Virus record (IMG/VR): IMGVR_UViG_3300013006_000024
Location: 41,163 to 105,162 of that record
DNA: 64,000 nucleotides
DNA from: a virus
Reading direction: 5' to 3' (one strand)
Shown: one piece after another, positions 1-64,000 of the stretch
How the letters are laid out: each line of letters starts with the position of its first letter
Numbering within the stretch: position 1 is the stretch's first letter
The notes under the pieces: model-generated
Told to the model about the DNA's origin: nothing
What the model saw: only the letters and a program-made list of their open reading frames with translations
Databases searched by the model: none
Made by a program: the position numbers and the translations under genes

Positions 1-257
1 AGCATTTATTAGATAATTTTATCCCAGGTATCTTTAACGCTGTTAATACAAAGCCTATAACTGCAAAAGAAGTAGTAGACATATTTAAAAAATATAATAA
101 AGTTAATCCTAATTGGAATTTTGTTGAAATGGACGATCTAGATATAGTAGCTAACCGATCTAATTGTATTCTCAGTACTCAAAAATTACAGCAGCATGGG
201 CTAGAATTTTCCGATACCTTTGAAACAGTTGAAAAATATATACAGGAATTATGTTAA
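1..257 (+). CDS. C-terminal part of an RmlD-like/NAD-dependent sugar-nucleotide reductase (partial)
   Basis: An open frame enters from the left edge and stops at TAA 255-257 (84 codons visible). The visible end reads NFIPGIFNAVN near the edge and RSNCILSTQKL further on, followed by a short helix (ETVEKYIQEL). The RSNC-L-T-KL stretch and terminal helix resemble the substrate-binding C-terminus of dTDP-4-dehydrorhamnose reductase-like short-chain dehydrogenases. The Rossmann motif and catalytic YxxxK would lie upstream, outside the window. An RmlB-like dehydratase is encoded at the far right of the window, so a nucleotide-sugar pathway is plausible. The family call is inference from a short tail. 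Confidence 0.55.
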   Translation, partial: HLLDNFIPGIFNAVNTKPITAKEVVDIFKKYNKVNPNWNFVEMDDLDIVANRSNCILSTQKLQQHGLEFSDTFETVEKYIQELC

Positions 258-538
258 CTGAAATATTTAAACACCCAAAAAAGAGATACGTTTATGCAAT
301 TACAGGCGGTGCATTTTTAGGCGAACTCTTTGTATACATGGAAAAGAAGAATGATGATTTTGTATTTTTGTCTTTACCTGATATGAAAATAAGAGAGGTA
401 CCATGCGATAAATTTGATTTTGGGTTAACACAAAAAATAGTAGATATAGTTGAAAAGCTGCCAGCAAATGTTTACGACGTCTGCAGAATACAATATAATA
501 AAAATAACACTTTAAATACGGAAGTAGCTATTAAATAA
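251..538 (+). CDS. Hypothetical protein, 95 aa
   Basis: The ATG overlaps the end of the upstream gene by 7 nt (TTATGTTAA), and an AGGA lies about 5 nt before it, so translation is probably coupled. The protein starts MLTEIFKHPKKRYVYAITGG and has alternating hydrophobic and charged stretches suggesting a small alpha/beta fold. I recognise no family. Its position behind the sugar-nucleotide gene suggests co-transcription but does not reveal a function. Confidence 0.7.
   Translation: MLTEIFKHPKKRYVYAITGGAFLGELFVYMEKKNDDFVFLSLPDMKIREVPCDKFDFGLTQKIVDIVEKLPANVYDVCRIQYNKNNTLNTEVAIK
530..537 (+). promoter_or_regulatory. T4-type late promoter octamer
   Basis: ATTAAATA, one or two changes from the T4 late consensus TATAAATA, ends exactly 5 nt before the ATG at 543. 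Confidence 0.6.
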
Positions 539-542
539 CTAT

Positions 543-731
543 ATGGACCTAATTAACCCCATACCTATTGTTTCACCTATTAGTGGTGAGCCTGTTAGAC
601 CTCGTCTACGTACTTACATTCGTGAAGGTAATGAAATTGTTGAAGCAGAATATATTGATCCGGCTAGTGGTACCTTTATTAGAAAAGGTATAGTTTCTGT
701 TAAACCTATACCTAAACAAAATAAGGCTTAA
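543..731 (+). CDS. Hypothetical small protein, 62 aa
   Basis: A short, proline-rich basic protein (MDLINPIPIVSPISGEPVRP at the N-terminus) with an RTYIREGNEIVEAEYIDPASG core that looks like a beta hairpin. The start is fixed by the late octamer 5 nt upstream, so it is probably expressed late and may be a minor virion or assembly protein. No family recognised. Confidence 0.65.
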   Translation: MDLINPIPIVSPISGEPVRPRLRTYIREGNEIVEAEYIDPASGTFIRKGIVSVKPIPKQNKA

Positions 732-732
732 C

Positions 733-760
733 TTGTTTTTGATAGTATATAACTTATACT
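733..760 (+). promoter_or_regulatory. Sigma-70-like promoter of the primase gene, within an inverted repeat
   Basis: TTGTTT (733-738), 16-nt spacer, TATACT (755-760), then exactly 6 nt to the GTG start at 767. The -10 lies in a perfect inverted repeat, ATAGTAT (742-748) and ATACTAT (756-762), which could be an operator. Confidence 0.6.
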
Positions 761-766
761 ATACGT

Positions 767-1801
767 GTGTTAATACCTAGAGAGTATATACTTCAGAAGT
801 TTTATCAATTTGCTGGTTATCCGCAATATAAAAAGCATAGTAATACGTATATTGCAGGGTGTCCGATTTGTAGAGAAGGCCGATCTTGGGGTAAGAAAAG
901 ACGATGTATTTATATTGTTGAAGACAATGCTGTTTGTTGTCATAATTGCGGTTGGTATAGCGATGCTATAAAATGGATTCAAGAAGTCTCCGGTCAGTCG
1001 TTTAATGAAATTTTGAATGAATCGAGAGAGTTTGATATTTTACCTTTAGATGTATTAAGCGATAAAACCGAGCCAATAATACGTAAGCCTGTCGAAGATT
1101 TGCCTAAAGATTCAATTAATTTATTTGATAGTAAGCAGGTCGAATTCTATAGCGATAATCAGGTAGTACAAGACGCCTTAAGCTTAGTTAAACGAAGAAG
1201 AATAGATAGAGCTATTAATAGACCGGAGACGTTATGGCTATCACTAAATGACCATACCCATAAGAACCGAGTTGTCATTCCGTTTTATAATGAAAATAAT
1301 AATATTATTTTCTATCAATCTCGTGCTTTATATGACCGTGATTTAAGACTTTATCCAAAATATCTAAGTAAAATAAATGGTGAAAAGTCACTATACAATA
1401 TTAATAAAATTACATCCGATATTGATTATATTTTTATATTCGAAGGACCAATCGATTCTTTTTTTATTAAAAATGGAACAGCTGTTGCAGGCATTCAGGA
1501 GAATAGTAATGCTATGTTTTCTAAGCTACAAGAGATGCAGTTAAACACGTTCAAGTTTCATAAGAAAATTTGGGTATTAGATAATCAATGGGTTGATAAC
1601 GCTAGTCGTAATAAAACAAATAAGCTTATAGAAAACGGTGAATGCGTTTTTATCTGGCCTGAGAATTTGAGTAAGAAATATAAAGATATGAACGATCTTT
1701 GTATTGATCAGGAGAAGGATAGCTTAGATGTAGATTTTATAGTAAGCAATTCGTTTACGGATATGAAAGCTAAACTACTAATGAGCGTTATCGGTCGTTA
1801 G
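767..1801 (+). CDS. gp61: DNA primase (T4 gp61-like)
   Basis: 344 aa, close to T4 gp61 (342 aa). An N-terminal zinc-binding module has CPIC at 32-35 and CHNC at 58-61, ending in CGW as in CHC2-type primase fingers. A Toprim-like core follows, with IFEGPID at about 224-230 (Glu226 the likely catalytic residue) and VLDNQ at about 270-274 taking the place of the DxD acidic motif. By family knowledge it makes RNA primers for lagging-strand synthesis with the replicative helicase. The GTG start is set by a sigma-70-like promoter whose -10 ends 6 nt upstream, consistent with early or middle expression. Its 3' end overlaps the convergent minus-strand gene by 14 nt. Confidence 0.85.
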   Translation: MLIPREYILQKFYQFAGYPQYKKHSNTYIAGCPICREGRSWGKKRRCIYIVEDNAVCCHNCGWYSDAIKWIQEVSGQSFNEILNESREFDILPLDVLSDKTEPIIRKPVEDLPKDSINLFDSKQVEFYSDNQVVQDALSLVKRRRIDRAINRPETLWLSLNDHTHKNRVVIPFYNENNNIIFYQSRALYDRDLRLYPKYLSKINGEKSLYNINKITSDIDYIFIFEGPIDSFFIKNGTAVAGIQENSNAMFSKLQEMQLNTFKFHKKIWVLDNQWVDNASRNKTNKLIENGECVFIWPENLSKKYKDMNDLCIDQEKDSLDVDFIVSNSFTDMKAKLLMSVIGR

Positions 1802-2204
1802 ACGAAATAAGATACCCCTTAAGCGATTCGCTCAAAGAACTCAATTCAGCTGCAAGTCTTGCAATCTTCTTTTTCTCACTTCTAGCAATATCCTCAAAAA
1901 TTGAATCGCAAGGAGCGGAGTGTAGTTGTACTTGCATTGAAGATGCATCTGTACCATTTAGGAAACCAATAAACGTATCGATTTGGGCAATCCAATCTTT
2001 TAGTTTCTGTGCCTGATCAATTTTAGTTCTATCTAAAAGCTTCTCTCTACCAGGTTGCTGCACATCAAAATCTTCAGGCTTTGCAGTAGTTAACGACTGT
2101 GCCATTGCTTCTTTATCTGTTTGCGGGGTAGAATCTTGATTAACAGGTGCTGGAGCTTGATCAGCTTCTAGAATGGTGTCAAATATACGTTCGAAAGATA
2201 TCAT
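1788..2204 (-). CDS. Hypothetical late protein, 138 aa
   Basis: The N-terminus (MISFERIFDTILEADQAPAP) is followed by a Gln/Pro-rich linker (about residues 15-50) and a C-terminal helical segment rich in Ser and Lys (SEKKKIARLAAELSSLSESL). A late octamer ends 6 nt before the ATG, implying late expression. It sits alone on the minus strand and its end overlaps the primase gene tail to tail. Helical proteins of this size beside neck and terminase genes are often head or assembly factors, but I recognise no family. Confidence 0.65.
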   Translation of the reverse strand: MISFERIFDTILEADQAPAPVNQDSTPQTDKEAMAQSLTTAKPEDFDVQQPGREKLLDRTKIDQAQKLKDWIAQIDTFIGFLNGTDASSMQVQLHSAPCDSIFEDIARSEKKKIARLAAELSSLSESLKGYLISSNDR

Positions 2205-2210
2205 ATTAAT

Positions 2211-2218
2211 TATTTATT
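2211..2218 (-). promoter_or_regulatory. Late promoter octamer, minus arm of a divergent pair
   Basis: AATAAATA read on the minus strand, 6 nt before the ATG at 2204. It lies back to back with the plus-strand octamer at 2226-2233, so a 7-nt gap separates two divergent late promoters. Confidence 0.65.
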
Positions 2219-2225
2219 ACAAGAG

Positions 2226-2233
2226 AATAAATA
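2226..2233 (+). promoter_or_regulatory. Late promoter octamer, plus arm of a divergent pair
   Basis: AATAAATA ending exactly 5 nt before the GTG at 2239. This spacing selects that GTG over the longer open frame that begins at 2173. Confidence 0.65.
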
Positions 2234-2238
2234 ATTTA

Positions 2239-2622
2239 GTGAAAAAGACGGTTTTGTTTGAAGACTTTACTAACTACTATAATAAATGGGTTTCCGGTAT
2301 AGCTTCCAGAGAGCTTGGCTCTCAACGTGTTACTTTAAAGGATCTATTTGATAAGAGTGTGACAGACCAGCTACCTGGTTCAGCAAAAGCTGAAAAGGTA
2401 CTGCCTTTCCCTTTGCCTAGTGTTGTTGAGCAAGTAGGTGAGCTATATTTAAACGCGACAAACACAAGAGCACTATTTAACGATTCATTAAAGAACCCTA
2501 TTATTAATAAAAACGAGAGTGCATTTGAGACAGTAAAACAAGTAGTAGCTAAGCTTGACAATATAATAGAAGAAATTAATCATATATTTAAAATCACTGA
2601 TACACCGGTTGCAAAAAAATAA
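2239..2622 (+). CDS. Hypothetical late protein, 127 aa
   Basis: Read from the GTG that follows the late octamer by 5 nt, the protein begins (M)KKTVLFEDFTNYYNKWVSG. It is mostly helical, with a VETVKQVVAKL-type C-terminal helix and a basic tail. The open frame extends upstream to 2173, but that part runs through both divergent late promoters and the first codons of the minus-strand neighbour, so I reject it. No family recognised. Late expression suggests a virion or assembly role. Confidence 0.7.
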   Translation: MKKTVLFEDFTNYYNKWVSGIASRELGSQRVTLKDLFDKSVTDQLPGSAKAEKVLPFPLPSVVEQVGELYLNATNTRALFNDSLKNPIINKNESAFETVKQVVAKLDNIIEEINHIFKITDTPVAKK

Positions 2623-2636
2623 ACTAATACTATAAT
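2609..2636 (+). promoter_or_regulatory. Sigma-70-like promoter
   Basis: TTGCAA (2609-2614), 16-nt spacer, TATAAT (2631-2636), 6 nt, ATG 2643. The -10 is embedded in the palindrome ACTAT-A-ATAGT (2629-2639). It drives the four-gene run 2643-4036. Confidence 0.65.
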
Positions 2637-2642
2637 AGTTAA

Positions 2643-3071
2643 ATGCTTACAAAAGTTAGCTTTCAGCTTTTTTCTCTTACAATAGTATCTCTCCTTTTTG
2701 GATATTGGACTACCACTATAGGTGTTAATATAATTGTCGGAACGTTAACTGGTGCAGTTATTCAATTCTTAGGGTTTAACGCCTTTTCAACTGTTTTTAA
2801 TTCTATTGTATTATTGAAAAATAAAAAACTTGAAAACGAAAGACTTCAAGAGTTTTCTTATCAAGGTCTTGAATTAGAATGTCCTTGCTATAAAAAAGAA
2901 AGAGAACTAGTTCCAGTTAGATTTAATACACCTAACTATTATAGATGTAAAGCTTGTAACAAACAGCTTAGTGTTATAGTTACTGCGGAATCCGCTGTGG
3001 TTACCGAACCTATTTTAAATACAGATTTATCCAGTCTTGACACCAGTATTATAGAAAAAGCTATACAATGA
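2643..3071 (+). CDS. Small membrane protein with a zinc-ribbon-like tail, 142 aa
   Basis: Two hydrophobic segments (about residues 5-22 and 27-56) are compatible with a membrane hairpin. The C-terminal half has two cysteine pairs, C80/C82 and C102/C105 (the latter in RCKACNKQL), spaced like a zinc ribbon. The gene has a strong sigma-70-like promoter and its TGA overlaps the next ATG (ATGA), so the two are coupled. A cytoplasmic zinc domain tethered to the host membrane is the simplest reading. The function is unknown, and an early host-interaction role is only inference from the promoter class. Confidence 0.65.
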   Translation: MLTKVSFQLFSLTIVSLLFGYWTTTIGVNIIVGTLTGAVIQFLGFNAFSTVFNSIVLLKNKKLENERLQEFSYQGLELECPCYKKERELVPVRFNTPNYYRCKACNKQLSVIVTAESAVVTEPILNTDLSSLDTSIIEKAIQ

Positions 3072-3526
3072 ATATACCCGACAGTATAGCTAAGTTAACT
3101 ACTGAAGTATCAAATGATCATTTTAATACTAAACCAGTTGATCCTATTTTAAATTTAAACGATGTTGTTTTGCTTGTTAAAAAATCTCTAAATTTAAAGC
3201 AACTTAATAATTTTGAGCAAGGTTTAAATTTTTATAAAACCAATGTTACATCCGATAAATCAGTATCACAAAATATGATGGGTCTAGTTTCGGACATTAT
3301 AATAACTGCTCTCAAAGATAGTGACATCAATGAAGAATATAAAATAAATCTAGGACTCAGTATTAAAAATTCATTTACGGGTATTAATGAGATTTTAGAA
3401 TCCGTATTTAAGAATTTAAACATGCTGAATAAAAATAATAATTTACTTGACGTCAAAGATTTTACCTTGATAATACTAGGATATGCAATCGGACTCCTTA
3501 AAAAAATCGATAACAATAGAAGCTAA
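3068..3526 (+). CDS. Hypothetical helical protein, 152 aa
   Basis: Starts with an ATGA overlap to the preceding gene. It appears all-helical, with heptad-like leucines (NLKQLNNFEQGLNFYK) and a hydrophobic C-terminal segment (FTLIILGYAIGLL, about 132-145) that could be a single membrane anchor. Second gene of the run led by 2643. No recognisable family. Confidence 0.65.
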   Translation: MNIPDSIAKLTTEVSNDHFNTKPVDPILNLNDVVLLVKKSLNLKQLNNFEQGLNFYKTNVTSDKSVSQNMMGLVSDIIITALKDSDINEEYKINLGLSIKNSFTGINEILESVFKNLNMLNKNNNLLDVKDFTLIILGYAIGLLKKIDNNRS

Positions 3527-3791
3527 AAACGGAAATCATAAACTCAAGGTGAGTGAATATGCCCGTTGGTTTTGTCTTATTGAAGCTTTGGACATTATAA
3601 GTCGAAAAGCTCAACAATTCAAAGTTGACCTGCAAAACAAAGATGCTGACTGGGTAAAACCTCTAGCATTTCAAAAATATATAGATGAAAGATATGAATC
3701 TATGGTCGACGAGGTTCTTATGAATGAATCGACCGATACAACACCGGTAGTACCAAAATGCATTACATCATTGGAACCAGCTTTAAAGTAA
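3483..3791 (+). CDS. Hypothetical protein, 102 aa
   Basis: The reading begins inside the previous gene (44-nt overlap). The conserved-looking core VSEYARWFCLIEALDIISRK lies beyond the overlap, so the gene itself seems real while its start is uncertain. A start at the downstream GTG (VSEY) is possible. The C-terminus runs 34 nt into the next gene. Overlaps of this size suggest tightly packed, translationally coupled early genes. No family recognised. Confidence 0.55.
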   Translation: MQSDSLKKSITIEAKNGNHKLKVSEYARWFCLIEALDIISRKAQQFKVDLQNKDADWVKPLAFQKYIDERYESMVDEVLMNESTDTTPVVPKCITSLEPALK

Positions 3792-4036
3792 GTCAAGCTG
3801 GACGCACTCTTTTAAGAGATAAGCGTTTTGCTGTAGGAGGGGTTTACTCTCTCATCCACATTACACCGCGTAATGGGAAATACGTTTACTACTTTATGGA
3901 TTTAAGTAGAAATAAACTAGATATAGAATTTAATTCTTGCAGAGAGGCAGACTCTTTGTTAGCCAAATTAAAAAACGAGAGAATTCCAAACTACGAAGAG
4001 CAAAAAGAAGATATTATTGATACCATTGCGGATTAG
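3758..4036 (+). CDS. Hypothetical protein, 92 aa
   Basis: Begins MHYIIGTSFKVSQAGRTLLR. The alternating pattern of GGVYSLIHITPRNGKYVYYFMDL looks like a small beta barrel followed by a helical tail. It overlaps the previous gene by 34 nt and ends TAG at 4034-4036, sharing bases with the TAA of the convergent neck gene. Last gene of the plus-strand run from 2643. No family recognised. Confidence 0.6.
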   Translation: MHYIIGTSFKVSQAGRTLLRDKRFAVGGVYSLIHITPRNGKYVYYFMDLSRNKLDIEFNSCREADSLLAKLKNERIPNYEEQKEDIIDTIAD

Positions 4037-4758
4037 TAATAACCGCCGTATACATCAGAGTAATCTGTCTTACTGTAGTCAAAAACCTTCTTTGACTCAA
4101 TATCCATACTATCCGTGTACGGTTTATTAGCCCCGGAAGCATAAGGGGTTTTAGTATCGTCAAATAATTGATCATTCTGAGCTTCCGGTATAACACCTGG
4201 TTCGAAAGAATATTCAAAGCGCTTAGCTTTAATTAACCACACATAATGTCCCATAAGAGTGTTGATTTGGGCAATATCTTGGTCTAATCTTTGTGTTATT
4301 TCGTATATATTACCGTTTCTACCCCCGGGTCTATCACTACCATACTCTACTAGTTGGAATAGGTCACCGGATTTAGGTTCTGCACCATAGCCAAACGTTT
4401 CATAGAACGCGCTTATGTGGATAAAAGCTGTTACCTCATCATCTGATACTAAACCAAATTTACTTAGCATTAATGCATTTTCATTAAGATTAATAGCCAT
4501 TATAATATTTTGAGGCGGCGAAAAAGCTTGGGTTGGCTGTTCACCGTATAGCATATCTGCACTTAAAGTGGTCGTGTTATTAACAATATAGCCTACTTGC
4601 TGGCCATACAGATTAATTTGTTCTCTCCAATAGTTAGAGTATGTATTTCTTTCGCAATTATTATTTTGCTTATTAGTATATCTAAAGCAGGGATTATCCT
4701 CAAAGAAAAACGGATATACCTTAGGTTGTGGACTACCGGTATAATACGCTACGCTCAT
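4033..4758 (-). CDS. gp14: Neck protein (T4 gp14-like)
   Basis: 241 aa against 256 for T4 gp14. The middle matches the gp14 pattern by eye: a YIVNNTTTLSADMLYGE segment, then LMLSKFGLVSDDEVTAFIH, then EPKSGDLFQLVEYG and a YEIT strand, corresponding to gp14 FSKFGMQVQDEVT and EPKEGDLI. gp14 forms part of the head-tail connector where the completed tail attaches. The start overlaps the stop of the upstream minus-strand gene (ATGA), so both are read from the late promoter at 5081-5088. The C-terminus is Tyr/Asp-rich (YSDVYGGYY). gp13 and gp15 were not recognised in this window. Confidence 0.8.
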   Translation of the reverse strand: MSVAYYTGSPQPKVYPFFFEDNPCFRYTNKQNNNCERNTYSNYWREQINLYGQQVGYIVNNTTTLSADMLYGEQPTQAFSPPQNIIMAINLNENALMLSKFGLVSDDEVTAFIHISAFYETFGYGAEPKSGDLFQLVEYGSDRPGGRNGNIYEITQRLDQDIAQINTLMGHYVWLIKAKRFEYSFEPGVIPEAQNDQLFDDTKTPYASGANKPYTDSMDIESKKVFDYSKTDYSDVYGGYY

Positions 4759-5075
4759 TTTTCTAATACCGGTTTTTGTAATATAGGATCTAATTTAATA
4801 GTCACGCCTGTATTACCTAGTTTCTTAGGCTTAACGGGATCATACTTAAAATGGAATTCACCTTCAATTTGTGCGACTTCTCGAGTATTTAAAGTATATT
4901 TACCTGATGGTTTCCTTAATAAGCTTTGTACTTTTTGATTATTATGCTTTGTTCTATGCATGTGAGGTACTGTGCGACCTGGATTCTTAGGATGTGAAGA
5001 TGGGTCGCGTACAACAGGATGCATATGTCGTTTATCTGTACCTATTTTACCGGAATAAAAATCTCTAAACGTCAT
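4755..5075 (-). CDS. Hypothetical basic protein, 106 aa
   Basis: A His/Lys/Pro-rich N-terminal half (KRHMHPVVRDPSSHPKNPGR, then HMHRTKHN) is followed by a likely beta-rich C-terminus (GEFHFKYDPVKPKKLGNTGV). A late octamer lies 5 nt before the ATG and the stop overlaps the gp14 start, so it is late and co-transcribed with the neck protein. A minor neck or head component is plausible. No family recognised. Confidence 0.65.
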   Translation of the reverse strand: MTFRDFYSGKIGTDKRHMHPVVRDPSSHPKNPGRTVPHMHRTKHNNQKVQSLLRKPSGKYTLNTREVAQIEGEFHFKYDPVKPKKLGNTGVTIKLDPILQKPVLEK

Positions 5076-5080
5076 ATAGT

Positions 5081-5088
5081 TATTTAAG
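5081..5088 (-). promoter_or_regulatory. Late promoter octamer
   Basis: CTTAAATA on the minus strand, exactly 5 nt before the ATG at 5075. It lies just downstream of a terminator and so restarts transcription for 5075-4033. Confidence 0.6.
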
Positions 5089-5090
5089 CA

Positions 5091-5126
5091 AAAAAAAGGG
5101 CCTAATTTGACTTAGGCCCTTTTTTT
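5091..5126. terminator. Bidirectional intrinsic terminator
   Basis: A near-perfect inverted repeat: AAAAAAAGGGCCTAA (5091-5105), 6-nt loop, TTAGGCCCTTTTTTT (5112-5126). The GC core ends in a T-run on both strands. On the minus strand it ends transcripts of the acidic protein gene 5144-6037. Confidence 0.85.
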
Positions 5127-5143
5127 TACTATTTTTTGATTGC

Positions 5144-5740
5144 TTATTTTAGACCAGCTAGATAAGCACCGACCTTAGAGGTCTTAGAATTCACTACGTT
5201 AGCCTTACCCTTGGGGGATGTGGGGGCGCCACCTTTTATGCCACCACCAACAAGAGCATGGCCCTTTTCACCATCATTACCAACTTTGTCAGTTACCTTG
5301 GAATCACCAGGGCCACTCGACTTTAAACTATTTGTTACATCGCCAACCTTGTTATCTTTCTTTTGAAGAGATTGGCCAGCAGAAGTAGGAAGCTCTTTCA
5401 TTTCAGTGCCTTCTTTAGCAACACCTTCATTATCTTCATCTTCTTCTGTCTTCTCTTTTTCTTCGTTAGCTTCATCGGCGCCACCAGCGTCGAGTTCACC
5501 AATTTCATCGGAACCTTCATCAGAAGACTCATCAGAATTTTCTTCACCTAATGCGGCATGCATAACATCACAAAGCTTTTGAGCGACATCACGAGGCAAT
5601 GTGAAGGTTACATCACCTTCCTCACCAGCACCTTCCTCACCAGCAGGAAGACCGAGAGCCTCTGCATCGCTAGCCTCGACATCCTCAGGCCGGCCGGACA
5701 TTACGTCCTCGTATAATTTATCAAAAATAGATTTGCTCAT
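5144..5740 (-). CDS. Nested in-frame product of 5144..6037 (198 aa)
   Basis: Begins at the internal ATG 5740-5738 (MSKSIFDKLYEDVM). The octamer AATAAATA at 5746-5753 ends 5 nt upstream, the same arrangement as at the bona fide late genes. It shares the frame and stop of the longer gene. Either the long frame is a fusion of two adjacent genes or the phage makes two nested proteins from one locus. Confidence 0.55.
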   Translation of the reverse strand: MSKSIFDKLYEDVMSGRPEDVEASDAEALGLPAGEEGAGEEGDVTFTLPRDVAQKLCDVMHAALGEENSDESSDEGSDEIGELDAGGADEANEEKEKTEEDEDNEGVAKEGTEMKELPTSAGQSLQKKDNKVGDVTNSLKSSGPGDSKVTDKVGNDGEKGHALVGGGIKGGAPTSPKGKANVVNSKTSKVGAYLAGLK

Positions 5741-6037
5741 AAAATTATTTATTGTTTGTACCTCTGTTTTTTCAAGATTTTGTGAGAATTTTTTTGGAGT
5801 ATAAAAATTATCGTTTTTGGCAGTCTCGGGATCAATTAAATCTTTCTTAAAACCATCAGCATTTTCCGGGCCAGAATTCTTGGGAGTGAAGGCTTTAGGA
5901 TCTGCTTTAGCTTCTACTGGCTTCTTATCTGTAGCTAGTTTAAATGTGCCTTTAGGGGGAAATACGGCCTTCTTTTCTTCAATTATATTGTTTTCATAGA
6001 AGGCACCCAATTCTACTAGCGATCTTGCTTGATTCAT
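5144..6037 (-). CDS. Acidic Glu/Gly/Ser-rich protein with an internal late start, possible prohead core or scaffold type
   Basis: 297 aa in two unlike parts. Residues 1-99 are Lys/Pro-rich (AFTPKNSGPENADGFKKDLI). Residues 100-297 start MSKSIFDKLYEDVMSGRPED and contain a highly acidic low-complexity stretch (about 155-210) and a Gly/Lys-rich tail. A perfect late octamer sits inside the gene, 5 nt before codon 100, so a 198-aa C-terminal product is expected as well. The outer start also has a late octamer, 6 nt upstream. Strong acidity and late expression beside neck and terminase genes fit a prohead core or scaffold protein such as T4 gp67/gp68, but I see no diagnostic motif. Confidence 0.6.
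   Translation of the reverse strand: MNQARSLVELGAFYENNIIEEKKAVFPPKGTFKLATDKKPVEAKADPKAFTPKNSGPENADGFKKDLIDPETAKNDNFYTPKKFSQNLEKTEVQTINNFMSKSIFDKLYEDVMSGRPEDVEASDAEALGLPAGEEGAGEEGDVTFTLPRDVAQKLCDVMHAALGEENSDESSDEGSDEIGELDAGGADEANEEKEKTEEDEDNEGVAKEGTEMKELPTSAGQSLQKKDNKVGDVTNSLKSSGPGDSKVTDKVGNDGEKGHALVGGGIKGGAPTSPKGKANVVNSKTSKVGAYLAGLK
5746..5753 (-). promoter_or_regulatory. Internal late promoter octamer
   Basis: AATAAATA on the minus strand, inside the open frame 5144-6037 and exactly 5 nt before the in-frame ATG at 5740. Confidence 0.6.
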
Positions 6038-6043
6038 ATTAAG

Positions 6044-6051
6044 TATTTATG
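6044..6051 (-). promoter_or_regulatory. Late promoter octamer
   Basis: CATAAATA on the minus strand, 6 nt before the ATG at 6037. It overlaps the first possible ATG of the divergent terminase gene (6049). Confidence 0.6.
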
Positions 6052-7767
6052 TTATATATGCCTAAAAAACAAGAAAGTAAATTTTATTTAGGTAATCAAA
6101 ACTTACCCACATCAGATGCGGTGTTTGATTATGAAGCACATCCTGAGTGGGTAGAAGATATAGCAAAATCAAGAAAGAACATTTTATACTTTGCAGAAAA
6201 TTTCTTTTATATAACAAATCTCGATGAAGGTAAGATGAAGATAAGACTTCATTCTTATCAAAAAAGAATTTTAAGAAGTTTGAGAGATAACAGATTTGTT
6301 TGCTTACTAGCATCTAGACAGGTGGGAAAAACGACCTTAATGACAATATATGCATTATGGATTGCATGCTTTTTTGAAGATCAACGTATTCTTATTGTAG
6401 CGAATAAAGAGCAGACTGCGATTAACATTTTTAAGAGAGTTCGTTTAGCTTATGAAAAGCTACCGAACTACCTTAAACCAGGAACTGTAGAATATGGTAA
6501 AACATCTATGTCGTTAGGAAATGGATCTAGTATTGGTATTTCAACTACTAGTAGTGATGCAGGGCGAGGTGATAGCTGTAATGTTCTCATTTTGGACGAG
6601 TTGGCATTTATTGATAACCATCTTGTTGAGCAATTTTGGAGTTCGGTATACCCAATTATATCATCTTCTAAGAAATCTAAAATATTTGTTGCTTCAACGC
6701 CAAACGGTACTGGAAATCTTTTTCATGAGCTCTATAGCGGTGCATTCGAAAAGAAAAATGACTGGCATGCAGAAAAGGTTGACTGGTGGGAGTTCCCGGG
6801 GCGTGATGAGGTGTGGAAAGAAAAGACAATTAAAACTTTAGGAAGTAGAGAAGTTTTTGATCAAGAATTTGGAAATGTATTCTTGCAAGCTGGTGAAAGT
6901 GCCTTGGATGAAAAACTTTTTGAAGAAATGAAAACCGAGTGCACTGAACCTAAATTTGTATTTGAAGAAGGAAAATATCTTTTATGGGATGAACCCAATA
7001 AAGATCATATTTACGTTGCGGGTGTTGACATAAGTGAAGGAGTTGGTGAAGCAGCAAGCGTAATTCAAATATTTGACTTAACCGACTTAAGAGAGATAAA
7101 ACAGGTGGCTACTTACCATGATAGACTAATTAGCCCTTATAATTTTACTTCCAAAGTTTACGAAATCTTGCAGCACTGGGGATCACCATTAGCAATGATA
7201 GAAAGAAATAATTGCGGGGCGCAAGTAGTTGATCAATTAAAAAACACTCATGCGTATGAAAATATTGTTTCGTATGGAACTAAAGTCGGCCCTGTATCTT
7301 TTAATAAGATTGGTGTGCAAGCACATACTAATACCAAATACAAGGGTGTAGTTAATATGCGCTATTGGATGAATGAAGTACGTGCATTAAAAATTAGGGA
7401 CTTTAAAACTTTAAACGAACTTAAAGGTTTTGTAAGATACCCAAACGGTACATGGGCTGCAAAGCAAGGATCAGATAGTTGGGATGACCGAGTAATGTCG
7501 TTATTATGGGGGTTAATGATCCTTGAAACAGATCTTTGTGAAAAGTATTTTGAAGTTGTAGAATATGATAAAAATAAAAAACCCCTTAAAATTAAATCGT
7601 TAGATTACGGTATAAAATACTTCATTAATCCTACATCTATGTATAGTAACGAAAAAATGGGTATAGATGGTGTACCGCCTTTGCCAATTGTTATATCGCA
7701 GGACGGTAATCAGGATCATAATGAAATAGCTGACCTTGAGTCACAAGGTTACCGCCGTTTAATATAA
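6049..7767 (+). CDS. terL: Terminase large subunit (T4 gp17-like)
   Basis: 572 aa (T4 gp17 is 610). The ATPase domain has Walker A SRQVGKTT at 89-96, Walker B VLILDE at 179-184 and a coupling motif ASTPNGTGN at about 215-223. The RNase H-like nuclease domain shows the three acidic positions: VAGVDIS (D327), MIERNN (E385) and DSWDDRV (D479/D480). It packages DNA into the prohead and cuts the concatemer. The start could be ATG 6049 or ATG 6058; 6049 lies inside the divergent late promoter, which slightly favours 6058. No clear plus-strand late octamer was seen. The probable small subunit is encoded 14 kb away on the other strand. Confidence 0.93.
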   Translation: MLYMPKKQESKFYLGNQNLPTSDAVFDYEAHPEWVEDIAKSRKNILYFAENFFYITNLDEGKMKIRLHSYQKRILRSLRDNRFVCLLASRQVGKTTLMTIYALWIACFFEDQRILIVANKEQTAINIFKRVRLAYEKLPNYLKPGTVEYGKTSMSLGNGSSIGISTTSSDAGRGDSCNVLILDELAFIDNHLVEQFWSSVYPIISSSKKSKIFVASTPNGTGNLFHELYSGAFEKKNDWHAEKVDWWEFPGRDEVWKEKTIKTLGSREVFDQEFGNVFLQAGESALDEKLFEEMKTECTEPKFVFEEGKYLLWDEPNKDHIYVAGVDISEGVGEAASVIQIFDLTDLREIKQVATYHDRLISPYNFTSKVYEILQHWGSPLAMIERNNCGAQVVDQLKNTHAYENIVSYGTKVGPVSFNKIGVQAHTNTKYKGVVNMRYWMNEVRALKIRDFKTLNELKGFVRYPNGTWAAKQGSDSWDDRVMSLLWGLMILETDLCEKYFEVVEYDKNKKPLKIKSLDYGIKYFINPTSMYSNEKMGIDGVPPLPIVISQDGNQDHNEIADLESQGYRRLI

Positions 7768-7770
7768 ATA
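7763..7770 (+). promoter_or_regulatory. Late promoter octamer (exact T4 consensus)
   Basis: TATAAATA, exactly 5 nt before the ATG at 7776 and overlapping the terminase stop codon. Confidence 0.7.
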
Positions 7771-7775
7771 ATTAA

Positions 7776-8429
7776 ATGGCAAACCTAGTAACATATACTC
7801 AAAGCCCTTTTAATAAAGCGCGTAAAGATAAATTTTTATTTGTTTTAAATTTACCCGCTTGCTTAAAAGATATTTCTCGTAAATTTGAACGCGATAATAA
7901 TACCGTAATTCCCGATGCTCTACAATTTTCTGTTTTCGGTGCCACAATTCCCGAAGTATCCGTACCTGCAGTTAATATTAGATACTCCGGTCAAACATTA
8001 GCTAATTCAGGATATTCTAGAGATCCCTACCCACCCGTAACAGTTAATTTTACCATTGATAACAGGTTTAACAATTATTGGATTATATACAAATGGTTAG
8101 ATCTTTTAAATAATGCAAGACTTAGTATATTTGATGCTGATAATCTCATAGATAACGATATTAAGAATTCATTAAATAAGCAAGTAGCTATAGTAAATAA
8201 AACTAACTCTTCAGGTGCCGATTTTCTTAAGTTTAGAGCTAATTTCTCTTTATTTGCATTAGACGAATATGACAAAAGAATTATTGAATTTATTTATAAA
8301 GATGCGTTTCCAACAGCAGTCGGATCGATCAATTTTAACAATAGAGATGCAACAGAAATTGAAACTTCTTTCACTTTTGAATATTCACAGCTGGAAGTAT
8401 CTCTAGTTGAACAGATAGATAATTTATAA
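7776..8429 (+). CDS. Tail-tube-fold structural protein, 217 aa
   Basis: The centre reads FSVFGATIPEVSVPAVNIRY, then SGQTLANSG and VTVNFTIDNRFNNYWIIYKW. This is the pattern of tail tube proteins (GATxP, a loop, then a strand and 'YW-I--W'). The C-terminus has ETSFTFEYSQLEV, like the last tube strand. It sits between terminase and sheath, while the main tube protein is the separate 10796 gene. It may therefore be a tube paralogue used at the tail terminus or completion stage. The exact T4 equivalent is uncertain. Confidence 0.6.
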   Translation: MANLVTYTQSPFNKARKDKFLFVLNLPACLKDISRKFERDNNTVIPDALQFSVFGATIPEVSVPAVNIRYSGQTLANSGYSRDPYPPVTVNFTIDNRFNNYWIIYKWLDLLNNARLSIFDADNLIDNDIKNSLNKQVAIVNKTNSSGADFLKFRANFSLFALDEYDKRIIEFIYKDAFPTAVGSINFNNRDATEIETSFTFEYSQLEVSLVEQIDNL

Positions 8430-8455
8430 AAACTGAAAAGTTTTATCCGAAAAAA

Positions 8456-8463
8456 CATAAATA
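8456..8463 (+). promoter_or_regulatory. Late promoter octamer of the sheath gene
   Basis: CATAAATA, 6 nt before the ATG at 8470. Confidence 0.7.
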
Positions 8464-8469
8464 TTTTAT

Positions 8470-10770
8470 ATGGCACGCACAATTCAAAGTCCCGGTGTAC
8501 AAATTCAAGAGGTAGATCTTTCGTTATCAAATGTCGGAACCCCTTCTACCACAGTATTTATTCCAGGTTTCTCTAACAAAGGACCGTCGTCTGAACCGGT
8601 CTCCGTATCCTCATTATCTGAATTTGAGCAAATATTTGGCACACCTACTAATGGTGCAGAGAGATATTTTTATCATTCCGTAAAGGCTGTACTACAATCT
8701 CCTGCAAATGTTTTAGTATACAGATTACCGTACGGAGCGGGTGCTGGTGTTGATACAAGCGATGAGTATAGCGCACTAGTATACCCTGTCCTAACATATT
8801 GCCCTTCTACACAATATACATCAAGCGACTTAACCAAAACAGATTCAAGATATTTCTTCGGCACTCCAACGCATTTAAAACTTACACAAGCTGAATATAT
8901 AGGTATTCTACAAGGAGATGCATTTGCTTGGGCTACTAATACTGAAAATAGAGTAAACTTTCCTAACGTTGCATCGCTTAGCGGTGCAGGGCTAATCATT
9001 CTTAATAAGAATCAATCAACAATTAATTCTAAATTTGAAGGAACATATGTTGGTATTATCGATAACACCAATTTAAATCCCGCTACACCTTTTAACGGTG
9101 TAAACTCAGTTTATACGATTAATAGTGAAACAATATCTGTTTACGGTAATGATAATTTTGTACAAGTACCCTCTACAAGACTTAACTTTACCTTAAGTGC
9201 TGAATCTACAGGTTTACAAGGCTCTGTTTCTGAAGTATTAGAGAATATACCTTCTTTTGATATTTCATCGCATCAATTTGATGATACTGTTTCAATCGGC
9301 GTATTTAAACTCCGTCAATCAGTATTTTCACCCGATACAATTGCCTTAGATTACGTTTTACAGGAAAGTTATACAGGGTCGTTTGATTCAAACAGACAAA
9401 TTAATAGTGAGAATGGTGGACCCGCAATTAGTTTTTCGATTGAGCAATCAAATGCAGGCTCGCTTAATACAACGATTATAGTTAATCCCTTTATCGCTAA
9501 TAAAAACGATACAACATGGCTAGATCTTTCTGGTATACCGTCAAAGAAAGTTCGCTTCCTTACCGATGCATTAGCTACTCCTTTAGATGGCGAAACCGCA
9601 AATGAGTATACCGCCCGTGTAGGTGCGCCTGAGATAAGCGTTGAAGTGATGCTATCACTTCTTGGTAGTACTGCAGCCCTTTATGCGTTAGGTGATTACG
9701 ATAATCAAGATTTAGCTACAAAGATTATCGGCAACTTGCCTCTTAAGCTTACTACCGCCACAGAGAGATTGAATAACGTCGATTTATATCCAATTACTGT
9801 AACTGTTGAAGCTGGATTAGGTACAATTTATGCCAATTCATTTAATCCTTCTACATTTACATATTTTGATGAAACTGCACCGTTTGAAGAACTAGTAGAA
9901 TCGTTAAAGGTACAAAATCCTTCTTCTCTACCAGTAGGTATAACGCGCTATAACGCTGCTGTACAGCCGTTATTGAACTTAGCTGAAGGCAGAAAAGATC
10001 ATATTTTAATATTAGACGCTCTATCGAATATATTTGTACAAGGTGCAAACGTTAAGACGTTAGATCTTCGCGGAAAGAGCTTCTCGGATGATATCTATTG
10101 GCCATTAAAAAATCAATTTACTGCATATAATACAAGTTATGCATGTACATTTGCCAATTGTGCACAAGTTAGTGATGCTGCAACCGATCAGCAGGTCTGG
10201 GTTCCATTCTCCGGGTTTGCTGCAGCTGCTATGGCAAAGACAGATAATAATTATCAGCCTTGGTATGCACCTGCAGGATTCTCCCGCGGTGTTATTATTG
10301 GTGTAAATGATGTCGGTATTTACCCCAAGCAGAAGCAGCGCGATCAGCTTTATAAGATCAATATTAATCCAATTGCGTTCTTCCCGTCTGAAGGCTTTGT
10401 AATCTTCGGACAAAAGACCCTGCAGAAGAAGCCAAGCGCATTCGATAGAATTAATGTTCGTAGGCTATTTCTTAATCTCGAGACAGCAACACGCGATACA
10501 TTAAAATATTTCGTATTCGAGCCAAATACACTCTTTACACGTACACAGGTTATTAATACAATCAGCCCATTGTTTGAGAATGCTAAAAACACTCAAGGTA
10601 TATATGATTATCTAATAATATGCGATGAGCGTAATAATACACCTGCTATAATAGATGATAATACTTTAGTAATTGACATTTATATTAAACCTGTAAGAAC
10701 AGCAGAGTATATACTTTGTAATTTCTACGCTACTAGAACCGGAACAAACTTCCAGGAGATAGTATCATAA
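8470..10770 (+). CDS. gp18: Tail sheath protein (T4 gp18-like)
   Basis: 766 aa (T4 gp18 is 659). The N-terminus ARTIQSPGVQIQEVDLS is the canonical myovirus sheath start, followed by TTVFIPGFSNKGP and the FEQIFGTP motif. The C-terminal third has VWVPFSGFAAAAMAKTDNN and WYAPAGFSRG, then an INVRRLFLNLE segment matching the conserved sheath core (W-aPAG-nRG, NvRRL). It forms the contractile outer tube of the tail. The extra length lies in the middle (about residues 100-480), which would be the surface-exposed variable domains. It has its own late promoter and is followed by the tube gene. Confidence 0.92.
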   Translation: MARTIQSPGVQIQEVDLSLSNVGTPSTTVFIPGFSNKGPSSEPVSVSSLSEFEQIFGTPTNGAERYFYHSVKAVLQSPANVLVYRLPYGAGAGVDTSDEYSALVYPVLTYCPSTQYTSSDLTKTDSRYFFGTPTHLKLTQAEYIGILQGDAFAWATNTENRVNFPNVASLSGAGLIILNKNQSTINSKFEGTYVGIIDNTNLNPATPFNGVNSVYTINSETISVYGNDNFVQVPSTRLNFTLSAESTGLQGSVSEVLENIPSFDISSHQFDDTVSIGVFKLRQSVFSPDTIALDYVLQESYTGSFDSNRQINSENGGPAISFSIEQSNAGSLNTTIIVNPFIANKNDTTWLDLSGIPSKKVRFLTDALATPLDGETANEYTARVGAPEISVEVMLSLLGSTAALYALGDYDNQDLATKIIGNLPLKLTTATERLNNVDLYPITVTVEAGLGTIYANSFNPSTFTYFDETAPFEELVESLKVQNPSSLPVGITRYNAAVQPLLNLAEGRKDHILILDALSNIFVQGANVKTLDLRGKSFSDDIYWPLKNQFTAYNTSYACTFANCAQVSDAATDQQVWVPFSGFAAAAMAKTDNNYQPWYAPAGFSRGVIIGVNDVGIYPKQKQRDQLYKININPIAFFPSEGFVIFGQKTLQKKPSAFDRINVRRLFLNLETATRDTLKYFVFEPNTLFTRTQVINTISPLFENAKNTQGIYDYLIICDERNNTPAIIDDNTLVIDIYIKPVRTAEYILCNFYATRTGTNFQEIVS

Positions 10771-10782
10771 ATGATCGAGGTT

Positions 10783-10790
10783 AATAAATA
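10783..10790 (+). promoter_or_regulatory. Late promoter octamer of the tube gene
   Basis: AATAAATA, exactly 5 nt before the ATG at 10796. The separate promoter allows tube levels independent of sheath. Confidence 0.7.
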
Positions 10791-10795
10791 ATTTT

Positions 10796-11344
10796 ATGGC
10801 TGACGTAAATCAATTAATTACAGACTTTTACAGAGTAGCGACGACACGTGAGTTTGCACGTGATTTTAACTTCCGTGTATTATCCATTAATACTGGCGGT
10901 GCAAGTACGGTATCTTTTGATGAGAATGATTTAGTATATGTTAAAACAGCTACATTACCTGCTCGTTCTATTACCAACGTGCCGGTGCCTTACATGGGGT
11001 TAAATTTTAATTTACCCGGCAATGCTACATATCCTAATAGTGATAGCTATGAATTAACATTTTATGCGGATGCACAGTCTCAAATCCGCCAGAAGTTTGA
11101 ACAGTGGTCAACGGATATTTTTAATGATGCTAATTCGACAGGTAATTATTTCGCCCCTAAGCAGACAGCTATTATTGATTTAGTACAACTAGATAATGCA
11201 TTAAACAGCGTTGGTCAATATCAATTAGTTGGCGTTTCAGTAAGAAACGTTGGACCCCTTCAGTATAATATTGCTACCGGTACTGGTGAGACGATTGAAT
11301 TTACTGCTACTGTTTCTTATCACTACTGGAGAAAACTTAGCTAA
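10796..11344 (+). CDS. gp19: Tail tube protein (T4 gp19-like)
   Basis: 182 aa (T4 gp19 is 163). It shows the tube order FARDFNFRVLSI, YVKTATLPARSITNVPVPYMG, YELTFYADAQSQIRQKFEQW, and a terminal TATVSYHYWRKL strand, parallel to gp19 (KATALPAG, ...VPVGFM, ...RQKFVDW, ...LALDYW). Hexamers stack to form the inner tube inside the sheath. It lies directly after the sheath gene, as in T4. Confidence 0.88.
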   Translation: MADVNQLITDFYRVATTREFARDFNFRVLSINTGGASTVSFDENDLVYVKTATLPARSITNVPVPYMGLNFNLPGNATYPNSDSYELTFYADAQSQIRQKFEQWSTDIFNDANSTGNYFAPKQTAIIDLVQLDNALNSVGQYQLVGVSVRNVGPLQYNIATGTGETIEFTATVSYHYWRKLS

Positions 11345-11357
11345 TTCGTTAGTTAGA

Positions 11358-11365
11358 TCTAAATA
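11358..11365 (+). promoter_or_regulatory. Late promoter octamer
   Basis: TCTAAATA, exactly 5 nt before the GTG at 11371. The constant spacing supports the GTG start. Confidence 0.55.
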
Positions 11366-11370
11366 ATTAG

Positions 11371-12279
11371 GTGAACAATCCGTTTACCAGTGCTTTAAAT
11401 TCGTTAGGTCAAAATTTTACAGATTTGGGTAGAGGTACTAACGCCTCTTTTGCTCCTCAAGCAATTAATCTTTTCGGGTTCAATATCCCGGGCGTACCTA
11501 TAATAAGTCCAAGAGATTATTTCTTGGTACAAATGGAATCATGGTTTACTTCGATTCCCAATTCGACACAGTGGATTATAGTTATAGATAATTATCCCCC
11601 TGCATTAAGAAGCAGTATTATTCAAGGATTAGAAAGAACTGACGGTAGTAAAAAAGGGTTTGATATTGATACAGCTAGATCTATTTTAAATAGCTTTCCT
11701 TTACAAAAAATTGTAGGTTGTTTGTTCGCGCATTCAATTGTTATACCCACCGAACAATATTCAGTAAGCACAGTATCAATTAATAATAATAGAGGTTTTT
11801 TACCTGGTGTTTTAGGTGGTCCGAGAATTACCGAAGCTCCGGAATTAGTAATTGAGTTTAGAGAAACAAATACATCGTTTGTCGACTTCGTACTCAGACC
11901 TTGGGTGATAGTGGGGTCGCATTACGGGATGACCGCCCGCCCGGGTGATACTCAAGGTAATAAAGATCCTAAAAATATGAAAGTAAATATGACTTTATTA
12001 GAGTATACAAGAACATATCAAGGTATATCTATGATACCTAGAAAAGTGTTTAATTTTTACAATTGTATGCCATATCAAGTTTCAGAGCAATCCTTAGATT
12101 ATTCAGATGAAAAGCTAACTACATATAGTACAAGATGGACGTATTCAAATTATACGGTTGAAAACAATCTTTACTTGCCTATTGCTGATCTTGTTAATAG
12201 AATATCTAATGGATCTATACCTCGAATTACTAGCTTCCAGAACGGACTCGGGAATATAAATCCTTTAGGATTTTTATAA
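11371..12279 (+). CDS. Tube-fold baseplate protein (gp54/gp48-like tube initiator candidate)
   Basis: 302 aa, close to T4 gp54 (320 aa). The second half has VDFVLRPWVIVGSHYGMTAR, then VNMTLLEYTRTYQG, RKVFNFYNCMPYQVSEQSLD and STRWTYSNYTV. This is the 'f-f-ncfP--i----dy------v-ftY--y' pattern of tube-fold proteins that start or cap the tube at the baseplate. An N-terminal globular part (about 35-110) is extra. Tube proteins precede it and hub chaperones follow. gp54 is the best guess, but gp48 cannot be excluded. Confidence 0.55.
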   Translation: MNNPFTSALNSLGQNFTDLGRGTNASFAPQAINLFGFNIPGVPIISPRDYFLVQMESWFTSIPNSTQWIIVIDNYPPALRSSIIQGLERTDGSKKGFDIDTARSILNSFPLQKIVGCLFAHSIVIPTEQYSVSTVSINNNRGFLPGVLGGPRITEAPELVIEFRETNTSFVDFVLRPWVIVGSHYGMTARPGDTQGNKDPKNMKVNMTLLEYTRTYQGISMIPRKVFNFYNCMPYQVSEQSLDYSDEKLTTYSTRWTYSNYTVENNLYLPIADLVNRISNGSIPRITSFQNGLGNINPLGFL

Positions 12280-13136
12280 TGGCATTTTATTTAAATTTCG
12301 AAACACCTACTTTAAAAACACCTCTTAAGATAAAAGAATTATCTTTTAAGCAATTTAGAGAGCTTAACAAATATATTTTATCTAATAATAATGAATTTAT
12401 TGAAAGCTGTTTAAATACAATTATTTTTGATAATCTAGAAAACAAAACACAATTCCATCGACTATCAAATTTTGATAAATTTTGCTGCATGCTTTTGCTA
12501 AGAAGTGTATGTGTATCTCCTGATTTAGAAGTTTTTCAGAAGAAGCAAAACGTAAAAATATCTGTATCAGATTTTTTAAATAGTTGCTTAAACTTCAATA
12601 AAGAATTTACAAAGACAATTACACAACCAGATATAGAGATCACACTTGAACTACCTCATAATTTTATTATACAAAACTTCTTAGAATTACCTCATCTTGT
12701 TATTAAGAAAGTTAAGATTCAAGACTCTTCATACAACTTTAATGAATTAGAAGAAACAATAAAAAATGATATTATTGAGACATTACCTGGTAGTATTATT
12801 TTTGAAATTAAAACGTTTTTTGAAGAAACAGTTGAAAAATTTAAAGCTTTAGAATTTAAAATACCTAGCTTTGAAGAGGTAATAGTACTAAACCCATTTG
12901 ATGGTACTTTACTTGAGCTACTAAAGCTTATCTTTAGAGCTAATTTGTCTAATATATATGAAATGCAGTATATCCTTGTCAGTAAACTATATTACACGCC
13001 TGAATATTTAGATGAAAATACCTTTACAGAGAATCTCCTTATAATACGGCTATTTGAAGACGAAATTAAGCGTCAAGAAGATCAGCATAAAAAGTCAAAA
13101 TCCCCTTCTATACCGATTAACCCTGGAAAACCATAA
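12279..13136 (+). CDS. Baseplate hub assembly protein, T4 gp26/gp51-type (first copy)
   Basis: 285 aa. The N-terminal region LKIKELSFKQFRELNKYILS, then LSNFDKFCCMLLLRSVCVSP, matches the pattern of the T4 gp26/gp51 baseplate family (PF12322 by memory): a 'T-k-f--l-k-i' helix followed by '--DK--iLL-LR--s-g'. Such proteins are assembly chaperones for the hub and are not always in the virion. The ATG shares one base with the preceding TAA (TAATG), so it is coupled to 11371. The C-terminus is Lys/Pro-rich. Confidence 0.5.
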   Translation: MAFYLNFETPTLKTPLKIKELSFKQFRELNKYILSNNNEFIESCLNTIIFDNLENKTQFHRLSNFDKFCCMLLLRSVCVSPDLEVFQKKQNVKISVSDFLNSCLNFNKEFTKTITQPDIEITLELPHNFIIQNFLELPHLVIKKVKIQDSSYNFNELEETIKNDIIETLPGSIIFEIKTFFEETVEKFKALEFKIPSFEEVIVLNPFDGTLLELLKLIFRANLSNIYEMQYILVSKLYYTPEYLDENTFTENLLIIRLFEDEIKRQEDQHKKSKSPSIPINPGKP

Positions 13137-13142
13137 CTTTAG

Positions 13143-13150
13143 GATAAATT
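13143..13150 (+). promoter_or_regulatory. Late promoter octamer (divergent form)
   Basis: GATAAATT, exactly 5 nt before the ATG at 13156. Confidence 0.5.
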
Positions 13151-13155
13151 ATTAA

Positions 13156-13929
13156 ATGAGCAGCAATTCAGTAGTTGACAAAATTAAGCAAATAGCTATT
13201 ATTAATAAAGTTAATACGTATGCACGTTCAGTCAATGCAGACGTTTCATTCTTACCCTTAACTATTAAGCAGCAAAAAAATATTATAAAGACTGCATTAG
13301 ATGTAGTTCTTTCTCCTATTACTTTTTCTCTTACTACTACAGAAATTATTAAGGAAAATATTCAAACAAAGACTAACCTTTCAATAATAGATAAGCCTCT
13401 AATTCTCTTAGCGTTAAGGGCTAATTCTTTAGGAACCTCTTATGTTATAGACGGTGCACAAAAAGAAGTTGTAGATTTATCTGAATGCTTAAAGAGACGC
13501 GAAGCAATAAATATAGCTGATCTTGCAGAAACCTTAACGTTTGATAATTTGGAAATTACAACCAAGGTTCCTTCTTTAGAAGAAGATTACCGTGTTAATT
13601 TAGATTGTAAGAGAGTATTAGAAAGTCGTAAGAGTAATGATAATGATAAAATAAAAGATCTTATAGGCGAAGTTTATGTTTATGAAATTATTAAGTTTAT
13701 CGATAATATTAAGGTCACTGTTGATAGTAAAACCGATGAGATAAAATTTAATATCTTATCTATTAATCAAAAAGTTGAGACTGTAGAAAGCCTTCCTATG
13801 GCAGTTACAACGAAATTAATACAGAGTATTGCCAATATTAGAAAAGTAGAAACTGATTCTTTAAAATTAATGGTTGGCGATAAAGAAGTTACTATTAATT
13901 TAGACACCTCATTTTTTACAAAAGAATAA
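13156..13929 (+). CDS. Baseplate hub assembly protein, T4 gp26/gp51-type (second copy)
   Basis: 257 aa. The hallmark stretch is FLPLTIKQQKNIIKTALDVV, then IIDKPLILLALRANSLGTSY, corresponding to the 'pfT-keeK-LL-A--s' and 'D---illyLR--S-G' pattern of the gp26/gp51 family. The fit is better than for the neighbouring 12279 gene, and the two look like divergent paralogues. The C-terminal half alternates strands and helices without recognisable motifs. Its place just before the tape measure fits a hub or tape chaperone. Confidence 0.55.
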   Translation: MSSNSVVDKIKQIAIINKVNTYARSVNADVSFLPLTIKQQKNIIKTALDVVLSPITFSLTTTEIIKENIQTKTNLSIIDKPLILLALRANSLGTSYVIDGAQKEVVDLSECLKRREAINIADLAETLTFDNLEITTKVPSLEEDYRVNLDCKRVLESRKSNDNDKIKDLIGEVYVYEIIKFIDNIKVTVDSKTDEIKFNILSINQKVETVESLPMAVTTKLIQSIANIRKVETDSLKLMVGDKEVTINLDTSFFTKE

Positions 13930-13967
13930 TGCAATTTTGACTATTCATTCATAAGTATTAATAGCTT

Positions 13968-16004
13968 ATGGATCCTCAGCAATTTCAGCTATTTTTAGAT
14001 CAACTAACTAAAATAAGTTCAAGGCTTGATTCTATCTATAGCACGATGCCTGAACCTGATGATAAAAAAGGTAAAGATAAAGACAAGATAGATAGATTAC
14101 AGCCCCGCGAAAAGGAAAGAATAAAAGAAATAGCTAAAATTTATTCTAAAGAGTTTGATAAAAACTTTACGAGACTTACTAAAAAACAAGAAGAGTTAAA
14201 TGATAAAAATGAAAAACTTTTTCAAAAAAATGGTATTAAAGTTAAGCTAGAATCTGTTTCCAGAGATGTTTTAAGAAGTCTTAAAAAAATATTTTCTGAA
14301 AGCACTGCAAGGTCTTTATCAATGCAAACAGCACCCGGTGGAGGCAAAGGCGGCGGTATAGCAGGTGCAGCTGGAAACTTTTTAGGTAATTTAATTGGAG
14401 GTGCTGGGCCTTGGGGAGCTATAATTGCTGCTATAGCTGCCGTCGGAGGTGTAGCTATTATATATCTGCTTTTACAAAATCTTGATAAGCTTTCTACATT
14501 TTTAAAAGACGCATTACCTGCTATAGGAGATTTCTTTGTTAAAGTTTTACCCCCTGCTATTGAAAGTGCAGGTAAAGCTATGTCTACTGTTATAATACCT
14601 TTAATACAAACAGTTGTTGAGAATGTTGTAAAATTAGCTGAAATCATTTTATCTCATATCCCTCCTGTTTTAAAAGCAATCGGAGATATATTACTTCCTA
14701 TTATTAGTGATGTAAAAGAATTTTTTGAATTTATAATAGCTAATATACCTTCTATAGTAGAGTCGTTTTTTGGTGGTATAGCTAATCTTACAGAAGTAAT
14801 TTTAAAAAATTTACCCCCTATAATGCCCTACATAACTGAGTTAGCCAGTTACATTAAAGAAATATATTTGTCTTTAATTGATAAAATTCCTGTAATTTTA
14901 AATACGTTTAAAGATGTATTTTTACCTACTTTATCAGCTGTTAAAGATGTAATTTTAGCACTAATACCACCATTAAAAGACATTCTTTCTGAAACTATTA
15001 ATGGTATTACTACTATAGCACCTTATGTAAAAACAATCTTAGTATCAGCATTCGAAAATTTAAGAAAAATTATTAATACCTTAGTTGTTAGTCTTGAGCC
15101 GTTTGTAACATTAATAGGTCAAACTCTACTAGAAGCATTTAAAGCTATTACAGTTTTTGTAGATCAATTTTTTGATTCGTTTAAAACTCTAGTAAATTTT
15201 ATTAAAGATGTAGCATTACAATCGATTAGTACTGTTGAAAAAATATTTACTAAATTTAGTGATACGTTTAAATGGATTATCACACAAGATCCAGCTCATA
15301 TTACAGCAGTAGCTGCAGCAGTAGTTGCGCTAGGTGCCGCAGTTGCAACCTTTGGATTAGCTGATGCTAGCGGTACACTTATATCTGCAGCAGGGTCTTT
15401 CTTCAAGAAAGGCAAAACACCTTTAGATGCTATTATAGATCTTGCTGATAAAAGCGATAAACTAATAATAGCGTCAAATAACATAGGAATTTTATCTAGT
15501 ACATTAGCTGAATTTACAAAACAAACTTACGGTGATGAATTTGTAGATCAAATGGCTAAAGTAGGTAAAGGTATAGAGCAAATAACTAATGTAAAGAATT
15601 TAGATAAATTACAAAATCTTAAATATGTCAATGATCTAAAAAACGTAGAATTACCTGCTAAATCAGTTGAAATAGCAGCACAGCAAAAAACAGATGTAAG
15701 CTTTAAGGAAGGTAGCGATATATTCGAGGACCTCTATTCATCAACAACTACTTTAAACGATAGTATTACCGAACTAACAGCATCGTTAGATAATATTAAG
15801 AATAGAATAGAGGACTCAATTAAGGTACAGCAACAACAAGCTAAACTCACAGATAATAGCTTAGGAACTCTAAAAGAGATTCGAGATAAAGAACAATCGA
15901 GTAACAACGTTGTTGTTAATAATAGCTCAAGTCAAATGGTTCTAACTCAAAAACAATCATCAAATTTTGATTTTAGAAGAGGACTTGTAGCTGTCAATTA
16001 TTAA
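13968..16004 (+). CDS. Tape measure protein (gp29-like role)
   Basis: 678 aa. An N-terminal charged coiled coil (about 45-90), a Gly/Ala-rich hydrophobic block (about 123-172: IAGAAGNFLGNLIGG, AIIAAIAAVGGVAIIYLLL), a long chain of amphipathic helices with repeated prolines (about 180-430), a second Ala-rich hydrophobic block (about 445-470) and a charged C-terminus. This composition and its position between hub chaperones and tube cap are typical of tape measures. At the usual ~1.5 angstrom per residue the tail would be about 100 nm (inference). The promoter is unclear: a CATAAGTA lies 10 nt upstream, further than elsewhere. Confidence 0.75.
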   Translation: MDPQQFQLFLDQLTKISSRLDSIYSTMPEPDDKKGKDKDKIDRLQPREKERIKEIAKIYSKEFDKNFTRLTKKQEELNDKNEKLFQKNGIKVKLESVSRDVLRSLKKIFSESTARSLSMQTAPGGGKGGGIAGAAGNFLGNLIGGAGPWGAIIAAIAAVGGVAIIYLLLQNLDKLSTFLKDALPAIGDFFVKVLPPAIESAGKAMSTVIIPLIQTVVENVVKLAEIILSHIPPVLKAIGDILLPIISDVKEFFEFIIANIPSIVESFFGGIANLTEVILKNLPPIMPYITELASYIKEIYLSLIDKIPVILNTFKDVFLPTLSAVKDVILALIPPLKDILSETINGITTIAPYVKTILVSAFENLRKIINTLVVSLEPFVTLIGQTLLEAFKAITVFVDQFFDSFKTLVNFIKDVALQSISTVEKIFTKFSDTFKWIITQDPAHITAVAAAVVALGAAVATFGLADASGTLISAAGSFFKKGKTPLDAIIDLADKSDKLIIASNNIGILSSTLAEFTKQTYGDEFVDQMAKVGKGIEQITNVKNLDKLQNLKYVNDLKNVELPAKSVEIAAQQKTDVSFKEGSDIFEDLYSSTTTLNDSITELTASLDNIKNRIEDSIKVQQQQAKLTDNSLGTLKEIRDKEQSSNNVVVNNSSSQMVLTQKQSSNFDFRRGLVAVNY

Positions 16005-16010
16005 TAAGTA
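16003..16010 (+). promoter_or_regulatory. Late promoter octamer (G variant)
   Basis: AATAAGTA, exactly 5 nt before the ATG at 16016. It is non-consensus at position 6. Confidence 0.45.
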
Positions 16011-16015
16011 CTATT

Positions 16016-17323
16016 ATGAATCATGTATTTTCTATTTCAAGAAGTCGTACGGTAGATGCATCTAATTTAAGCGATGCTGAGGTTAGCCCGCCTTTATTAG
16101 TTGCCCCAAATATTGCACAGACTGGCACCGGTTTAGCTACATCTAACACTTCACAGGTAGGTACCACCGTTGATGTCGTTTCAGACTTTTACTGGACGTA
16201 CTCAAAATTAAAAGAATCTAGACAAGAAGTACCTAAAATCATCCTAACCGAAAGACGCTTAAAATCTAATGCACTTATCTCACAGTTAAAATATTCTTTT
16301 GGTGTTACCAAAGATGCAGTTACCGCTGCTATTAATAAGTTACCCGATAATGTTAAAAACGACTTAAATGATTTTTTTAAAAATATAGAAACAAATACCG
16401 GAGTGGTGCAAAACACAACTAATTTTGTAAACAAATTTGACTTCTTACAAGATAATAATGATATCTATGATAACAACCCATATTTAAGACCTTACAGAAA
16501 CCTGTATATTACTGAACCCACAGGATGGCAGTTTGTATTACCATACTTTGAAAATTTTTCCGGTGCTCAAGCTAATGCATTTTCTGATGATGCTCCTAAC
16601 CCGTTTTTAGGTATACTTAAAAAAGCATCTGAGGGTCTCTCTGATTTAGCTTCAACTGCTTCTATCTTAACGGGCCCTGCTTCTATAAGCTTTGTCGAAA
16701 AATCTAAGTTTTATAGCTATAACACAGAAGGTGAAGATATTACATTTACATTTCCTTTAATTAATACAGGTTCGGTTACATTTGATGATGTAATTAGAAA
16801 CTGGGAATTGCTTTTCTTATTACTCTACAATAATAAGCCTGCTAGAAGAAATACCGCTTTAATTGACCCGCCAAACATTTATCAAGTAGAAATACCAGGC
16901 GTTAAATTTTTGCCTTTTTGTTATATGTCTAGTATTGCTATAGAATTTCAAGGCTCGAGAAGAGAACTAACTTTTGATCTTTCTTATTTAGATAATTTAA
17001 ATGTTGAATCAGCTACTCCTATTTTCGGAGGCGGTGTAGGAAACGCGGTAGGAGGTGCTATTAGAAATTTCTTTAATAATAAAGCGTCACAAACAATAGG
17101 ATTCTTTAATCAACCAATTAGAAAGAAAATAACTACTATTATACCCGATGCATATCTTATAAAAATTACTGTAAAAAGCTTATTAGCTGATTCTAAGAAT
17201 TTTATGTATTCTATAATAAACAATCAACCCGTGGTTACTACTAGTGTTTCCGATGCTGCAGCTTTAGAAACAGTAACTCAAGCAGCCGAGCAAATACTAG
17301 TTAATAGGAGTCTAGGAAGATAA
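16016..17323 (+). CDS. Baseplate tail-tube cap (T4 gp48-like)
   Basis: 435 aa (T4 gp48 is 364). The core has YLRPYRNLYITEPTGWQFVL, then FTFPLINTGSVTFDDVIRNW, DPPNIYQVEIPGVKFLPFCY and IPDAYLIKITVKSLL. This order of a tube-like beta domain, a 'W-f---L-Y-NkP' helix and an 'iPdAY-i-it---L' end fits tube-cap proteins at the top of the baseplate. It lies between tape measure and gp53. The N-terminal 130 residues are less conserved, and a Gly-rich loop sits at about 340-355. Confidence 0.6.
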   Translation: MNHVFSISRSRTVDASNLSDAEVSPPLLVAPNIAQTGTGLATSNTSQVGTTVDVVSDFYWTYSKLKESRQEVPKIILTERRLKSNALISQLKYSFGVTKDAVTAAINKLPDNVKNDLNDFFKNIETNTGVVQNTTNFVNKFDFLQDNNDIYDNNPYLRPYRNLYITEPTGWQFVLPYFENFSGAQANAFSDDAPNPFLGILKKASEGLSDLASTASILTGPASISFVEKSKFYSYNTEGEDITFTFPLINTGSVTFDDVIRNWELLFLLLYNNKPARRNTALIDPPNIYQVEIPGVKFLPFCYMSSIAIEFQGSRRELTFDLSYLDNLNVESATPIFGGGVGNAVGGAIRNFFNNKASQTIGFFNQPIRKKITTIIPDAYLIKITVKSLLADSKNFMYSIINNQPVVTTSVSDAAALETVTQAAEQILVNRSLGR

Positions 17324-17324
17324 T

Positions 17325-17693
17325 ATGGAAGGCCTTGGAACATATCAAAATAAATTATCAGATCTTCCTGTTTTAAAAAACTTAAGATACGAGAATATAT
17401 TTAAAGTATATACAACAGATAAAAGTCAATATTATTATAATTTACTACAATCAATTTTCTTACCGGAAAAGTTAAATCCGGATTTAATATATTATCAGTC
17501 TTTAAATACAAAAACACCTTGGACAGTAGTAAGTTTTAATGCTTACAAAACTATTGAATTGTGGTGGCTGATATGTCTAACTAACCAAATATATAACCCT
17601 GTTAAATTTCCTGATAGAGGGGCAGTTTTAAAGATTATTAAGCCGCAATACGTACCTAATATCTTGAGCGAAATAAAACAAGCATTAAAATAA
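17325..17693 (+). CDS. gp53: Baseplate wedge protein (T4 gp53-like)
   Basis: 122 aa, shorter than T4 gp53 (196 aa). The stretch LRYENIFKVYTT, a central block of Tyr, and W-VVSFNAYKTIELWWLICL, then NQIYNPVKFPDRGAVLKIIK match the gp53 family pattern (W---sy--Y----WW-I---N-i-nP------G--L-i). It joins the gp6/gp7/gp25 wedge and drives assembly of six wedges around the hub. An AGGA about 7 nt upstream and a 1-nt gap from the previous gene point to re-initiation within an operon. Confidence 0.75.
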   Translation: MEGLGTYQNKLSDLPVLKNLRYENIFKVYTTDKSQYYYNLLQSIFLPEKLNPDLIYYQSLNTKTPWTVVSFNAYKTIELWWLICLTNQIYNPVKFPDRGAVLKIIKPQYVPNILSEIKQALK

Positions 17694-17696
17694 TAT

Positions 17697-19256
17697 ATGG
17701 CTGATTCTATAGCTTACGATGAAAATTTTAATAATATTATCAACGGTAATAATTACCGCTTTAATATTGGCTTAGTTACTGCAGACGGTAGATATCAAGA
17801 GCTAAAAATAGCATCAATAAATTCTCTTGTTATTGAAGACCTATTTACCGACTTCTATCACAAAGGATACATTATTATAAACAACAGATTTGATGGCGTA
17901 GAAAGATTAGCTGATGTAAAGAATAAAGAAAGACTTACAGTAACATCTAATTTTATAGCCGATAAAGGGTTTATCTTTAGAGGCGATTCTAGAGACTTTT
18001 TAATCGTAGATATTATGCCTAAACTTGATGATACGCAATTTAGTTTTAATGACGATAGCAAAGCTAATACTTCTTTTAGAATGCTTTTTACCTTTTCAAT
18101 ATATAATACAGAAGAAATTGCCGGAGAATTACCTGGTGAAAAATTCAAAAAACTTTATTTTTGGGATATATATCATGACGTTTTAAAGAATAAAAATTCA
18201 TATTTTTCAACTTCAAATTATTTAAAAGATAAACCCGGTATTAATAATTTATCTAATACTGATAGAGGTATACCTACAGGTACTGCAATAAAACACTTTT
18301 TACAAGAATTTTTTAATAAAGATGACGGTTTATCTATTTCTATTAATGAAAATGAATTTGATCCCGGAAGCACTTCCGTGTTCTTTTCTGCACCTGCGCG
18401 CTTTAAAGGGATTGATTGCCTTACTTATCTTTTGAATAGACATGTTTCCGATGCAAATAATAATTTTGACCAAGGGTTTTTAAGGAAAAGTAGAAGCGAT
18501 TCATCTTTCTCACTTCAAAGCTTAGGAACCTACTTTAAAAAAGCATTGACAGAGAATAGCCCTTCTATTGGTCAGTATTTTTTAGAGACGTTTAAACTTG
18601 GCGAATACTCGGATAAAAATAATGAGTTCATTATAGAAAGCGTATCATTTACTCCTCCAAATTCCTTGTACTTAGGAAAATACGGAACTATTAGCAATTT
18701 TGTATATGACCCTATGCCTGGTGAATATACCCAACAAGATTTGGTTACCACATTGGTTCATAGCTATAATAATGATGAGAAATCTTTTAATATAGATCAA
18801 GACCGTAATACAATAATGTCTGCACTTTCTGTTTACGGAAAAAACTATGTAGAACCATTTAATAAATTATGTCCAGATGAAAATGCACATATTAATTTTT
18901 ACCCCGGTGAGTATAGATTGCAGCAAAAAAATGTTAAGAACGTTCTTTCTGTAGTTGAAGCTAATTCAGATCAAAGACTAGCTGCAGGAAGAAATAGAGC
19001 TATTTTTAATAATGTGTTTCTTAATAATACAGTGTTATTTAAAGTGCCTGGGTCGACCCATCGTCAGGCAGGTAGGTTTATAGGTATTAATAGAGAAGGC
19101 GCAACCGCTTATAGCGATTTTGATAGTAAAATTTTAGGTGTATATTTTGTTTTAGAAGTTAAACACTTATTTGAAGGCAATGATTATTTTACTGAACTAA
19201 GATGCGTTAAGACATATAGTTATGATAATCTGTTCTTAAATACAAAGAGTAGATAA
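17697..19256 (+). CDS. Baseplate hub protein (T4 gp27-like)
   Basis: 519 aa (T4 gp27 is 391). The N-terminal domain alternates strands (YRFNIGLVTADGRYQELKIA, SLVIEDLFTDFYHKGYI). The C-terminus has the hub and late-control-D signature: an LFKVPGSTHRQAGRFIGINR strand followed by GVYFVLEVKHLFEGNDYFTE. In T4, gp27 trimers form the torus that receives the spike and connects tube to baseplate. Here it sits between gp53 and the 3D-domain protein, which takes the place of the gp5 lysozyme-spike. Confidence 0.7.
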   Translation: MADSIAYDENFNNIINGNNYRFNIGLVTADGRYQELKIASINSLVIEDLFTDFYHKGYIIINNRFDGVERLADVKNKERLTVTSNFIADKGFIFRGDSRDFLIVDIMPKLDDTQFSFNDDSKANTSFRMLFTFSIYNTEEIAGELPGEKFKKLYFWDIYHDVLKNKNSYFSTSNYLKDKPGINNLSNTDRGIPTGTAIKHFLQEFFNKDDGLSISINENEFDPGSTSVFFSAPARFKGIDCLTYLLNRHVSDANNNFDQGFLRKSRSDSSFSLQSLGTYFKKALTENSPSIGQYFLETFKLGEYSDKNNEFIIESVSFTPPNSLYLGKYGTISNFVYDPMPGEYTQQDLVTTLVHSYNNDEKSFNIDQDRNTIMSALSVYGKNYVEPFNKLCPDENAHINFYPGEYRLQQKNVKNVLSVVEANSDQRLAAGRNRAIFNNVFLNNTVLFKVPGSTHRQAGRFIGINREGATAYSDFDSKILGVYFVLEVKHLFEGNDYFTELRCVKTYSYDNLFLNTKSR

Positions 19257-19257
19257 T

Positions 19258-21309
19258 ATGGTTAAAACAGCGACAAAAACACTTTATCCGGAATTAGTAG
19301 ATTCTAATATCGCTAATTCTGTAGAGTTTGTAAAAAAATACTCTAATTTTTTACCTAGAATTGGAAGTATAACTTATACTAATCCTAATCAGCCTGTCGA
19401 TTCTGTAGTACCACAAGCTTTACCAGGTGTAAACGAGGACGGTACTTATCAAATGGATGTTAGAGTTACTGGCTACTCGCCAGATGAACCGACTTCAGAC
19501 CCTGATACACGAGCCGGACTCGCTTCACAGACAAACACCTACGGAAAACTACGTCAAGGCTATAGTGTTGCTGTTGACCCCAAAGTTATACCTTATGGTA
19601 GCCGTATATCTATACCTGGGTTGGGTGATAATTTTGTAGCTATGGATACAGGTGGTGCTGTAAAGAGTCGTCAGGCCAGTAAAAAAACAGGTGGTCAGCC
19701 TGTAATAGATGTTTACTTTGATTCATACAGTCAGCAGCTGCAGTTTGAAAGAACAAATAAACCCGTTTTAGCGGCAAAAATTTATCCACCAGATGGTACA
19801 GCTATTCAAAGCGTAGCGCAAACAGATAAAACAGAGCAACAACAAACTGAGACTGTTGGCGATTTAACACCTCAATTAGAGACTTCTATTAACTACTGGA
19901 ATGCTAAAAAAAGCGGAGATCCTATAACAGCGTTAGTTAGCTTTTTTGAATTATTAGATAGCACTACTTTAAAAGAATTTAATAATGATTTTGTATTTTT
20001 TTGGTATAAGAAACTCAACTCTACAATTGATGTAGTAAAATCGCAGTTAAATTTAGCAGATGATTCGTTACTAAACGCTCCTAGCGATAGCATAGGGCTG
20101 TTAGTTAATGTTAAAAATAAGTTTGATGATAGTGTATCACCTATTACTGATGTTATACTATCGTATGGCCCGCCTAATATAGTGCCTGTATCTTTAAAAA
20201 ACAAGATAAGCTCTGTTACAAGTAGTGTTGTAAGTGAGATGTCTACAAAAAATAGTATTTTAATGAAAGGAAATCTTCTCAATATAGTAAAAACTAGCGA
20301 CCCTACAAGCATTATTACGGATACAACGCAGTCACATGGACTTAATCTAATGACTGATTATAATTTTTACCAAACGTTTTATAAAAATATAGAGTCTCTA
20401 ATTAATGAATTGTTCGCAGAGTTTAGTAACACTAAAGATTACATCACGTTCTTTAGCAATATTAATGATAAAATAGGATATAATTGCAGAAACTACACAA
20501 ATAATAATTTACAGCAAATAACAGACGTAACTTTTGATATGTACATAGAGGAAGCCAATCAAACCTTAGATTTACTAAAAAATAAAATAAAAGATTCAAT
20601 GAGTAATATGACTATTAAAAATACTCTATCCATAAACCAGACTCTCTTAAGTAAACCTACATTAACTACAAAGGATATTAATGACAAATTTACTTACAAG
20701 CAGAGATCATTCAATGTTATACCTATCTCAAGAGCATCATCTGCACTTACTAACACACGAGGAGCTATTCAGAACCTTCAAATACCTAACGCTAACTTAT
20801 CTAGACTTAATATAGTTGCGCAAAAGACAGGGATTACAGAAATACCCTCCGCTTCACAATATTTAGGCGATGTAAATAATCTAACTAGCTCTATCACTAA
20901 CCTAGACGCTATTAAGCAAGTAGCTAATTTAAATATGCCATTGTCTCTACCTTCAGTTGACGCAGGTTCATTCCCTGAACTAGCAGCAATTGCTACTAAT
21001 ACTAGCTTTAATAATTCTGATCCCCAAGCTATACTAGCAAGAGCCGAGGCAATTAAAAATACTTTATGCGATTTCAGGTTACCAGTTGTGGGTGAGATAG
21101 ATTTTAATGCATTAGCTAATGCAGATATTGATTTTGACCCGGAATCGCTTGCTAAAAGACTAGAAGCAATACTACCCAAGATAACATTACCCAAGACAGA
21201 TGATTTTAAGAAGATGTTTATTAAGTTAAAACCTACCTTTAATCAAATATGGAAAGATTTTTATGCTAAATACTTTGAATGCAAAAATAATAATAATAAT
21301 TTAGCTTGA
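19258..21309 (+). CDS. Baseplate hub-associated lysin with a 3D (double-psi barrel) domain
   Basis: 683 aa. Residues about 65-165 form a 3D domain: VRVTGYSP, TRAGLAS, SVAVDPKVIPYGSRISIPGL, AMDTGGAVKS, VIDVYFDS. The three aspartates that name the domain are D107, D130 and D151, as in MltA/RlpA-related lytic transglycosylases and phage muralytic proteins. After a Gln/Thr linker comes a long helical region (about 200-683) without motifs. Position right after the hub suggests it replaces the T4 gp5 lysozyme domain for local peptidoglycan opening. The needle partner was not identified. The end overlaps the minus-strand gene by 9 nt. Confidence 0.7.
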   Translation: MVKTATKTLYPELVDSNIANSVEFVKKYSNFLPRIGSITYTNPNQPVDSVVPQALPGVNEDGTYQMDVRVTGYSPDEPTSDPDTRAGLASQTNTYGKLRQGYSVAVDPKVIPYGSRISIPGLGDNFVAMDTGGAVKSRQASKKTGGQPVIDVYFDSYSQQLQFERTNKPVLAAKIYPPDGTAIQSVAQTDKTEQQQTETVGDLTPQLETSINYWNAKKSGDPITALVSFFELLDSTTLKEFNNDFVFFWYKKLNSTIDVVKSQLNLADDSLLNAPSDSIGLLVNVKNKFDDSVSPITDVILSYGPPNIVPVSLKNKISSVTSSVVSEMSTKNSILMKGNLLNIVKTSDPTSIITDTTQSHGLNLMTDYNFYQTFYKNIESLINELFAEFSNTKDYITFFSNINDKIGYNCRNYTNNNLQQITDVTFDMYIEEANQTLDLLKNKIKDSMSNMTIKNTLSINQTLLSKPTLTTKDINDKFTYKQRSFNVIPISRASSALTNTRGAIQNLQIPNANLSRLNIVAQKTGITEIPSASQYLGDVNNLTSSITNLDAIKQVANLNMPLSLPSVDAGSFPELAAIATNTSFNNSDPQAILARAEAIKNTLCDFRLPVVGEIDFNALANADIDFDPESLAKRLEAILPKITLPKTDDFKKMFIKLKPTFNQIWKDFYAKYFECKNNNNNLA

Positions 21310-21765
21310 TGGTTCTATATCTATTATTTTTGCATTAGTGTTTGCTGTGTCTATAAGCATTTTAAAGACTTGCTCTCGTGTAGCTAATAATTTATTATTA
21401 TTATCAGCCTCTTTTAATTCCTTTTTAGTAGCTATATCCATTTCCTTAGCTTTAATAACAGTTTCATTTCTTTTATCCGTTACAATAATCTTATTAAGTG
21501 TCTCAATAGCAGCGGAAGTTGCAGCAATTAAATCAGCAAGTGACCCTACATCCTTACTTTCGGGTGCAGATGATATATAATCTTTAACGTTAGACACCAC
21601 ATCCAGGCTTTCCTCTACTAACTTACCTGCCTTTTCGACGACAAACCGTTCCATATCCTCTTTCTTAAGTGGGTTTGATTCCTTTTTAGCTATTTCTGCC
21701 TTTTTATTAGCATCATTTAACTGCTCTAATAGATCGCCTACCATTTCGTTAAGTTCTTCACTCAT
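21301..21765 (-). CDS. Probable terminase small subunit (T4 gp16-like)
   Basis: 154 aa (T4 gp16 is 164). A Lys/Glu-rich start is followed by VEKAGKLVEESLDVVSNVKD, SSAPESKDVGSLADLIAATS and AAIETLNKII, then a charged helix ending in KIIDIEPSS. The layout of a long helix, 'S-pes-----v--LI---s-a---L--l', and a second long helix is that of T4-like gp16. It has its own late octamer 5 nt before the ATG and lies alone on the minus strand, far from the large subunit. gp16 controls DNA recognition and the large-subunit ATPase. Identity rests on pattern only. Confidence 0.55.
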   Translation of the reverse strand: MSEELNEMVGDLLEQLNDANKKAEIAKKESNPLKKEDMERFVVEKAGKLVEESLDVVSNVKDYISSAPESKDVGSLADLIAATSAAIETLNKIIVTDKRNETVIKAKEMDIATKKELKEADNNNKLLATREQVFKMLIDTANTNAKIIDIEPSS

Positions 21766-21770
21766 AATAT

Positions 21771-21778
21771 TATTTATC
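21771..21778 (-). promoter_or_regulatory. Late promoter octamer
   Basis: GATAAATA on the minus strand, exactly 5 nt before the ATG at 21765. It lies next to the plus-strand dUTPase promoter (-35 at 21784). Confidence 0.65.
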
Positions 21779-21783
21779 TACTA

Positions 21784-21810
21784 TTGATTTTTATAAACAT
21801 GTATTATAAT
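21784..21810 (+). promoter_or_regulatory. Sigma-70-like promoter of the dUTPase-clamp loader pair
   Basis: TTGATT (21784-21789), 15-nt spacer, TATAAT (21805-21810), 6 nt, ATG 21817. Confidence 0.6.
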
Positions 21811-21816
21811 AGATGT

Positions 21817-22284
21817 ATGTATAATGTAACTAAAGATGCAGATCCAAATATACAGTTTCTACCTGTACTAAAATTTGAAAAAACACATGAGCTAGCTAAA
21901 TTACCGACTAAAAATCATGAATCCGACACAGGATATGATGTTTATTCAGTCGAAGACACGGTAATACCAGCAAAAAGCAATGCAGTTGTTGGGGTCGGTC
22001 TAAAATTCGCTTCAATACCCGAAGGATACTGGGTAAAAGTCGAATCCAGAAGCGGTTTAGGGTTTAAACATAGCATTTTAGCACATCCCGGTATTATTGA
22101 TTGTGGGTATAGAGGCGATGCAGGTGTAAAGTTATATAATCTTTCTGATAAAGATTACGAAGTCAAAGCTGGTGATAGAATTGCTCAGTTTGTCGTATAT
22201 CTTAACTTTTCTATGCCAGTTGAATGGGGTAAATGTGAGAATAGTGAGAGGGGTGAGAAGGGATTTGGCTCTTCAGGTAAATAA
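21817..22284 (+). CDS. dut: dUTPase (dUTP diphosphatase)
   Basis: All five trimeric dUTPase motifs are present in order: SDTGYDVYS (I), VESRSGLGF (II), GIIDCGYRGD (III, with the catalytic Asp and Tyr environment), GDRIAQFV (IV) and ERGEKGFGSSG (V). It hydrolyses dUTP to dUMP, keeping uracil out of DNA and feeding dTMP synthesis. The open frame extends to a TTG at 21784 and an ATG at 21799, but both lie in the promoter. The ATG at 21817 keeps the 6-nt distance seen at other sigma-70-like promoters. The stop overlaps the clamp loader ATG (TAATG). Confidence 0.92.
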   Translation: MYNVTKDADPNIQFLPVLKFEKTHELAKLPTKNHESDTGYDVYSVEDTVIPAKSNAVVGVGLKFASIPEGYWVKVESRSGLGFKHSILAHPGIIDCGYRGDAGVKLYNLSDKDYEVKAGDRIAQFVVYLNFSMPVEWGKCENSERGEKGFGSSGK

Positions 22285-23216
22285 TGAGTATTGATTTCAG
22301 TAACCTATGGGTCGAAAAGTATAGGCCTAGCGCTTTATCTGATTTCACTATATCAGATAAAAATAAAACCGTTATAGAGTCGTATAAATCGCAGAAAGAA
22401 ATACCTAACCTACTTTTTATTGGTACCCCTGGTATAGGTAAGACGACATTAGCTAAGATTCTTGTTAATGAGGTACTAGAGTGTCAGTACCTCTATATTA
22501 ATGCAAGCGATGAAAACGGAATTGACACAATTAGAACAAAAGTTACAAGTTTTGCGCAGACAAAAAGCATAGATGGTAAAATAAAGGTTATTATTTTAGA
22601 TGAAACAGACGGTCTTTCTATTGATGCTCAGCGTGCTCTTAGAAATACTATGGAAGAGTTTGCTAAGATTACTCGTTTTATCCTAACTGCTAACTATAAG
22701 CATAGAGTTATAACAGCATTGCAAAGTAGATGTCAAGGATTTGACCTTACACTTAGCTTAGATGGCGTTGTAAAGAGATGTGTACATATTCTTAAGGCGG
22801 AAAAAGTTAATATACCTACAGAAGAAAAGCAGAAATTAATGGAATTTATTAAATCCTTTTATCCTGATTTGCGTAAGTGTATAAACGAATTACAAAAATC
22901 TTCAGCAAGCGGCACACTTAAGCTTACAGATTCGTTTAATGATGACGTACTAACGCTGATATACGAACAAATTAAGAATAAGAATGTTATGGCTCTTCGT
23001 AAAGCTTTAATTGAAAGCGAGCAGCAGTTTAACAGTGATTATGTCACACTAATGCGCAATTTGTTTAATTATATAGACAATCAGGACATACAACTTAATA
23101 TTAAAAAGAAGTACCTATTAACCTTAGCTGAGCATTTGTATAGAAGCAGTTTTGTAGTCGATCAAGAAATTAATTGCTATACTTGTTTTATTGCGATGTC
23201 GGAAGTTAGCGTTTAG
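22284..23216 (+). CDS. gp44: Sliding clamp loader large subunit (T4 gp44-like AAA+ ATPase)
   Basis: 310 aa (T4 gp44 is 319). It starts LWVEKYRPSALSDF, the universal clamp-loader N-terminus. Walker A GTPGIGKTT at 47-55, Walker B VIILDETDG at 102-110, sensor 1 ILTAN at 133-137, and the SRC arginine-finger motif at 148-150. Helical collar domain after about 230. With gp62 it opens the gp45 clamp and loads it at primer ends; gp62 and gp45 are not in the window. It follows dUTPase with a one-base overlap, so both come from the same sigma-70-like promoter. The 3' end overlaps the minus-strand neighbour by 11 nt. Confidence 0.92.
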   Translation: MSIDFSNLWVEKYRPSALSDFTISDKNKTVIESYKSQKEIPNLLFIGTPGIGKTTLAKILVNEVLECQYLYINASDENGIDTIRTKVTSFAQTKSIDGKIKVIILDETDGLSIDAQRALRNTMEEFAKITRFILTANYKHRVITALQSRCQGFDLTLSLDGVVKRCVHILKAEKVNIPTEEKQKLMEFIKSFYPDLRKCINELQKSSASGTLKLTDSFNDDVLTLIYEQIKNKNVMALRKALIESEQQFNSDYVTLMRNLFNYIDNQDIQLNIKKKYLLTLAEHLYRSSFVVDQEINCYTCFIAMSEVSV

Positions 23217-23814
23217 GAAGATATTTATAAGTATACGATGCGGGATCTGCTTGACCCTGGACAGGCTGAGAAGGTATTTTTATGTTAGTATTTAAAAGCT
23301 CTCTATCACCTTTAGAGAGTTTTTTATTACCTAAATCTGAAAGCATCGTATCTTTAGGGGAAAAGAATGGCACTTCTTCATTTTCACCCTTTAACTTCTT
23401 AGGCTTAATATTAACTCTTCTAGATGGATCGCCTTTCTTAAAAACTTCAGGAACTTCAGGTAAATTAGGATAAGAGCTTATAGGTTTAAGCATTCTAGCT
23501 GGAACTGTTACGAAATCCATGTACCTACCAGGTGCTATCTCTGATGTAATATCTACATTAAACTCAGTACCATTATAATCCGTATTACCTGCACCTTGAA
23601 CAGCAGGTAGAACGCTCTTAATAGACGACACTCTTAGGTTTAAACCGCTTTTTGCCATAGACTGTATCTTTTCCTTAGTATTTTCACCTAATCCCTTATA
23701 CCACGGATCATTAAATGCACCTTCTCCGAACACAACTACGTCTCCAGCTAATAATCCACCTATTGTATATCTCTGCATTGCGGATTCATATAATTCGACA
23801 AAATTACGCTTCAT
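23206..23814 (-). CDS. Hypothetical late protein, 202 aa
   Basis: Starts MKRNFVELYESAMQRYTIGG, followed by LLAGDVVVFGEGAFNDPWYKG, a beta-rich middle (DITSEIAPGRYMDFVTVPAR) and a Lys/Pro-rich, probably extended C-terminus (about 120-202). A late octamer lies 7 nt before the ATG. It is monocistronic on the minus strand among plus-strand genes, like several other late singletons here. The extended basic tail would suit a virion protein that lies along a surface. No family recognised. Confidence 0.65.
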   Translation of the reverse strand: MKRNFVELYESAMQRYTIGGLLAGDVVVFGEGAFNDPWYKGLGENTKEKIQSMAKSGLNLRVSSIKSVLPAVQGAGNTDYNGTEFNVDITSEIAPGRYMDFVTVPARMLKPISSYPNLPEVPEVFKKGDPSRRVNIKPKKLKGENEEVPFFSPKDTMLSDLGNKKLSKGDRELLNTNIKIPSQPVQGQADPASYTYKYLPKR

Positions 23815-23821
23815 TTTAAAT

Positions 23822-23829
23822 TATTTATT
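23822..23829 (-). promoter_or_regulatory. Late promoter octamer
   Basis: AATAAATA on the minus strand, 7 nt before the ATG at 23814. It is divergent to the consensus octamer at 23873-23880. Confidence 0.55.
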
Positions 23830-23872
23830 CTTTATACTATGAATAAAACTGATTTTAAAAGAATAAAAATGA

Positions 23873-23880
23873 TATAAATA
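23873..23880 (+). promoter_or_regulatory. Late promoter octamer (exact consensus)
   Basis: TATAAATA, exactly 5 nt before the GTG at 23886. It heads the gp25-gp6-giant wedge operon. Confidence 0.7.
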
Positions 23881-23885
23881 ATAAC

Positions 23886-24365
23886 GTGGCTACTATTAAA
23901 ATAGAATCTGTTGCTCAACTGGAAAAAGCGCAAAGTAACTTTACATATACGGATTTAAAGCTAGATCTTGAATTTGACTACACTAAAAACAATGAACTTC
24001 TTAAGCGAAAAGAAATTAAAGATATTAAAATAGACTATGACTACGCAGCAATAAGAAATTCAATATTCAATCTGCTAAATACAGTACCCGGCCAAAGAAT
24101 ATTAAATCCATACTTTGGCGTTAACCTTCAAAAATACCTTTTTAATAGAGTTACCGAAATACAAGCTATGAATATCGGAAATGATATAGTTCAAGCTATT
24201 TCAAAATTCGAACCTAGAGTAGTTGTGCAGAATGTTAATGTAGAGGTAGATGAAGTTAATCAGCAATATAATATTTTATTAACCTTAGGGCTGGTCGGTA
24301 TTGATTCAACTTCTAGCTTTAGACTAGTAGGAACATTAAGTAATTCAGGATTATTCTTTAACTAA
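23886..24365 (+). CDS. gp25: Baseplate wedge protein (T4 gp25-like)
   Basis: 159 aa (T4 gp25 is 132). The core IRNSIFNLLNTVPGQRILNP, then YFGVNLQKYLFNRV is the gp25/GpW lysozyme-like wedge signature ('l-----G-r---p-fG-----lfe'). EPRVVVQNVNVEVD follows, as in the family ('epRv-v--v-v'). It initiates sheath polymerisation on the wedge. The N-terminal 45 residues are extra. A GTG start is supported by the exact late promoter 5 nt away. The gp6 gene follows after one base. Confidence 0.88.
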   Translation: MATIKIESVAQLEKAQSNFTYTDLKLDLEFDYTKNNELLKRKEIKDIKIDYDYAAIRNSIFNLLNTVPGQRILNPYFGVNLQKYLFNRVTEIQAMNIGNDIVQAISKFEPRVVVQNVNVEVDEVNQQYNILLTLGLVGIDSTSSFRLVGTLSNSGLFFN

Positions 24366-24366
24366 T

Positions 24367-26223
24367 ATGGCAACATCATTTAACAACTTTGATATAACAC
24401 CGACAGGCTATGTTGCGTTCGACGCATTAAGTCTCAAGAGCTTAATTAATGCACGATTAAATAGCAAAAACTTTTTTACTGATCAAAATTTTGAAGGAAG
24501 CAATATATCTTCAATTATTGATATTGTAGCTTATGCTTACCATGTATTAATGTTTTATTTGAACCGTACTAGTTCTGAAAGTACTTTTACAACCGCTGAA
24601 TTGTATGAAAATATTAATAAAATTGTAAAGCTTATAAATTACAATCCTATTGGCTATCAAACTGCAATTCTTTCTTTTTTAGCTACAGCATCAGATAGTC
24701 TACCAATAAACATTTATACCATACCTAGGTATTCGTATTTTACTCTCAACGGTGTCAATTACGCATTTAATAGAGATGTCACTTTTTCAAAAAATCTTTC
24801 ATCTTCTGAAACTCTAACCGACTTACAAGAAAATAATTTATTATTTCAAGGTATATATAACGAATACCCTGCTTATACAGCTACAGGTGAACCTTTTGAA
24901 ATACTCACCCTTACAGTTACTGACCCCAACGGTGCAAATATAATTATAGATCATTTTAATATTGATGTATATGTAAAAGATAATTCTTTAACAACACCGG
25001 TATGGACAAAATGGGAACCGACTCAATCGTTATTCTTAGAAAAATCAAATACACAAAAATATGAAATAAGATTAAACGAAAACCAAAGATATGAAATTAA
25101 ATTTGGCAATAATGTAACTGGTAAAAAACTAAATGCTGGCGATACAGTAGCTGTATATTATTTGAGATCTAATGGAACGTCAGGTGAGGTGGGACCCGGT
25201 CTTTTAGATAATAATAGATTGTTCTTTTATAATACACCTCAATTTAATACAATTAAAAGCAATGTTATTCCAGATAACTTAAATTTAATTACCAGTACTC
25301 AAGCAAGTTACCTTGCGTTTTCAAATATAGATGCTTCAACACAGTTTGTAGATATTGAATCTGTTAAGGATATTAAGACTAATGCTATTAATTCCTTTAG
25401 AAGCCAGTATAGGCTTATCACATCAGAAGATTTTACAAGCTATATATCTAAAAACTATAGCAATATAATATCTTCTACAAGAGCTGTTAATAATTGGGAT
25501 TATATATCAGGCCATTTAAAGTATTATTTCGATCTAGGAGTAGATAAACCTAATTTACAAAGTAGAGTACTGTTTAATCAGGTAAAGTTTTCTGATTCTT
25601 GTAATTTTAATAACGTATACATATATGCGGTACCAAGACTTGAGAAGCTCACTTCTTTAACAACACGTGCAAGCTATATTAACTCTGCGCAAAAACAGCT
25701 TTTGTTAAATGATCTACAGCAAGTCAAGCTCACTACTGCAGAAATTATTATCAATGACCCTGTATACATGGCTGTCGACTTAGGTGTAGCACAGCCTGGT
25801 GAGCAGCTCACACCGCAAATAAGCGACACAACATATTTAGAAATAATAAGAGAGATTACTGCAAAGAGAAACCCCGAATCGTTAAAAGATTCTATAAAAA
25901 ATATTATTTCCTCTTATTTCTCTACATCAAAAGATAATTTAGGTAAATTAATAAATCTAGGTGAACTTACTAATCAGATATTTGAATTAGAAGGTATAAC
26001 TGAAATAAATACTATTAGAAAAATTGGTAATACAACTATTAGAGTACCAGGCATTAGTCTTTTAATTTATAATCCCGTTTACCCGTATAATGATATTAAT
26101 ATAACCACACAGGATTTACAGCTTCCCTATTTTAAATTTCCATTTTTAAATAATCCATTAGATTTTGCTGATAAAGTAACCGTCGTCACACCTTCAATAC
26201 AAGTATTACAGACGGAGTTTTAA
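24367..26223 (+). CDS. gp6: Baseplate wedge protein (T4 gp6-like, baseplate J family)
   Basis: 618 aa (T4 gp6 is 660). N-terminal helices with SSIIDIVAYAYHVLMFYLNR (about 49-68) fit gp6 ('---l-d---y---ml-fy-n-') and the central beta domain has YEIKFGNNVTGKKLNAGDTV, the J-like 'v-FGDg--G--p--G--v-v-Y' motif. NAINSFRSQYRLITSEDFTS (about 339-358) is the 'ap--f-----avt--Dy---i' motif. gp6 forms the inner ring of the wedges. Located between gp25 and the giant gp7-like protein, as in T4. Confidence 0.88.
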   Translation: MATSFNNFDITPTGYVAFDALSLKSLINARLNSKNFFTDQNFEGSNISSIIDIVAYAYHVLMFYLNRTSSESTFTTAELYENINKIVKLINYNPIGYQTAILSFLATASDSLPINIYTIPRYSYFTLNGVNYAFNRDVTFSKNLSSSETLTDLQENNLLFQGIYNEYPAYTATGEPFEILTLTVTDPNGANIIIDHFNIDVYVKDNSLTTPVWTKWEPTQSLFLEKSNTQKYEIRLNENQRYEIKFGNNVTGKKLNAGDTVAVYYLRSNGTSGEVGPGLLDNNRLFFYNTPQFNTIKSNVIPDNLNLITSTQASYLAFSNIDASTQFVDIESVKDIKTNAINSFRSQYRLITSEDFTSYISKNYSNIISSTRAVNNWDYISGHLKYYFDLGVDKPNLQSRVLFNQVKFSDSCNFNNVYIYAVPRLEKLTSLTTRASYINSAQKQLLLNDLQQVKLTTAEIIINDPVYMAVDLGVAQPGEQLTPQISDTTYLEIIREITAKRNPESLKDSIKNIISSYFSTSKDNLGKLINLGELTNQIFELEGITEINTIRKIGNTTIRVPGISLLIYNPVYPYNDINITTQDLQLPYFKFPFLNNPLDFADKVTVVTPSIQVLQTEF

Positions 26224-29200
26224 TGGCTAATCAGGTCAATTACAAATACGTCTACTTTAGCGTACGCGATTATACTGGTAATGAAGCACTATCTTCTTAT
26301 ACACTTTCTAATACACCTTTAACCTTTAAGCCTGACTTTGAATTATCATTTTCACCTAATGAACTAACAAATATATCCAACAAAAGAATAACCTGGGACT
26401 TCGGTGACGGGACCACATCAACAGATCTAACAGCTACCCACCAATATAGATGGCCAGGTAATTATACACCCATACTAACTATCTATGATAGACTGGGAAA
26501 TGCATTTGATAGTTCTTATCAACCTACTATTAGTATATATAATTTTGTTTACGATCAATTAGTATTTGAGGATTATAGAAAATTTATTTACGATGTACCA
26601 GCTAGTAAAATTAACGATCCGTTGACCGTTAACCGCCAATCTAGTTGGCAATCTTACAACGCTTTAAGCGCGACGGGGTATACAGTAAACCTATATGCAT
26701 CGGGCGCTGCAGGAGATTATTTAAATATTGATAATTTTTTCGACGATAAATGGTCACATTTGCGCGCTTTAAGCAGATTTATTGAAAAAGTTAAAGTAGG
26801 CTCAGACTTCGAATATGCGCCTGTTAATAAATTAGTTACTTCTAATCAAGAGATTTACTGCAGGATAAATGATGATAAGCAGTTAGAGTTATGTGAGCAA
26901 GGCAGTAAAGATAGTGTCTTTGCAGGAACAACAGGGTCTTGCGTATTTTATTATGTTGATGATAGAGCTAAGAACTTTACTTCAAGGGAGTTCCCTATAT
27001 TTTTATTTGCTACTCTAGACAGTTCTAAGTTCCAAGACAAATATTCTTTTGAGAATAATGCATTTGATTATATAAACTACCCTCCACATGGATTTCAAAT
27101 GCTTAAACCAGCTGTATTACCTATAATTAAAGTTCGTCATAACCCTGCAAAGCAACTTTCTATCTCAACTACAGGTATCGAAGGTGAAGGTACTCTATCT
27201 TCTACTAAATTTGATATACCTGAAGTTAGCTGGCAGAATACAGAGATACCGTTTGTTATAAAAATGCGAGATAATGAAAATTTTACTACTAAAACTTACC
27301 CTCCACTATCTTCTTCTACAGTTAACACAGCTTTAACTAGCTTAACAAGCTATAACTTAACATTCGGGTTAGTACAGCATACAGGTACAGGTACAATACC
27401 GTACACAGCTGTTAAGTTTTATGAAGATTTTACAGCTGATGCTCCGCAATCTATAGGAGCGTTCTATAAAGGATATTTCGTTCCACAAGAAACCGCATTA
27501 AATGTGTCGCTTACTGCACATATGATTGTGCAAGATCCTATTAATTTTCCAAAAGATAGTTTGATTGGTTGGATAGCTGTACCGCAGTTCAATGTACTGT
27601 TAAGATTCTTTAATCTTCAAATTTATGATTATTGTAAAGGGTACCTAGATTTTACCGCATCAGCTAGCGGTAAATTCTTTTATAATTATGAAAATAGAAA
27701 TGTTTACTCCATACAAGTAGCGCCCTCGGGATCATTATTTGGTAGTGATTACCAGACATGGTTTGCTGATGGTACTACAGACAATTTATTTAAATTTGAT
27801 AGTAATGGAAATATATTATCTTCTTTCGCTTTATCGAGCTACCCTGCATTTACTGGTATGTATAATATGACTAATTATGTTGATTTAAGATCGGATGTAT
27901 TGAGCAGTGCTGCGCCTGGTAGTATTGCTATGGATGGTAATAGCGATCTATGGGTTGCATTGTTTGACGCGGTATCTGCTATAAAGATAGATAAAGATTC
28001 AGGCCGTATTAAAGCAATCGCATATCCAGATACAGCAAATATTGTTTATGCATTGAGTTCAGATTACAATCTACCACAATTACAAGGGTTTGCAGGAGAA
28101 AATTTATTACTACCCGCAAGCGTCGATACAGATATTAATAATAATGTTTGGATAACATATACCCACCCAGTTTCAAACTTTTTAGTAAAATATGATACAA
28201 ATGGTAATTTATTAAGAACTATTACATTTCCCTACTTACATTCGCCTGTTGAGCTTTGTGTCGATAGAAATAGAAATGTATGGCTAACTACATACAATCT
28301 GACTACCTCAGCTAGGGAATTAACTGCTAGAAACGATTTTCTCTACAAATTCGATAGCGAAGGTAATACATTACCGGGATATCCTTTGTCTGGATTTAAG
28401 CTTATCGGAAATATTGCTGTAGATGGTCAGCAAAATGCTTGGGTAGCACAAGATAGACAAACTATTACTAAAATTGACGCTTTAACAAGACTGCGTACAG
28501 ACTATATAGCAGGGTCAGGTAATTACACAAACTATATTCAAAGCTTTGGAGGTATTGCTTGCGATACATCTTCATTTATATGGGCTATTAATAATTTTGA
28601 TCAAAAATTATATTTTATTGATGCTACTGAACCACCTAAACCTATAAATGAAATACCATATATTGATTTAGTAATGCCCGGTTCAAGCTTAGAAAACCCT
28701 GTTTCAACTTTCGAGGAAAAGTCTTTTCAAGCTTATGGTGATTGGCTGGGTAGCAAATGGCTGAACAAGTATATAGATGATACAAGCACGATTAGAGTGC
28801 TTACAGGCGAGTCTAATTTATTTAATTTATACCCTCTTTCTGGTGAATATAATATTTCTAAGATTAATGAAGATTTTGACGCCAGTAGCTATTACAAATC
28901 CTTAATATTAAATGAAACACTTGAAGATAGATATGTATTTTTTAACGATTTCTTAGGTACTATTGTAGGCAATTTATCCTCTCAGCCCTACGAACTAGGT
29001 AAAACAGTTTACGAGAAGATTGCTAACTATGTATCTAATAATTCCGATATAGATGCTGTAAACTTAGATCAGCTTTTATCGTTTTGCAACGAATTATCAG
29101 TACAGTTTGAACAATATAATTATCCGTTCCCCCCTCAATTAGCACGTTTAGTAAATATGCTCTCCATTAAGCATAAAAAACTATGGGGCGAGAGAAATAA

Positions 29201-29687
29201 GTTTAATCTACAGTTTGAAAACTACGGACTTAGCAATAATAAGAATTTAGGTACACAACTATCTACCTTAACTAGTGTAATATCTTCAGGCTATTCGTTA
29301 GTTGCATACGAAAAGTTCTCAAATGCATATCTTGTAGTTAACAACGTAGAGATACTATCTGCTGGATTGCCGCTAGAATATGGTACAGAAATTCCTTTAT
29401 CTGCATATAATTATGATTGGGGTTGGGGATTAGTTTCGCCAAAATCGCTTTCTGGAGATCGAATATCTGATTTTTATTCATTCTATAACTATATACCCAC
29501 TTATGAAGATTCGTATAGAGAGAATATTATTGATTGGGACAACCCTTTAACAACACTTACTTTTACTAACAGTTCATTTTCCGAATGGAGTAAAGATAGT
29601 GGTATAATGCAAAACATATTAAGCTATGAACTAACTAAAGGCCTCCGCCTGTTTTTAAGTGCTAGCGACTTAGTATACAACAATTAA
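26223..29687 (+). CDS. Giant baseplate wedge protein with PKD and beta-propeller domains (gp7 position)
   Basis: 1154 aa. Residues about 30-95 form a PKD domain (ITWDFGDGTTST, HQYRWPGNYTPILTI). Residues about 560-810 carry repeated propeller-type units (SIAMDGNSDLWVALFD, DTDINNNVWITYTHP, CVDRNRNVWLTTYN, NIAVDGQQNAWVAQD) of SMP-30/NHL type. The C-terminal 250 residues are helical and look like a wedge-binding region. The ATG shares a base with the gp6 stop and a GGAG lies 5 nt upstream. The place after gp6 is that of T4 gp7 (1032 aa), but the PKD and propeller are not in T4 gp7, so equivalence is by position only. Confidence 0.6.
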   Translation: MANQVNYKYVYFSVRDYTGNEALSSYTLSNTPLTFKPDFELSFSPNELTNISNKRITWDFGDGTTSTDLTATHQYRWPGNYTPILTIYDRLGNAFDSSYQPTISIYNFVYDQLVFEDYRKFIYDVPASKINDPLTVNRQSSWQSYNALSATGYTVNLYASGAAGDYLNIDNFFDDKWSHLRALSRFIEKVKVGSDFEYAPVNKLVTSNQEIYCRINDDKQLELCEQGSKDSVFAGTTGSCVFYYVDDRAKNFTSREFPIFLFATLDSSKFQDKYSFENNAFDYINYPPHGFQMLKPAVLPIIKVRHNPAKQLSISTTGIEGEGTLSSTKFDIPEVSWQNTEIPFVIKMRDNENFTTKTYPPLSSSTVNTALTSLTSYNLTFGLVQHTGTGTIPYTAVKFYEDFTADAPQSIGAFYKGYFVPQETALNVSLTAHMIVQDPINFPKDSLIGWIAVPQFNVLLRFFNLQIYDYCKGYLDFTASASGKFFYNYENRNVYSIQVAPSGSLFGSDYQTWFADGTTDNLFKFDSNGNILSSFALSSYPAFTGMYNMTNYVDLRSDVLSSAAPGSIAMDGNSDLWVALFDAVSAIKIDKDSGRIKAIAYPDTANIVYALSSDYNLPQLQGFAGENLLLPASVDTDINNNVWITYTHPVSNFLVKYDTNGNLLRTITFPYLHSPVELCVDRNRNVWLTTYNLTTSARELTARNDFLYKFDSEGNTLPGYPLSGFKLIGNIAVDGQQNAWVAQDRQTITKIDALTRLRTDYIAGSGNYTNYIQSFGGIACDTSSFIWAINNFDQKLYFIDATEPPKPINEIPYIDLVMPGSSLENPVSTFEEKSFQAYGDWLGSKWLNKYIDDTSTIRVLTGESNLFNLYPLSGEYNISKINEDFDASSYYKSLILNETLEDRYVFFNDFLGTIVGNLSSQPYELGKTVYEKIANYVSNNSDIDAVNLDQLLSFCNELSVQFEQYNYPFPPQLARLVNMLSIKHKKLWGERNKFNLQFENYGLSNNKNLGTQLSTLTSVISSGYSLVAYEKFSNAYLVVNNVEILSAGLPLEYGTEIPLSAYNYDWGWGLVSPKSLSGDRISDFYSFYNYIPTYEDSYRENIIDWDNPLTTLTFTNSSFSEWSKDSGIMQNILSYELTKGLRLFLSASDLVYNN

Positions 29688-29690
29688 ATA
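29683..29690 (+). promoter_or_regulatory. Late promoter octamer
   Basis: ATTAAATA, exactly 5 nt before the ATG at 29696, formed around the stop of the preceding gene. Confidence 0.6.
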
Positions 29691-29695
29691 ATTAG

Positions 29696-32600
29696 ATGTT
29701 AGACGCAAGTAGATATACTGACGAAAGAATATCTAATTCGATTACTTCTTCTGAGAAGTCGGATAATCCAATAGACCAGACGTCTCCGTTAACTTTTCAA
29801 GAATGGTTAAAATATAACAATACTCTATTTACTAACGCTAATGATTTCTTAATACGCTATCAATCTTACTTAAACAATTGGTACGCAGCTAAAAACATTA
29901 GTACTGTTAATCAAGAAGAAATGGTTAAACAGATGTATGTATTACTAATCAATGAGATAGTACTTTCCTATACTTCATCAGATGAAAGAAGATGGTTGAA
30001 AAATGTTGACTATAATAATCCTAGAGATCTAGCGGTAGCTATTCCATTTTTTGCGGCAAAAATAAAAGAAATATGCTTATATTATAGTACTTTAAGAGAT
30101 GATGTTAGGACAGCAGAGTTAAGATATGGTCTTAAGGGGTCAAATTATGGTATTGAGAAGATAATTTATAACGAAATTTCTAAATCATTAGAAACAGAAG
30201 ATCTTACTGATTTTATAAGAACTTTATCGCTTTCTCTTTCTGATATAAGAAATAATTTAGTAATTGAAATTGAAGATTTGTATGATTTATACCCTAGCTA
30301 TTTGGATGTAAGTTACAATAAACCTGCATCTACATACAAAGCAACAGGTAGTAGAGAAGAATACTTTAATTACAACCAATATAATGCTGACCCCACAGTA
30401 CAAATTGATTTTAATTCTGCTATAGTAGCTGCAATTACTTCATATCCGTTTTTTCTAATTGAACTAGGTACTAATAATTTTAGTATAACACCTCAAGTAG
30501 GTTCATCCGATTTAAATTTACTTAAAGATAGTGATTTTATTAATACTATTAATAATGAACAAGAAACTAATTTAAATTTAAATATTGAACAACTTCAATT
30601 TAAAAAATTTATAGGTACTGATTTTTACTATGTCTCAACAGGATCAACTGCTTCGTTTTACACCTCTGGTGTAATGGCCATGTCTGATAACCCGTTTGCA
30701 AATTATCTAAATAAGCGCTACCCAACTGTAGCTGCTATACCTGATCAGTCATTTACTAAAACAGCAAAGCAAATAGGATTGTTTTTTAAACCAGATAAAA
30801 TAGGCATTTCGAATTTTAATTGTTTTGGAGTCGATAGCTTTATTGATGTAGCAGCTCTCAGTGCTAATACAGTATATATTTTTCCTGATCCATCGAAATT
30901 CGGTAACATCTCTGGTTTAACTCAAGAGGAATTTAAATACCCGTTAATAATCTTAGAGAATAACTATTTAAACAAAGTAGATTTTTCTAACCAGTACATG
31001 TTTGGTGAAAGCGAGTCTAGTCCTTATTTACAAACGTTAAGAGCATATGAAAGTAGAGAGCAGTCCTTACAGTTTGCAAGTCAAGGATTATCTAGATATA
31101 TAGATGCACAAGACTTTTTTAAAGGCGATATTAGGTCTATTTGGTCTAATGAAGATGTATTTCCTATAGTACCTAAAAACTATTTTCCTATACAAGAACG
31201 ACTAGAAAAGCTCTACTCGCTTAATAAAACACTCGTTACCTTTAAGACCGATGTTTTTGGTAACAGTTACAGTCTATATAAAAGTATACACCCAGTAAAG
31301 AAACTAACTAATACGTTTAACCCAGATGATGGTAATACCTTAAAATATTGTAAGACCCTGGATGGTTATTCATTTTACGATAACGTTTCTGGATATAATT
31401 TTGATTGGACAGAAGTTGACCCTGAAAGGAATTACTCTGGTGTAATTCTTAAAACAACTACTAATATACCACCCGGCACCGGTTTCTTCACACGTGCAGA
31501 TAGTCTAACCGGCGTTTCACCTCTTTCAGCTCAATATTATAACAACGGTATACCTAATTTCGCTCTTTCTGGAGATATTACATCTATTTTATCTTATAGA
31601 TTTCAGCCTGAAACATTCTGCAGCAGTGTTATAGATACTACTTTTATATGTAATACATTCGACAGTGTAGAGTTTCTGGGCAAAGGGGGTGTAATATTGC
31701 CCGATGTTTCTTCTGATTTACCTTCTTTTAATGCAGATACTGATGATCTATACTATACAGATCTTATCGAAAGCGGTGCCTCGCCTACCGGGCCGGGATT
31801 TAGGCCTAATTTCGAGCATTTACCGCTATTTACCTTTACACCTTATTTTACTGCAATAGAAAATGTAAACGGCGGCCCATATTTAGTTGACGGCGAAGAG
31901 CCATGCGGTGGAATTATTGCTTCACGAAATGTAACTTATACAGAAAAAACTAATTTTTTAAATTATAAATTACCAAACAGAGAAACAAGAGTGCTTGAAG
32001 GCATTTCAGGGGCAGCATATAAAAAATCTATATATGAAGTAAAGTTCAAAGAATATGGTGAATGCTATTTTAGAGACTTAAATTCATTACAAATTGTTCC
32101 ACTCTCTACAGCATTAAGCGGATTGTATATAAAGTATAATGATGATATTAAAAATGAACTTAATAATAAATTAATTAATATTGATGTCTATTATGATACA
32201 CTTCAGTTTGAATCAGAAAATTACTTAATATTTGATAGAATTAAATTTGATTACGATTCAAACCTAATTGAAAATGTAACAAAATCTAACGCATATTTTT
32301 ATAAAGGTAGTAATATAAATTTCAATCATATTTCTACTGTATGGTTTGACGAAAAATTAAACAATATATTCTTCTGTAAAACAGTATTATATCCAGAATT
32401 AAGCGCTACTAATCAAAAAATAATTTATCCGGAAATTTATGCAATAAATTCAAATACTTTAGCAATAAAACGAGTATATCCACCAGTACCTATTGAAAGC
32501 TTAAAAGCAGACGACTTAGTACAGTTCTCTCTTTCAGGTAAAAATATAGATCTAAATATAGTAGAAATAGAAAAGCCTATATTTACTTTTGACTATCAGA

Positions 32601-32836
32601 CTGAAAATTTTGTAATAACTTATTTAGGTAAAGACATGGCTAACGTATTTTATCTATTTAAAATATACTTTAAATATGTAAACGGAGCTATAACTAATAT
32701 TAATAATTTTATGTACAAGATTAGCCCGGATGTATATTCAAATAACTTTGCATCTGTTTTATCCGACCAATACACAGCATATAACATATTAGGCAATTCA
32801 TCTGTTATAAATGGGGTGTTTAACTTTAACGTATAA
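29696..32836 (+). CDS. Giant tail or baseplate structural protein, 1046 aa
   Basis: No catalytic motif seen. The N-terminal 200 residues are helical ([20 protein letters not shown]) and the rest is Tyr/Asn/Ser-rich with dense beta propensity, typical of baseplate arms and fibre bases. It stands between the gp7-position protein and the first Thr-Pro fibre, sharing a base with the latter (TAATG), so co-expression is expected. It may connect the fibre to the wedge, like T4 gp8-gp10. I recognise no family, so the role is inferred from place, size and promoter. Confidence 0.55.
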
Positions 32837-34566
32837 TGCAAGAATATTATTTTAACTCTAATAATAAGACTTCTCTAGTTGTTATTGACAGAACAATTGA
32901 TACTAGTAGAGATTATATAATAACTTTTGATTATTGCTGTTACGGTATAGGTTTAAGCGGTTTTGAAGGGTTTAGCTTATGTTTTGTTGATAATCAGGTT
33001 GCTAATTTTTACGGTGGCGGTATTGGACCGGGGTTAGGTGTAACTGCTCTTACCGGAATATCAGCACTACCGCCTCTCTTTATACCGTACTTCAAAAAAT
33101 ACCCAGGTATTGATAAAACACATTTTGTTATAGGGTTTGATGTTAGTGGTAACTTTGGTGCGGATATTTATGCTAGAGGCGGCAATAGCACACCCCTACC
33201 TAATACAATTTCTTTAAGGAGCGGCACGCGTGATCAATTTAAATTGCTCTATACAACTGCAAACTTAGCTAGTTCAGCTTTTTCAGAGCCTATTAATTTA
33301 TATGAGCAATCTACAACTGGTGATAATTTTAAAACATTTAGAGTTCGTATTACTAATCTCGGAAAAACAGTTGTAATCGATCATAAAAATAAAACTGCGG
33401 AAAAATTTACTAATGTTCTTAGGTATGATTTACCAGTTAGTGTACCTTCTACTGTCTTTCCTGCAATAGGATTTGGAGCAGGTAATAATATATTATTTCC
33501 TACGAATTTACGAATTAAAAATATTAATGTTAATGGATTTTTTCTAACCCCTACCCCGACACCTACTATCACACCTACAAATACTGTTACACCTACTATG
33601 ACAGTAACACCGACGGTAACACCAACAATTACCCCGACAAATACACGAACGCCAACAGTAACCCCGACTAATACACGTACACCAACTATCACACCAACTA
33701 TTACACCTACAAATACAGTTACACCGACAATAACACCTACAGAAACTGTAACACCAACAATAACACCTACAGAAACTGTAACACCAACAATAACACCTAC
33801 AGAAACTGTAACACCAACAATAACACCTACAAATACAATTACACCGACAATAACACCTACAAATACTGTAACATCTACTCCCACAGTAACGCCAACACTT
33901 ACACCTACTATTACCCCTACAGCTTCAATAACACCAACAATTTCGCCAACTAATACACGTACACCGACTCTAACACCAACCAACACTATTACTCCTACAA
34001 TAACACCTACAAATACAGTTACAAGTACTGTTACACCTACTACAACTGTTAGCCCCTATATACGTAACTTTAATTCTAATCAATCTAATATCGTTATTCC
34101 ACGTGGACCGGCTAGAGCTAGCGTCTATCCTATAACATTCTCTGCTAATACAACAATTGCTCCTTCGCGAGTTACAGTATCACTTAACAACTTCAGTCAT
34201 AGTTCACCTTATGATATAGGCGTGCTACTTGTTTCGCCTAATAATATTAATAGTTTGGTTGTAGGTAGAATACCGGATAATGACGACCCGCAGCCTGCAG
34301 TAAATGCATATGTTACTCTTGACAGCTTAGCACCTGTGCCTTGGAATGCATATTCTTCAGGCACATATGCTCCTAATTACGATCCAGATAAGACGTTCCC
34401 GTTCGCTTCACCTGCACCTTCTGCGCCGTATAATTATGTACTAGATGTATACAATAATATTTCTGCAGTCGACGCCACTGGCACTTGGAATCTATATATT
34501 TACGATTTCGTACCAGGCGATTCCGGTACACTTACAAGCGCGACATTGAGTTTTATATATAGTTGA
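32836..34566 (+). CDS. Tail fibre or adhesin: lectin-like domain, Thr-Pro stalk, P-domain-like tip
   Basis: 576 aa in three parts. Residues 1-235: a jelly-roll/lectin-like domain ([31 protein letters not shown]). Residues about 238-405: a Thr-Pro stalk in 4- and 10-residue units ([10 protein letters not shown]). Residues about 410-576: a domain whose end, [20 protein letters not shown] then [11 protein letters not shown], matches proprotein-convertase P domains ('GtW-L-v-D---gd-G-l---sl-f'). Coupled to 29696 by TAATG. The stalk is mucin-like in composition and the next gene is a GlcNAc-transferase homologue, so the stalk may be glycosylated (inference). Confidence 0.7.
33547..34050 (+). repeat. 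Thr-Pro-coding repeat tract
   Basis: About 500 bp of imperfect 12- and 30-bp units coding TPTITPT-type repeats. A perfect 30-bp unit ([10 protein letters not shown] in protein) is repeated three times in tandem at 33731-33820. The antisense strand is open only because of the repeat composition. Confidence 0.85.
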
Positions 34567-34569
34567 TGA

Positions 34570-34598
34570 TTGATTTCTATGTATATATAATATAAAAT
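34570..34598 (+). promoter_or_regulatory. Sigma-70-like promoter of the glycosyltransferase cluster
   Basis: TTGATT (34570-34575), 17-nt spacer, TAAAAT (34593-34598), 6 nt, GTG 34605. No late octamer is present, so the enzymes are probably made before the structural proteins. Confidence 0.6.
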
Positions 34599-34604
34599 AT
34601 ATAC

Positions 34605-35846
34605 GTGAAAATATTCATATCAATTGCATCATATAGAGATCCCGAACTACTGCCTACAATAAGAGATTGTATTGCTAATGCTAAAAAGCCTGAAAATTTA
34701 AGATTTTCTATAGCTTGGCAAAGAGATGAAAAAGAAACATTAGCTGAATTTACTAATGACAAGCGTTTTAAGATTATTGACATACCTTATCAAGAAAGTA
34801 AAGGTACTTGCTGGGCAAGAAGCAGAATTCAGGAAAATTATGATGGTGAGAAATACCATCTTCAGTTAGATAGCCATCATAGATTTATTAAGCACTGGGA
34901 TGCTGAATGCATTCAAATGATTAAAGATTTGCAAGCGAAAGGACATAAGAAACCTTTACTTACAGGCTATATATCAAGCTTTAATCCATCAAATGACCCT
35001 GCTGAGCGTATTAATACTCCGTGGAAAATGAACTTTGATAGGTTTATTCCCGAAGGTGCTGTATTCTTTTTACCTGCATCAATTGATGATTATAAAGACA
35101 GAACTTCACCGGTACCAAGTAGATTTGTTTCCGCGCATTTTATCTTTACTCTAGGTAAATGGATCGAAGAAGTACCTTATGATCCATTTTATTATTTTCA
35201 CGGTGAAGAAATTAACCTTGCTGTACGTTCTTATACATGGGGATATGATTTGTTTCACCCGCATAAAGTTATTGCATGGCACGAATATACTAGAAGAGGA
35301 AGAACTAAGCATTGGGACGATATTAAAGAGTGGGGTGATTTAAATAGTAAATCGCATTCTCGAAATCGCAAGCTTTTTGAAATGGATGGTGAGAAAAAAG
35401 ATATAGACTTCGGTAAATACGATTTCGGTAAAAAGAGATCTGTTGCTGAATACGAAAAATACGCTGGTATATGCTTTAAAAAGAGAGCTGTACAGCGTTA
35501 TACACTCGATAATAACTATCCACCTAATCCAGAGAATGCTAAAATGTCTGCAGATGAGCTCGATAAGTCATTTCTAAAGATATTTAAACATTGTATTGAT
35601 ATTAGATACGAGCAGGTACCTGAAAAAGATTATGATTTCTGGTGTGTAGCGTTTAAAGATAAGCAAGGTAAAGACGTATATCGGAAAGATGCTGATAAGA
35701 GTGAAATTACTGTAATGTTTAATGATCCCGACAAGTATTGTAAGGTATGGAGAACGTTTAACGTTGAAGAACCGCCTCATAGTTGGCTTGTATGGCCGCA
35801 TAGTGTCAGTAAGGGCTGGGCCGATCCAATTACTGGTAATTTGTGA
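34605..35846 (+). CDS. Glycosyltransferase of the GlcNAc-transferase family (PF11397-like)
   Basis: 413 aa. Starts IFISIASYRDPELLPTIRDC, the family hallmark, followed by GTCWARSRI (about 67-75) and HLQLDSHHRF (85-94), where D89-S90-H91 takes the metal-binding DxD role. FVSAHFIFTLGKW and FYYFHGEEINLAVR (196-209) complete the GT-A core. Known eukaryotic members (Skp1 GlcNAc-transferase) add GlcNAc to hydroxyproline. Bacterial and phage members are uncharacterised. The C-terminal 130 residues hold a separate beta-rich domain. First gene of a cluster with its own sigma-70-like promoter. The substrate is unknown; adjacent Thr-Pro fibre stalks are candidates. Confidence 0.75.
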   Translation: MKIFISIASYRDPELLPTIRDCIANAKKPENLRFSIAWQRDEKETLAEFTNDKRFKIIDIPYQESKGTCWARSRIQENYDGEKYHLQLDSHHRFIKHWDAECIQMIKDLQAKGHKKPLLTGYISSFNPSNDPAERINTPWKMNFDRFIPEGAVFFLPASIDDYKDRTSPVPSRFVSAHFIFTLGKWIEEVPYDPFYYFHGEEINLAVRSYTWGYDLFHPHKVIAWHEYTRRGRTKHWDDIKEWGDLNSKSHSRNRKLFEMDGEKKDIDFGKYDFGKKRSVAEYEKYAGICFKKRAVQRYTLDNNYPPNPENAKMSADELDKSFLKIFKHCIDIRYEQVPEKDYDFWCVAFKDKQGKDVYRKDADKSEITVMFNDPDKYCKVWRTFNVEEPPHSWLVWPHSVSKGWADPITGNL

Positions 35847-36817
35847 TGAAAAGAATAGCGTTTCACGATAATAATCTATGTTTGCGTGGAACATCTGTAG
35901 CGTTATATCAGTATGCTAATTATAATGAAAAAATTCTTGGAAACAAAAGCTATATATTGAGCTGCCCTTCGGCAAATCTTGACGCCCTACCTAAATTTAA
36001 ATCGCGCTTTGATGTTAATCTAGCGCATTTTCATGATCATAGTTATTTTTTGAATGAAAATAAAGTAGATTATATTTATGTTATTAAATCAGGCGGCAAT
36101 GATGGCGTTAGTATGAGTCAACCACCTACATTAGTTCATTCTGTATTCGGTTCTAAAGACCACCATGGACATAGATATGCGTATGTATCTGATTGGTTGT
36201 GTAGAGCTATGGGGTATGATATAGAAAAACATTCTGTACCACATATTGCCGAGCCTTTACCTCAACCTACATATTCACTTCGCGAAAAATTAGGTATATC
36301 TTCAAATAAAAGAGTATTCGGCTGCTATGCTGGTACGACTGAATTTAATATTTCCTGGGTACAAGAATTAATATGCAATCTAGCCCCAAAAGCTCCAGAT
36401 CTCGTTTTTATGTTTATGAATATTGAAGATTTTAGATTTAGATGGCCTAATGCACCGGTTACTACTCATAATAATATTATTTTTCTACCAGGTACACACG
36501 ACATGCTTGAAAAATCAGCGTTTGTACATGCATGCGACGCTATGATTCATGCAAGAAGCGGTGGAGAGACTTTTGGTTGTGCTGTTTCTGAGTTTACTAT
36601 GGCAAATAAACCCGTACTAACATATGGTGAATCAGGCGAACGCAGTCATATAGAATTACTAGGAGATAGAGGTATTTTTTATAAGAATCCTGACGAATTA
36701 CATGACATGTTTATCAATCTACCTGAATACATTAAATATGATGATTATTATAAAGCTTATGATTGCTGTAGACCAGAAGTAATAATGGATAAATTTAATA
36801 AGGTATTTTTACAATGA
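35846..36817 (+). CDS. Glycosyltransferase, GT-B fold (GT4-like)
   Basis: 323 aa from the ATG overlapping the previous stop (TGATG). The N-terminal Rossmann-like half begins KRIAFHDNNLCLRGTSVALY. The C-terminal half has LREKLGISSNKRVFGCYAG, MIHARSGGETFGCAVSEF and PVLTYGESGERSHIELLG. E241 and E249 form the E-x7-E motif of GT4-type retaining transferases that bind the nucleotide sugar. The donor and acceptor cannot be told. Translational coupling on both sides (ATGA with the next gene) indicates an operon acting on a common glycan. Confidence 0.72.
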   Translation: MKRIAFHDNNLCLRGTSVALYQYANYNEKILGNKSYILSCPSANLDALPKFKSRFDVNLAHFHDHSYFLNENKVDYIYVIKSGGNDGVSMSQPPTLVHSVFGSKDHHGHRYAYVSDWLCRAMGYDIEKHSVPHIAEPLPQPTYSLREKLGISSNKRVFGCYAGTTEFNISWVQELICNLAPKAPDLVFMFMNIEDFRFRWPNAPVTTHNNIIFLPGTHDMLEKSAFVHACDAMIHARSGGETFGCAVSEFTMANKPVLTYGESGERSHIELLGDRGIFYKNPDELHDMFINLPEYIKYDDYYKAYDCCRPEVIMDKFNKVFLQ

Positions 36818-37638
36818 AATATAATATATTAGTTAGTGCAATTTGCTTTATAAATAGAAAAAAACCAGGTGCAGAAATATACGCTACTTTCGCACGCAGA
36901 TTAATAAACGATGTTATGGTTAAATCACCATATGACGTGAGAATAATTACAAATGAACTTGAACACTTTAAAGAAGATATTCAAAAGTGGGGTGAACGTG
37001 TAATAATTAAGCACGATGATCTATCAAATAATCAAATTTATGTAGGTGCATTTAACCAAATGCTCAAATATAAGACAATGCAAGATGTATCTAAAAAGTA
37101 TGATTGGTTATTATATTTAGATTGTGATGCTGGGTTTACAGATACCTTAAACTCTGCACAAATAGATTCGTTTTTAACTTATGTTGAAGAGCAAGGGTAT
37201 GATATGCTCGGTACACGCACTAATTGTATTGTTAAAAACGAGCTATTAGACCATGAAAGTAAAATAAAAAAATGGGAGCAAGACCCTAGTCAGTATAATC
37301 CAGGTAATTTATTTTCATCTAAGTTTATTTTTTACAAAATGTCGTCAGATAAAGGTCCTTTTGAATGGTTTGATGCGGTGCTACCAAGCGAGCATGTATT
37401 ACTAATTAAAAATAATGAAAAACTTGCTATTATGGCTACCGAATTTGAAAAATTTAATCAAAAGTTTGAAACACAAGTAGATTTGCCATACATTATAACC
37501 TATGATATGGAGGCATTTGAAATAGGGGTTTCTGCTAAACTAGCGGGTTATAATGTAGGAGATTTCGGTAACGACGGTCTTTATCATATTATTAAGGTAG
37601 TTTGTAATCACAATAACTGGGAAAAAGTTAAATATTAA
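36814..37638 (+). CDS. Putative glycosyltransferase, GT-A type
   Basis: 274 aa. NILVSAICFINRKKPGAEIY at the start, then YDWLLYLDCDAGFTD, where D103-C-D105 is a DxD-like metal site at the end of a hydrophobic strand, as in GT-A enzymes. A later DMEAFEIGVSAKLAGYNVG segment resembles the 'E-d-e-g-r----G--v' acceptor end of GT-A proteins. An AAGG about 9 nt upstream and an ATGA overlap give re-initiation from the previous gene. Family assignment is uncertain. Confidence 0.55.
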   Translation: MKYNILVSAICFINRKKPGAEIYATFARRLINDVMVKSPYDVRIITNELEHFKEDIQKWGERVIIKHDDLSNNQIYVGAFNQMLKYKTMQDVSKKYDWLLYLDCDAGFTDTLNSAQIDSFLTYVEEQGYDMLGTRTNCIVKNELLDHESKIKKWEQDPSQYNPGNLFSSKFIFYKMSSDKGPFEWFDAVLPSEHVLLIKNNEKLAIMATEFEKFNQKFETQVDLPYIITYDMEAFEIGVSAKLAGYNVGDFGNDGLYHIIKVVCNHNNWEKVKY

Positions 37639-37641
37639 TTT

Positions 37642-38553
37642 ATGGTATCTGTTAGACTCCGTGCCTCTTGGACGAGTGATGAGGAAATTTTAAAACGCGT
37701 TCTACTTCAGTTTAAAACTTCAGAAGATGACCTTTCAGGTATTAAATTTGTATTAGATGATAGCTATGATATTATAGTGTTTTTTGGTTATATAGTGGGA
37801 GAAATTAAACAAGGAGCTAAAGCTTATGTTTTCCCGCAAGAACCTAGCTGGTCAGGCGGTCATCCCAGATATTTTGATTATAATCCTAATTTAACTGTTT
37901 ACGGGTATGATAAAGCGCTATATTCGCGTCCAGAAGTAATCAAAGAAAGTATGAGTTATATGTTTTATGGTGGTAGAGGACCTACATCAGAAGGATATGA
38001 TCATTGGACGTACGACTTTATTACTAAGTACAATTACGAGAAAACAAAAAATATAAGTTGTATTATATCTACCCTAGGTTCTGATGGCGGTGATAAACCA
38101 TCAGGTTGTTTATACAAAAAAAGAGTAAAATTAGTTGACTGTCTTGTCAATAATGCTAATTTTATTGATATTTATGCGAGAAACGATGAAAGTAGACCGA
38201 ATCTTAAAGGAGACGCTAGATATAAATTCGATGCTTTAAAAGACTACAGATTTTCTATTTGCTGTGAAAACTCTAGAGAGAAAAACTATATTAGTGAAAA
38301 GTTTTTTGATTGTATATTAACAAACACAGTACCTATTTACTACGGGTGTAAGAATGTAGATGATTTATTACCAACAAATTCTTTTATATCTATAGATATA
38401 GATGACCTAGACGGTACATTAACTAAATTAAAATATATTAATGAAAACTGCGATGCTCTTTATAATGAAATGCTGCCTAGTGTAATAAAAGCTAAAGAAA
38501 TTTATTTTAATGAGTTTAATGTTTTAAAAATTATTAAAAAATTAGTATATTGA
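37642..38553 (+). CDS. Alpha-1,3-fucosyltransferase-like enzyme (GT10)
   Basis: 303 aa. The GT10 signature is clear at residues 202-235: YRFSICCENSREKNYISEKF, then FDCILTNTVPIYYG, including the conserved E--N--I-EK core that binds GDP-fucose, followed by PTNSFISID. The N-terminal half (YDIIVFFGY, VFPQEPSW) fits the acceptor domain. Viral and bacterial homologues transfer L-fucose to GlcNAc-containing acceptors. A GlcNAc-transferase homologue opens the same cluster, so a GlcNAc-Fuc motif is possible. No GDP-fucose synthesis genes are visible here. Confidence 0.82.
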   Translation: MVSVRLRASWTSDEEILKRVLLQFKTSEDDLSGIKFVLDDSYDIIVFFGYIVGEIKQGAKAYVFPQEPSWSGGHPRYFDYNPNLTVYGYDKALYSRPEVIKESMSYMFYGGRGPTSEGYDHWTYDFITKYNYEKTKNISCIISTLGSDGGDKPSGCLYKKRVKLVDCLVNNANFIDIYARNDESRPNLKGDARYKFDALKDYRFSICCENSREKNYISEKFFDCILTNTVPIYYGCKNVDDLLPTNSFISIDIDDLDGTLTKLKYINENCDALYNEMLPSVIKAKEIYFNEFNVLKIIKKLVY

Positions 38554-38577
38554 AGCACATTTAAATACAAATATATA
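38550..38577 (+). promoter_or_regulatory. Sigma-70-like promoter
   Basis: TTGAAG (38550-38555), overlapping the GT10 stop, 16-nt spacer, TATATA (38572-38577), 6 nt, ATG 38584. Confidence 0.5.
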
Positions 38578-38583
38578 TTTTAC

Positions 38584-39534
38584 ATGACTAAGGTAATTAT
38601 ACATCAGCCTAAAAACTTTGAAAGTAGATATTACCGCTATTATAATTACCTTTTTGACGGGCTTAGTAAGAAAATTAGTGAAAATTTCGATTGTTTAGAG
38701 GCTAGATATTTTAAGCACGCAAATGAAATTCGATATCCGGTAAAATTAATGTATGATACACCTACTAAGGAACGAGAAACAACACTTTTGCTTGAATGCG
38801 AAATGCTTATTGAAAATTATGATACACATGAAGTAGTAGTATTATCAGTCTCCGACGATTTGACACATGCAATACTTCACAATTACCCAAAAGTGCAGAA
38901 AATATTAATATCACAATATCAAAAGAATAAAATTAGCTCTAATTTATATAGCGGACAAGATTTTAGTAAGTTTTCCCCGTGGGTTTATTTCCCGCAAAAC
39001 ATATATGATTACGATGCATTCTACAATAAAAGAAAAGATATTTCTAATTTTATTGACAAATTTTACTTTAGAGGCACTTCATTAGAAATACGCACAATAT
39101 TAAACGGGTTTAATTCACAGTATTTTGAAGGTGGCTTACCAATTGGAGGTTTTGAAGCATATGCAAATGATATTATTAACTATAAAGCTGCATTTTCCAT
39201 TGCGGGTCGAGGTGAATTTTGTTATAGAGATATAGAAAATATGGCCATGGGTATTCCTATTATTAGATTTGAATATTCACATGAAATGTCACCGCCGCTT
39301 ATACCAAATTTTCATTACATCTCCACACTACGTCCTTTTATTAGTTCTGAACATCAGCTGTCGCCAGAGCATTCACATTTAATAGAGAAAAGATTCCTAG
39401 AAGTAAAAGATGACAAAGACTTTTTAAATTTTATTTCAAAAAATGCTAGGGATTATTATGAAAACTACATTAAATTAGATAAATGTGTTGAACATACATA
39501 TAATTTAACAGGAATAGAACAATGGAAGAAATAG
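38584..39534 (+). CDS. Putative glycosyltransferase (GT90/exostosin-like pattern)
   Basis: 316 aa. No N-terminal signal. The C-terminal half has DKFYFRGTSLEIRTILNGF, INYKAAFSIAGRGEFCYRDI, and ENMAMGIPIIRFEYSHEMSP. The combination FRG...R, 'a-aG-gefc-R--E-mamGiPiir' is that of GT-B enzymes where Arg and Glu contact the nucleotide sugar (CAP10/exostosin-like). I cannot name the family with certainty. It has its own sigma-70-like promoter and its 3' end overlaps the next gene by 13 nt. Confidence 0.5.
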   Translation: MTKVIIHQPKNFESRYYRYYNYLFDGLSKKISENFDCLEARYFKHANEIRYPVKLMYDTPTKERETTLLLECEMLIENYDTHEVVVLSVSDDLTHAILHNYPKVQKILISQYQKNKISSNLYSGQDFSKFSPWVYFPQNIYDYDAFYNKRKDISNFIDKFYFRGTSLEIRTILNGFNSQYFEGGLPIGGFEAYANDIINYKAAFSIAGRGEFCYRDIENMAMGIPIIRFEYSHEMSPPLIPNFHYISTLRPFISSEHQLSPEHSHLIEKRFLEVKDDKDFLNFISKNARDYYENYIKLDKCVEHTYNLTGIEQWKK

Positions 39535-40154
39535 ATAAAAATATAACTAAAAAGGTTAATCTCGAAGCTAATGATGGGCTATCTAGTTATCTCGGATTCG
39601 CTTGTCAGCAACATCATGGTGTATATGAAGTATTTTATAATTTTTTAAATGAAGTAAAACCATCTAACATACTTGAAATTGGAACTGCTCTAGGTGGGTT
39701 TACACAATACTTACACTACGTTAACAAACAAATTAATAATAATTGCAAAATATTAAGTTATGATATTCATGGTCATGACTGGTATAATGATATGATAAAA
39801 GATGGTATTGACGTAAGAGTTGAAAATATTTTTGCCGATGACTTTTCTTCTGTCAAACCGGATGTTATAGATTTTATTAAATCGCCAGGCACAACTATTG
39901 TTTTTTGCGATGGCGGTAGTAAAAAAGATGAATTCAATTTGCTTTCATTTTATCTAAAACCGAGAGATTATATCTTAGCTCATGACTACGGCTTTGATAG
40001 GAGCATTTTTGATCAGCATTGTAACGGTAAGATTTGGAATTGGTGTGAAATTACTGAAAGTGACATTTCACCATCTGTTGTAAAAAATAATTTACAAGAT
40101 TATAGTAATAATATTTTTAATAATGTAGCGTGGACATGTAAGGTTAAAATATGA
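39522..40154 (+). CDS. SAM-dependent methyltransferase (cephalosporin hydroxylase/TylF-like class I)
   Basis: 210 aa. Motif I is ILEIGTALGGFTQYL (about 50-64), the SAM-binding Gly loop. IVFCDGGSKKDEFNLL and YLKPRDYILAHDYG correspond to the family's acidic 'DG-H----v--Dl-----l-pGG--v-hD' strand-loop. Enzymes of this kind O-methylate sugars. It overlaps both neighbours (13 nt and ATGA), so it is tightly coupled to the following three-domain protein. Confidence 0.7.
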   Translation: MEEIDKNITKKVNLEANDGLSSYLGFACQQHHGVYEVFYNFLNEVKPSNILEIGTALGGFTQYLHYVNKQINNNCKILSYDIHGHDWYNDMIKDGIDVRVENIFADDFSSVKPDVIDFIKSPGTTIVFCDGGSKKDEFNLLSFYLKPRDYILAHDYGFDRSIFDQHCNGKIWNWCEITESDISPSVVKNNLQDYSNNIFNNVAWTCKVKI

Positions 40155-42469
40155 GCCTATTTGATAAAATTAAACACTTCGACAATAATAAAAAAGATCC
40201 AAGTATAATTAATGATAGTCAAATTAGTTTTCTTGTCCTATATCTACTTGAAGCTATTAACAATAAAATAGAAGGCGATGTAGTCGAATTAGGATGCTAC
40301 GTAGGTGAGTCAAGCAAATACCTTCAAAAAACAATTGTTGAAACATGTACAGATAAAAAACTATATGTTTACGATTCTTTCGAGGGGCTACCTCCGCTAT
40401 CTAAATATGAAGAAAATACCGGGTGGACAGAAGGCGGGTTAACAACAACAGAAGACGTATTAAAAGAAAATTTTATTAACAACTCCTTACCTATACCTAC
40501 TATTACTAAAGGTTGGTTTAAAGATATCAGAGATGATCAGCTGCCTGAAAAAATATGCTTTGCTTTTTTAGATGGCGATTTTTATGACTCAATTTACGAT
40601 AGTTTAAATAAAGTATACGACAGAGTTTCAGAAGATGGATATATTTTTATTCACGACTACGATAGAGCAGATCTCCCGGGGGTAAAAGCCGCAGTGTTTG
40701 ATTTCTTTAATGAACGTGGATATAAATTTGATATTGTTAAATTATGCGATCAACTAGCCGTTATTCAAAAAAATGCATCTTTAGCTGAAGTTAATATACC
40801 TACATCGCCTTACACTATAGTAACAGGGTTGTGGGATATCGGTAGGGATAAGTTAAGCGAAGGGTGGTCGAGATCTTTTAATCATTACTTAAACAAATTA
40901 GAAGAACTTCTTAAAACAGACTTTAATTTAATTATTTTTGGTGAAAAAGAATTAGAAGAATTTGTCTTTAAGCATCGACAGCATTATAATACACAGTTTA
41001 TAGTTAGAAGTTTAGATTGGATTAAGAATATGCCTTTCTACAATAAAATTCAAGAAATTCGAACTAACCCGGATTGGTATAACCAAGCAGGTTGGTTAAA
41101 AGATTCAACGCAAGCAAAGCTTGAATTATATAACCCGTTGGTTATGTCTAAAGTATTTTTATTAAATGATGCTAGTATAATGGATAAGTTTAATTCTGAA
41201 TATCTATTTTGGCTTGATGCGGGTATTACTAATACCGTTCATCCCGGTTATTTTACTCATGATAAAGTATTAGATAAATTACCTGAATTGCTTGATGATA
41301 AATTTTTATTTGTTAGCTTTCCATACTCTGGTGGCGATGAGATTCATGGGTTTACCCGCACTAAAATGAATGAAATCGCTAACACAAAGAATGTTGAATA
41401 TGTCAATAGAGCAGGGTTCTTTGGCGGTCCGAAATCATCAATAACAAATATTAATAGTATATACTACTCATTATTAAGCGATACCCTACGGCAAGGTTAC
41501 ATGGGAACAGAAGAAAGTATATTTACATTAATGACATATTTGCATCCTCATATGTTTAAGCGGTTTACTATCGAAGACAACGGGCTTTTGGTGACGTTTT
41601 TTGAAAATTTAAAAAATATTAAAGTTGATGAATATAAAGAAAGTATTAAAGTCGAAGATAACTCCACCGGTACAGGTTTGTATGTTATTGGATTTAATTC
41701 GCCTAAACAATTTCAATTATTATGTGAAAGTTATTTAAAGCATCCAGGGTTCATAAGAGAGACTAAAAACTATTTATTGAATAATAGTACCGATTTATCT
41801 CTTAATAATGAGTATATTTCACTTTGTAAGAAATATAATTTTGAGCATATTAAAAAGAATAACATTGGTATATGCGGCGGTCGTCAATTTATTGCTGAGC
41901 ATTTTGAAGCTACTAATTTAAAACACTATTTCTTCTTAGAAGATGATATGACACTAGTAGAAAAACCTGGAACAGTTTGTCGTAACGGTTTGTCTCGCTA
42001 TACACCTAACTTTTTCTATAAAATACATAAAATTATGGAAAAAGAAAATTACGATTTTATAAAATTTTCATATACGGAATTTTTTGGTGACAACGGTACA
42101 CAGTGGGCATGGTATAACGTACCGCAAGTAGTTAGACAGAGATATTGGCCGCATTATTGTAAGCTACCTGAAATCGGAACTGATCCTAATGCACCAAGAA
42201 CACAGTATACCAGTGTTAAAACAATTGATGGGTTAAGTTATTTAGAAGGTGATACATATTATTGTAATTGGCCGCAACTTGTTAATAGAGAAGGTAATAG
42301 AAAAATGTTTTTAAATGTTAAATGGGCTCATCCATTTGAACAAACATGGATGTCACATATGTTTCAATTAACCAAAGATAATAAGTTACGAGGCTCTGTT
42401 CTCTTACTATCTCCCGTTGAGCATAATCGTTTTGATCACTATAATAGCAATTTACGTAAAGAAAGTTAA
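40151..42469 (+). CDS. Three-domain glycan-modifying protein: TylF-like methyltransferase, HtrL/YibB-like, GT-like
   Basis: 772 aa. Residues about 25-215: TylF/MycF-type O-methyltransferase (VVELGCYVGESSKYL, YVYDSFEGLPPLS, FAFLDGDFYDSIYDSL, FIHDYDRADLPG). Residues about 222-470: HtrL/YibB/WlaTC-like domain (TIVTGLWDIGRDKLSEGW, FWLDAGITNTV). Residues about 505-772: a third domain with YFFLEDDMTLVEKP (ED-D near 597-600) resembling a GT-A metal site. Fusion of a sugar methyltransferase with two putative transferases suggests stepwise capping of one glycan. Last enzyme of the cluster; a Thr-Pro fibre gene follows at 42489. Confidence 0.72.
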   Translation: MSLFDKIKHFDNNKKDPSIINDSQISFLVLYLLEAINNKIEGDVVELGCYVGESSKYLQKTIVETCTDKKLYVYDSFEGLPPLSKYEENTGWTEGGLTTTEDVLKENFINNSLPIPTITKGWFKDIRDDQLPEKICFAFLDGDFYDSIYDSLNKVYDRVSEDGYIFIHDYDRADLPGVKAAVFDFFNERGYKFDIVKLCDQLAVIQKNASLAEVNIPTSPYTIVTGLWDIGRDKLSEGWSRSFNHYLNKLEELLKTDFNLIIFGEKELEEFVFKHRQHYNTQFIVRSLDWIKNMPFYNKIQEIRTNPDWYNQAGWLKDSTQAKLELYNPLVMSKVFLLNDASIMDKFNSEYLFWLDAGITNTVHPGYFTHDKVLDKLPELLDDKFLFVSFPYSGGDEIHGFTRTKMNEIANTKNVEYVNRAGFFGGPKSSITNINSIYYSLLSDTLRQGYMGTEESIFTLMTYLHPHMFKRFTIEDNGLLVTFFENLKNIKVDEYKESIKVEDNSTGTGLYVIGFNSPKQFQLLCESYLKHPGFIRETKNYLLNNSTDLSLNNEYISLCKKYNFEHIKKNNIGICGGRQFIAEHFEATNLKHYFFLEDDMTLVEKPGTVCRNGLSRYTPNFFYKIHKIMEKENYDFIKFSYTEFFGDNGTQWAWYNVPQVVRQRYWPHYCKLPEIGTDPNAPRTQYTSVKTIDGLSYLEGDTYYCNWPQLVNREGNRKMFLNVKWAHPFEQTWMSHMFQLTKDNKLRGSVLLLSPVEHNRFDHYNSNLRKES

Positions 42470-42475
42470 TTTTTA

Positions 42476-42483
42476 AGTAAATA
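42476..42483 (+). promoter_or_regulatory. Late promoter octamer
   Basis: AGTAAATA, exactly 5 nt before the GTG at 42489. The ATG two bases earlier is followed directly by a stop, so spacing and frame both select the GTG. It marks the return from early-type to late-type transcription. Confidence 0.55.
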
Positions 42484-42488
42484 ATAAT

Positions 42489-44354
42489 GTGAACTCTGTT
42501 TTATATGGCCTTTCAAGCACTCAAGTACTTCTAAGGCCCTATGTTTTAAATGGTTATCTATTTGAAGACCCAGCTTACGATAATATAGTTTTTACAAATA
42601 TCGCTACTGGCAGTACCTTTTCTGCTACTTCTGGAACCTTTGTTTACCCCGCTTCTTCTTATGGTGGAGCGTTTTTCCCGTGGGGGTACGCTATACAAAA
42701 TACATCATTAAGTGCAGACCTAGGCATATTTAAAGGTAATACTACACTTACTATTACACCGTCCGGGCTTAGTGAACAATATTACCCTATTGTTAAGATA
42801 GTATATGATTTTAATGATAACGACGTTATTACTATTAATAAAAAAATAATACAAAATGATTTCGTTAATATAGTAAGTCTTGATCCGAGCTCACCTAAAG
42901 ATATAAACGTTTCACACACCTATAAGTTAAACAGCTCTGGTATTAACACATATTTTCCTACAGTAACAGTTTTTAACGGTAATCTAGCTTTAAATGTATT
43001 TGAATTAAAATTAACATTATATCCTGCTACTATTTTTGATTTAGATGATTTGCATCTAATTAATTCAAGGCAATTAGATGTTATAGATAATAAATTTAAT
43101 AGCTTAGAAGTATTACAAGTAGAAACACTATCTTCGACTTATTTATCCCATTTTTGTCTAGTAAGCAGTTATCCGGATTTTAATTTAAATAGGGTTGTCT
43201 TTACACCGACACCTACTATTACACCTACAATCACACCTACACCAACGCCGACAGCATCTATTACACCTACTATAACACCAACACAATCTATTACACCCTC
43301 TGTAACGCCGGTTATAACAGTTACACCCACTATTACGCCAACCGTTACACCGACAGCTACAATTACACCTACTTTCACGCCAACTGAAACTGTTACACCT
43401 ACTATAACACCTACAAATACTATTACGCCTACTATAACACCTTCTAATTTTACACCTACACCAACACCTACTATTACACCAACAGAAACGCTAACAGAAA
43501 CACCCACCTTAACGCCTACAGAGACGCTCACACCGACGCCTACAGTTACCCCAACATTTACACCTACTGAAACAGTTACGCCTACGGTAACACCAACGGA
43601 GACAGCTATAGCTTCAACACCTACAATGACAGTAACAAAGACACCTAGACCTACCGTTACACCAACAAACACTGTTACCGTAACTAATTCTGTTACACCA
43701 ACAAATACACCAACAAATACACCAACAAATACACCTACATTAACTCCAACGGTAACACATACAGTAACAATCACACCTACTGAAACTGTTACACCAACTG
43801 TAACCCCGTTTATATACAATGACGAATATCTTATAAATAGTGGTTTTGAAGAACCTAATTTAGGAAGCGATCCAGGACCTCTATATGTTCTAAATCCTGT
43901 AGGTGTGGGAGTGAAATGGGATTTTAGTGGTCGCGCAGGTATTGCAGCTAACGGTAGTGTTTTAGGTGTCACCGGGGCTCAAAATCTAAATCAAAAAGAC
44001 GACACAACAAGTACTTTAGGTCAAGCAGCGTTCTTATCCGGTAATAATGCCTACTTATTATACCCTATATTGGCAGGTTATGTAGATCCTAAAAATCTTA
44101 AAATCGGTTTCCGGTCACAAACAAATAATCCCAGCAGCATGGTATTAAGTGTATCTGCAGTTGTCGACTCTGTTAATTTATATAGTTTAGGTATATTCAC
44201 ACCTACTACTACAAGTACTTGGATAGAACATTTATCACCCTCATATGTAACAATACCGTCAGGTGATAATGTAACGCTATATTTCGAATCTATAACGACT
44301 AATAGTAATGATATATCGTTTATCGATAGTGTGTACATAAGGACTTTATTATAA
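42489..44354 (+). CDS. Tail fibre or adhesin with Thr-Pro stalk and carbohydrate-binding-like tip
   Basis: 621 aa. Residues 1-235: beta-rich domain with a PKD-like stretch ([30 protein letters not shown]). Residues about 239-440: Thr-Pro stalk, more varied than in the 32836 gene and containing [10 protein letters not shown]. Residues about 445-621: a jelly-roll-like tip beginning [10 protein letters not shown], the usual opening of galactose-binding-like domains, and ending [12 protein letters not shown]. Likely a fibre that binds cell-surface glycan. It directly follows the glycan enzymes, mirroring the 32836 gene on the other side. Confidence 0.7.
43203..43808 (+). repeat. Thr-Pro-coding repeat tract
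   Basis: About 600 bp of degenerate 12- and 30-bp units coding [16 protein letters not shown]. It includes three 12-bp copies coding NTPT at about 43700-43735. Less perfect at the DNA level than the 51-53 kb tract. Confidence 0.8.
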
Positions 44355-44357
44355 ATA
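44350..44357 (+). promoter_or_regulatory. Late promoter octamer (exact consensus)
   Basis: TATAAATA, exactly 5 nt before the ATG at 44363, overlapping the preceding stop codon. It heads the run 44363-50123. Confidence 0.7.
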
Positions 44358-44362
44358 AATTT

Positions 44363-47300
44363 ATGGAAATCGCTGAAATAACCTCATCTAACTTTATATG
44401 TCTTACAGCAAGATATCCTTACGATGAAGAGTTTAAGTTTAAAGAAACTGTTATGTTCACCGAGCAGGATCTTAATATACCTCTTAATGACTCTTTAAAA
44501 GATATTAATGATCAAAAAATAAATAATTTTTCAAACTTAATTCTTACTAAGAATGATCTTTTAACAAGTAGTTTCTATGTCGATCCTTTGGAGTATTTAA
44601 ATGATTACGGGTTTTCTACATTTTTTGCTGCTAATGCGCCGGGCACAATAACACCATCTACTAAATTTTGGGTTGTAGAAGAACCCGGAGTCGGAGTTAA
44701 TCGTGCAGAACTAAATGTAAATGGTGAATATTCAAACATTAATAATCAATATTTCTTCGACGTTTCATTTTTATCAGAAAATTTTTGTAAGATATCACAT
44801 GAAAATAGTAATGTAAAAAGATATTTAACAGTTGATTATACAGGTAATCTTTCTTTTAGTAAAGACGCTGAGTTAGATAGTCTAGGAGAATATAGTCCTC
44901 AAATTTTTATGTATATCTACGATAGAGATTTTAAATTTATTGTATTATTTAAGAATATTAATGATATAGCTAATTATGTTACGTTCAACGCAAACAATAA
45001 TAATCTGACTTTAGCTGAACCTCTCACCGGTACTTCTATACCCTATTCTATAAGTTCAATTTTTAGAATTAATCCTAGAAGTAAATCGCCAAACAATACA
45101 AAATTTATAGACCCATGGATGAGCTACAAAAAAGATCTATTTACCAACTCACAAAATATATATCCTTTAAGAAGTTTTGAAAATATAGAATCTAATTTAT
45201 TGTTAAATAATGAATACTTTAATTTATCTAGTGCGTCTATCGATTTTAATATCTTATCTTTAAAAAATAGTAGTAATTCTGATAATTATCAAGGACGTGG
45301 TAATCCTTTTTTTGATGAAAAAAATGTTCAATTTAGAGATTATCAATCATTATTTACAGGATCTAATCAACAATATGGCGATGATAACATCTCACTAGGT
45401 TATGAAACATATACAACTAATATTTTACTAAAAAAAGATAGTGTAACGTATTTTCATATTCCTCAGAACTTTTATCCTTTTGAAAGATTAAATGTAAATG
45501 ATTCTTATTTAGCTGAATCAGGGGCTATAGCTGGAGATCACCCTTTAAAGTCAGATAAGATATTTAAAAAGAAAGGCGATTACAGCCGCACAACCCATTT
45601 TGGCGATACAATAGAAGAAACTACTGGTGAGTTTCTATGTGCATGGTTATCCGGTAGTACAGATACAAACGTAAGACCTATATGGGTAGATAGATATTAT
45701 AACCCTAAAAATATATCATTCTTAAGAGCATTAACCTCATCTGATTTTAAAGCGGTTAGGTATATATCTGTTTTCGATTGTTTAGTAAGCGAAGCAAATC
45801 AACTACTAGGTGACGTTGATGTGTTTGATAAGCCTTCAGATTTAATTTTTGAAAAAGGAGCTTATTACGCGTATCATCATTATGGGCCAAAAGATGTTGA
45901 AAACTTTATTAATATTTTTAGTAAGAATTTAGCTCAAAAAGATTTAATTAGTTATAAATTTTACAATGGGTCAGATGTACAAGAGGTCTTTACTGGTGAA
46001 TATAGCTTTAATGGTGTAAAATATGCATCTACAGGTTCTCTCTCTTCTATTAACGATACAAATCAGTTTACTTTAATTTTTGATGGTTATAGTACTGATT
46101 GGAATATACCATTAGGTAATCAAATTATTGGAAACTATAGTTCCGATGGGTTTGGAATTTTTAATCAACAATCAGTTACACCTTTCGTGTTTTATAATAC
46201 TCTTAGCTCGTTAAATATAACTAATACTGATTTAAATGTTTTAAGTAGGCTCGAGACAGATTCAAAAATAAGAGGTGTAATTAGAACACAGAGTCTTGAT
46301 GATTTTTATATACTTTTTGAAGACAACACTGTGCGCAGATACAATTTGTCATTTTCAGAGATTAGAAGAACATTAACTAATTTAAAAATAGGACAATCTA
46401 GAGACTTTACTAATACGGAAGATTACGCATATTTCTTCTTCAATAATAACCCGGGCGGTACACCTAATATGAAATTAGCTAGAGCAGATCTTAACTCCAA
46501 TGTAATTACTGATTTTACTGCTAATGCCGATTTTACTAATGTACCTATCGATACACTTATAACTTTTTGTAATACAGTTAATTTATATAATGGAGAGTTT
46601 TATTACACTGACGGTACAAAGTCAGAAATTATAGATAATAATATTTTTTATTTAGTGGGCAATAAAATTAAACTATGGAGCAATATTAATACTGTTTCAA
46701 CGCTCATTACAGCGTTTTCTGCTTCTACGAGCATAGAAGATTTTACTATAGACTACGATAATAATATTTGGATATTATTTGATAGAAATAAATATGCAAA
46801 ATATAATAGATATAGAGAATTTCTGCTGTCAGGGTATTTTTCTGAAACTAATTTTGCTAATTATAAGATCGATTCTTTAGCAGAATTTAAACAAGGTCAG
46901 TATATTAAAGAAATGATTGTAATGCGACAATCAACTTCAAGCAGCAATACTATTAATTTTACGAAAATAGGTATTGATGGGGCAACTGCATTAAGTACAC
47001 AATCTACCTATTTAACCGCCGGCTTTAACAATCTCACAAATGGCGAATTTTTAAGAGTTAATAACCAAGCTAATTATTCACCCGGTAATTTTAGCGCTAA
47101 AGTAAGACTTTATAATATGTATAATATTAATAGCAGTACTACTGTAGAAGTAAAATTTAATCTTTCTGCGGTTGACCCTGGGTATCATAACTTTGCTATA
47201 AGATTTGACGCATATGAAGGATTCATGCATTTCTTTGTCGACGGGCAGCTGCAAGATGTAGCAGAGTTTGATCCTAGAAAATACATATTTAGTAATATAA

Positions 47301-47710
47301 TTAACAGACCATTTTTAGTAGGAACATCAACTTATTTAAATTCTATACCGTTATTTAATTTTCTTCAAAATACAAATTATCTAGCAACTAACTTAAAAAT
47401 TAAGAATTTTTATCTATACGATAAGCCTCTATATGACTACGATATTATTATGCATACAAGAAAAAATATGTTTATTCGCGATATCAATCTTAACGTTGCA
47501 TGCGGAAGACGTAATTACGTAGAAGAGGTTGAAAGATATTTCAAGCTAAGATCGCCCGGTTCCAAATCTACATTATTTAATTTAATTATAAGAAACAGCG
47601 GTATTCGAGATGAAGATTTAAAGTACGCGTTAGAGCAGCGTATATTAAGTATATTAAGAAATACTGCGCCGGTATATACGCAAATTAAAAATATTAAATG
47701 GGCAAATTAA
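44363..47710 (+). CDS. Giant structural protein with LamG-like domain, 1115 aa
   Basis: No enzyme motif. A Tyr/Asn-rich beta-dominated body. A propeller-like segment at about 635-860 (DDFYILFEDNTVRRYNLSFS, DFTIDYDNNIWILFDRNKYA). A LamG/concanavalin-like unit at about 925-1010 (YHNFAIRFDAYEGFMHFFVD). A compact helical C-terminus (YVEEVERYFKLRSPGSKSTL, LKYALEQRILSILRNTAPVY) that looks like an attachment domain. It probably forms a tail-fibre or baseplate spoke. Its stop overlaps the next ATG (TAATG). Confidence 0.6.
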   Translation: MEIAEITSSNFICLTARYPYDEEFKFKETVMFTEQDLNIPLNDSLKDINDQKINNFSNLILTKNDLLTSSFYVDPLEYLNDYGFSTFFAANAPGTITPSTKFWVVEEPGVGVNRAELNVNGEYSNINNQYFFDVSFLSENFCKISHENSNVKRYLTVDYTGNLSFSKDAELDSLGEYSPQIFMYIYDRDFKFIVLFKNINDIANYVTFNANNNNLTLAEPLTGTSIPYSISSIFRINPRSKSPNNTKFIDPWMSYKKDLFTNSQNIYPLRSFENIESNLLLNNEYFNLSSASIDFNILSLKNSSNSDNYQGRGNPFFDEKNVQFRDYQSLFTGSNQQYGDDNISLGYETYTTNILLKKDSVTYFHIPQNFYPFERLNVNDSYLAESGAIAGDHPLKSDKIFKKKGDYSRTTHFGDTIEETTGEFLCAWLSGSTDTNVRPIWVDRYYNPKNISFLRALTSSDFKAVRYISVFDCLVSEANQLLGDVDVFDKPSDLIFEKGAYYAYHHYGPKDVENFINIFSKNLAQKDLISYKFYNGSDVQEVFTGEYSFNGVKYASTGSLSSINDTNQFTLIFDGYSTDWNIPLGNQIIGNYSSDGFGIFNQQSVTPFVFYNTLSSLNITNTDLNVLSRLETDSKIRGVIRTQSLDDFYILFEDNTVRRYNLSFSEIRRTLTNLKIGQSRDFTNTEDYAYFFFNNNPGGTPNMKLARADLNSNVITDFTANADFTNVPIDTLITFCNTVNLYNGEFYYTDGTKSEIIDNNIFYLVGNKIKLWSNINTVSTLITAFSASTSIEDFTIDYDNNIWILFDRNKYAKYNRYREFLLSGYFSETNFANYKIDSLAEFKQGQYIKEMIVMRQSTSSSNTINFTKIGIDGATALSTQSTYLTAGFNNLTNGEFLRVNNQANYSPGNFSAKVRLYNMYNINSSTTVEVKFNLSAVDPGYHNFAIRFDAYEGFMHFFVDGQLQDVAEFDPRKYIFSNIINRPFLVGTSTYLNSIPLFNFLQNTNYLATNLKIKNFYLYDKPLYDYDIIMHTRKNMFIRDINLNVACGRRNYVEEVERYFKLRSPGSKSTLFNLIIRNSGIRDEDLKYALEQRILSILRNTAPVYTQIKNIKWAN

Positions 47711-49302
47711 TGAATACTCTATCAAACAATTTACAGCTTGTAAGATATCTTACTTATAATTTAGAGCTTCCTTATAGTTTTAATAACATAGCGTTTCAAG
47801 CTAATGACACCGTTTCAAGTGATTTAATTAATTTAAAATTAAGTCATTTATATGATAATTTTATATATCTCTATCAAGCATCATTAATATCTTCTAACGT
47901 AATACCAGTTTCAAGCACGGGGGTAGCAGGAATAACTGCAAATTCTACCGATTTTAAATGGCATAAAAATGCCTATACCAGTACATTTATACCGTTATCC
48001 TCTAATAATAGATTTATAGGATTAGATAAGACAGATTTGTTGTTCTTAATAAAAAATGAAGATATAGATCAATATTCCATTTTAATGAGCTGTATATCGT
48101 CAATAGCAGTTTTTAATTTTGATGAAAGCGCATCGTACTTTACGCGTAACTTTGCTCTTAATGAAGTCGATCCCGGGCTAGGTACTTACTATCAGTGTAT
48201 AACAGCATTTGAATCTATAGATCAGAATTTATTTGTATTAGACAGTTCTCTTAACAAAATTGTAAAGTACGATGCATCTGGTTTATATACAAATGACATA
48301 ATTACAAGAAATTCACTTAGATATTTAAATTCAATAGGTAATTTTGGACCTTCAACCTCTAAATTAGAATTCAATTCACCTACAGGTCTAACTTCATATG
48401 ATAAAAATCTTTATGTATTAGATTCAGGAAATAAATGTGTTAAAATGTACGATTCAAATTTAAATTGGCTTGGAACTTATAGGCTATCTATTGATTTAGC
48501 AGACCTTAGACCGGTAGATATAGCAGCAGATAATCTTGGTAATATTTTTGTACTTACTGATAAAAATTTTATAAAATATGATAATACTTTTCAATCCAAA
48601 CAGATATTTGATACAGCATCAACATATCCAGGCGAAATATTTAAAAAGATAGTATTTTCGAAATACAATAAAGATATTTTTTATTTAATTTCTAACTTAA
48701 ATGTATATAAAAAGTTTGCTAGCACTCCATCTGATTTAATAGGTAAATATTTACTGTATTTATTTAACTATAATTTACCTAATGATATAATTACAGGATT
48801 TAGTTCTGTAGCTACAGATACTGGTGATAGAAATGTTATTTTTACTTTAAACGGTAATACAGGTAAGCTAGGCAACTTTTTTGACAACTTAAATTTATAT
48901 GATATCTTGAGAATTAGACATTTTGATATATATAATCTTGACCAAATTAAACTTAATAGTGAAGAGTACTTTCAAAATTGGGTTTTTAATAAAGCAATAT
49001 CAAAACTCTTAATTAATCATATGCGTTTTAGAGATCAAATTATTGGTAAATTTATAGGATCGCAAGACGGTCAAGGTAATATTGTTTTTGAAGGGACAAG
49101 ATATCTTTTGCCTGACGAATTAGATTCTATTATCTTTCAGCAAGATCTAGCTTTTTATATAGGCGCAAACGAGCTTACAACTACAAGTGTATTTAATAGA
49201 ATTATAAAAAAGATTTACGATGTTCAAGTCGCATTAAGAAGTATCTTAGAAGCTGAGGTTACCAATAATCCCGGTACATCAAATACAGTATATATAAGCT
49301 AA
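47710..49302 (+). CDS. NHL-type beta-propeller structural protein, 530 aa
   Basis: The likely start is the ATG of a TAATG junction (an in-frame ATG at 47698 inside the previous gene is less likely). The middle carries NHL repeats: [59 protein letters not shown]. The C-terminal third is helical ([20 protein letters not shown]). Propellers of this sort bind glycans or proteins. It is coupled to both neighbours, so it probably forms one fibre complex with 44363 and 49302. Confidence 0.65.
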
Positions 49303-50123
49303 TGAAATACATTTTTAATATAAGGCAAGGGCAAGGCGTGAGTAAAATAGTACCTATATTACCCACACCTACTGGCTCGGTGACACCTACCCCTACTGTT
49401 ACACCTACAATAACACCTTCAGGATTTCCTACACCTACACCCACTATTACATCAACTGTAACTAGAACACCCACTATTACACCTACTATCACACGCACAC
49501 CTACTATTACACCTACTATCACACGCACACCTACTATTACACCTACAGTAACAAAAACACCTACTCCTACACCTACCGTCAGCCCATTAATATTATTCCG
49601 TCAGCCGTTTAGGTATTTATTATTCGGATTTGAGTATGACGGAAATGATTTTGATCCTAATGTCTCTGTATATAATATTCCTGGTTATGCTAATAATTAT
49701 GTTACTGTTGGAGGCTGTCCGATTGGCTCGCCAAGTACGGTGGTAGGTTCACTTTCATATGGCGGCGACTTTAAATCGTCTTCCGGTATAGAGCAAGTGC
49801 TTGTTGATCTACAGACGTTGAGCGCTATTAATCCGCTTGCAACCTCTATTAATATTGGTATATCTGGAAACTGGTTTATGAACCCAGCTAACCCAATTCA
49901 ACCGTTCTGGACATTTAAACTATCTATGAGCGCAGTTACTGGCGGTACATTTACGTTAGATGATATTAATAATACGTTTATCTTAAACGGTGGTATTATA
50001 AATGAGATTAAAGAATTTGTACGTGATCCGTTTACTATAGCTAAGGGCAACACATGCCCGTCTTACGCGACTATTTCTGAGCTAGTTTACTATACTTACA
50101 ATGGCGACGTTCAGGTAACTTAG
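49302..50123 (+). CDS. Short Thr-Pro stalk fibre protein, 273 aa
   Basis: ATG overlaps the previous stop (TAATG). Residues about 21-94 form a Thr-Pro stalk with Arg-containing units ([10 protein letters not shown]), and residues 95-273 a globular domain ([40 protein letters not shown]). It lacks the N-terminal domain of the other stalk proteins, so it may trimerise onto a partner. Last plus-strand gene before the tRNA block. Tip specificity is unknown. Confidence 0.65.
49362..49584 (+). repeat. Thr-Pro-coding repeat tract (short)
   Basis: About 220 bp coding TPT units, with a 30-bp unit containing ATCACACGCACACC repeated in tandem at about 49475-49540. Confidence 0.75.
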
Positions 50124-50139
50124 TAATTTATATAAATTG

Positions 50140-50220
50140 TGGGTAAAGTGGATTCGAACCACTGAAGGCGGAAGCCAGAAGATTTACAGTTTCCCCGTTT
50201 GGCCACTTCGGTATCTACCC
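50140..50220 (-). tRNA. tRNA-Tyr (GUA)
   Basis: Minus strand. Acceptor GGGTAGA pairs with TTTACCC, then A as discriminator; U8-A9; D-stem CCG/CGG; anticodon loop CTGTAAA; a variable arm (CTTCCGCCTTC region); T-loop TTCGAAT. The loop and long variable arm are those of bacterial tRNA-Tyr. Oddities: the anticodon stem GGAAA/TCTTC has an A-C mismatch and the T-stem/acceptor register is one base short, so it may be imperfectly functional. No CCA encoded. Confidence 0.8.
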
Positions 50221-50235
50221 ATACATTATATATTT

Positions 50236-50309
50236 CGCACTCACCAGGAATCGAACCTGGAACCGACGGTTTAGAAAACCGTTGCTCTATCCGGTTGAGC
50301 TATGAGTGC
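50236..50309 (-). tRNA. tRNA-Arg (UCU)
   Basis: Minus strand. A full cloverleaf: GCACTCA/TGAGTGC acceptor, GCTC/GAGC D-stem, ACGGT-TTTCTAA-ACCGT anticodon arm (UCU, reads AGA/AGG), CCAGG-TTCGATT-CCTGG T-arm, G73. No CCA encoded. AGA is a frequent Arg codon in this AT-rich genome. Its anticodon arm matches that of the tRNA-Thr at 62499 except for one base. Confidence 0.93.
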
Positions 50310-50315
50310 AATAAA

Positions 50316-50409
50316 TGGTACCTCCGGCGGGATTCGAACCCGCATTTTGCCCAAATCTAGAGCGACTACTTTATAAGAGTAGGGTCTTAACCAGTTAGAC
50401 GACGGAGGC
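50316..50409 (-). tRNA. tRNA with UAU anticodon (Ile, AUA) and a long variable region
   Basis: Minus strand, CCA encoded (50318-50316). Acceptor GCCTCCG/CGGAGGT, D-stem GTCT/AGAC, anticodon arm CTACT-CTTATAA-AGTAG, T-arm GCGGG-TTCGAAT-CCCGC, A73. The anticodon UAU would read AUA (Ile). The variable region is 22 nt, with a possible GCTC/GGGC stem, which is the class II form normally seen in Leu, Ser and Tyr tRNAs. The amino acid charged is therefore uncertain. Confidence 0.8.
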
Positions 50410-50441
50410 ATAAACCTCCTATCGTATTCGAATAACCCAAT

Positions 50442-50567
50442 TCATGGACATCCTGCCACGTAAGGGCGATTAGGGTTGCTATAACAATCTGCCTTAGAGC
50501 TGCGTACTCTGCTAGCCACAATGGAAATAAGAATAATGACTGTCCAGATAATAAGAGTAGGTCTCAT
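50442..50567 (-). CDS. Small membrane protein, 41 aa
   Basis: Starts at an ATGA overlap with the stop of 50857-50564. Sequence: MRPTLIIWTVIILISIVASR, then a short polar tail with two Cys (KADCYSNPNRPYVAGCP). One membrane segment at about 4-18, then an outside-type tail. It could be a membrane anchor or a small lysis or exclusion peptide; nothing shows which. The gene lies between tRNAs and is co-transcribed with the 97-aa protein. Confidence 0.5.
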   Translation of the reverse strand: MRPTLIIWTVIILISIVASRVRSSKADCYSNPNRPYVAGCP

Positions 50568-50857
50568 TTATTTGCCTCATTGATATCATCATCTAGCAGC
50601 CCCATGATATCCATGCCATGTTTATCATTAAAATAAGAGCGAACTTGAGCTACTACAGTATCATAGTCTTTTTTATTCCTCTTATACCGGAGCTCAAGTT
50701 CAAGAAATTTCTTGGTAAGCTTATCATATGCTTCAGGATTAAATTCTCGGTCATCTAAAGATTTCATTGCTCTAGCTATTTTTTCAGATTCTCTAACAAT
50801 CCATTCATAGCTAGAGTTATGAAACTCAATCTGCTCTAAAAGATAATCAACGTCCAT
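50564..50857 (-). CDS. Hypothetical coiled-coil protein, 97 aa
   Basis: Starts MDVDYLLEQIEFHNSSYEWI. A helical pair rich in Glu/Lys (YDKLTKKFLELELRYKRNKK) suggests a coiled coil. An ATG two codons upstream (50863) is possible, but the sigma-70-like promoter spacing (6 nt after TATACT) picks the one at 50857. No family recognised. Within the tRNA block, so perhaps an early gene. Confidence 0.65.
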   Translation of the reverse strand: MDVDYLLEQIEFHNSSYEWIVRESEKIARAMKSLDDREFNPEAYDKLTKKFLELELRYKRNKKDYDTVVAQVRSYFNDKHGMDIMGLLDDDINEANK

Positions 50858-50863
50858 ATTCAT

Positions 50864-50891
50864 AGTATACGGGAATTTTTAAATAGTGCAA
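50864..50891 (-). promoter_or_regulatory. Sigma-70-like promoter (minus strand)
   Basis: TTGCAC (50891-50886), 16-nt spacer, TATACT (50869-50864), 6 nt, ATG 50857. It lies just downstream of the tRNA at 50897. Confidence 0.6.
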
Positions 50892-50896
50892 GTACT

Positions 50897-50969
50897 TCGC
50901 CTAGGTCAGACTCGAACTGACACTTGAACGATTTTAAGTCGTTTTTCTCTGCCATTGGAATACTAGGCG
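50897..50969 (-). tRNA. tRNA with UAA anticodon (Leu, UUA) but short variable loop
   Basis: Minus strand. Perfect CGCCTAG/CTAGGCG acceptor with C1-G72 and A73, weak D-stem TTC/GAA, anticodon arm AACGA-CTTAAAA-TCGTT, variable loop of 5 nt (CAAGT), T-arm GTCAG-TTCGAGT-CTGAC. UAA reads UUA. Bacterial and T4 tRNA-Leu are class II with a long variable arm; this one is class I. No CCA encoded. Confidence 0.82.
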
Positions 50970-50977
50970 AATAGATA

Positions 50978-51127
50978 TTATGGGTATTTGTAGATTTTCT
51001 TACCCCTTTTAACTGTATAGTTCCGTATTTCTTTGTTTTCTTTTGATGGCCAATTAATAACATCAAAATTCTCTTTAAATTGTTTACTAAAACAGTTTCT
51101 CGGTTTATCGCCTTTACCTGCACTCAT
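50978..51127 (-). CDS. Small basic protein, 49 aa (GKGDKPR type)
   Basis: Reads MSAGKGDKPRNCFSKQFKEN, then FDVINWPSKENKEIRNYTVK and a basic tail. The 'GKGdkPR--f----f--nfd-i' pattern recurs in many small phage proteins of unknown role, which supports coding. A late-type octamer AATAAATA lies 16 nt before the ATG, with an AAGG in the leader. It is divergent to the 51187 fibre gene. Confidence 0.65.
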   Translation of the reverse strand: MSAGKGDKPRNCFSKQFKENFDVINWPSKENKEIRNYTVKRGKKIYKYP

Positions 51128-51143
51128 CTTATAAGTTTAACCT

Positions 51144-51151
51144 TATTTATT
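51144..51151 (-). promoter_or_regulatory. Late promoter octamer, minus arm
   Basis: AATAAATA on the minus strand, 16 nt before the ATG at 51127. This is one of two late promoters here that leave a short leader. Confidence 0.45.
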
Positions 51152-51160
51152 TAAAAAATC

Positions 51161-51168
51161 CATAAATA
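51161..51168 (+). promoter_or_regulatory. Late promoter octamer, plus arm
   Basis: CATAAATA, 18 nt before the ATG at 51187. The leader holds AAGG about 9 nt from the ATG, so this gene may use a Shine-Dalgarno site. Confidence 0.5.
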
Positions 51169-51186
51169 ATTTATAAGGCTTTTAAA

Positions 51187-53805
51187 ATGAATAGGATTAC
51201 GTATTTATCTGGCGGAACTACAGTTATTTCATTTCAAGGCTATAATTTTGAAAATACAAGATTTGTTTATCTAAGTACTACTAGTGATAACGCTCAAGCA
51301 TACAATAATGTAGTTGTTGACTTTTTTCCAGGTTCATCTCTATACCCTGCTTTTACAGGGTTTAAGTATTTTGACTACACATTAACAAATAATATCTTAA
51401 CGTTAAATGTTTCTAATTTATCTGGTGGGGGGTATTATGATGTTATTATTTTTAGTAATGCAGGGTATGCTAAACTATCAGATAGTAATTTGTTAATTAA
51501 CGCACAGATAGGACCATATGTTATACCTACACCGACACCTACTGCAACTATAACACCTACAATTACGCCAACTATTACAATAACACCTACAATTACGCCA
51601 ACTATTACAATAACACCTACAATTACGCCAACTATTACAATAACACCTACAACTACACCTACTGAAACGGTTACACCTACAGTAACACCAACCGTTACTA
51701 GAACGCCTACGCTTACACCGACTATTACACCTACAAATACTATTACACCTACTGTAACAATAACACCGACAATAACACCGACAATAACACCGACAATAAC
51801 ACCCACAATAACACCTACACAGACTATTACACCGACGGCAACTATAACACCTACAATTACACAAACAGAGACTGTCACACCTACTATAACACCAACTATA
51901 ACACCTACTATAACGATTACAAGATCATCTACACCGACTATTACACCTACAAACACTATTACACCTACAAACACTATTACACCTACTGTAACAAGGACAC
52001 CCACAATTACACCCACAATTACACCCACAATAACACCTACTATAACGATTACAAGATCGCTTACACCTACAACAACACCTACACCTACTGGTACACCAAC
52101 TACAACAATTACACCTACAGAGACAGTAACGCCTACCATTACACCTACTATCACCCCAACTATTACACCGACAAGTACAACAACCCAGACTACAACACCG
52201 ACTACTACTGTTACGCCTACAACCACTTTAACTGTTACGCCTACTAGAACGCCAAAACCTACAATTACACCAACAAGAACACCAACAAGAACCCCTACTA
52301 ATACAGCTACACCAACAGTTACGCCAACAACAACGCCAACTATTACACCTACTATTACTAAGACACCTACAAATACTCCTACTCAATCTATTACACCTAC
52401 TCAATCTATAACGCCTACTAAAACAGTTACACCAACCATGACGCCTACTAAAACAGTTACACCAACCATGACGCCTACTAAAACAGTTACACCAACCATG
52501 ACGCCTACTAAAACAGTTACACCAACCATAACGCCTACAATAACACCAACGGTATTTGTCTTTAATGTATTTGATGAAGCTAAAAATTACGTTACACCAA
52601 CAGTAACACCTACTGTAACACAGACAGCAACAATTACACCTACAACAACCCATACAGCTACACCGACAATTACACCCACAGAGACTGTCACACCTACTAT
52701 AACACCAACTATTACGCCGACAGAAACAGTAACACCAACTATTACGCCAACAGAAACAATTACACCTACTATTACACCTACAGAAACAATTACACCTACT
52801 ATAACACCGACTCAATCTATTACGCCTACGCAGACCACAACACCTACAATCACACCTACTGTTACTGTAACAGTTTATCTATCACCTACTCCTACTATAA
52901 CTATTACGCCAACCGAGACGGTGACACCTACAGTAACGCCAACTGAAACTGTAACTCCGACTGTAACACCTACAGCAACGCCAACAGAAACTGTAACTCC
53001 GACTGTAACACCAACTATTACACCAACAGAAACTGTTACACCGACTGTAACACCAACAATTACAATTACGCCTACTGAAACTGTTACACCGACTGTAACG
53101 CCTGAAGCGACATCCACAGTTACACCTACAGCTACACCGACAACAACAATTACTCCAACTATAACACCGACTATAACTGTTACACCGACTGTCACACCGA
53201 CAATAACACCAACAAAATTTATATTCAATGTATTTGATGAAGCTAAAAATTACGTTACACCAACAGTAACACCTACTGTAACACAGACGGTCACACCAAC
53301 TAATTCATTAACACCAACAGTTACACCTACAGTTACGCCGACAGAAACAGTTACACCAACAATAACCATATCACCTTCTAATACAGTTACACCTACTAGA
53401 ACACCTACACCGACAAGAACACCGACAATTACACCCACTAATACCAGTGTACCCACATTTACTTCGCAATATACATACACATGCCCAGTACCGCCTAATT
53501 TAGCTTACCAACCATCCGCTAGTGCTCCCACTTACGTAGGAGTACAGTTCCAAGGATTATGCTCACCAGCACCTGTAACAAAACTAGGTATAACTGCTGA
53601 TAGATTTTCTTCCGGGTTTGGCGCACTTTACTGTTATTTTAATGGTGTAGCCTCGTGTGTAATAAAGAAGGACACATATCTATCTAATAGTAATATATTT
53701 TATGTAATATTTAACGGTGATGCTACACAGACTAAGTATTATGGTAGATTAACACCTAGAACATATTATTACTTTGTAACTGGTGGTAAATATTGGCCAG
53801 TTTAA
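51187..53805 (+). CDS. Long Thr-Pro stalk fibre protein, 872 aa
   Basis: Residues 1-114: a small beta-sandwich ([23 protein letters not shown]-like). Residues about 115-756: an exceptionally long Thr-Pro stalk of 4- and 10-residue units, interrupted twice by the same [11 protein letters not shown] insert (near residues 459 and 680). Residues about 760-872: a Cys-containing tip ([40 protein letters not shown]). About 74% of the protein is stalk. It is probably a flexible, extended, possibly O-glycosylated fibre ending in a receptor-binding tip. Confidence 0.7.
52411..52530 (+). repeat. Four tandem copies of a 30-bp unit
   Basis: Each copy codes [10 protein letters not shown]. Copies 1-3 are identical and copy 4 differs by one base at its end. 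The identity suggests recent expansion. Confidence 0.92.
52564..52625 (+). repeat. 62-bp direct repeat, copy 1
   Basis: Identical to 53227-53288. Codes the [20 protein letters not shown] insert in the Thr-Pro stalk, the only non-repeat spacer in it. Confidence 0.92.
53227..53288 (+). repeat. 62-bp direct repeat, copy 2
   Basis: Second identical copy of 52564-52625, 663 bp downstream and in the same frame. Confidence 0.92.
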
Positions 53806-53828
53806 CTATAATTTAAGCATGCTTTTTA

Positions 53829-53836
53829 CATAAATA
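53829..53836 (+). promoter_or_regulatory. Late promoter octamer
   Basis: CATAAATA, 6 nt before the ATG at 53843. Confidence 0.65.
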
Positions 53837-53842
53837 TATTAT

Positions 53843-56800
53843 ATGGCCGGTAATGCGCGATTTCATAATAAATGGCATAGAAGGAATCATCATTCTTCTC
53901 CTTCAATAGGTTACCCTGATTCGGGTACTGATCCTATTGCTTCGCCTGAAGAGCCTTTTATTGGTGATTTTGTAACTTATAATTCAATTTCTGCACACGA
54001 AAATCTTTTTGTTGATGGTAATGCTACTGTTCTAGGAAATCTTTCTGTTTTTGGAGATTTTACTTATCTTGATACAGTAGTTTCAGTTACTAGCGCATTA
54101 AGCGTTATTAATCACGGTACTGGACCTGCATTAACAGTTGTACAATACGGTAAACAGCCTATTGCTCAATTTATCGACGGTGATGCATTAAGTGGTGGTA
54201 AAGAAGCTCTATTTATTACTGACAATGGGTATGTTGTAGTTAATGGTAAAACAGCTGCTGAAAAATATGATCCTTATCAAGGAAATCTTTCTGCGGTTCC
54301 AATGGATTTTAATGTCTACGGTAACGGCTATGCTAAGAAAGCTTTTATATATGACAGGCCAGATGGTAATACAGTATATGTTAGCACCACTGGTTCAGAT
54401 TACAACAGTGGGTTGAACCCCTCACAAAAAGTCAGAACAATTAAAAAAGCATGTCAAATTGTTTTTAATGTGTATGGTACCAACAAAGCAACCATTCAGG
54501 TGGAAGCTGGTGACTACACAGAAATTAATCCCATTTATGTGCCTGCAGGCACATCCATCATTGGTGAAGCTTATTTGCGCCGCACAAACGTTCGCCCATA
54601 TCACAAACAAATGGATTTGTTTTGGCTCAATGCTGCATGTTACATGTGGGGCTTCACATTCAGAGATACATGGGATCCTTGTGCAGCAACTGCATTTCCT
54701 AATTTGGACCCAAGAACTGCTGCATACAAAGTAGCTTTCAACACACCAGGGTGTGAAATTAGTACAACCAAACCAGGAGGCCCTTTTGGATTACCAATAG
54801 TCTCAAAACCATTTGTTACCACCAGCCCATACACACAAGGCATGAGCTCCATTACAACTTATCTCAAGGTTCCAATTCAACCGGATCTGTATCCTAGTTA
54901 TTACCTGCCATTCACACAAGTGTTCGAACCATTTGATGCAGGTGATAATGTCAACAAACTATTTTCAATTATAACAACAACTCTGTCCACAGCAGTTGTG
55001 CCAACCCCACCATCCATTGCTGCACCTGATGCTTTCACATCAACTGCTGTTAACATCTTAACATACAGCTTGAGCTCCATAACAGCAGATGTGATAAGAT
55101 TTGTTGATAGCAATTCACCACCACCTAATTACAATAAAACAAAATGTGCCAGAGATACTGAGTACATTTTAAATGCAGTTATAGATGGGTTGACCACTGG
55201 CACATCCACTTCTGCTGTTAATGTAGCAAACGGTTATGTTGTTGGCGGATATGTGCCTCTGCCTGAAGATCAAATTGACCCCACAATCAATGCTTACAAT
55301 TATGCACGCAATCTTTGTCTGCAAGCCATTCAACCTGGCAAACAAGAACAGTCCAATGTTGAACTTTCCTTTGACATAGTTGCTGGTATAATTGAAGGAG
55401 GCATTGTTCCTGCACCAGTAACCACAACCCCATCAGTAGGCAGAGACACAGCCATCACTTTGCTTCAGACCAACAGTGCATTCATTCAAGAAGCAACTGT
55501 GAGATGGGTATCATACAATTATCCATTGCTTGCATACAACAGAAGTTCGTGCTACAGAGATGTTGGATATATCATTGAAGCCACAGTTTATGATTTGTTA
55601 AACAACACCACATTAAGTGCAATAAGCGCTGGTGAAAGCTATAAAAATGGCGCCTTGAGTGTTCTGCCGGAAGATCAAATACTACAGACAGCTGATGCCA
55701 TTAGGTTTGCAAAGTCTGTTGCCGTCCATGTCATTAACAACAAATATTTGCGCACATATGAACAGCAGTTTGATGCAACTTACACTAACGGGTATCAAGC
55801 TACTGGATATATAACAAATGAATTCAATACAATTATCAACATCATTCGCAATGGCACTGCCACCCTACCACCAGTAGTTACAATACCTACTAATACAGAC
55901 GCTGCATACTTGTTAAGTTTGAATAAACCCTTCATTCAAAAAACAACCATCAATTACATTGATAAAAATTTTCCAGGCTTTGCTTATAATAAAGAAATAT
56001 GTGAAAGAGACACAGGAATAATTATTGATTGTGTCATCAGTGACTTGCAAACAGGTACTAACGTCAAAGCCATAAGCGCAGGCAGTCGATACTACAGAGG
56101 GTCCAAGATTGTCATTGTTGGTCAAGAAATACAAACCATTGCTGCGTTAAGATATATCAACTTTTTAGCCAATAAACTGGTTACCAACACACCAGCAGTT
56201 ACTTCACAAACATTCAATCCATTCCTATCTTCTGGGTATTTAATAAAATCAGATGTCACTAAATCGTTTGACACTATAACAGATATTATTATTACTGGTG
56301 AAAAATTACAAAATCAAGTCTTCGATCCATTTGCTCCTACAGGCAATTTAGCTTCTGCATTTGTAGAGTATTCCTGGAACATAGTAGCACAAATTATAGG
56401 CAGCAATGGTACATACACACCAACAGCAACAAGCTCTCCTACACCTGTACCAGGGGCTGCAGATGCTATAACTCTTTTACAAAGTAATAAACCATATATT
56501 CAAAGGTTAGTTGTGGATTACGTAGATAAGATATTTCCAAAACTTACTTATAATAATGATTTATGCTACAGAGATGTGGGCAATGTCATAGACAGCATAG
56601 TTCAAGATCTTGCCCTCAATACTAACTTTTACAGCATTTCTGCTGGTACTTCATATTTCAAACATAACAAGAGTCTCATATCTGGCCAGGAATCGCCCAC
56701 TATAGCTGCATTATTGTTTGCAAATCTTGTATCACAAGCAGTAATTTCTAATGAACCGTTTAAATATTATGCACAGCAGTATAGTCCTACATATGCTTTA

Positions 56801-58450
56801 GGAGGTGATGCTTCTCCATATGTAAAAACTGGCTATACTGTGGTGTCGGGTATCATATTAAACGGCATAGGCTCCATATCACCTGGCACATTTACGCCTC
56901 CAGTTCCAGGATCTACAGATGCAAATTATCTGTTGGAATTAAACAGATCGTTCATACAAAACGAGGTCATTAATTATGTTAATACCACATATCCTTCACT
57001 CAGATATAACATTGCGTCATGTCTCAGGGACACTGGTTACATTGTTGATGCTGTTTCATATGATATCACCCAAGGTAACTATTTGAGCAGCATCAATGCA
57101 GGTAATTACTATTACACAGGCACTGGTGTATCGAGGGTCGCAGGCCAGCAAAAGCAAACAGCAGATGCTCTTGGCTATGCCGATATTATTTCACAAAATA
57201 TCATAACCAATACACCAGTTGCAAGTCGTTATGATGCAGTAACATTGTTGCAGGCAAATAAGCTCTTCATACAGAAAGAAGTCATTGAATACATGGGCAA
57301 AGCCTACCCCACATTCATATACAATAAAGATAAGTGTGAAAGAGATGTTGGAATCATCATTGATTCAGTGTGTTATGATGTGACTAATGGCACCACTGCC
57401 AGTGCAATAGATTCAGGAAATGCTTATTTCGACAATTTAACTGACCAATCAGTAATTTCTGGCCAAGAAATACAAACAGTGATGGCTATTAATTACGCCA
57501 AGTACCTTGCTTTGCAGATCATAGCCAATGAGCCTGTGAAAGTTATTGGAGCAGGTTGCGGCATCAGAGTGGACGGCTCACTTGCAACTGGCTTCTTGAG
57601 AAGTTTTGTTACCGATTCATTCACTCAATACAATCAAGGTGGCAAAGGCATTCATATCATCAATTGTGGTTATGCACAATTGGTGAGCACATTTACTATT
57701 TGCACAACAGAAGGTATAATATGTGAAAGTGGTGGTCAATGCAGCATCAGCACCTCAAACTGTTCCTTCGGGCTGTCTGGATTGGTTGCAACAGGAAAAT
57801 CTACATTCCCTGTGTTGACAGGTTATCAGATAACATCTTCACCACTTTCTGAAAATTATGTTTATGTGCAAGATGTGACACCTAGACCACTGTCTGCATT
57901 TGTTGCTGCTCTGCAAGCTGGGTTTGAGCTTGAAGGTATTCCTGTGCTTGAACCATACAACGGATTGTTGATGAATATTCAAGATGATCCTGCAAGTGAT
58001 TATGATGATTTCTTCAATCCTGATGCATTGCCCAAATATCACAGCATCAAATCAGTGAGTGCATTAGAAGCACCAGCCCCACCGTACACATACAGAATTG
58101 AATTGGAACAGAATCTTCAAGCACCTCTGACTGCTTCTTCCAATGAACCTAAATATGTTGAGTTTTATTTAAGAAGTCTGATTGCATCTTCATCACATGC
58201 ATTTGAATACATTGGCACTGGTGTTGAAATAGAATTGGCAGTACCTGCACTGGGTGGTACACCCATTAATAACAATGAAGCAGTATTCTCTGACAATGGA
58301 ATTGTTTACTATTCAAGTACTAATGAACGAGGCGACTTTAAAGTAGGAGGAGGGTTTAAAGTGGTGCAAAGCAAAGGAACAATTGAAGGTCTTGACTTTA
58401 ATAAGTCAATTCTTGCATTAGTTACACCTTTAATACTCAGTCTAGATTAA
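53843..58450 (+). CDS. Giant fibre/adhesion protein with six Cys-Arg-Asp repeats, 1535 aa
   Basis: The N-terminal 150 residues carry a fibre module (ALSVINHGTGPALTVVQYG, FIDGD) also found in 59747. A beta-helix-like part follows (TGSDYNSGLNPSQKVRTIKK, VEAGDYTEINPIYVPAGTSI). Then six repeats with YN-x3-C-x-RD-x5-ID-x-V-x2-D at residues about 430, 565, 715, 903, 1055 and 1160, each followed by a small-residue turn (SAGxxY). The C-terminus returns to beta-helix style (GIHIINCGYAQLVSTFTICT). Such repeats occur in virion proteins of marine T4-like phages (recollection). Codon use in about 54420-58300 is richer in G/C third positions than in its flanks, suggesting transfer. Confidence 0.68.
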   Translation: MAGNARFHNKWHRRNHHSSPSIGYPDSGTDPIASPEEPFIGDFVTYNSISAHENLFVDGNATVLGNLSVFGDFTYLDTVVSVTSALSVINHGTGPALTVVQYGKQPIAQFIDGDALSGGKEALFITDNGYVVVNGKTAAEKYDPYQGNLSAVPMDFNVYGNGYAKKAFIYDRPDGNTVYVSTTGSDYNSGLNPSQKVRTIKKACQIVFNVYGTNKATIQVEAGDYTEINPIYVPAGTSIIGEAYLRRTNVRPYHKQMDLFWLNAACYMWGFTFRDTWDPCAATAFPNLDPRTAAYKVAFNTPGCEISTTKPGGPFGLPIVSKPFVTTSPYTQGMSSITTYLKVPIQPDLYPSYYLPFTQVFEPFDAGDNVNKLFSIITTTLSTAVVPTPPSIAAPDAFTSTAVNILTYSLSSITADVIRFVDSNSPPPNYNKTKCARDTEYILNAVIDGLTTGTSTSAVNVANGYVVGGYVPLPEDQIDPTINAYNYARNLCLQAIQPGKQEQSNVELSFDIVAGIIEGGIVPAPVTTTPSVGRDTAITLLQTNSAFIQEATVRWVSYNYPLLAYNRSSCYRDVGYIIEATVYDLLNNTTLSAISAGESYKNGALSVLPEDQILQTADAIRFAKSVAVHVINNKYLRTYEQQFDATYTNGYQATGYITNEFNTIINIIRNGTATLPPVVTIPTNTDAAYLLSLNKPFIQKTTINYIDKNFPGFAYNKEICERDTGIIIDCVISDLQTGTNVKAISAGSRYYRGSKIVIVGQEIQTIAALRYINFLANKLVTNTPAVTSQTFNPFLSSGYLIKSDVTKSFDTITDIIITGEKLQNQVFDPFAPTGNLASAFVEYSWNIVAQIIGSNGTYTPTATSSPTPVPGAADAITLLQSNKPYIQRLVVDYVDKIFPKLTYNNDLCYRDVGNVIDSIVQDLALNTNFYSISAGTSYFKHNKSLISGQESPTIAALLFANLVSQAVISNEPFKYYAQQYSPTYALGGDASPYVKTGYTVVSGIILNGIGSISPGTFTPPVPGSTDANYLLELNRSFIQNEVINYVNTTYPSLRYNIASCLRDTGYIVDAVSYDITQGNYLSSINAGNYYYTGTGVSRVAGQQKQTADALGYADIISQNIITNTPVASRYDAVTLLQANKLFIQKEVIEYMGKAYPTFIYNKDKCERDVGIIIDSVCYDVTNGTTASAIDSGNAYFDNLTDQSVISGQEIQTVMAINYAKYLALQIIANEPVKVIGAGCGIRVDGSLATGFLRSFVTDSFTQYNQGGKGIHIINCGYAQLVSTFTICTTEGIICESGGQCSISTSNCSFGLSGLVATGKSTFPVLTGYQITSSPLSENYVYVQDVTPRPLSAFVAALQAGFELEGIPVLEPYNGLLMNIQDDPASDYDDFFNPDALPKYHSIKSVSALEAPAPPYTYRIELEQNLQAPLTASSNEPKYVEFYLRSLIASSSHAFEYIGTGVEIELAVPALGGTPINNNEAVFSDNGIVYYSSTNERGDFKVGGGFKVVQSKGTIEGLDFNKSILALVTPLILSLD

Positions 58451-58453
58451 ATA
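58446..58453 (+). promoter_or_regulatory. Late promoter octamer
   Basis: ATTAAATA, exactly 5 nt before the ATG at 58459, formed around the preceding stop codon. Confidence 0.6.
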
Positions 58454-58458
58454 ATATT

Positions 58459-58821
58459 ATGGCTAATATACCTCTTAATTTTTTCAGAAGAAAGGCAATC
58501 ACCCTCACACCCACCCTATCTTCTGTGTACACAGCACCATTTGACAGAGCGGCTATTATTTTAGCAGCTTATGCTACTAATCTTACGAATAACGATGTAA
58601 CCGTAACAGTAGGTATATCTGGTGTAGGAGCACAATTTGTACCGGTACAACCTTATGTTGATTACGCTAAAGGTATACTCATATCAGGTAACGATACAAC
58701 AAGCCTAGTACCATCTAAACTTGTTTTACAGCAATACGATACATTAATTGCTTCTTGCAATACACCAAATGCTGTGGTATTAAACATATCTCTCCTAGAA
58801 ACACTTAATACGGTAACATAA
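58459..58821 (+). CDS. Small structural protein, 120 aa
   Basis: Starts MANIPLNFFRRKAITLTPTL and continues as a beta-sandwich-like protein (DRAAIILAAYATNLTNNDVT, VTVGISGVG). Likely a fibre accessory or decoration protein, as it stands between the giant adhesin and two further fibre genes. Coupled to 58824 with a 2-nt gap. No family recognised. Confidence 0.6.
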   Translation: MANIPLNFFRRKAITLTPTLSSVYTAPFDRAAIILAAYATNLTNNDVTVTVGISGVGAQFVPVQPYVDYAKGILISGNDTTSLVPSKLVLQQYDTLIASCNTPNAVVLNISLLETLNTVT

Positions 58822-58823
58822 TT

Positions 58824-59750
58824 ATGGGAAAGTATATTACCACCCCCGAAACAATTAGCGGGAAAGTAAGAGTACGTTTACCGATCCAAGCTCAAGCACT
58901 TTCCGGTAGATATACATTTTTAAACCTCGCAAATGCTGAACCAAATCTCGGTACACCGGTTAATCCTGGTTCAGCTTGTCCTGACCCTGACGGTATTAGA
59001 TATGTATTACTTTCAAATAATAGCTACAGTACAACTGTTACACCGCCTACGTCATGGCGTGCATGGTCGGTAGATTACCCACGTATTGCAGCTTATGCTG
59101 AAAAGAGTAGTTTAGCTATTGGAAACGGACAACCAGTAAATAATAATAGTTTAGTTTTTAGTAATTATAATTACAATACAAACAACAAGTATAATAGTCA
59201 AACGTTTGATGAAAATACATTTAACGTATTTTCTATGAGTGGTATTTATTTGTTTAATGCAACAACTGTAGGTGATCCTGCTAGTGCAACAGCATTAATA
59301 GTTACCGAAAATGGTTTTGTTGGTATTAATACTGATAACCCTGATACCAATTTAACAGTAAACGGTAGTATATCTGCTCGTAATAACGCTACGGTTGCTG
59401 GTAATCTTAATGTAAATGGTAATACAAATTTAGGTAATGCAAAAACCGATGTTAATACTTTTAGAGGTGAGGTAAAAATAGCTGATAGTTCGATAAATTC
59501 ATTAATTTTTGGCGATGGTAATTCTAGCTATGATACAAATTTATATAGACTAGATGTAGGTATTCTAAAAACAGACAATGCTTTTTATTGTAATAGTTTG
59601 AGCAGTACTAATGCTTTAACAGGGGCAGATATTAAATTAACAGGGGCAAGTATTATTACACCTTCTTCAACTACTGATTCAGGGCAATTTTTAATATTAA
59701 ATATTAATGGTGCGAATAAAGCCATTAGACTTTGGGACTATATAACATGA
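58824..59750 (+). CDS. Tail fibre protein, 308 aa
   Basis: N-terminal domain with GKVRVRLPIQAQALSGRYTF, then a Tyr/Asn-rich part, then a trimeric-fibre type repeat region (ENGFVGINTDNPDTNLTVNG, SISARNNATVAGNLNVNGNT). 'GvGI-t--P---L-V-G-i' is the usual lead-in of phage fibre shafts and S74-type tails, though no chaperone domain follows. The stop overlaps the next ATG (ATGA). Confidence 0.68.
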   Translation: MGKYITTPETISGKVRVRLPIQAQALSGRYTFLNLANAEPNLGTPVNPGSACPDPDGIRYVLLSNNSYSTTVTPPTSWRAWSVDYPRIAAYAEKSSLAIGNGQPVNNNSLVFSNYNYNTNNKYNSQTFDENTFNVFSMSGIYLFNATTVGDPASATALIVTENGFVGINTDNPDTNLTVNGSISARNNATVAGNLNVNGNTNLGNAKTDVNTFRGEVKIADSSINSLIFGDGNSSYDTNLYRLDVGILKTDNAFYCNSLSSTNALTGADIKLTGASIITPSSTTDSGQFLILNINGANKAIRLWDYIT

Positions 59751-60562
59751 GAATAGCCAATACACAAACAAATTACTTTTACGGTGATACAGTATTCCAA
59801 GGTGGGCTATCTGCCTTGAGCGGAACTACATTTACAAATACTATATTTGCTACTACAACTGCACTGAGTATTATTAATAACGGTACCGGTCCTGCATTAT
59901 ATGTTTCTCAGGCTGCAGGAAGCTCTGATGTAGCTAGTTTTTACGATGGAGATGGTGTTGAAGTGCTTCATGTAGGTAATGCTGCAGGAGGCGGTAACCC
60001 AAAAGGTAAAGTAGGTATTAACGAGAGCGATCCTGATGCAGAATTAACAGTAAATGGTGCTATTAGTAGTAACGATGGTATCACGGTAGCTGGTGGTACT
60101 AGTATTCAATGGAACAGTTCACGTACAACCGTTAATTCAAATAGTGCAGGTTGGTCTGCTGCAGCAAATTATTTTACTACATATCCCTTATTGACCACAA
60201 TTAATTACTCTCCGATAAATTTGTTAGGAGCAATTAATACTAATATTAATCTATTCAATGTACCGACCGGCAGAATTTTTATTGCCAAAACCCTTACTAT
60301 TTTAGTTATAGATGCAGGAGGAACCGCCACAGGAGTAGCACCAATATCTAGGGTTGCAAATGCTTCTAGAAATAATTTAGCTTTGACCAATAATAATACT
60401 CTCCCAACAGCAAATTGCGTAATTGGAGGTACAAATATTGCTCAAAATACTGGCAACACGACAGCTAGTGGAGGTGAAATTGTCGCATTCAGACTAACAA
60501 CCGCAGCTAATAATCTTACCACACTTTCCGCTTCTGCAATAGTAGAAGGCTATCTTATCTAA
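59747..60562 (+). CDS. Tail fibre protein, 271 aa
   Basis: The start is the ATG overlapping the preceding TGA (an upstream in-frame TTG at 59732 is less likely). Residues about 25-115 repeat the module of the giant protein's N-terminus: TALSIINNGTGPALYVSQAA, FYDGDG, GKVGINESDPDAELTVNGAI. The C-terminal half is beta-rich with many Asn/Thr. It may be the distal piece of the fibre begun by 58824. It ends 5 nt before the tmRNA 3' end on the opposite strand. Confidence 0.68.
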   Translation: MRIANTQTNYFYGDTVFQGGLSALSGTTFTNTIFATTTALSIINNGTGPALYVSQAAGSSDVASFYDGDGVEVLHVGNAAGGGNPKGKVGINESDPDAELTVNGAISSNDGITVAGGTSIQWNSSRTTVNSNSAGWSAAANYFTTYPLLTTINYSPINLLGAINTNINLFNVPTGRIFIAKTLTILVIDAGGTATGVAPISRVANASRNNLALTNNNTLPTANCVIGGTNIAQNTGNTTASGGEIVAFRLTTAANNLTTLSASAIVEGYLI

Positions 60563-60567
60563 GAACC

Positions 60568-60975
60568 TGGAGGCGGAGAGAATTGAACTCTCGTCTTGAA
60601 TAATTTCACTCACAAGCACTACAAGTTTATTTTAGTTGAATTTTCATAAGGATTAAACTAAGCAAAAAGCCCTTACTGATAACAATTTTGTACGTATAAT
60701 CTATTAATTGTTAAAACCCAGACTATACGAAAGCCAGTAACACGCTCTACTTTACAAGCTTCAATCTACAGTAGAACGATCGAGTAGTTAAACTAGCTCG
60801 AGTGTGGCTTCTGAATCAACAAAGCCAGTCGATGCAAGAATTGCATCGGCCTCTTCGAGACTCATAGCCATGTCGAAGTTGTCTTCGGCATTTAATATGA
60901 TTGCTATTGGTAACCGGCATGCCCCGGTACTTGCTCTCATGAACTCCACTGTTCAATCGATACCATTACGCCCCC
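60568..60975 (-). ncRNA. ssrA: tmRNA (one-piece) with an unusually long tag
   Basis: Minus strand, about 408 nt. The 5' end GGGGGCG pairs with the 3' end CGCCTCC (then A73). TGGTATCGAT matches the conserved tmRNA TGG-TTCGAC region and a GGGGCATGCCGG segment matches the conserved GCATGCC helix. The T-arm is GAGAG-TTCAATT-CTCTC. The tag frame runs from a GCC resume codon (60889-60887) to TAA (60790-60788): 33 residues beginning AEDNFDMAMSLEEADAILAS and ending ATLELV. No CCA encoded. The element order is the normal, non-permuted one. It releases stalled ribosomes and tags the nascent peptide for proteolysis. Confidence 0.9.
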
Positions 60976-61016
60976 AGTTGTTAATGAACTATTAATAATT
61001 ATGCAGGACAATCCAA

Positions 61017-61985
61017 TTAACTCAACTGTTTTCTATACCACTCTATAGTTTGCTTCAACCCCTCCAAAAAGTCAATCTTTGGTTCCCATTTTAATTCGTT
61101 TTTAATTTTATCGCTATTTGTTGTGTATATAAAATCATGTCCTTTACGGTCTTCTACAAATTCAATAAGCTCTTCTTTCCTTTCTACTAGTTCAATAACC
61201 TGTTTAACAAGTTTAATATTAGTCAAAACTATATCTGTACCGATATTGTATATTTCTCCTGCTATACCTTTATTAAGAACAGCTAAAATACCACGACAAT
61301 GATCTTCTGCATGTATCCACTCCCGCATATTCTTACCTTTACCGTAAACAGGAATAGAAAGGTTAGCTAATGCATTAAGAATAGTCTTTGGTAAAAGCTT
61401 TTCTTTGTGTTGATAGGGACCATAATTATTACAACAACGGGTAACACAGACGTTTAACTTAAAGGTATTAAAATACGATAACGCTAGCAGGTCCGCAGAG
61501 GCTTTTGAAGCAGAATATACAGAACTTGGCTTTAAGATGTCTTTTTCTTTAAACGGTGCGTCTTTTTCATCGAATAATTGACCGTAAACCTCATCGGTGC
61601 TTACTTGAACAAATTTTTCTATATTATGCTTCCTTGAACATTCGAGTAAATTAAATGTCCCAACAATATTTGATGTAATAAAAGGAGTTGGACCGGTAAT
61701 ACTATTGTCTACATGTGATTCTGCTGCAATATTAACCACATATTTGGGTTTAATTTTTGTAAACAAAATATCTAACTGCTTTTTATTTGAAATATCTTTT
61801 TTAAAAAACTTTACACGTCTTCGATACTGCTTTTTCACTTTTAAAAACGCCTTAATGTTATCTTTATTAGCAGCATATGATTCACAATCTATATTATAGA
61901 TAACAAAATCAGTTTCTTCTAACAATCTTATTAGAAAATGTGTACCAATAAAGCCATAGCCGCCTGTAACTAAAATTTTAGACAT
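61017..61985 (-). CDS. rmlB: dTDP-glucose 4,6-dehydratase-like SDR enzyme (RmlB-like)
   Basis: 322 aa. GGYGFIG at 8-14 binds NAD. AAESHVDNS at 87-95 is the RmlB hallmark. VSTDEVYG at 128-135 includes the catalytic T130-D131-E132, and the YSASK motif has Y157 and K161. RCCNNYGPYQ and REWIHAEDHC (YGP--, 'R-W--V-Dh') complete the family set. It converts dTDP-glucose to the 4-keto-6-deoxy sugar, the precursor of rhamnose and related sugars. It has a sigma-70-like promoter, so it is likely early, like the glycosyltransferase cluster. Confidence 0.87.
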   Translation of the reverse strand: MSKILVTGGYGFIGTHFLIRLLEETDFVIYNIDCESYAANKDNIKAFLKVKKQYRRRVKFFKKDISNKKQLDILFTKIKPKYVVNIAAESHVDNSITGPTPFITSNIVGTFNLLECSRKHNIEKFVQVSTDEVYGQLFDEKDAPFKEKDILKPSSVYSASKASADLLALSYFNTFKLNVCVTRCCNNYGPYQHKEKLLPKTILNALANLSIPVYGKGKNMREWIHAEDHCRGILAVLNKGIAGEIYNIGTDIVLTNIKLVKQVIELVERKEELIEFVEDRKGHDFIYTTNSDKIKNELKWEPKIDFLEGLKQTIEWYRKQLS

Positions 61986-61993
61986 TTTTTATA

Positions 61994-62021
61994 ATTATAC
62001 CTGTTGCACCGGTGTATTCAA
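61994..62021 (-). promoter_or_regulatory. Sigma-70-like promoter of the rmlB-like gene
   Basis: TTGAAT (62021-62016), 16-nt spacer, TATAAT (61999-61994), 8 nt, ATG 61985. It is divergent to the late promoter at 62024-62031, which it nearly touches. Confidence 0.62.
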
Positions 62022-62023
62022 GA

Positions 62024-62031
62024 AATAAATA
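62024..62031 (+). promoter_or_regulatory. Late promoter octamer
   Basis: AATAAATA, 6 nt before the ATG at 62038. Confidence 0.6.
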
Positions 62032-62037
62032 AAAAAT

Positions 62038-62232
62038 ATGTCAACACCAGTAGCAAAAGCAACAGCAGTCCCCGGATTTAAAACATCCCGCCCAAAGTAT
62101 CGTTTTCTTGCAGATAAAAGAGTTATTCCAGTTCAAAGTGGCCGTAAAATGATTGGATATGTAGATGGAGAAGCTGTGGTTGACGCCAACGGAAAAGAAA
62201 TTCCGTTTAAGATGATTGGTGAGTTGCGTTAA
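62038..62232 (+). CDS. Hypothetical small late protein, 64 aa
   Basis: Starts MSTPVAKATAVPGFKTSRPK, basic in the first half, with a likely beta hairpin in the second (KMIGYVDGEAVVDANGKEIP). Single late gene whose stop shares bases with that of the convergent 62435 gene. Small late proteins of this kind are often minor virion components. No family recognised. Confidence 0.6.
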   Translation: MSTPVAKATAVPGFKTSRPKYRFLADKRVIPVQSGRKMIGYVDGEAVVDANGKEIPFKMIGELR

Positions 62233-62435
62233 GGCATTGCCACACCAGACACTGCAATAGTTCTAAAAGCGTATTGATCGTAAATATAATAACTTGTTAA
62301 CGGATCATTCATAGTTATATCTACCTGTTTTGTTGTCAGAGCGGGGTATTTGGTACTGTTTATCTGAGTTAAGTTTACAAAAGATTGCGAAAATCTAGTA
62401 ACTGGTGTATCTACATTAACATACTGAATAGCCAT
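62229..62435 (-). CDS. Hypothetical small late protein, 68 aa
   Basis: Reads MAIQYVNVDTPVTRFSQSFV, then a polar, beta-prone stretch with TSYYIYDQYAFRTIAVSG. A perfect late octamer sits 5 nt before the ATG. Convergent to 62038 with 4 nt shared. No family recognised. Confidence 0.6.
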   Translation of the reverse strand: MAIQYVNVDTPVTRFSQSFVNLTQINSTKYPALTTKQVDITMNDPLTSYYIYDQYAFRTIAVSGVAMP

Positions 62436-62440
62436 ATAAT

Positions 62441-62448
62441 TATTTATT
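62441..62448 (-). promoter_or_regulatory. Late promoter octamer
   Basis: AATAAATA on the minus strand, exactly 5 nt before the ATG at 62435. Confidence 0.62.
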
Positions 62449-62498
62449 CTAATAAAGTCGTTTTCTTCATTAAATTCTGCTAATCATGAGATATAGTG

Positions 62499-62570
62499 AG
62501 CCTGAGACTGGGATTGAACCAGTGACCGACGGTTTACAAAACCGTTGCTCTACCACTGAGCTACTCAGGC
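62499..62570 (-). tRNA. tRNA-Thr (UGU)
   Basis: Minus strand. GCCTGAG/CTCAGGC acceptor, GCTC/GAGC D-stem, ACGGT-TTTGTAA-ACCGT anticodon arm (UGU, reads ACA), ACTGG-TTCAATC-CCAGT T-arm, T73. No CCA. ACA is the main codon in the Thr-Pro stalk genes, so this tRNA would support their translation. Confidence 0.92.
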
Positions 62571-62577
62571 AAAGAGA

Positions 62578-63177
62578 TTATTTATCTAATACTGAACCGT
62601 CTTCACTACCTCTACAGGTTATAAACAATGATTTAACTCCTATCTCTTGTTCAAAAATTTTATTTTTTTCAAAAGAGTGTTCTAAATCTTGAAATATTTC
62701 AAGGCTATTAATTTTTTCTTTAAAAATATTAAAGTAAGAATTAGGAAATTTATAGAAAAATGTTTCTATAAGGTTCATATCACAAGACATCCATGACTGT
62801 CGTCTTTTAAAAATGAATTTGTTATTATTAAAAAAATCGTGAGTAAACGTGGGATTGTATCTACCGGTAATTTTTGAAAAGGAACTATAATTAAAGTCAT
62901 TAAATGAATTAAAAAATGTTTTTATCATGCACAATTCACCTGCATTTTTGGTACCTATATAATCACCTTCACGAAAAAGTTCTACATTATGTTCACTAAG
63001 TTTATTTTTTTGATCTTTATCTAATATTGTACCGTCTATTAAAAAAAGCTTTGAATTAGGAATACATTTATGTAAGTCTGGAATAGTATAGGTTATTAGC
63101 TGATTCCATCTATCTGCTTTACTAAGAGGCCCTCTGCCTTCACAATTTGTATATGCAGTAATTAAAACACAATTCAT
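62578..63177 (-). CDS. Putative glycan-related protein, 199 aa
   Basis: Starts NCVLITAYTNCEGRGPLSKA, then a short Rossmann-like half with SKLFLIDGT and a FSKITGRYNPTFTHDFFNNN segment. 'kitGRY' in a small alpha/beta protein is seen in bacterial glycan-synthesis proteins of the glycosyltransferase-like type. No DxD is obvious, so an enzymatic call is weak. A late-type octamer sits 8 nt before the ATG. Near RmlB and tRNA-Thr. Confidence 0.5.
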   Translation of the reverse strand: MNCVLITAYTNCEGRGPLSKADRWNQLITYTIPDLHKCIPNSKLFLIDGTILDKDQKNKLSEHNVELFREGDYIGTKNAGELCMIKTFFNSFNDFNYSSFSKITGRYNPTFTHDFFNNNKFIFKRRQSWMSCDMNLIETFFYKFPNSYFNIFKEKINSLEIFQDLEHSFEKNKIFEQEIGVKSLFITCRGSEDGSVLDK

Positions 63178-63185
63178 TATTCATA

Positions 63186-63193
63186 TATTTATG
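63186..63193 (-). promoter_or_regulatory. Late promoter octamer
   Basis: CATAAATA on the minus strand, 8 nt before the ATG at 63177. The spacing is longer than usual. Confidence 0.45.
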
Positions 63194-63202
63194 AAGAAAA
63201 AA

Positions 63203-63796
63203 TTATTTAAGCCAAACGTAAGAAGGGTCCATTGCCTGGGTGTCCAGATAATCCCATACCTTCCAATTTTTTGTACCCAGATGTGCTTCAAATATGTTAT
63301 GAATAAAGGCATCTAGATCATCAATATGCCATACATCGTCTAATAGTTTCTTACCAGAAGTACGAGATCTATGAGCAACATGATCTGAATATGCATATGC
63401 AAAGCCGGTAAATGGCGGAATCATGCAGCCAAGACCAACTAAGTTTCCTAAAATTCTGGAGCACACCTCTTTGCCCCCCACAGAGTGCATAGTCACTATG
63501 GCTCCCGCGGGCTTACCAAGCAAGTGTTTCTTCCCTTCAATTTGTGTCATCTTTTCAAATAATTGTTGCATGGGCGATCCCCAAGAATCCCAGTAAGTTC
63601 CCGTACAAAATATCAATGCGTCCGAAGCTTTAATAGCCCGACGTACTTTAATCCAATCAAAGGTGGGAGACAGGTGAATAATACGTACTTTCGTATCTAG
63701 ATCTCGTTTTAAAATTAGTTTCTTAACCTTTTGTATAAGGTTATTAGTGTTCCCGGTACGACCCCCGAGAGACCCGTTTATAATTGTAAATTTCAT
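63203..63796 (-). CDS. Flavodoxin-fold NAD(P)H-dependent FMN reductase-like protein
   Basis: 197 aa from the ATG at 63796: MKFTIINGSLGGRTGNTNNL is the flavodoxin-like phosphate-binding loop (NGS---G-t--l). SDALIFCTGTYWDSWGSPMQ and QLFEKMTQ match the 'd-ii-~tP-Y--s-p---K-~~d' motif that contacts FMN. Such enzymes reduce quinones, azo compounds or flavins. In a phage the role is unknown. An in-frame ATG at 63832 exists, but the extra 12 codons contain a palindrome, so they are probably leader. Confidence 0.72.
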   Translation of the reverse strand: MKFTIINGSLGGRTGNTNNLIQKVKKLILKRDLDTKVRIIHLSPTFDWIKVRRAIKASDALIFCTGTYWDSWGSPMQQLFEKMTQIEGKKHLLGKPAGAIVTMHSVGGKEVCSRILGNLVGLGCMIPPFTGFAYAYSDHVAHRSRTSGKKLLDDVWHIDDLDAFIHNIFEAHLGTKNWKVWDYLDTQAMDPSYVWLK

Positions 63797-63807
63797 ATGT
63801 CTAATTA

Positions 63808-63819
63808 CCCCTATAGGGG
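63808..63819. repeat. Palindrome CCCCTATAGGGG
   Basis: A perfect 12-bp palindrome upstream of the 63796 start. It lies in an otherwise GC-poor area and may be an operator or short hairpin. Confidence 0.5.
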
Positions 63820-63859
63820 CATATGGTATCAATATAAAGGAATATCAACTTAGTTCAAG

Positions 63860-64000
63860 CTAATCCCATTCGACTAAATGTAATTTTTTTCTTATTATTA
63901 ACAACTGCCTCAACGATTTACATTCTTTTATCTTATTAATAACTTTTTTATCTTTCTTCTTATATTGTCTTAATGTATGGTTGATAAAATCATTAAGATC
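63860..64000 (-). CDS. C-terminal end of an unknown basic protein (partial)
   Basis: An open frame enters from the right edge and ends at TAG (63862-63860). The 46 visible residues are strongly basic and helical (LRQYKKKDKKVINKIKECKS, then LRQLLIIRKKLHLVEWD). Basic helices of this kind often bind nucleic acid, but nothing more can be said from the fragment. Confidence 0.5.
   Translation of the reverse strand, partial: DLNDFINHTLRQYKKKDKKVINKIKECKSLRQLLIIRKKLHLVEWD

What the first reader, a model, noticed from the sequence alone, without database searches (positions are those of the whole stretch)
60568..60975. Phage tmRNA with a 33-residue acidic tag ending in LELV
The tRNA-like ends and the conserved GCATGCC segment identify a tmRNA. 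The tag frame is 33 codons, about three times the usual bacterial tag (for example 11 in E. coli), and ends in Leu-Val instead of Ala-Ala. It could make a tag poorly recognised by host ClpXP, or recognised by a different protease or adaptor. tmRNAs are known in a few large phages (recollection: mycobacteriophages of the Bxz1 type), but the purpose is not settled.
Basis: partly seen in the sequence, partly recalled or inferred. Interest (0 to 1): 0.72.

Follow-up and report, generated by a model that had tools for sequence, protein, structure and literature searches.

The report
Phage tmRNA family with virus-specific long tags
This virus of bacteria carries its own ribosome-rescue RNA (tmRNA), which would add a 33-residue tag found only in related viruses; the tag lacks the usual 'destroy me' ending of bacterial tags, so the virus probably frees stuck ribosomes and changes what happens to the tagged proteins.

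Summary
The minus strand at 60975..60568 is a complete one-piece tmRNA (Rfam RF00023, 87.8 bits). Its open tag is AEDNFDMAMSLEEADAILASTGFVDSEATLELV. No alternative frame gives a short AA-ending tag.

It is one of at least 24 distinct tmRNAs on IMG/VR virus contigs (19-230 kb) whose tags all end in ELV; one has an extra Tyr. The RNA structure shows compensatory changes in 34 of 82 pairs, and the alanine-identity pair G3.U70 is kept. The tag peptide is under purifying selection (pN/pS 0.31 outside search-fixed codons). The tag was not found in bacterial genomes. No SmpB was found in eight virus records, so host SmpB must be used.

Other virus tmRNAs share the tag core DMAxS[LV]xEAD[AE]ILAxxG[FWY] but end differently (AVAA, TLAA, PVA, LAV): the core is kept more than the end. 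In 77 bacterial control tags, lengths were 8-19 and none ended in V. Bxz1-type and Cellulophaga phages also carry long V-ended tags.

Most likely it performs ordinary trans-translation with host SmpB and AlaRS, but with a virus-specific tag that weakens or redirects degradation. The fate of tagged proteins is inferred; the host is unknown. Phage tmRNAs are known; the tag family appears new.

The parts
60568..60975 (-). tmRNA gene (one-piece form), 408 nt including discriminator A; CCA not encoded
   Evidence: Rfam RF00023 87.8 bits; family alignment with 34 of 82 pairs showing compensatory change
60791..60889 (-). Tag reading frame AEDNFDMAMSLEEADAILASTGFVDSEATLELV (33 codons; resume codon GCC at 60889..60887)
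   Evidence: 24 distinct orthologous tag sequences, pN/pS 0.31 outside search-fixed codons
60788..60790 (-). Tag stop codon UAA, in the loop of helix H5
60969..60975 (-). Acceptor stem 5' strand GGGGGCG (G1-G7)
   Evidence: Pairs with 60575..60569; orthologs GGGGCTG/CAGCTCC, GGGGGTG/CACCTCC and GGGCCAG/CTGGTCC all keep G3.U70
60568..60592 (-). T arm (60592..60576), acceptor 3' strand CGCCTCC (60575..60569) and discriminator A (60568)
   Evidence: T-stem compensatory pairs
60914..60927 (-).
   Evidence: Pairs at alignment columns 50-53/60-63 with CG-to-UA double changes in 12 and 3 of 26 sequences
60780..60801 (-). Helix H5 (UCGAG...CUCGA) enclosing the end of the tag frame and the stop
   Evidence: Columns 179-183/197-201, two pairs with compensatory change
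60979..60989 (-). boxA-like leader GTTCATTAACA just upstream of the 5' end
   Evidence: Only exact match in the window; conserved next to all 28 tmRNAs; E. coli rrnB boxA reads TGCTCTTTAACAA
60998..61025 (-). Sigma-70-like promoter TTGAGT-N16-CATAAT
   Evidence: orthologs have TTGACT-N16-TATAAT at the same distance (22 nt). Alone the match is no better than chance in this region; the support is its conservation.

Best explanation
A functional phage-encoded tmRNA carries out trans-translation during infection with host AlaRS, EF-Tu and SmpB. It is made from its own sigma-70-type promoter, or together with a phage tRNA-Met in some relatives. It enters ribosomes stalled on truncated mRNAs, donates alanine, and the ribosome resumes at GCC and adds AEDNFDMAMSLEEADAILASTGFVDSEATLELV. 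The tag keeps a host-like start (AEDNF), then a virus-specific helical core, and replaces the LAA ClpX signal with ELV. The likely result is that ribosomes are freed for phage protein synthesis while the tagged polypeptides are turned over more slowly by ClpXP, or are handed to another adaptor, protease or factor that recognises the core. Shown from sequence: intact and selected RNA structure, alanine identity pair, and a selected tag peptide with a fixed ELV end. Inferred: expression, use of host SmpB, and the altered fate of tagged proteins.
For: RF00023 hit. At least 24 distinct orthologs on virus contigs. 34 of 82 pairs with compensatory change. G3.U70 kept through acceptor-stem double changes. 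Tag pN/pS 0.31 outside search-fixed codons, with 0 of 200 column shuffles as low; ELV fixed in all. Core motif shared with other virus tmRNAs that have different C-termini, with about 5 of 10 core codons differing synonymously per pair, including Ser AGT against TCN. Conserved promoter or tRNA-Met linkage. 77 bacterial control tags are 8-19 residues, 76 ending AA and one VA. Published precedent for long tags switching protease: the Mesoplasma tag is read by Lon, and the AAV variant is degraded more slowly than LAA (PMC9382460).
Against: No expression, charging or degradation data. The host is unknown, so its ClpX, SspB or Lon specificity is unknown. AAV-type ends are still ClpXP substrates in E. 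coli, so ELV may also be. The AlphaFold2 model of the tag is weak (mean pLDDT 69; helix 11-20), and no database match explains the core.
Confidence: 0.6

Rival explanations
1. Ordinary ribosome rescue with an ordinary degradation tag: the long tag and ELV end are tolerated variation, and tagged proteins are degraded by host ClpXP or ClpAP much as usual.
For: V-ended ssrA variants such as AAV are still degraded in E. coli, though more slowly (PMC9382460). Sister phages with the same core end in AVAA or TLAA.
Against: ELV is fixed in all 24 orthologous CDSs at peptide level although third positions vary, and the long core is under selection, so this is not neutral drift.
Confidence: 0.22
2. The RNA acts mainly as a decoy that titrates SmpB or AlaRS and inhibits host trans-translation, as proposed for the TLD-only tmRNA of phage DS6A.
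For: A TLD-only molecule like that of DS6A strongly inhibits tmRNA (PMC4131195).
Against: Here the mRNA domain, pseudoknot stems, H5 and tag frame are intact and selected; a decoy would not need a conserved tag peptide.
Confidence: 0.08
3. Not a working gene: a captured host ssrA fragment, an integration-site relic, or host contamination in the contig.
For: Prophages often integrate at ssrA (PMC11915505), and many IMG/VR tmRNA hits with short LAA tags look host-derived.
Against: Complete gene between phage genes with its own promoter; at least 24 orthologs on virus contigs; the tag pattern has no match in one genome of each of 84,980 prokaryote species.
Confidence: 0.02
4. The tag is a working peptide rather than a degradation signal: it recruits rescued polypeptides to a phage or host factor through the helical core, for storage, inactivation or regulation.
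For: The core is conserved across groups with different C-termini. No Clp protease family match in the 30 LELV-group records searched.
Against: No partner known; no structural or family match to the core.
Confidence: 0.08

Closest known systems
Bacterial one-piece tmRNA (ssrA; Rfam RF00023)
   Same: tRNA-like domain with G3.U70, T arm, alanine resume codon, tag frame with stop in the H5 loop, pseudoknot stems
   Different: 33-codon tag (77 bacterial controls: 8-19), end ELV not LAA, small PK1, CCA not encoded, found only on virus contigs
Bxz1-type mycobacteriophage tmRNA (read here from phage ET08)
   Same: Phage-encoded, long acidic tag of 25 residues (ATDTDATVTDAEIEAFFAEEAAALV) ending in LV
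   Different: Different tag sequence without the DMAxS[LV]xEAD core; actinobacterial host
Cellulophaga phage phi38:1 / Calle tmRNA
   Same: Long tag ending in V (GNNTNAVNAQIEANMEAVNAILNLEVAVGV, our reading)
   Different: Starts with Gly, Bacteroidota host, no clear homology of the tag
Mycoplasma/Mesoplasma extended ssrA tag read by Lon
   Same: Long tag that replaced the ClpXP signal (PMC9382460)
   Different: Ends YAFA, cellular gene, host without ClpXP
Two-piece tmRNA of phages Melnitz and Mosig
   Same: tmRNA in aquatic myophages (PMC9004378)
   Different: Permuted two-piece form (shown for Melnitz), related to host-type alphaproteobacterial ssrA

Membership tests
tmRNA (RF00023) | Covariance-model match over the full length above the gathering score | tested here: met
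   87.8 bits against 47, model 1-374
tmRNA (RF00023) | Acceptor stem with the G3.U70 alanine identity pair | tested here: met
   GGGGGCG/CGCCTCC; kept through compensatory changes in orthologs
tmRNA (RF00023) | Conserved secondary structure (long P2, PK1 stem, H5, later pseudoknot stems, T arm) | tested here: met
   34 of 82 predicted pairs with changes on both sides; pseudoknot second strands not separately tested
tmRNA (RF00023) | Resume codon and short reading frame ending in a stop, translated | tested here: inconclusive
   Frame, stop and purifying selection shown; translation itself not testable here
tmRNA (RF00023) | Alanylation and SmpB binding | not testable with these tools
   No smpB in the eight virus records searched, so host SmpB would be needed
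Canonical ssrA degron (LAA-type, ClpX-recognised) | C-terminus LAA or close variant ending in A | tested here: not met
   ELV in all 24 orthologous CDSs; 77 of 77 bacterial controls end in A
Bxz1-type phage tmRNA | Homologous tag sequence | tested here: inconclusive
   Both long, acidic and ending LV, but the alignment of tags is weak
TLD-only tmRNA (DS6A type) | No mRNA domain | tested here: not met
   Full mRNA domain and tag frame present

The most novel reading that the evidence does not exclude
Large phages have evolved a virus-only class of trans-translation tags built from a host-like start, a conserved helical core (DMAxS[LV]xEAD[AE]ILAxxG[FWY]) and an exchangeable end. The core, not an LAA degron, is the functional signal and delivers polypeptides from rescued ribosomes to a factor other than ClpX.
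Probability: 0.35. Interest if true: 0.8.

Novelty: new variant of a known kind. Interest (0 to 1): 0.62.

Why it matters
Why phages carry tmRNAs has been an open question. This family gives a strong handle on it: the tag peptide itself is under selection, it is virus-specific, and it has lost the degradation ending while keeping an internal core shared with other phage tmRNAs. That makes a clear prediction: the phage needs ribosome rescue with a different fate for the tagged protein. If the core recruits a new factor, it would be a new kind of degron or targeting peptide with possible use as a tool.

Tried and rejected
Alternative frames and resume codons: all contain stops, none conserved. 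Host contamination or bacterial gene: no match to the tag pattern, and 26 matches to a wider core pattern in genomes, none a tmRNA. Phage SmpB: none in eight records. Cyanophage marker psbA family: none in 51 records. Clp protease family: only in four phages of the sister DMAPS/DMAL group, none in the LELV group; these may be head-maturation proteases and were not pursued. Isolated phages with the same tags: none in INPHARED for the LELV tag or the YALAA-ended insert tag, and only weak hits (E about 3) for the DMAPS-type tag. Pfam and PDB matches to the core: none. AlphaFold2 model of the tag: low confidence; the structure search on it was not collected for that reason. Host assignment: TerL nearest to Rhizobiaceae phages at about 40%, tail sheath nearest to S-CAM7 and Vibrio phages at 34-39%; not conclusive. 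A 16S-leader comparison for boxA gave too few rRNA loci.

Full report
Observation. Rfam finds a full-length tmRNA on the minus strand, 60975..60567, 87.8 bits. ARAGORN does not report it, but it does report the same long tag in three orthologs. The tag frame runs 60889..60791 with UAA at 60790..60788. It has 33 codons, nine acidic residues and no basic one. The other frames carry stops in every ortholog. The acceptor stem GGGGGCG/CGCCTCC has the G3.U70 pair, and the T arm is intact; CCA is not encoded. The tRNA-Thr gene at 62570..62498 does not encode CCA either.

Setting. The window is the end of a 105-kb virus record of a tailed phage with a contractile sheath. TerL is T4-superfamily and nearest, at about 40%, to Rhizobiaceae phages. 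The tmRNA lies between a tail-side gene (59732..60562, plus) and an epimerase gene (61017..61985, minus). Just upstream is TTGAGT-N16-CATAAT, which is TTGACT-N16-TATAAT in orthologs at the same distance; other orthologs sit about a dozen bases downstream of a tRNA-Met instead. A motif like the ribosomal boxA, GTTCTTTRACA, stands 1-5 bases upstream of the 5' end of all 28 copies, with up to three differences. Its close form GTTC[AT]TT[AG]ACA occurs 18 times in 622 kb of these loci (both strands counted), and 17 of the 18 are at the tmRNA. E. coli rrnB has TGCTCTTTAACAA. That this works as antitermination is inference.

Family. Neighbour-gene and DNA-pattern searches of IMG/VR gave at least 24 distinct tmRNAs with tags of this type on contigs of 19-230 kb. 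All end in ELV; one is ELVY. RNAalifold on 26 of them gives 82 pairs, 34 with changes on both sides, covering the long P2, PK1, H5, later pseudoknot stems and the T arm. Acceptor stems change on both sides in orthologs yet always keep G3.U70. The tag has pN/pS 0.24 overall and 0.31 when codons fixed by the search pattern are left out; none of 200 column shuffles was as low. Part of the codon choice near the end is tied to H5 pairing, so silent variation there is not free. A degenerate pattern for the tag has no match in one genome of each of 84,980 prokaryote species.

Wider picture. A second pattern found virus tmRNAs with tags sharing a core DMAxS[LV]xEAD[AE]ILAxxG[FWY] but with ends AVAA, AVTA, TLAA, QPVA, QMAV, LLAV and QLAV. 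Between the two groups about five of ten core codons differ silently, including Ser AGT against TCN, so the peptide is what is kept. A third group reads as a host-like AEDN...YALAA tag with a virus-specific insert (SDLLAEAEYIFNNADEFL). A wider core pattern in bacterial genomes hit 26 places, none of them a tmRNA. As control, ARAGORN tags from 77 bacterial tmRNAs of three phyla are 8-19 residues (median 10), 76 ending AA and one VA. The literature gives 10 as the commonest length (PMC11915505). Known phages also show long V-ended tags: ET08 of the Bxz1 species, 25 residues, ALV; Cellulophaga phi38:1, 30 residues, VGV.

Mechanism. The structure, identity pair, promoter and selected frame argue for real trans-translation. 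No SmpB was found in eight of the virus records, so the host's is needed. The end that ClpX reads in bacteria (LAA) is replaced by a fixed ELV. In E. coli the V-ended AAV variant is still degraded but more slowly, and in Mesoplasma a longer tag is read by Lon instead of ClpXP (PMC9382460). The simplest reading is rescue of ribosomes with a slowed or redirected fate of the tagged chain. That the core is kept while the ends differ suggests the core is recognised by something; what, is unknown. It has no Pfam or PDB match, and AlphaFold2 gives a helix at 11-20 with modest confidence.

Comparison and novelty. It is a tmRNA by every test that could be run. It is not a carrier of the canonical LAA degron. 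It resembles Bxz1-type phage tmRNA in tag length and end, without clear tag homology. Phage tmRNAs as such are known (402 of 18,146 phage genomes, PMC9004378; 79 unique in the tmRNA database, PMC11915505). The virus-only tag family with a shared core and varied ends was not found in the papers read. This is therefore a new variant of a known kind.

Limits. All relatives are metagenomic contigs without known hosts. The ortholog set was partly collected with a pattern in the tag itself, which is why selection was recomputed outside it; the same pattern means that tags which have lost FDMAMSL or differ more would have been missed, so 'all end in ELV' holds for the collected set. The genome search for the tag used exact degenerate patterns. 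The SmpB search covered eight records only. No expression or degradation data exist.

Noticed in passing
60979..60989 (-); upstream of all 28 LELV-group tmRNAs: boxA-like leader GTTCTTTRACA directly before the mature 5' end, similar to E. coli rrn boxA; could recruit NusB/S10 to a non-rRNA gene.
   Followed up: partly
60914..60927 and 60887..60890: Resume codon is GCC in all orthologs, and the invariant PK1 loop GGCA could pair with UGCC that includes it; both sides are invariant so covariation cannot test it.
   Followed up: partly
L015, L126, L178, L182, L191, L197, L050, L011: Second long-tag group on virus contigs (for example AEDNTSDLLAEAEYIFNNADEFLAGVEDYALAA), ending YALAA, ELAA or LLAA; looks like a host tag AEDN...YALAA with a 20-25 residue insert.
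   Followed up: partly
L062, L063 (Cellulophaga phages phi38:1, Calle_1): tmRNA tag read here as GNNTNAVNAQIEANMEAVNAILNLEVAVGV (30 residues, ends V); ARAGORN starts it later, and the phi38:1 record has no tmRNA annotated at this place.
   Followed up: partly
G041, G042, G046, G049 (records of L145, L154, L203, L217): Clp protease family homologue in four phages of the sister DMAPS/DMAL tag group, none in the LELV group; may be a head protease.
   Followed up: no
L148 (IMGVR_UViG_3300013123_000008): About 20 tRNA genes around a phage tmRNA with a 24-residue tag AEKSNTFVTPTGELVREYEYALAA.
   Followed up: no
window 50139..50409, 50896..50970, 62498..62570: Phage tRNAs Tyr, Arg, Ile, Leu and Thr on the minus strand; the Thr gene does not encode CCA.
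   Followed up: partly
L003 14325..14561, L008 5293..5513, L009 17940..18158: Group I introns in relatives that share the tail-side gene next to the tmRNA.
   Followed up: no
L078: Tag stop altered so the tag gains one residue (LELVY).
   Followed up: no
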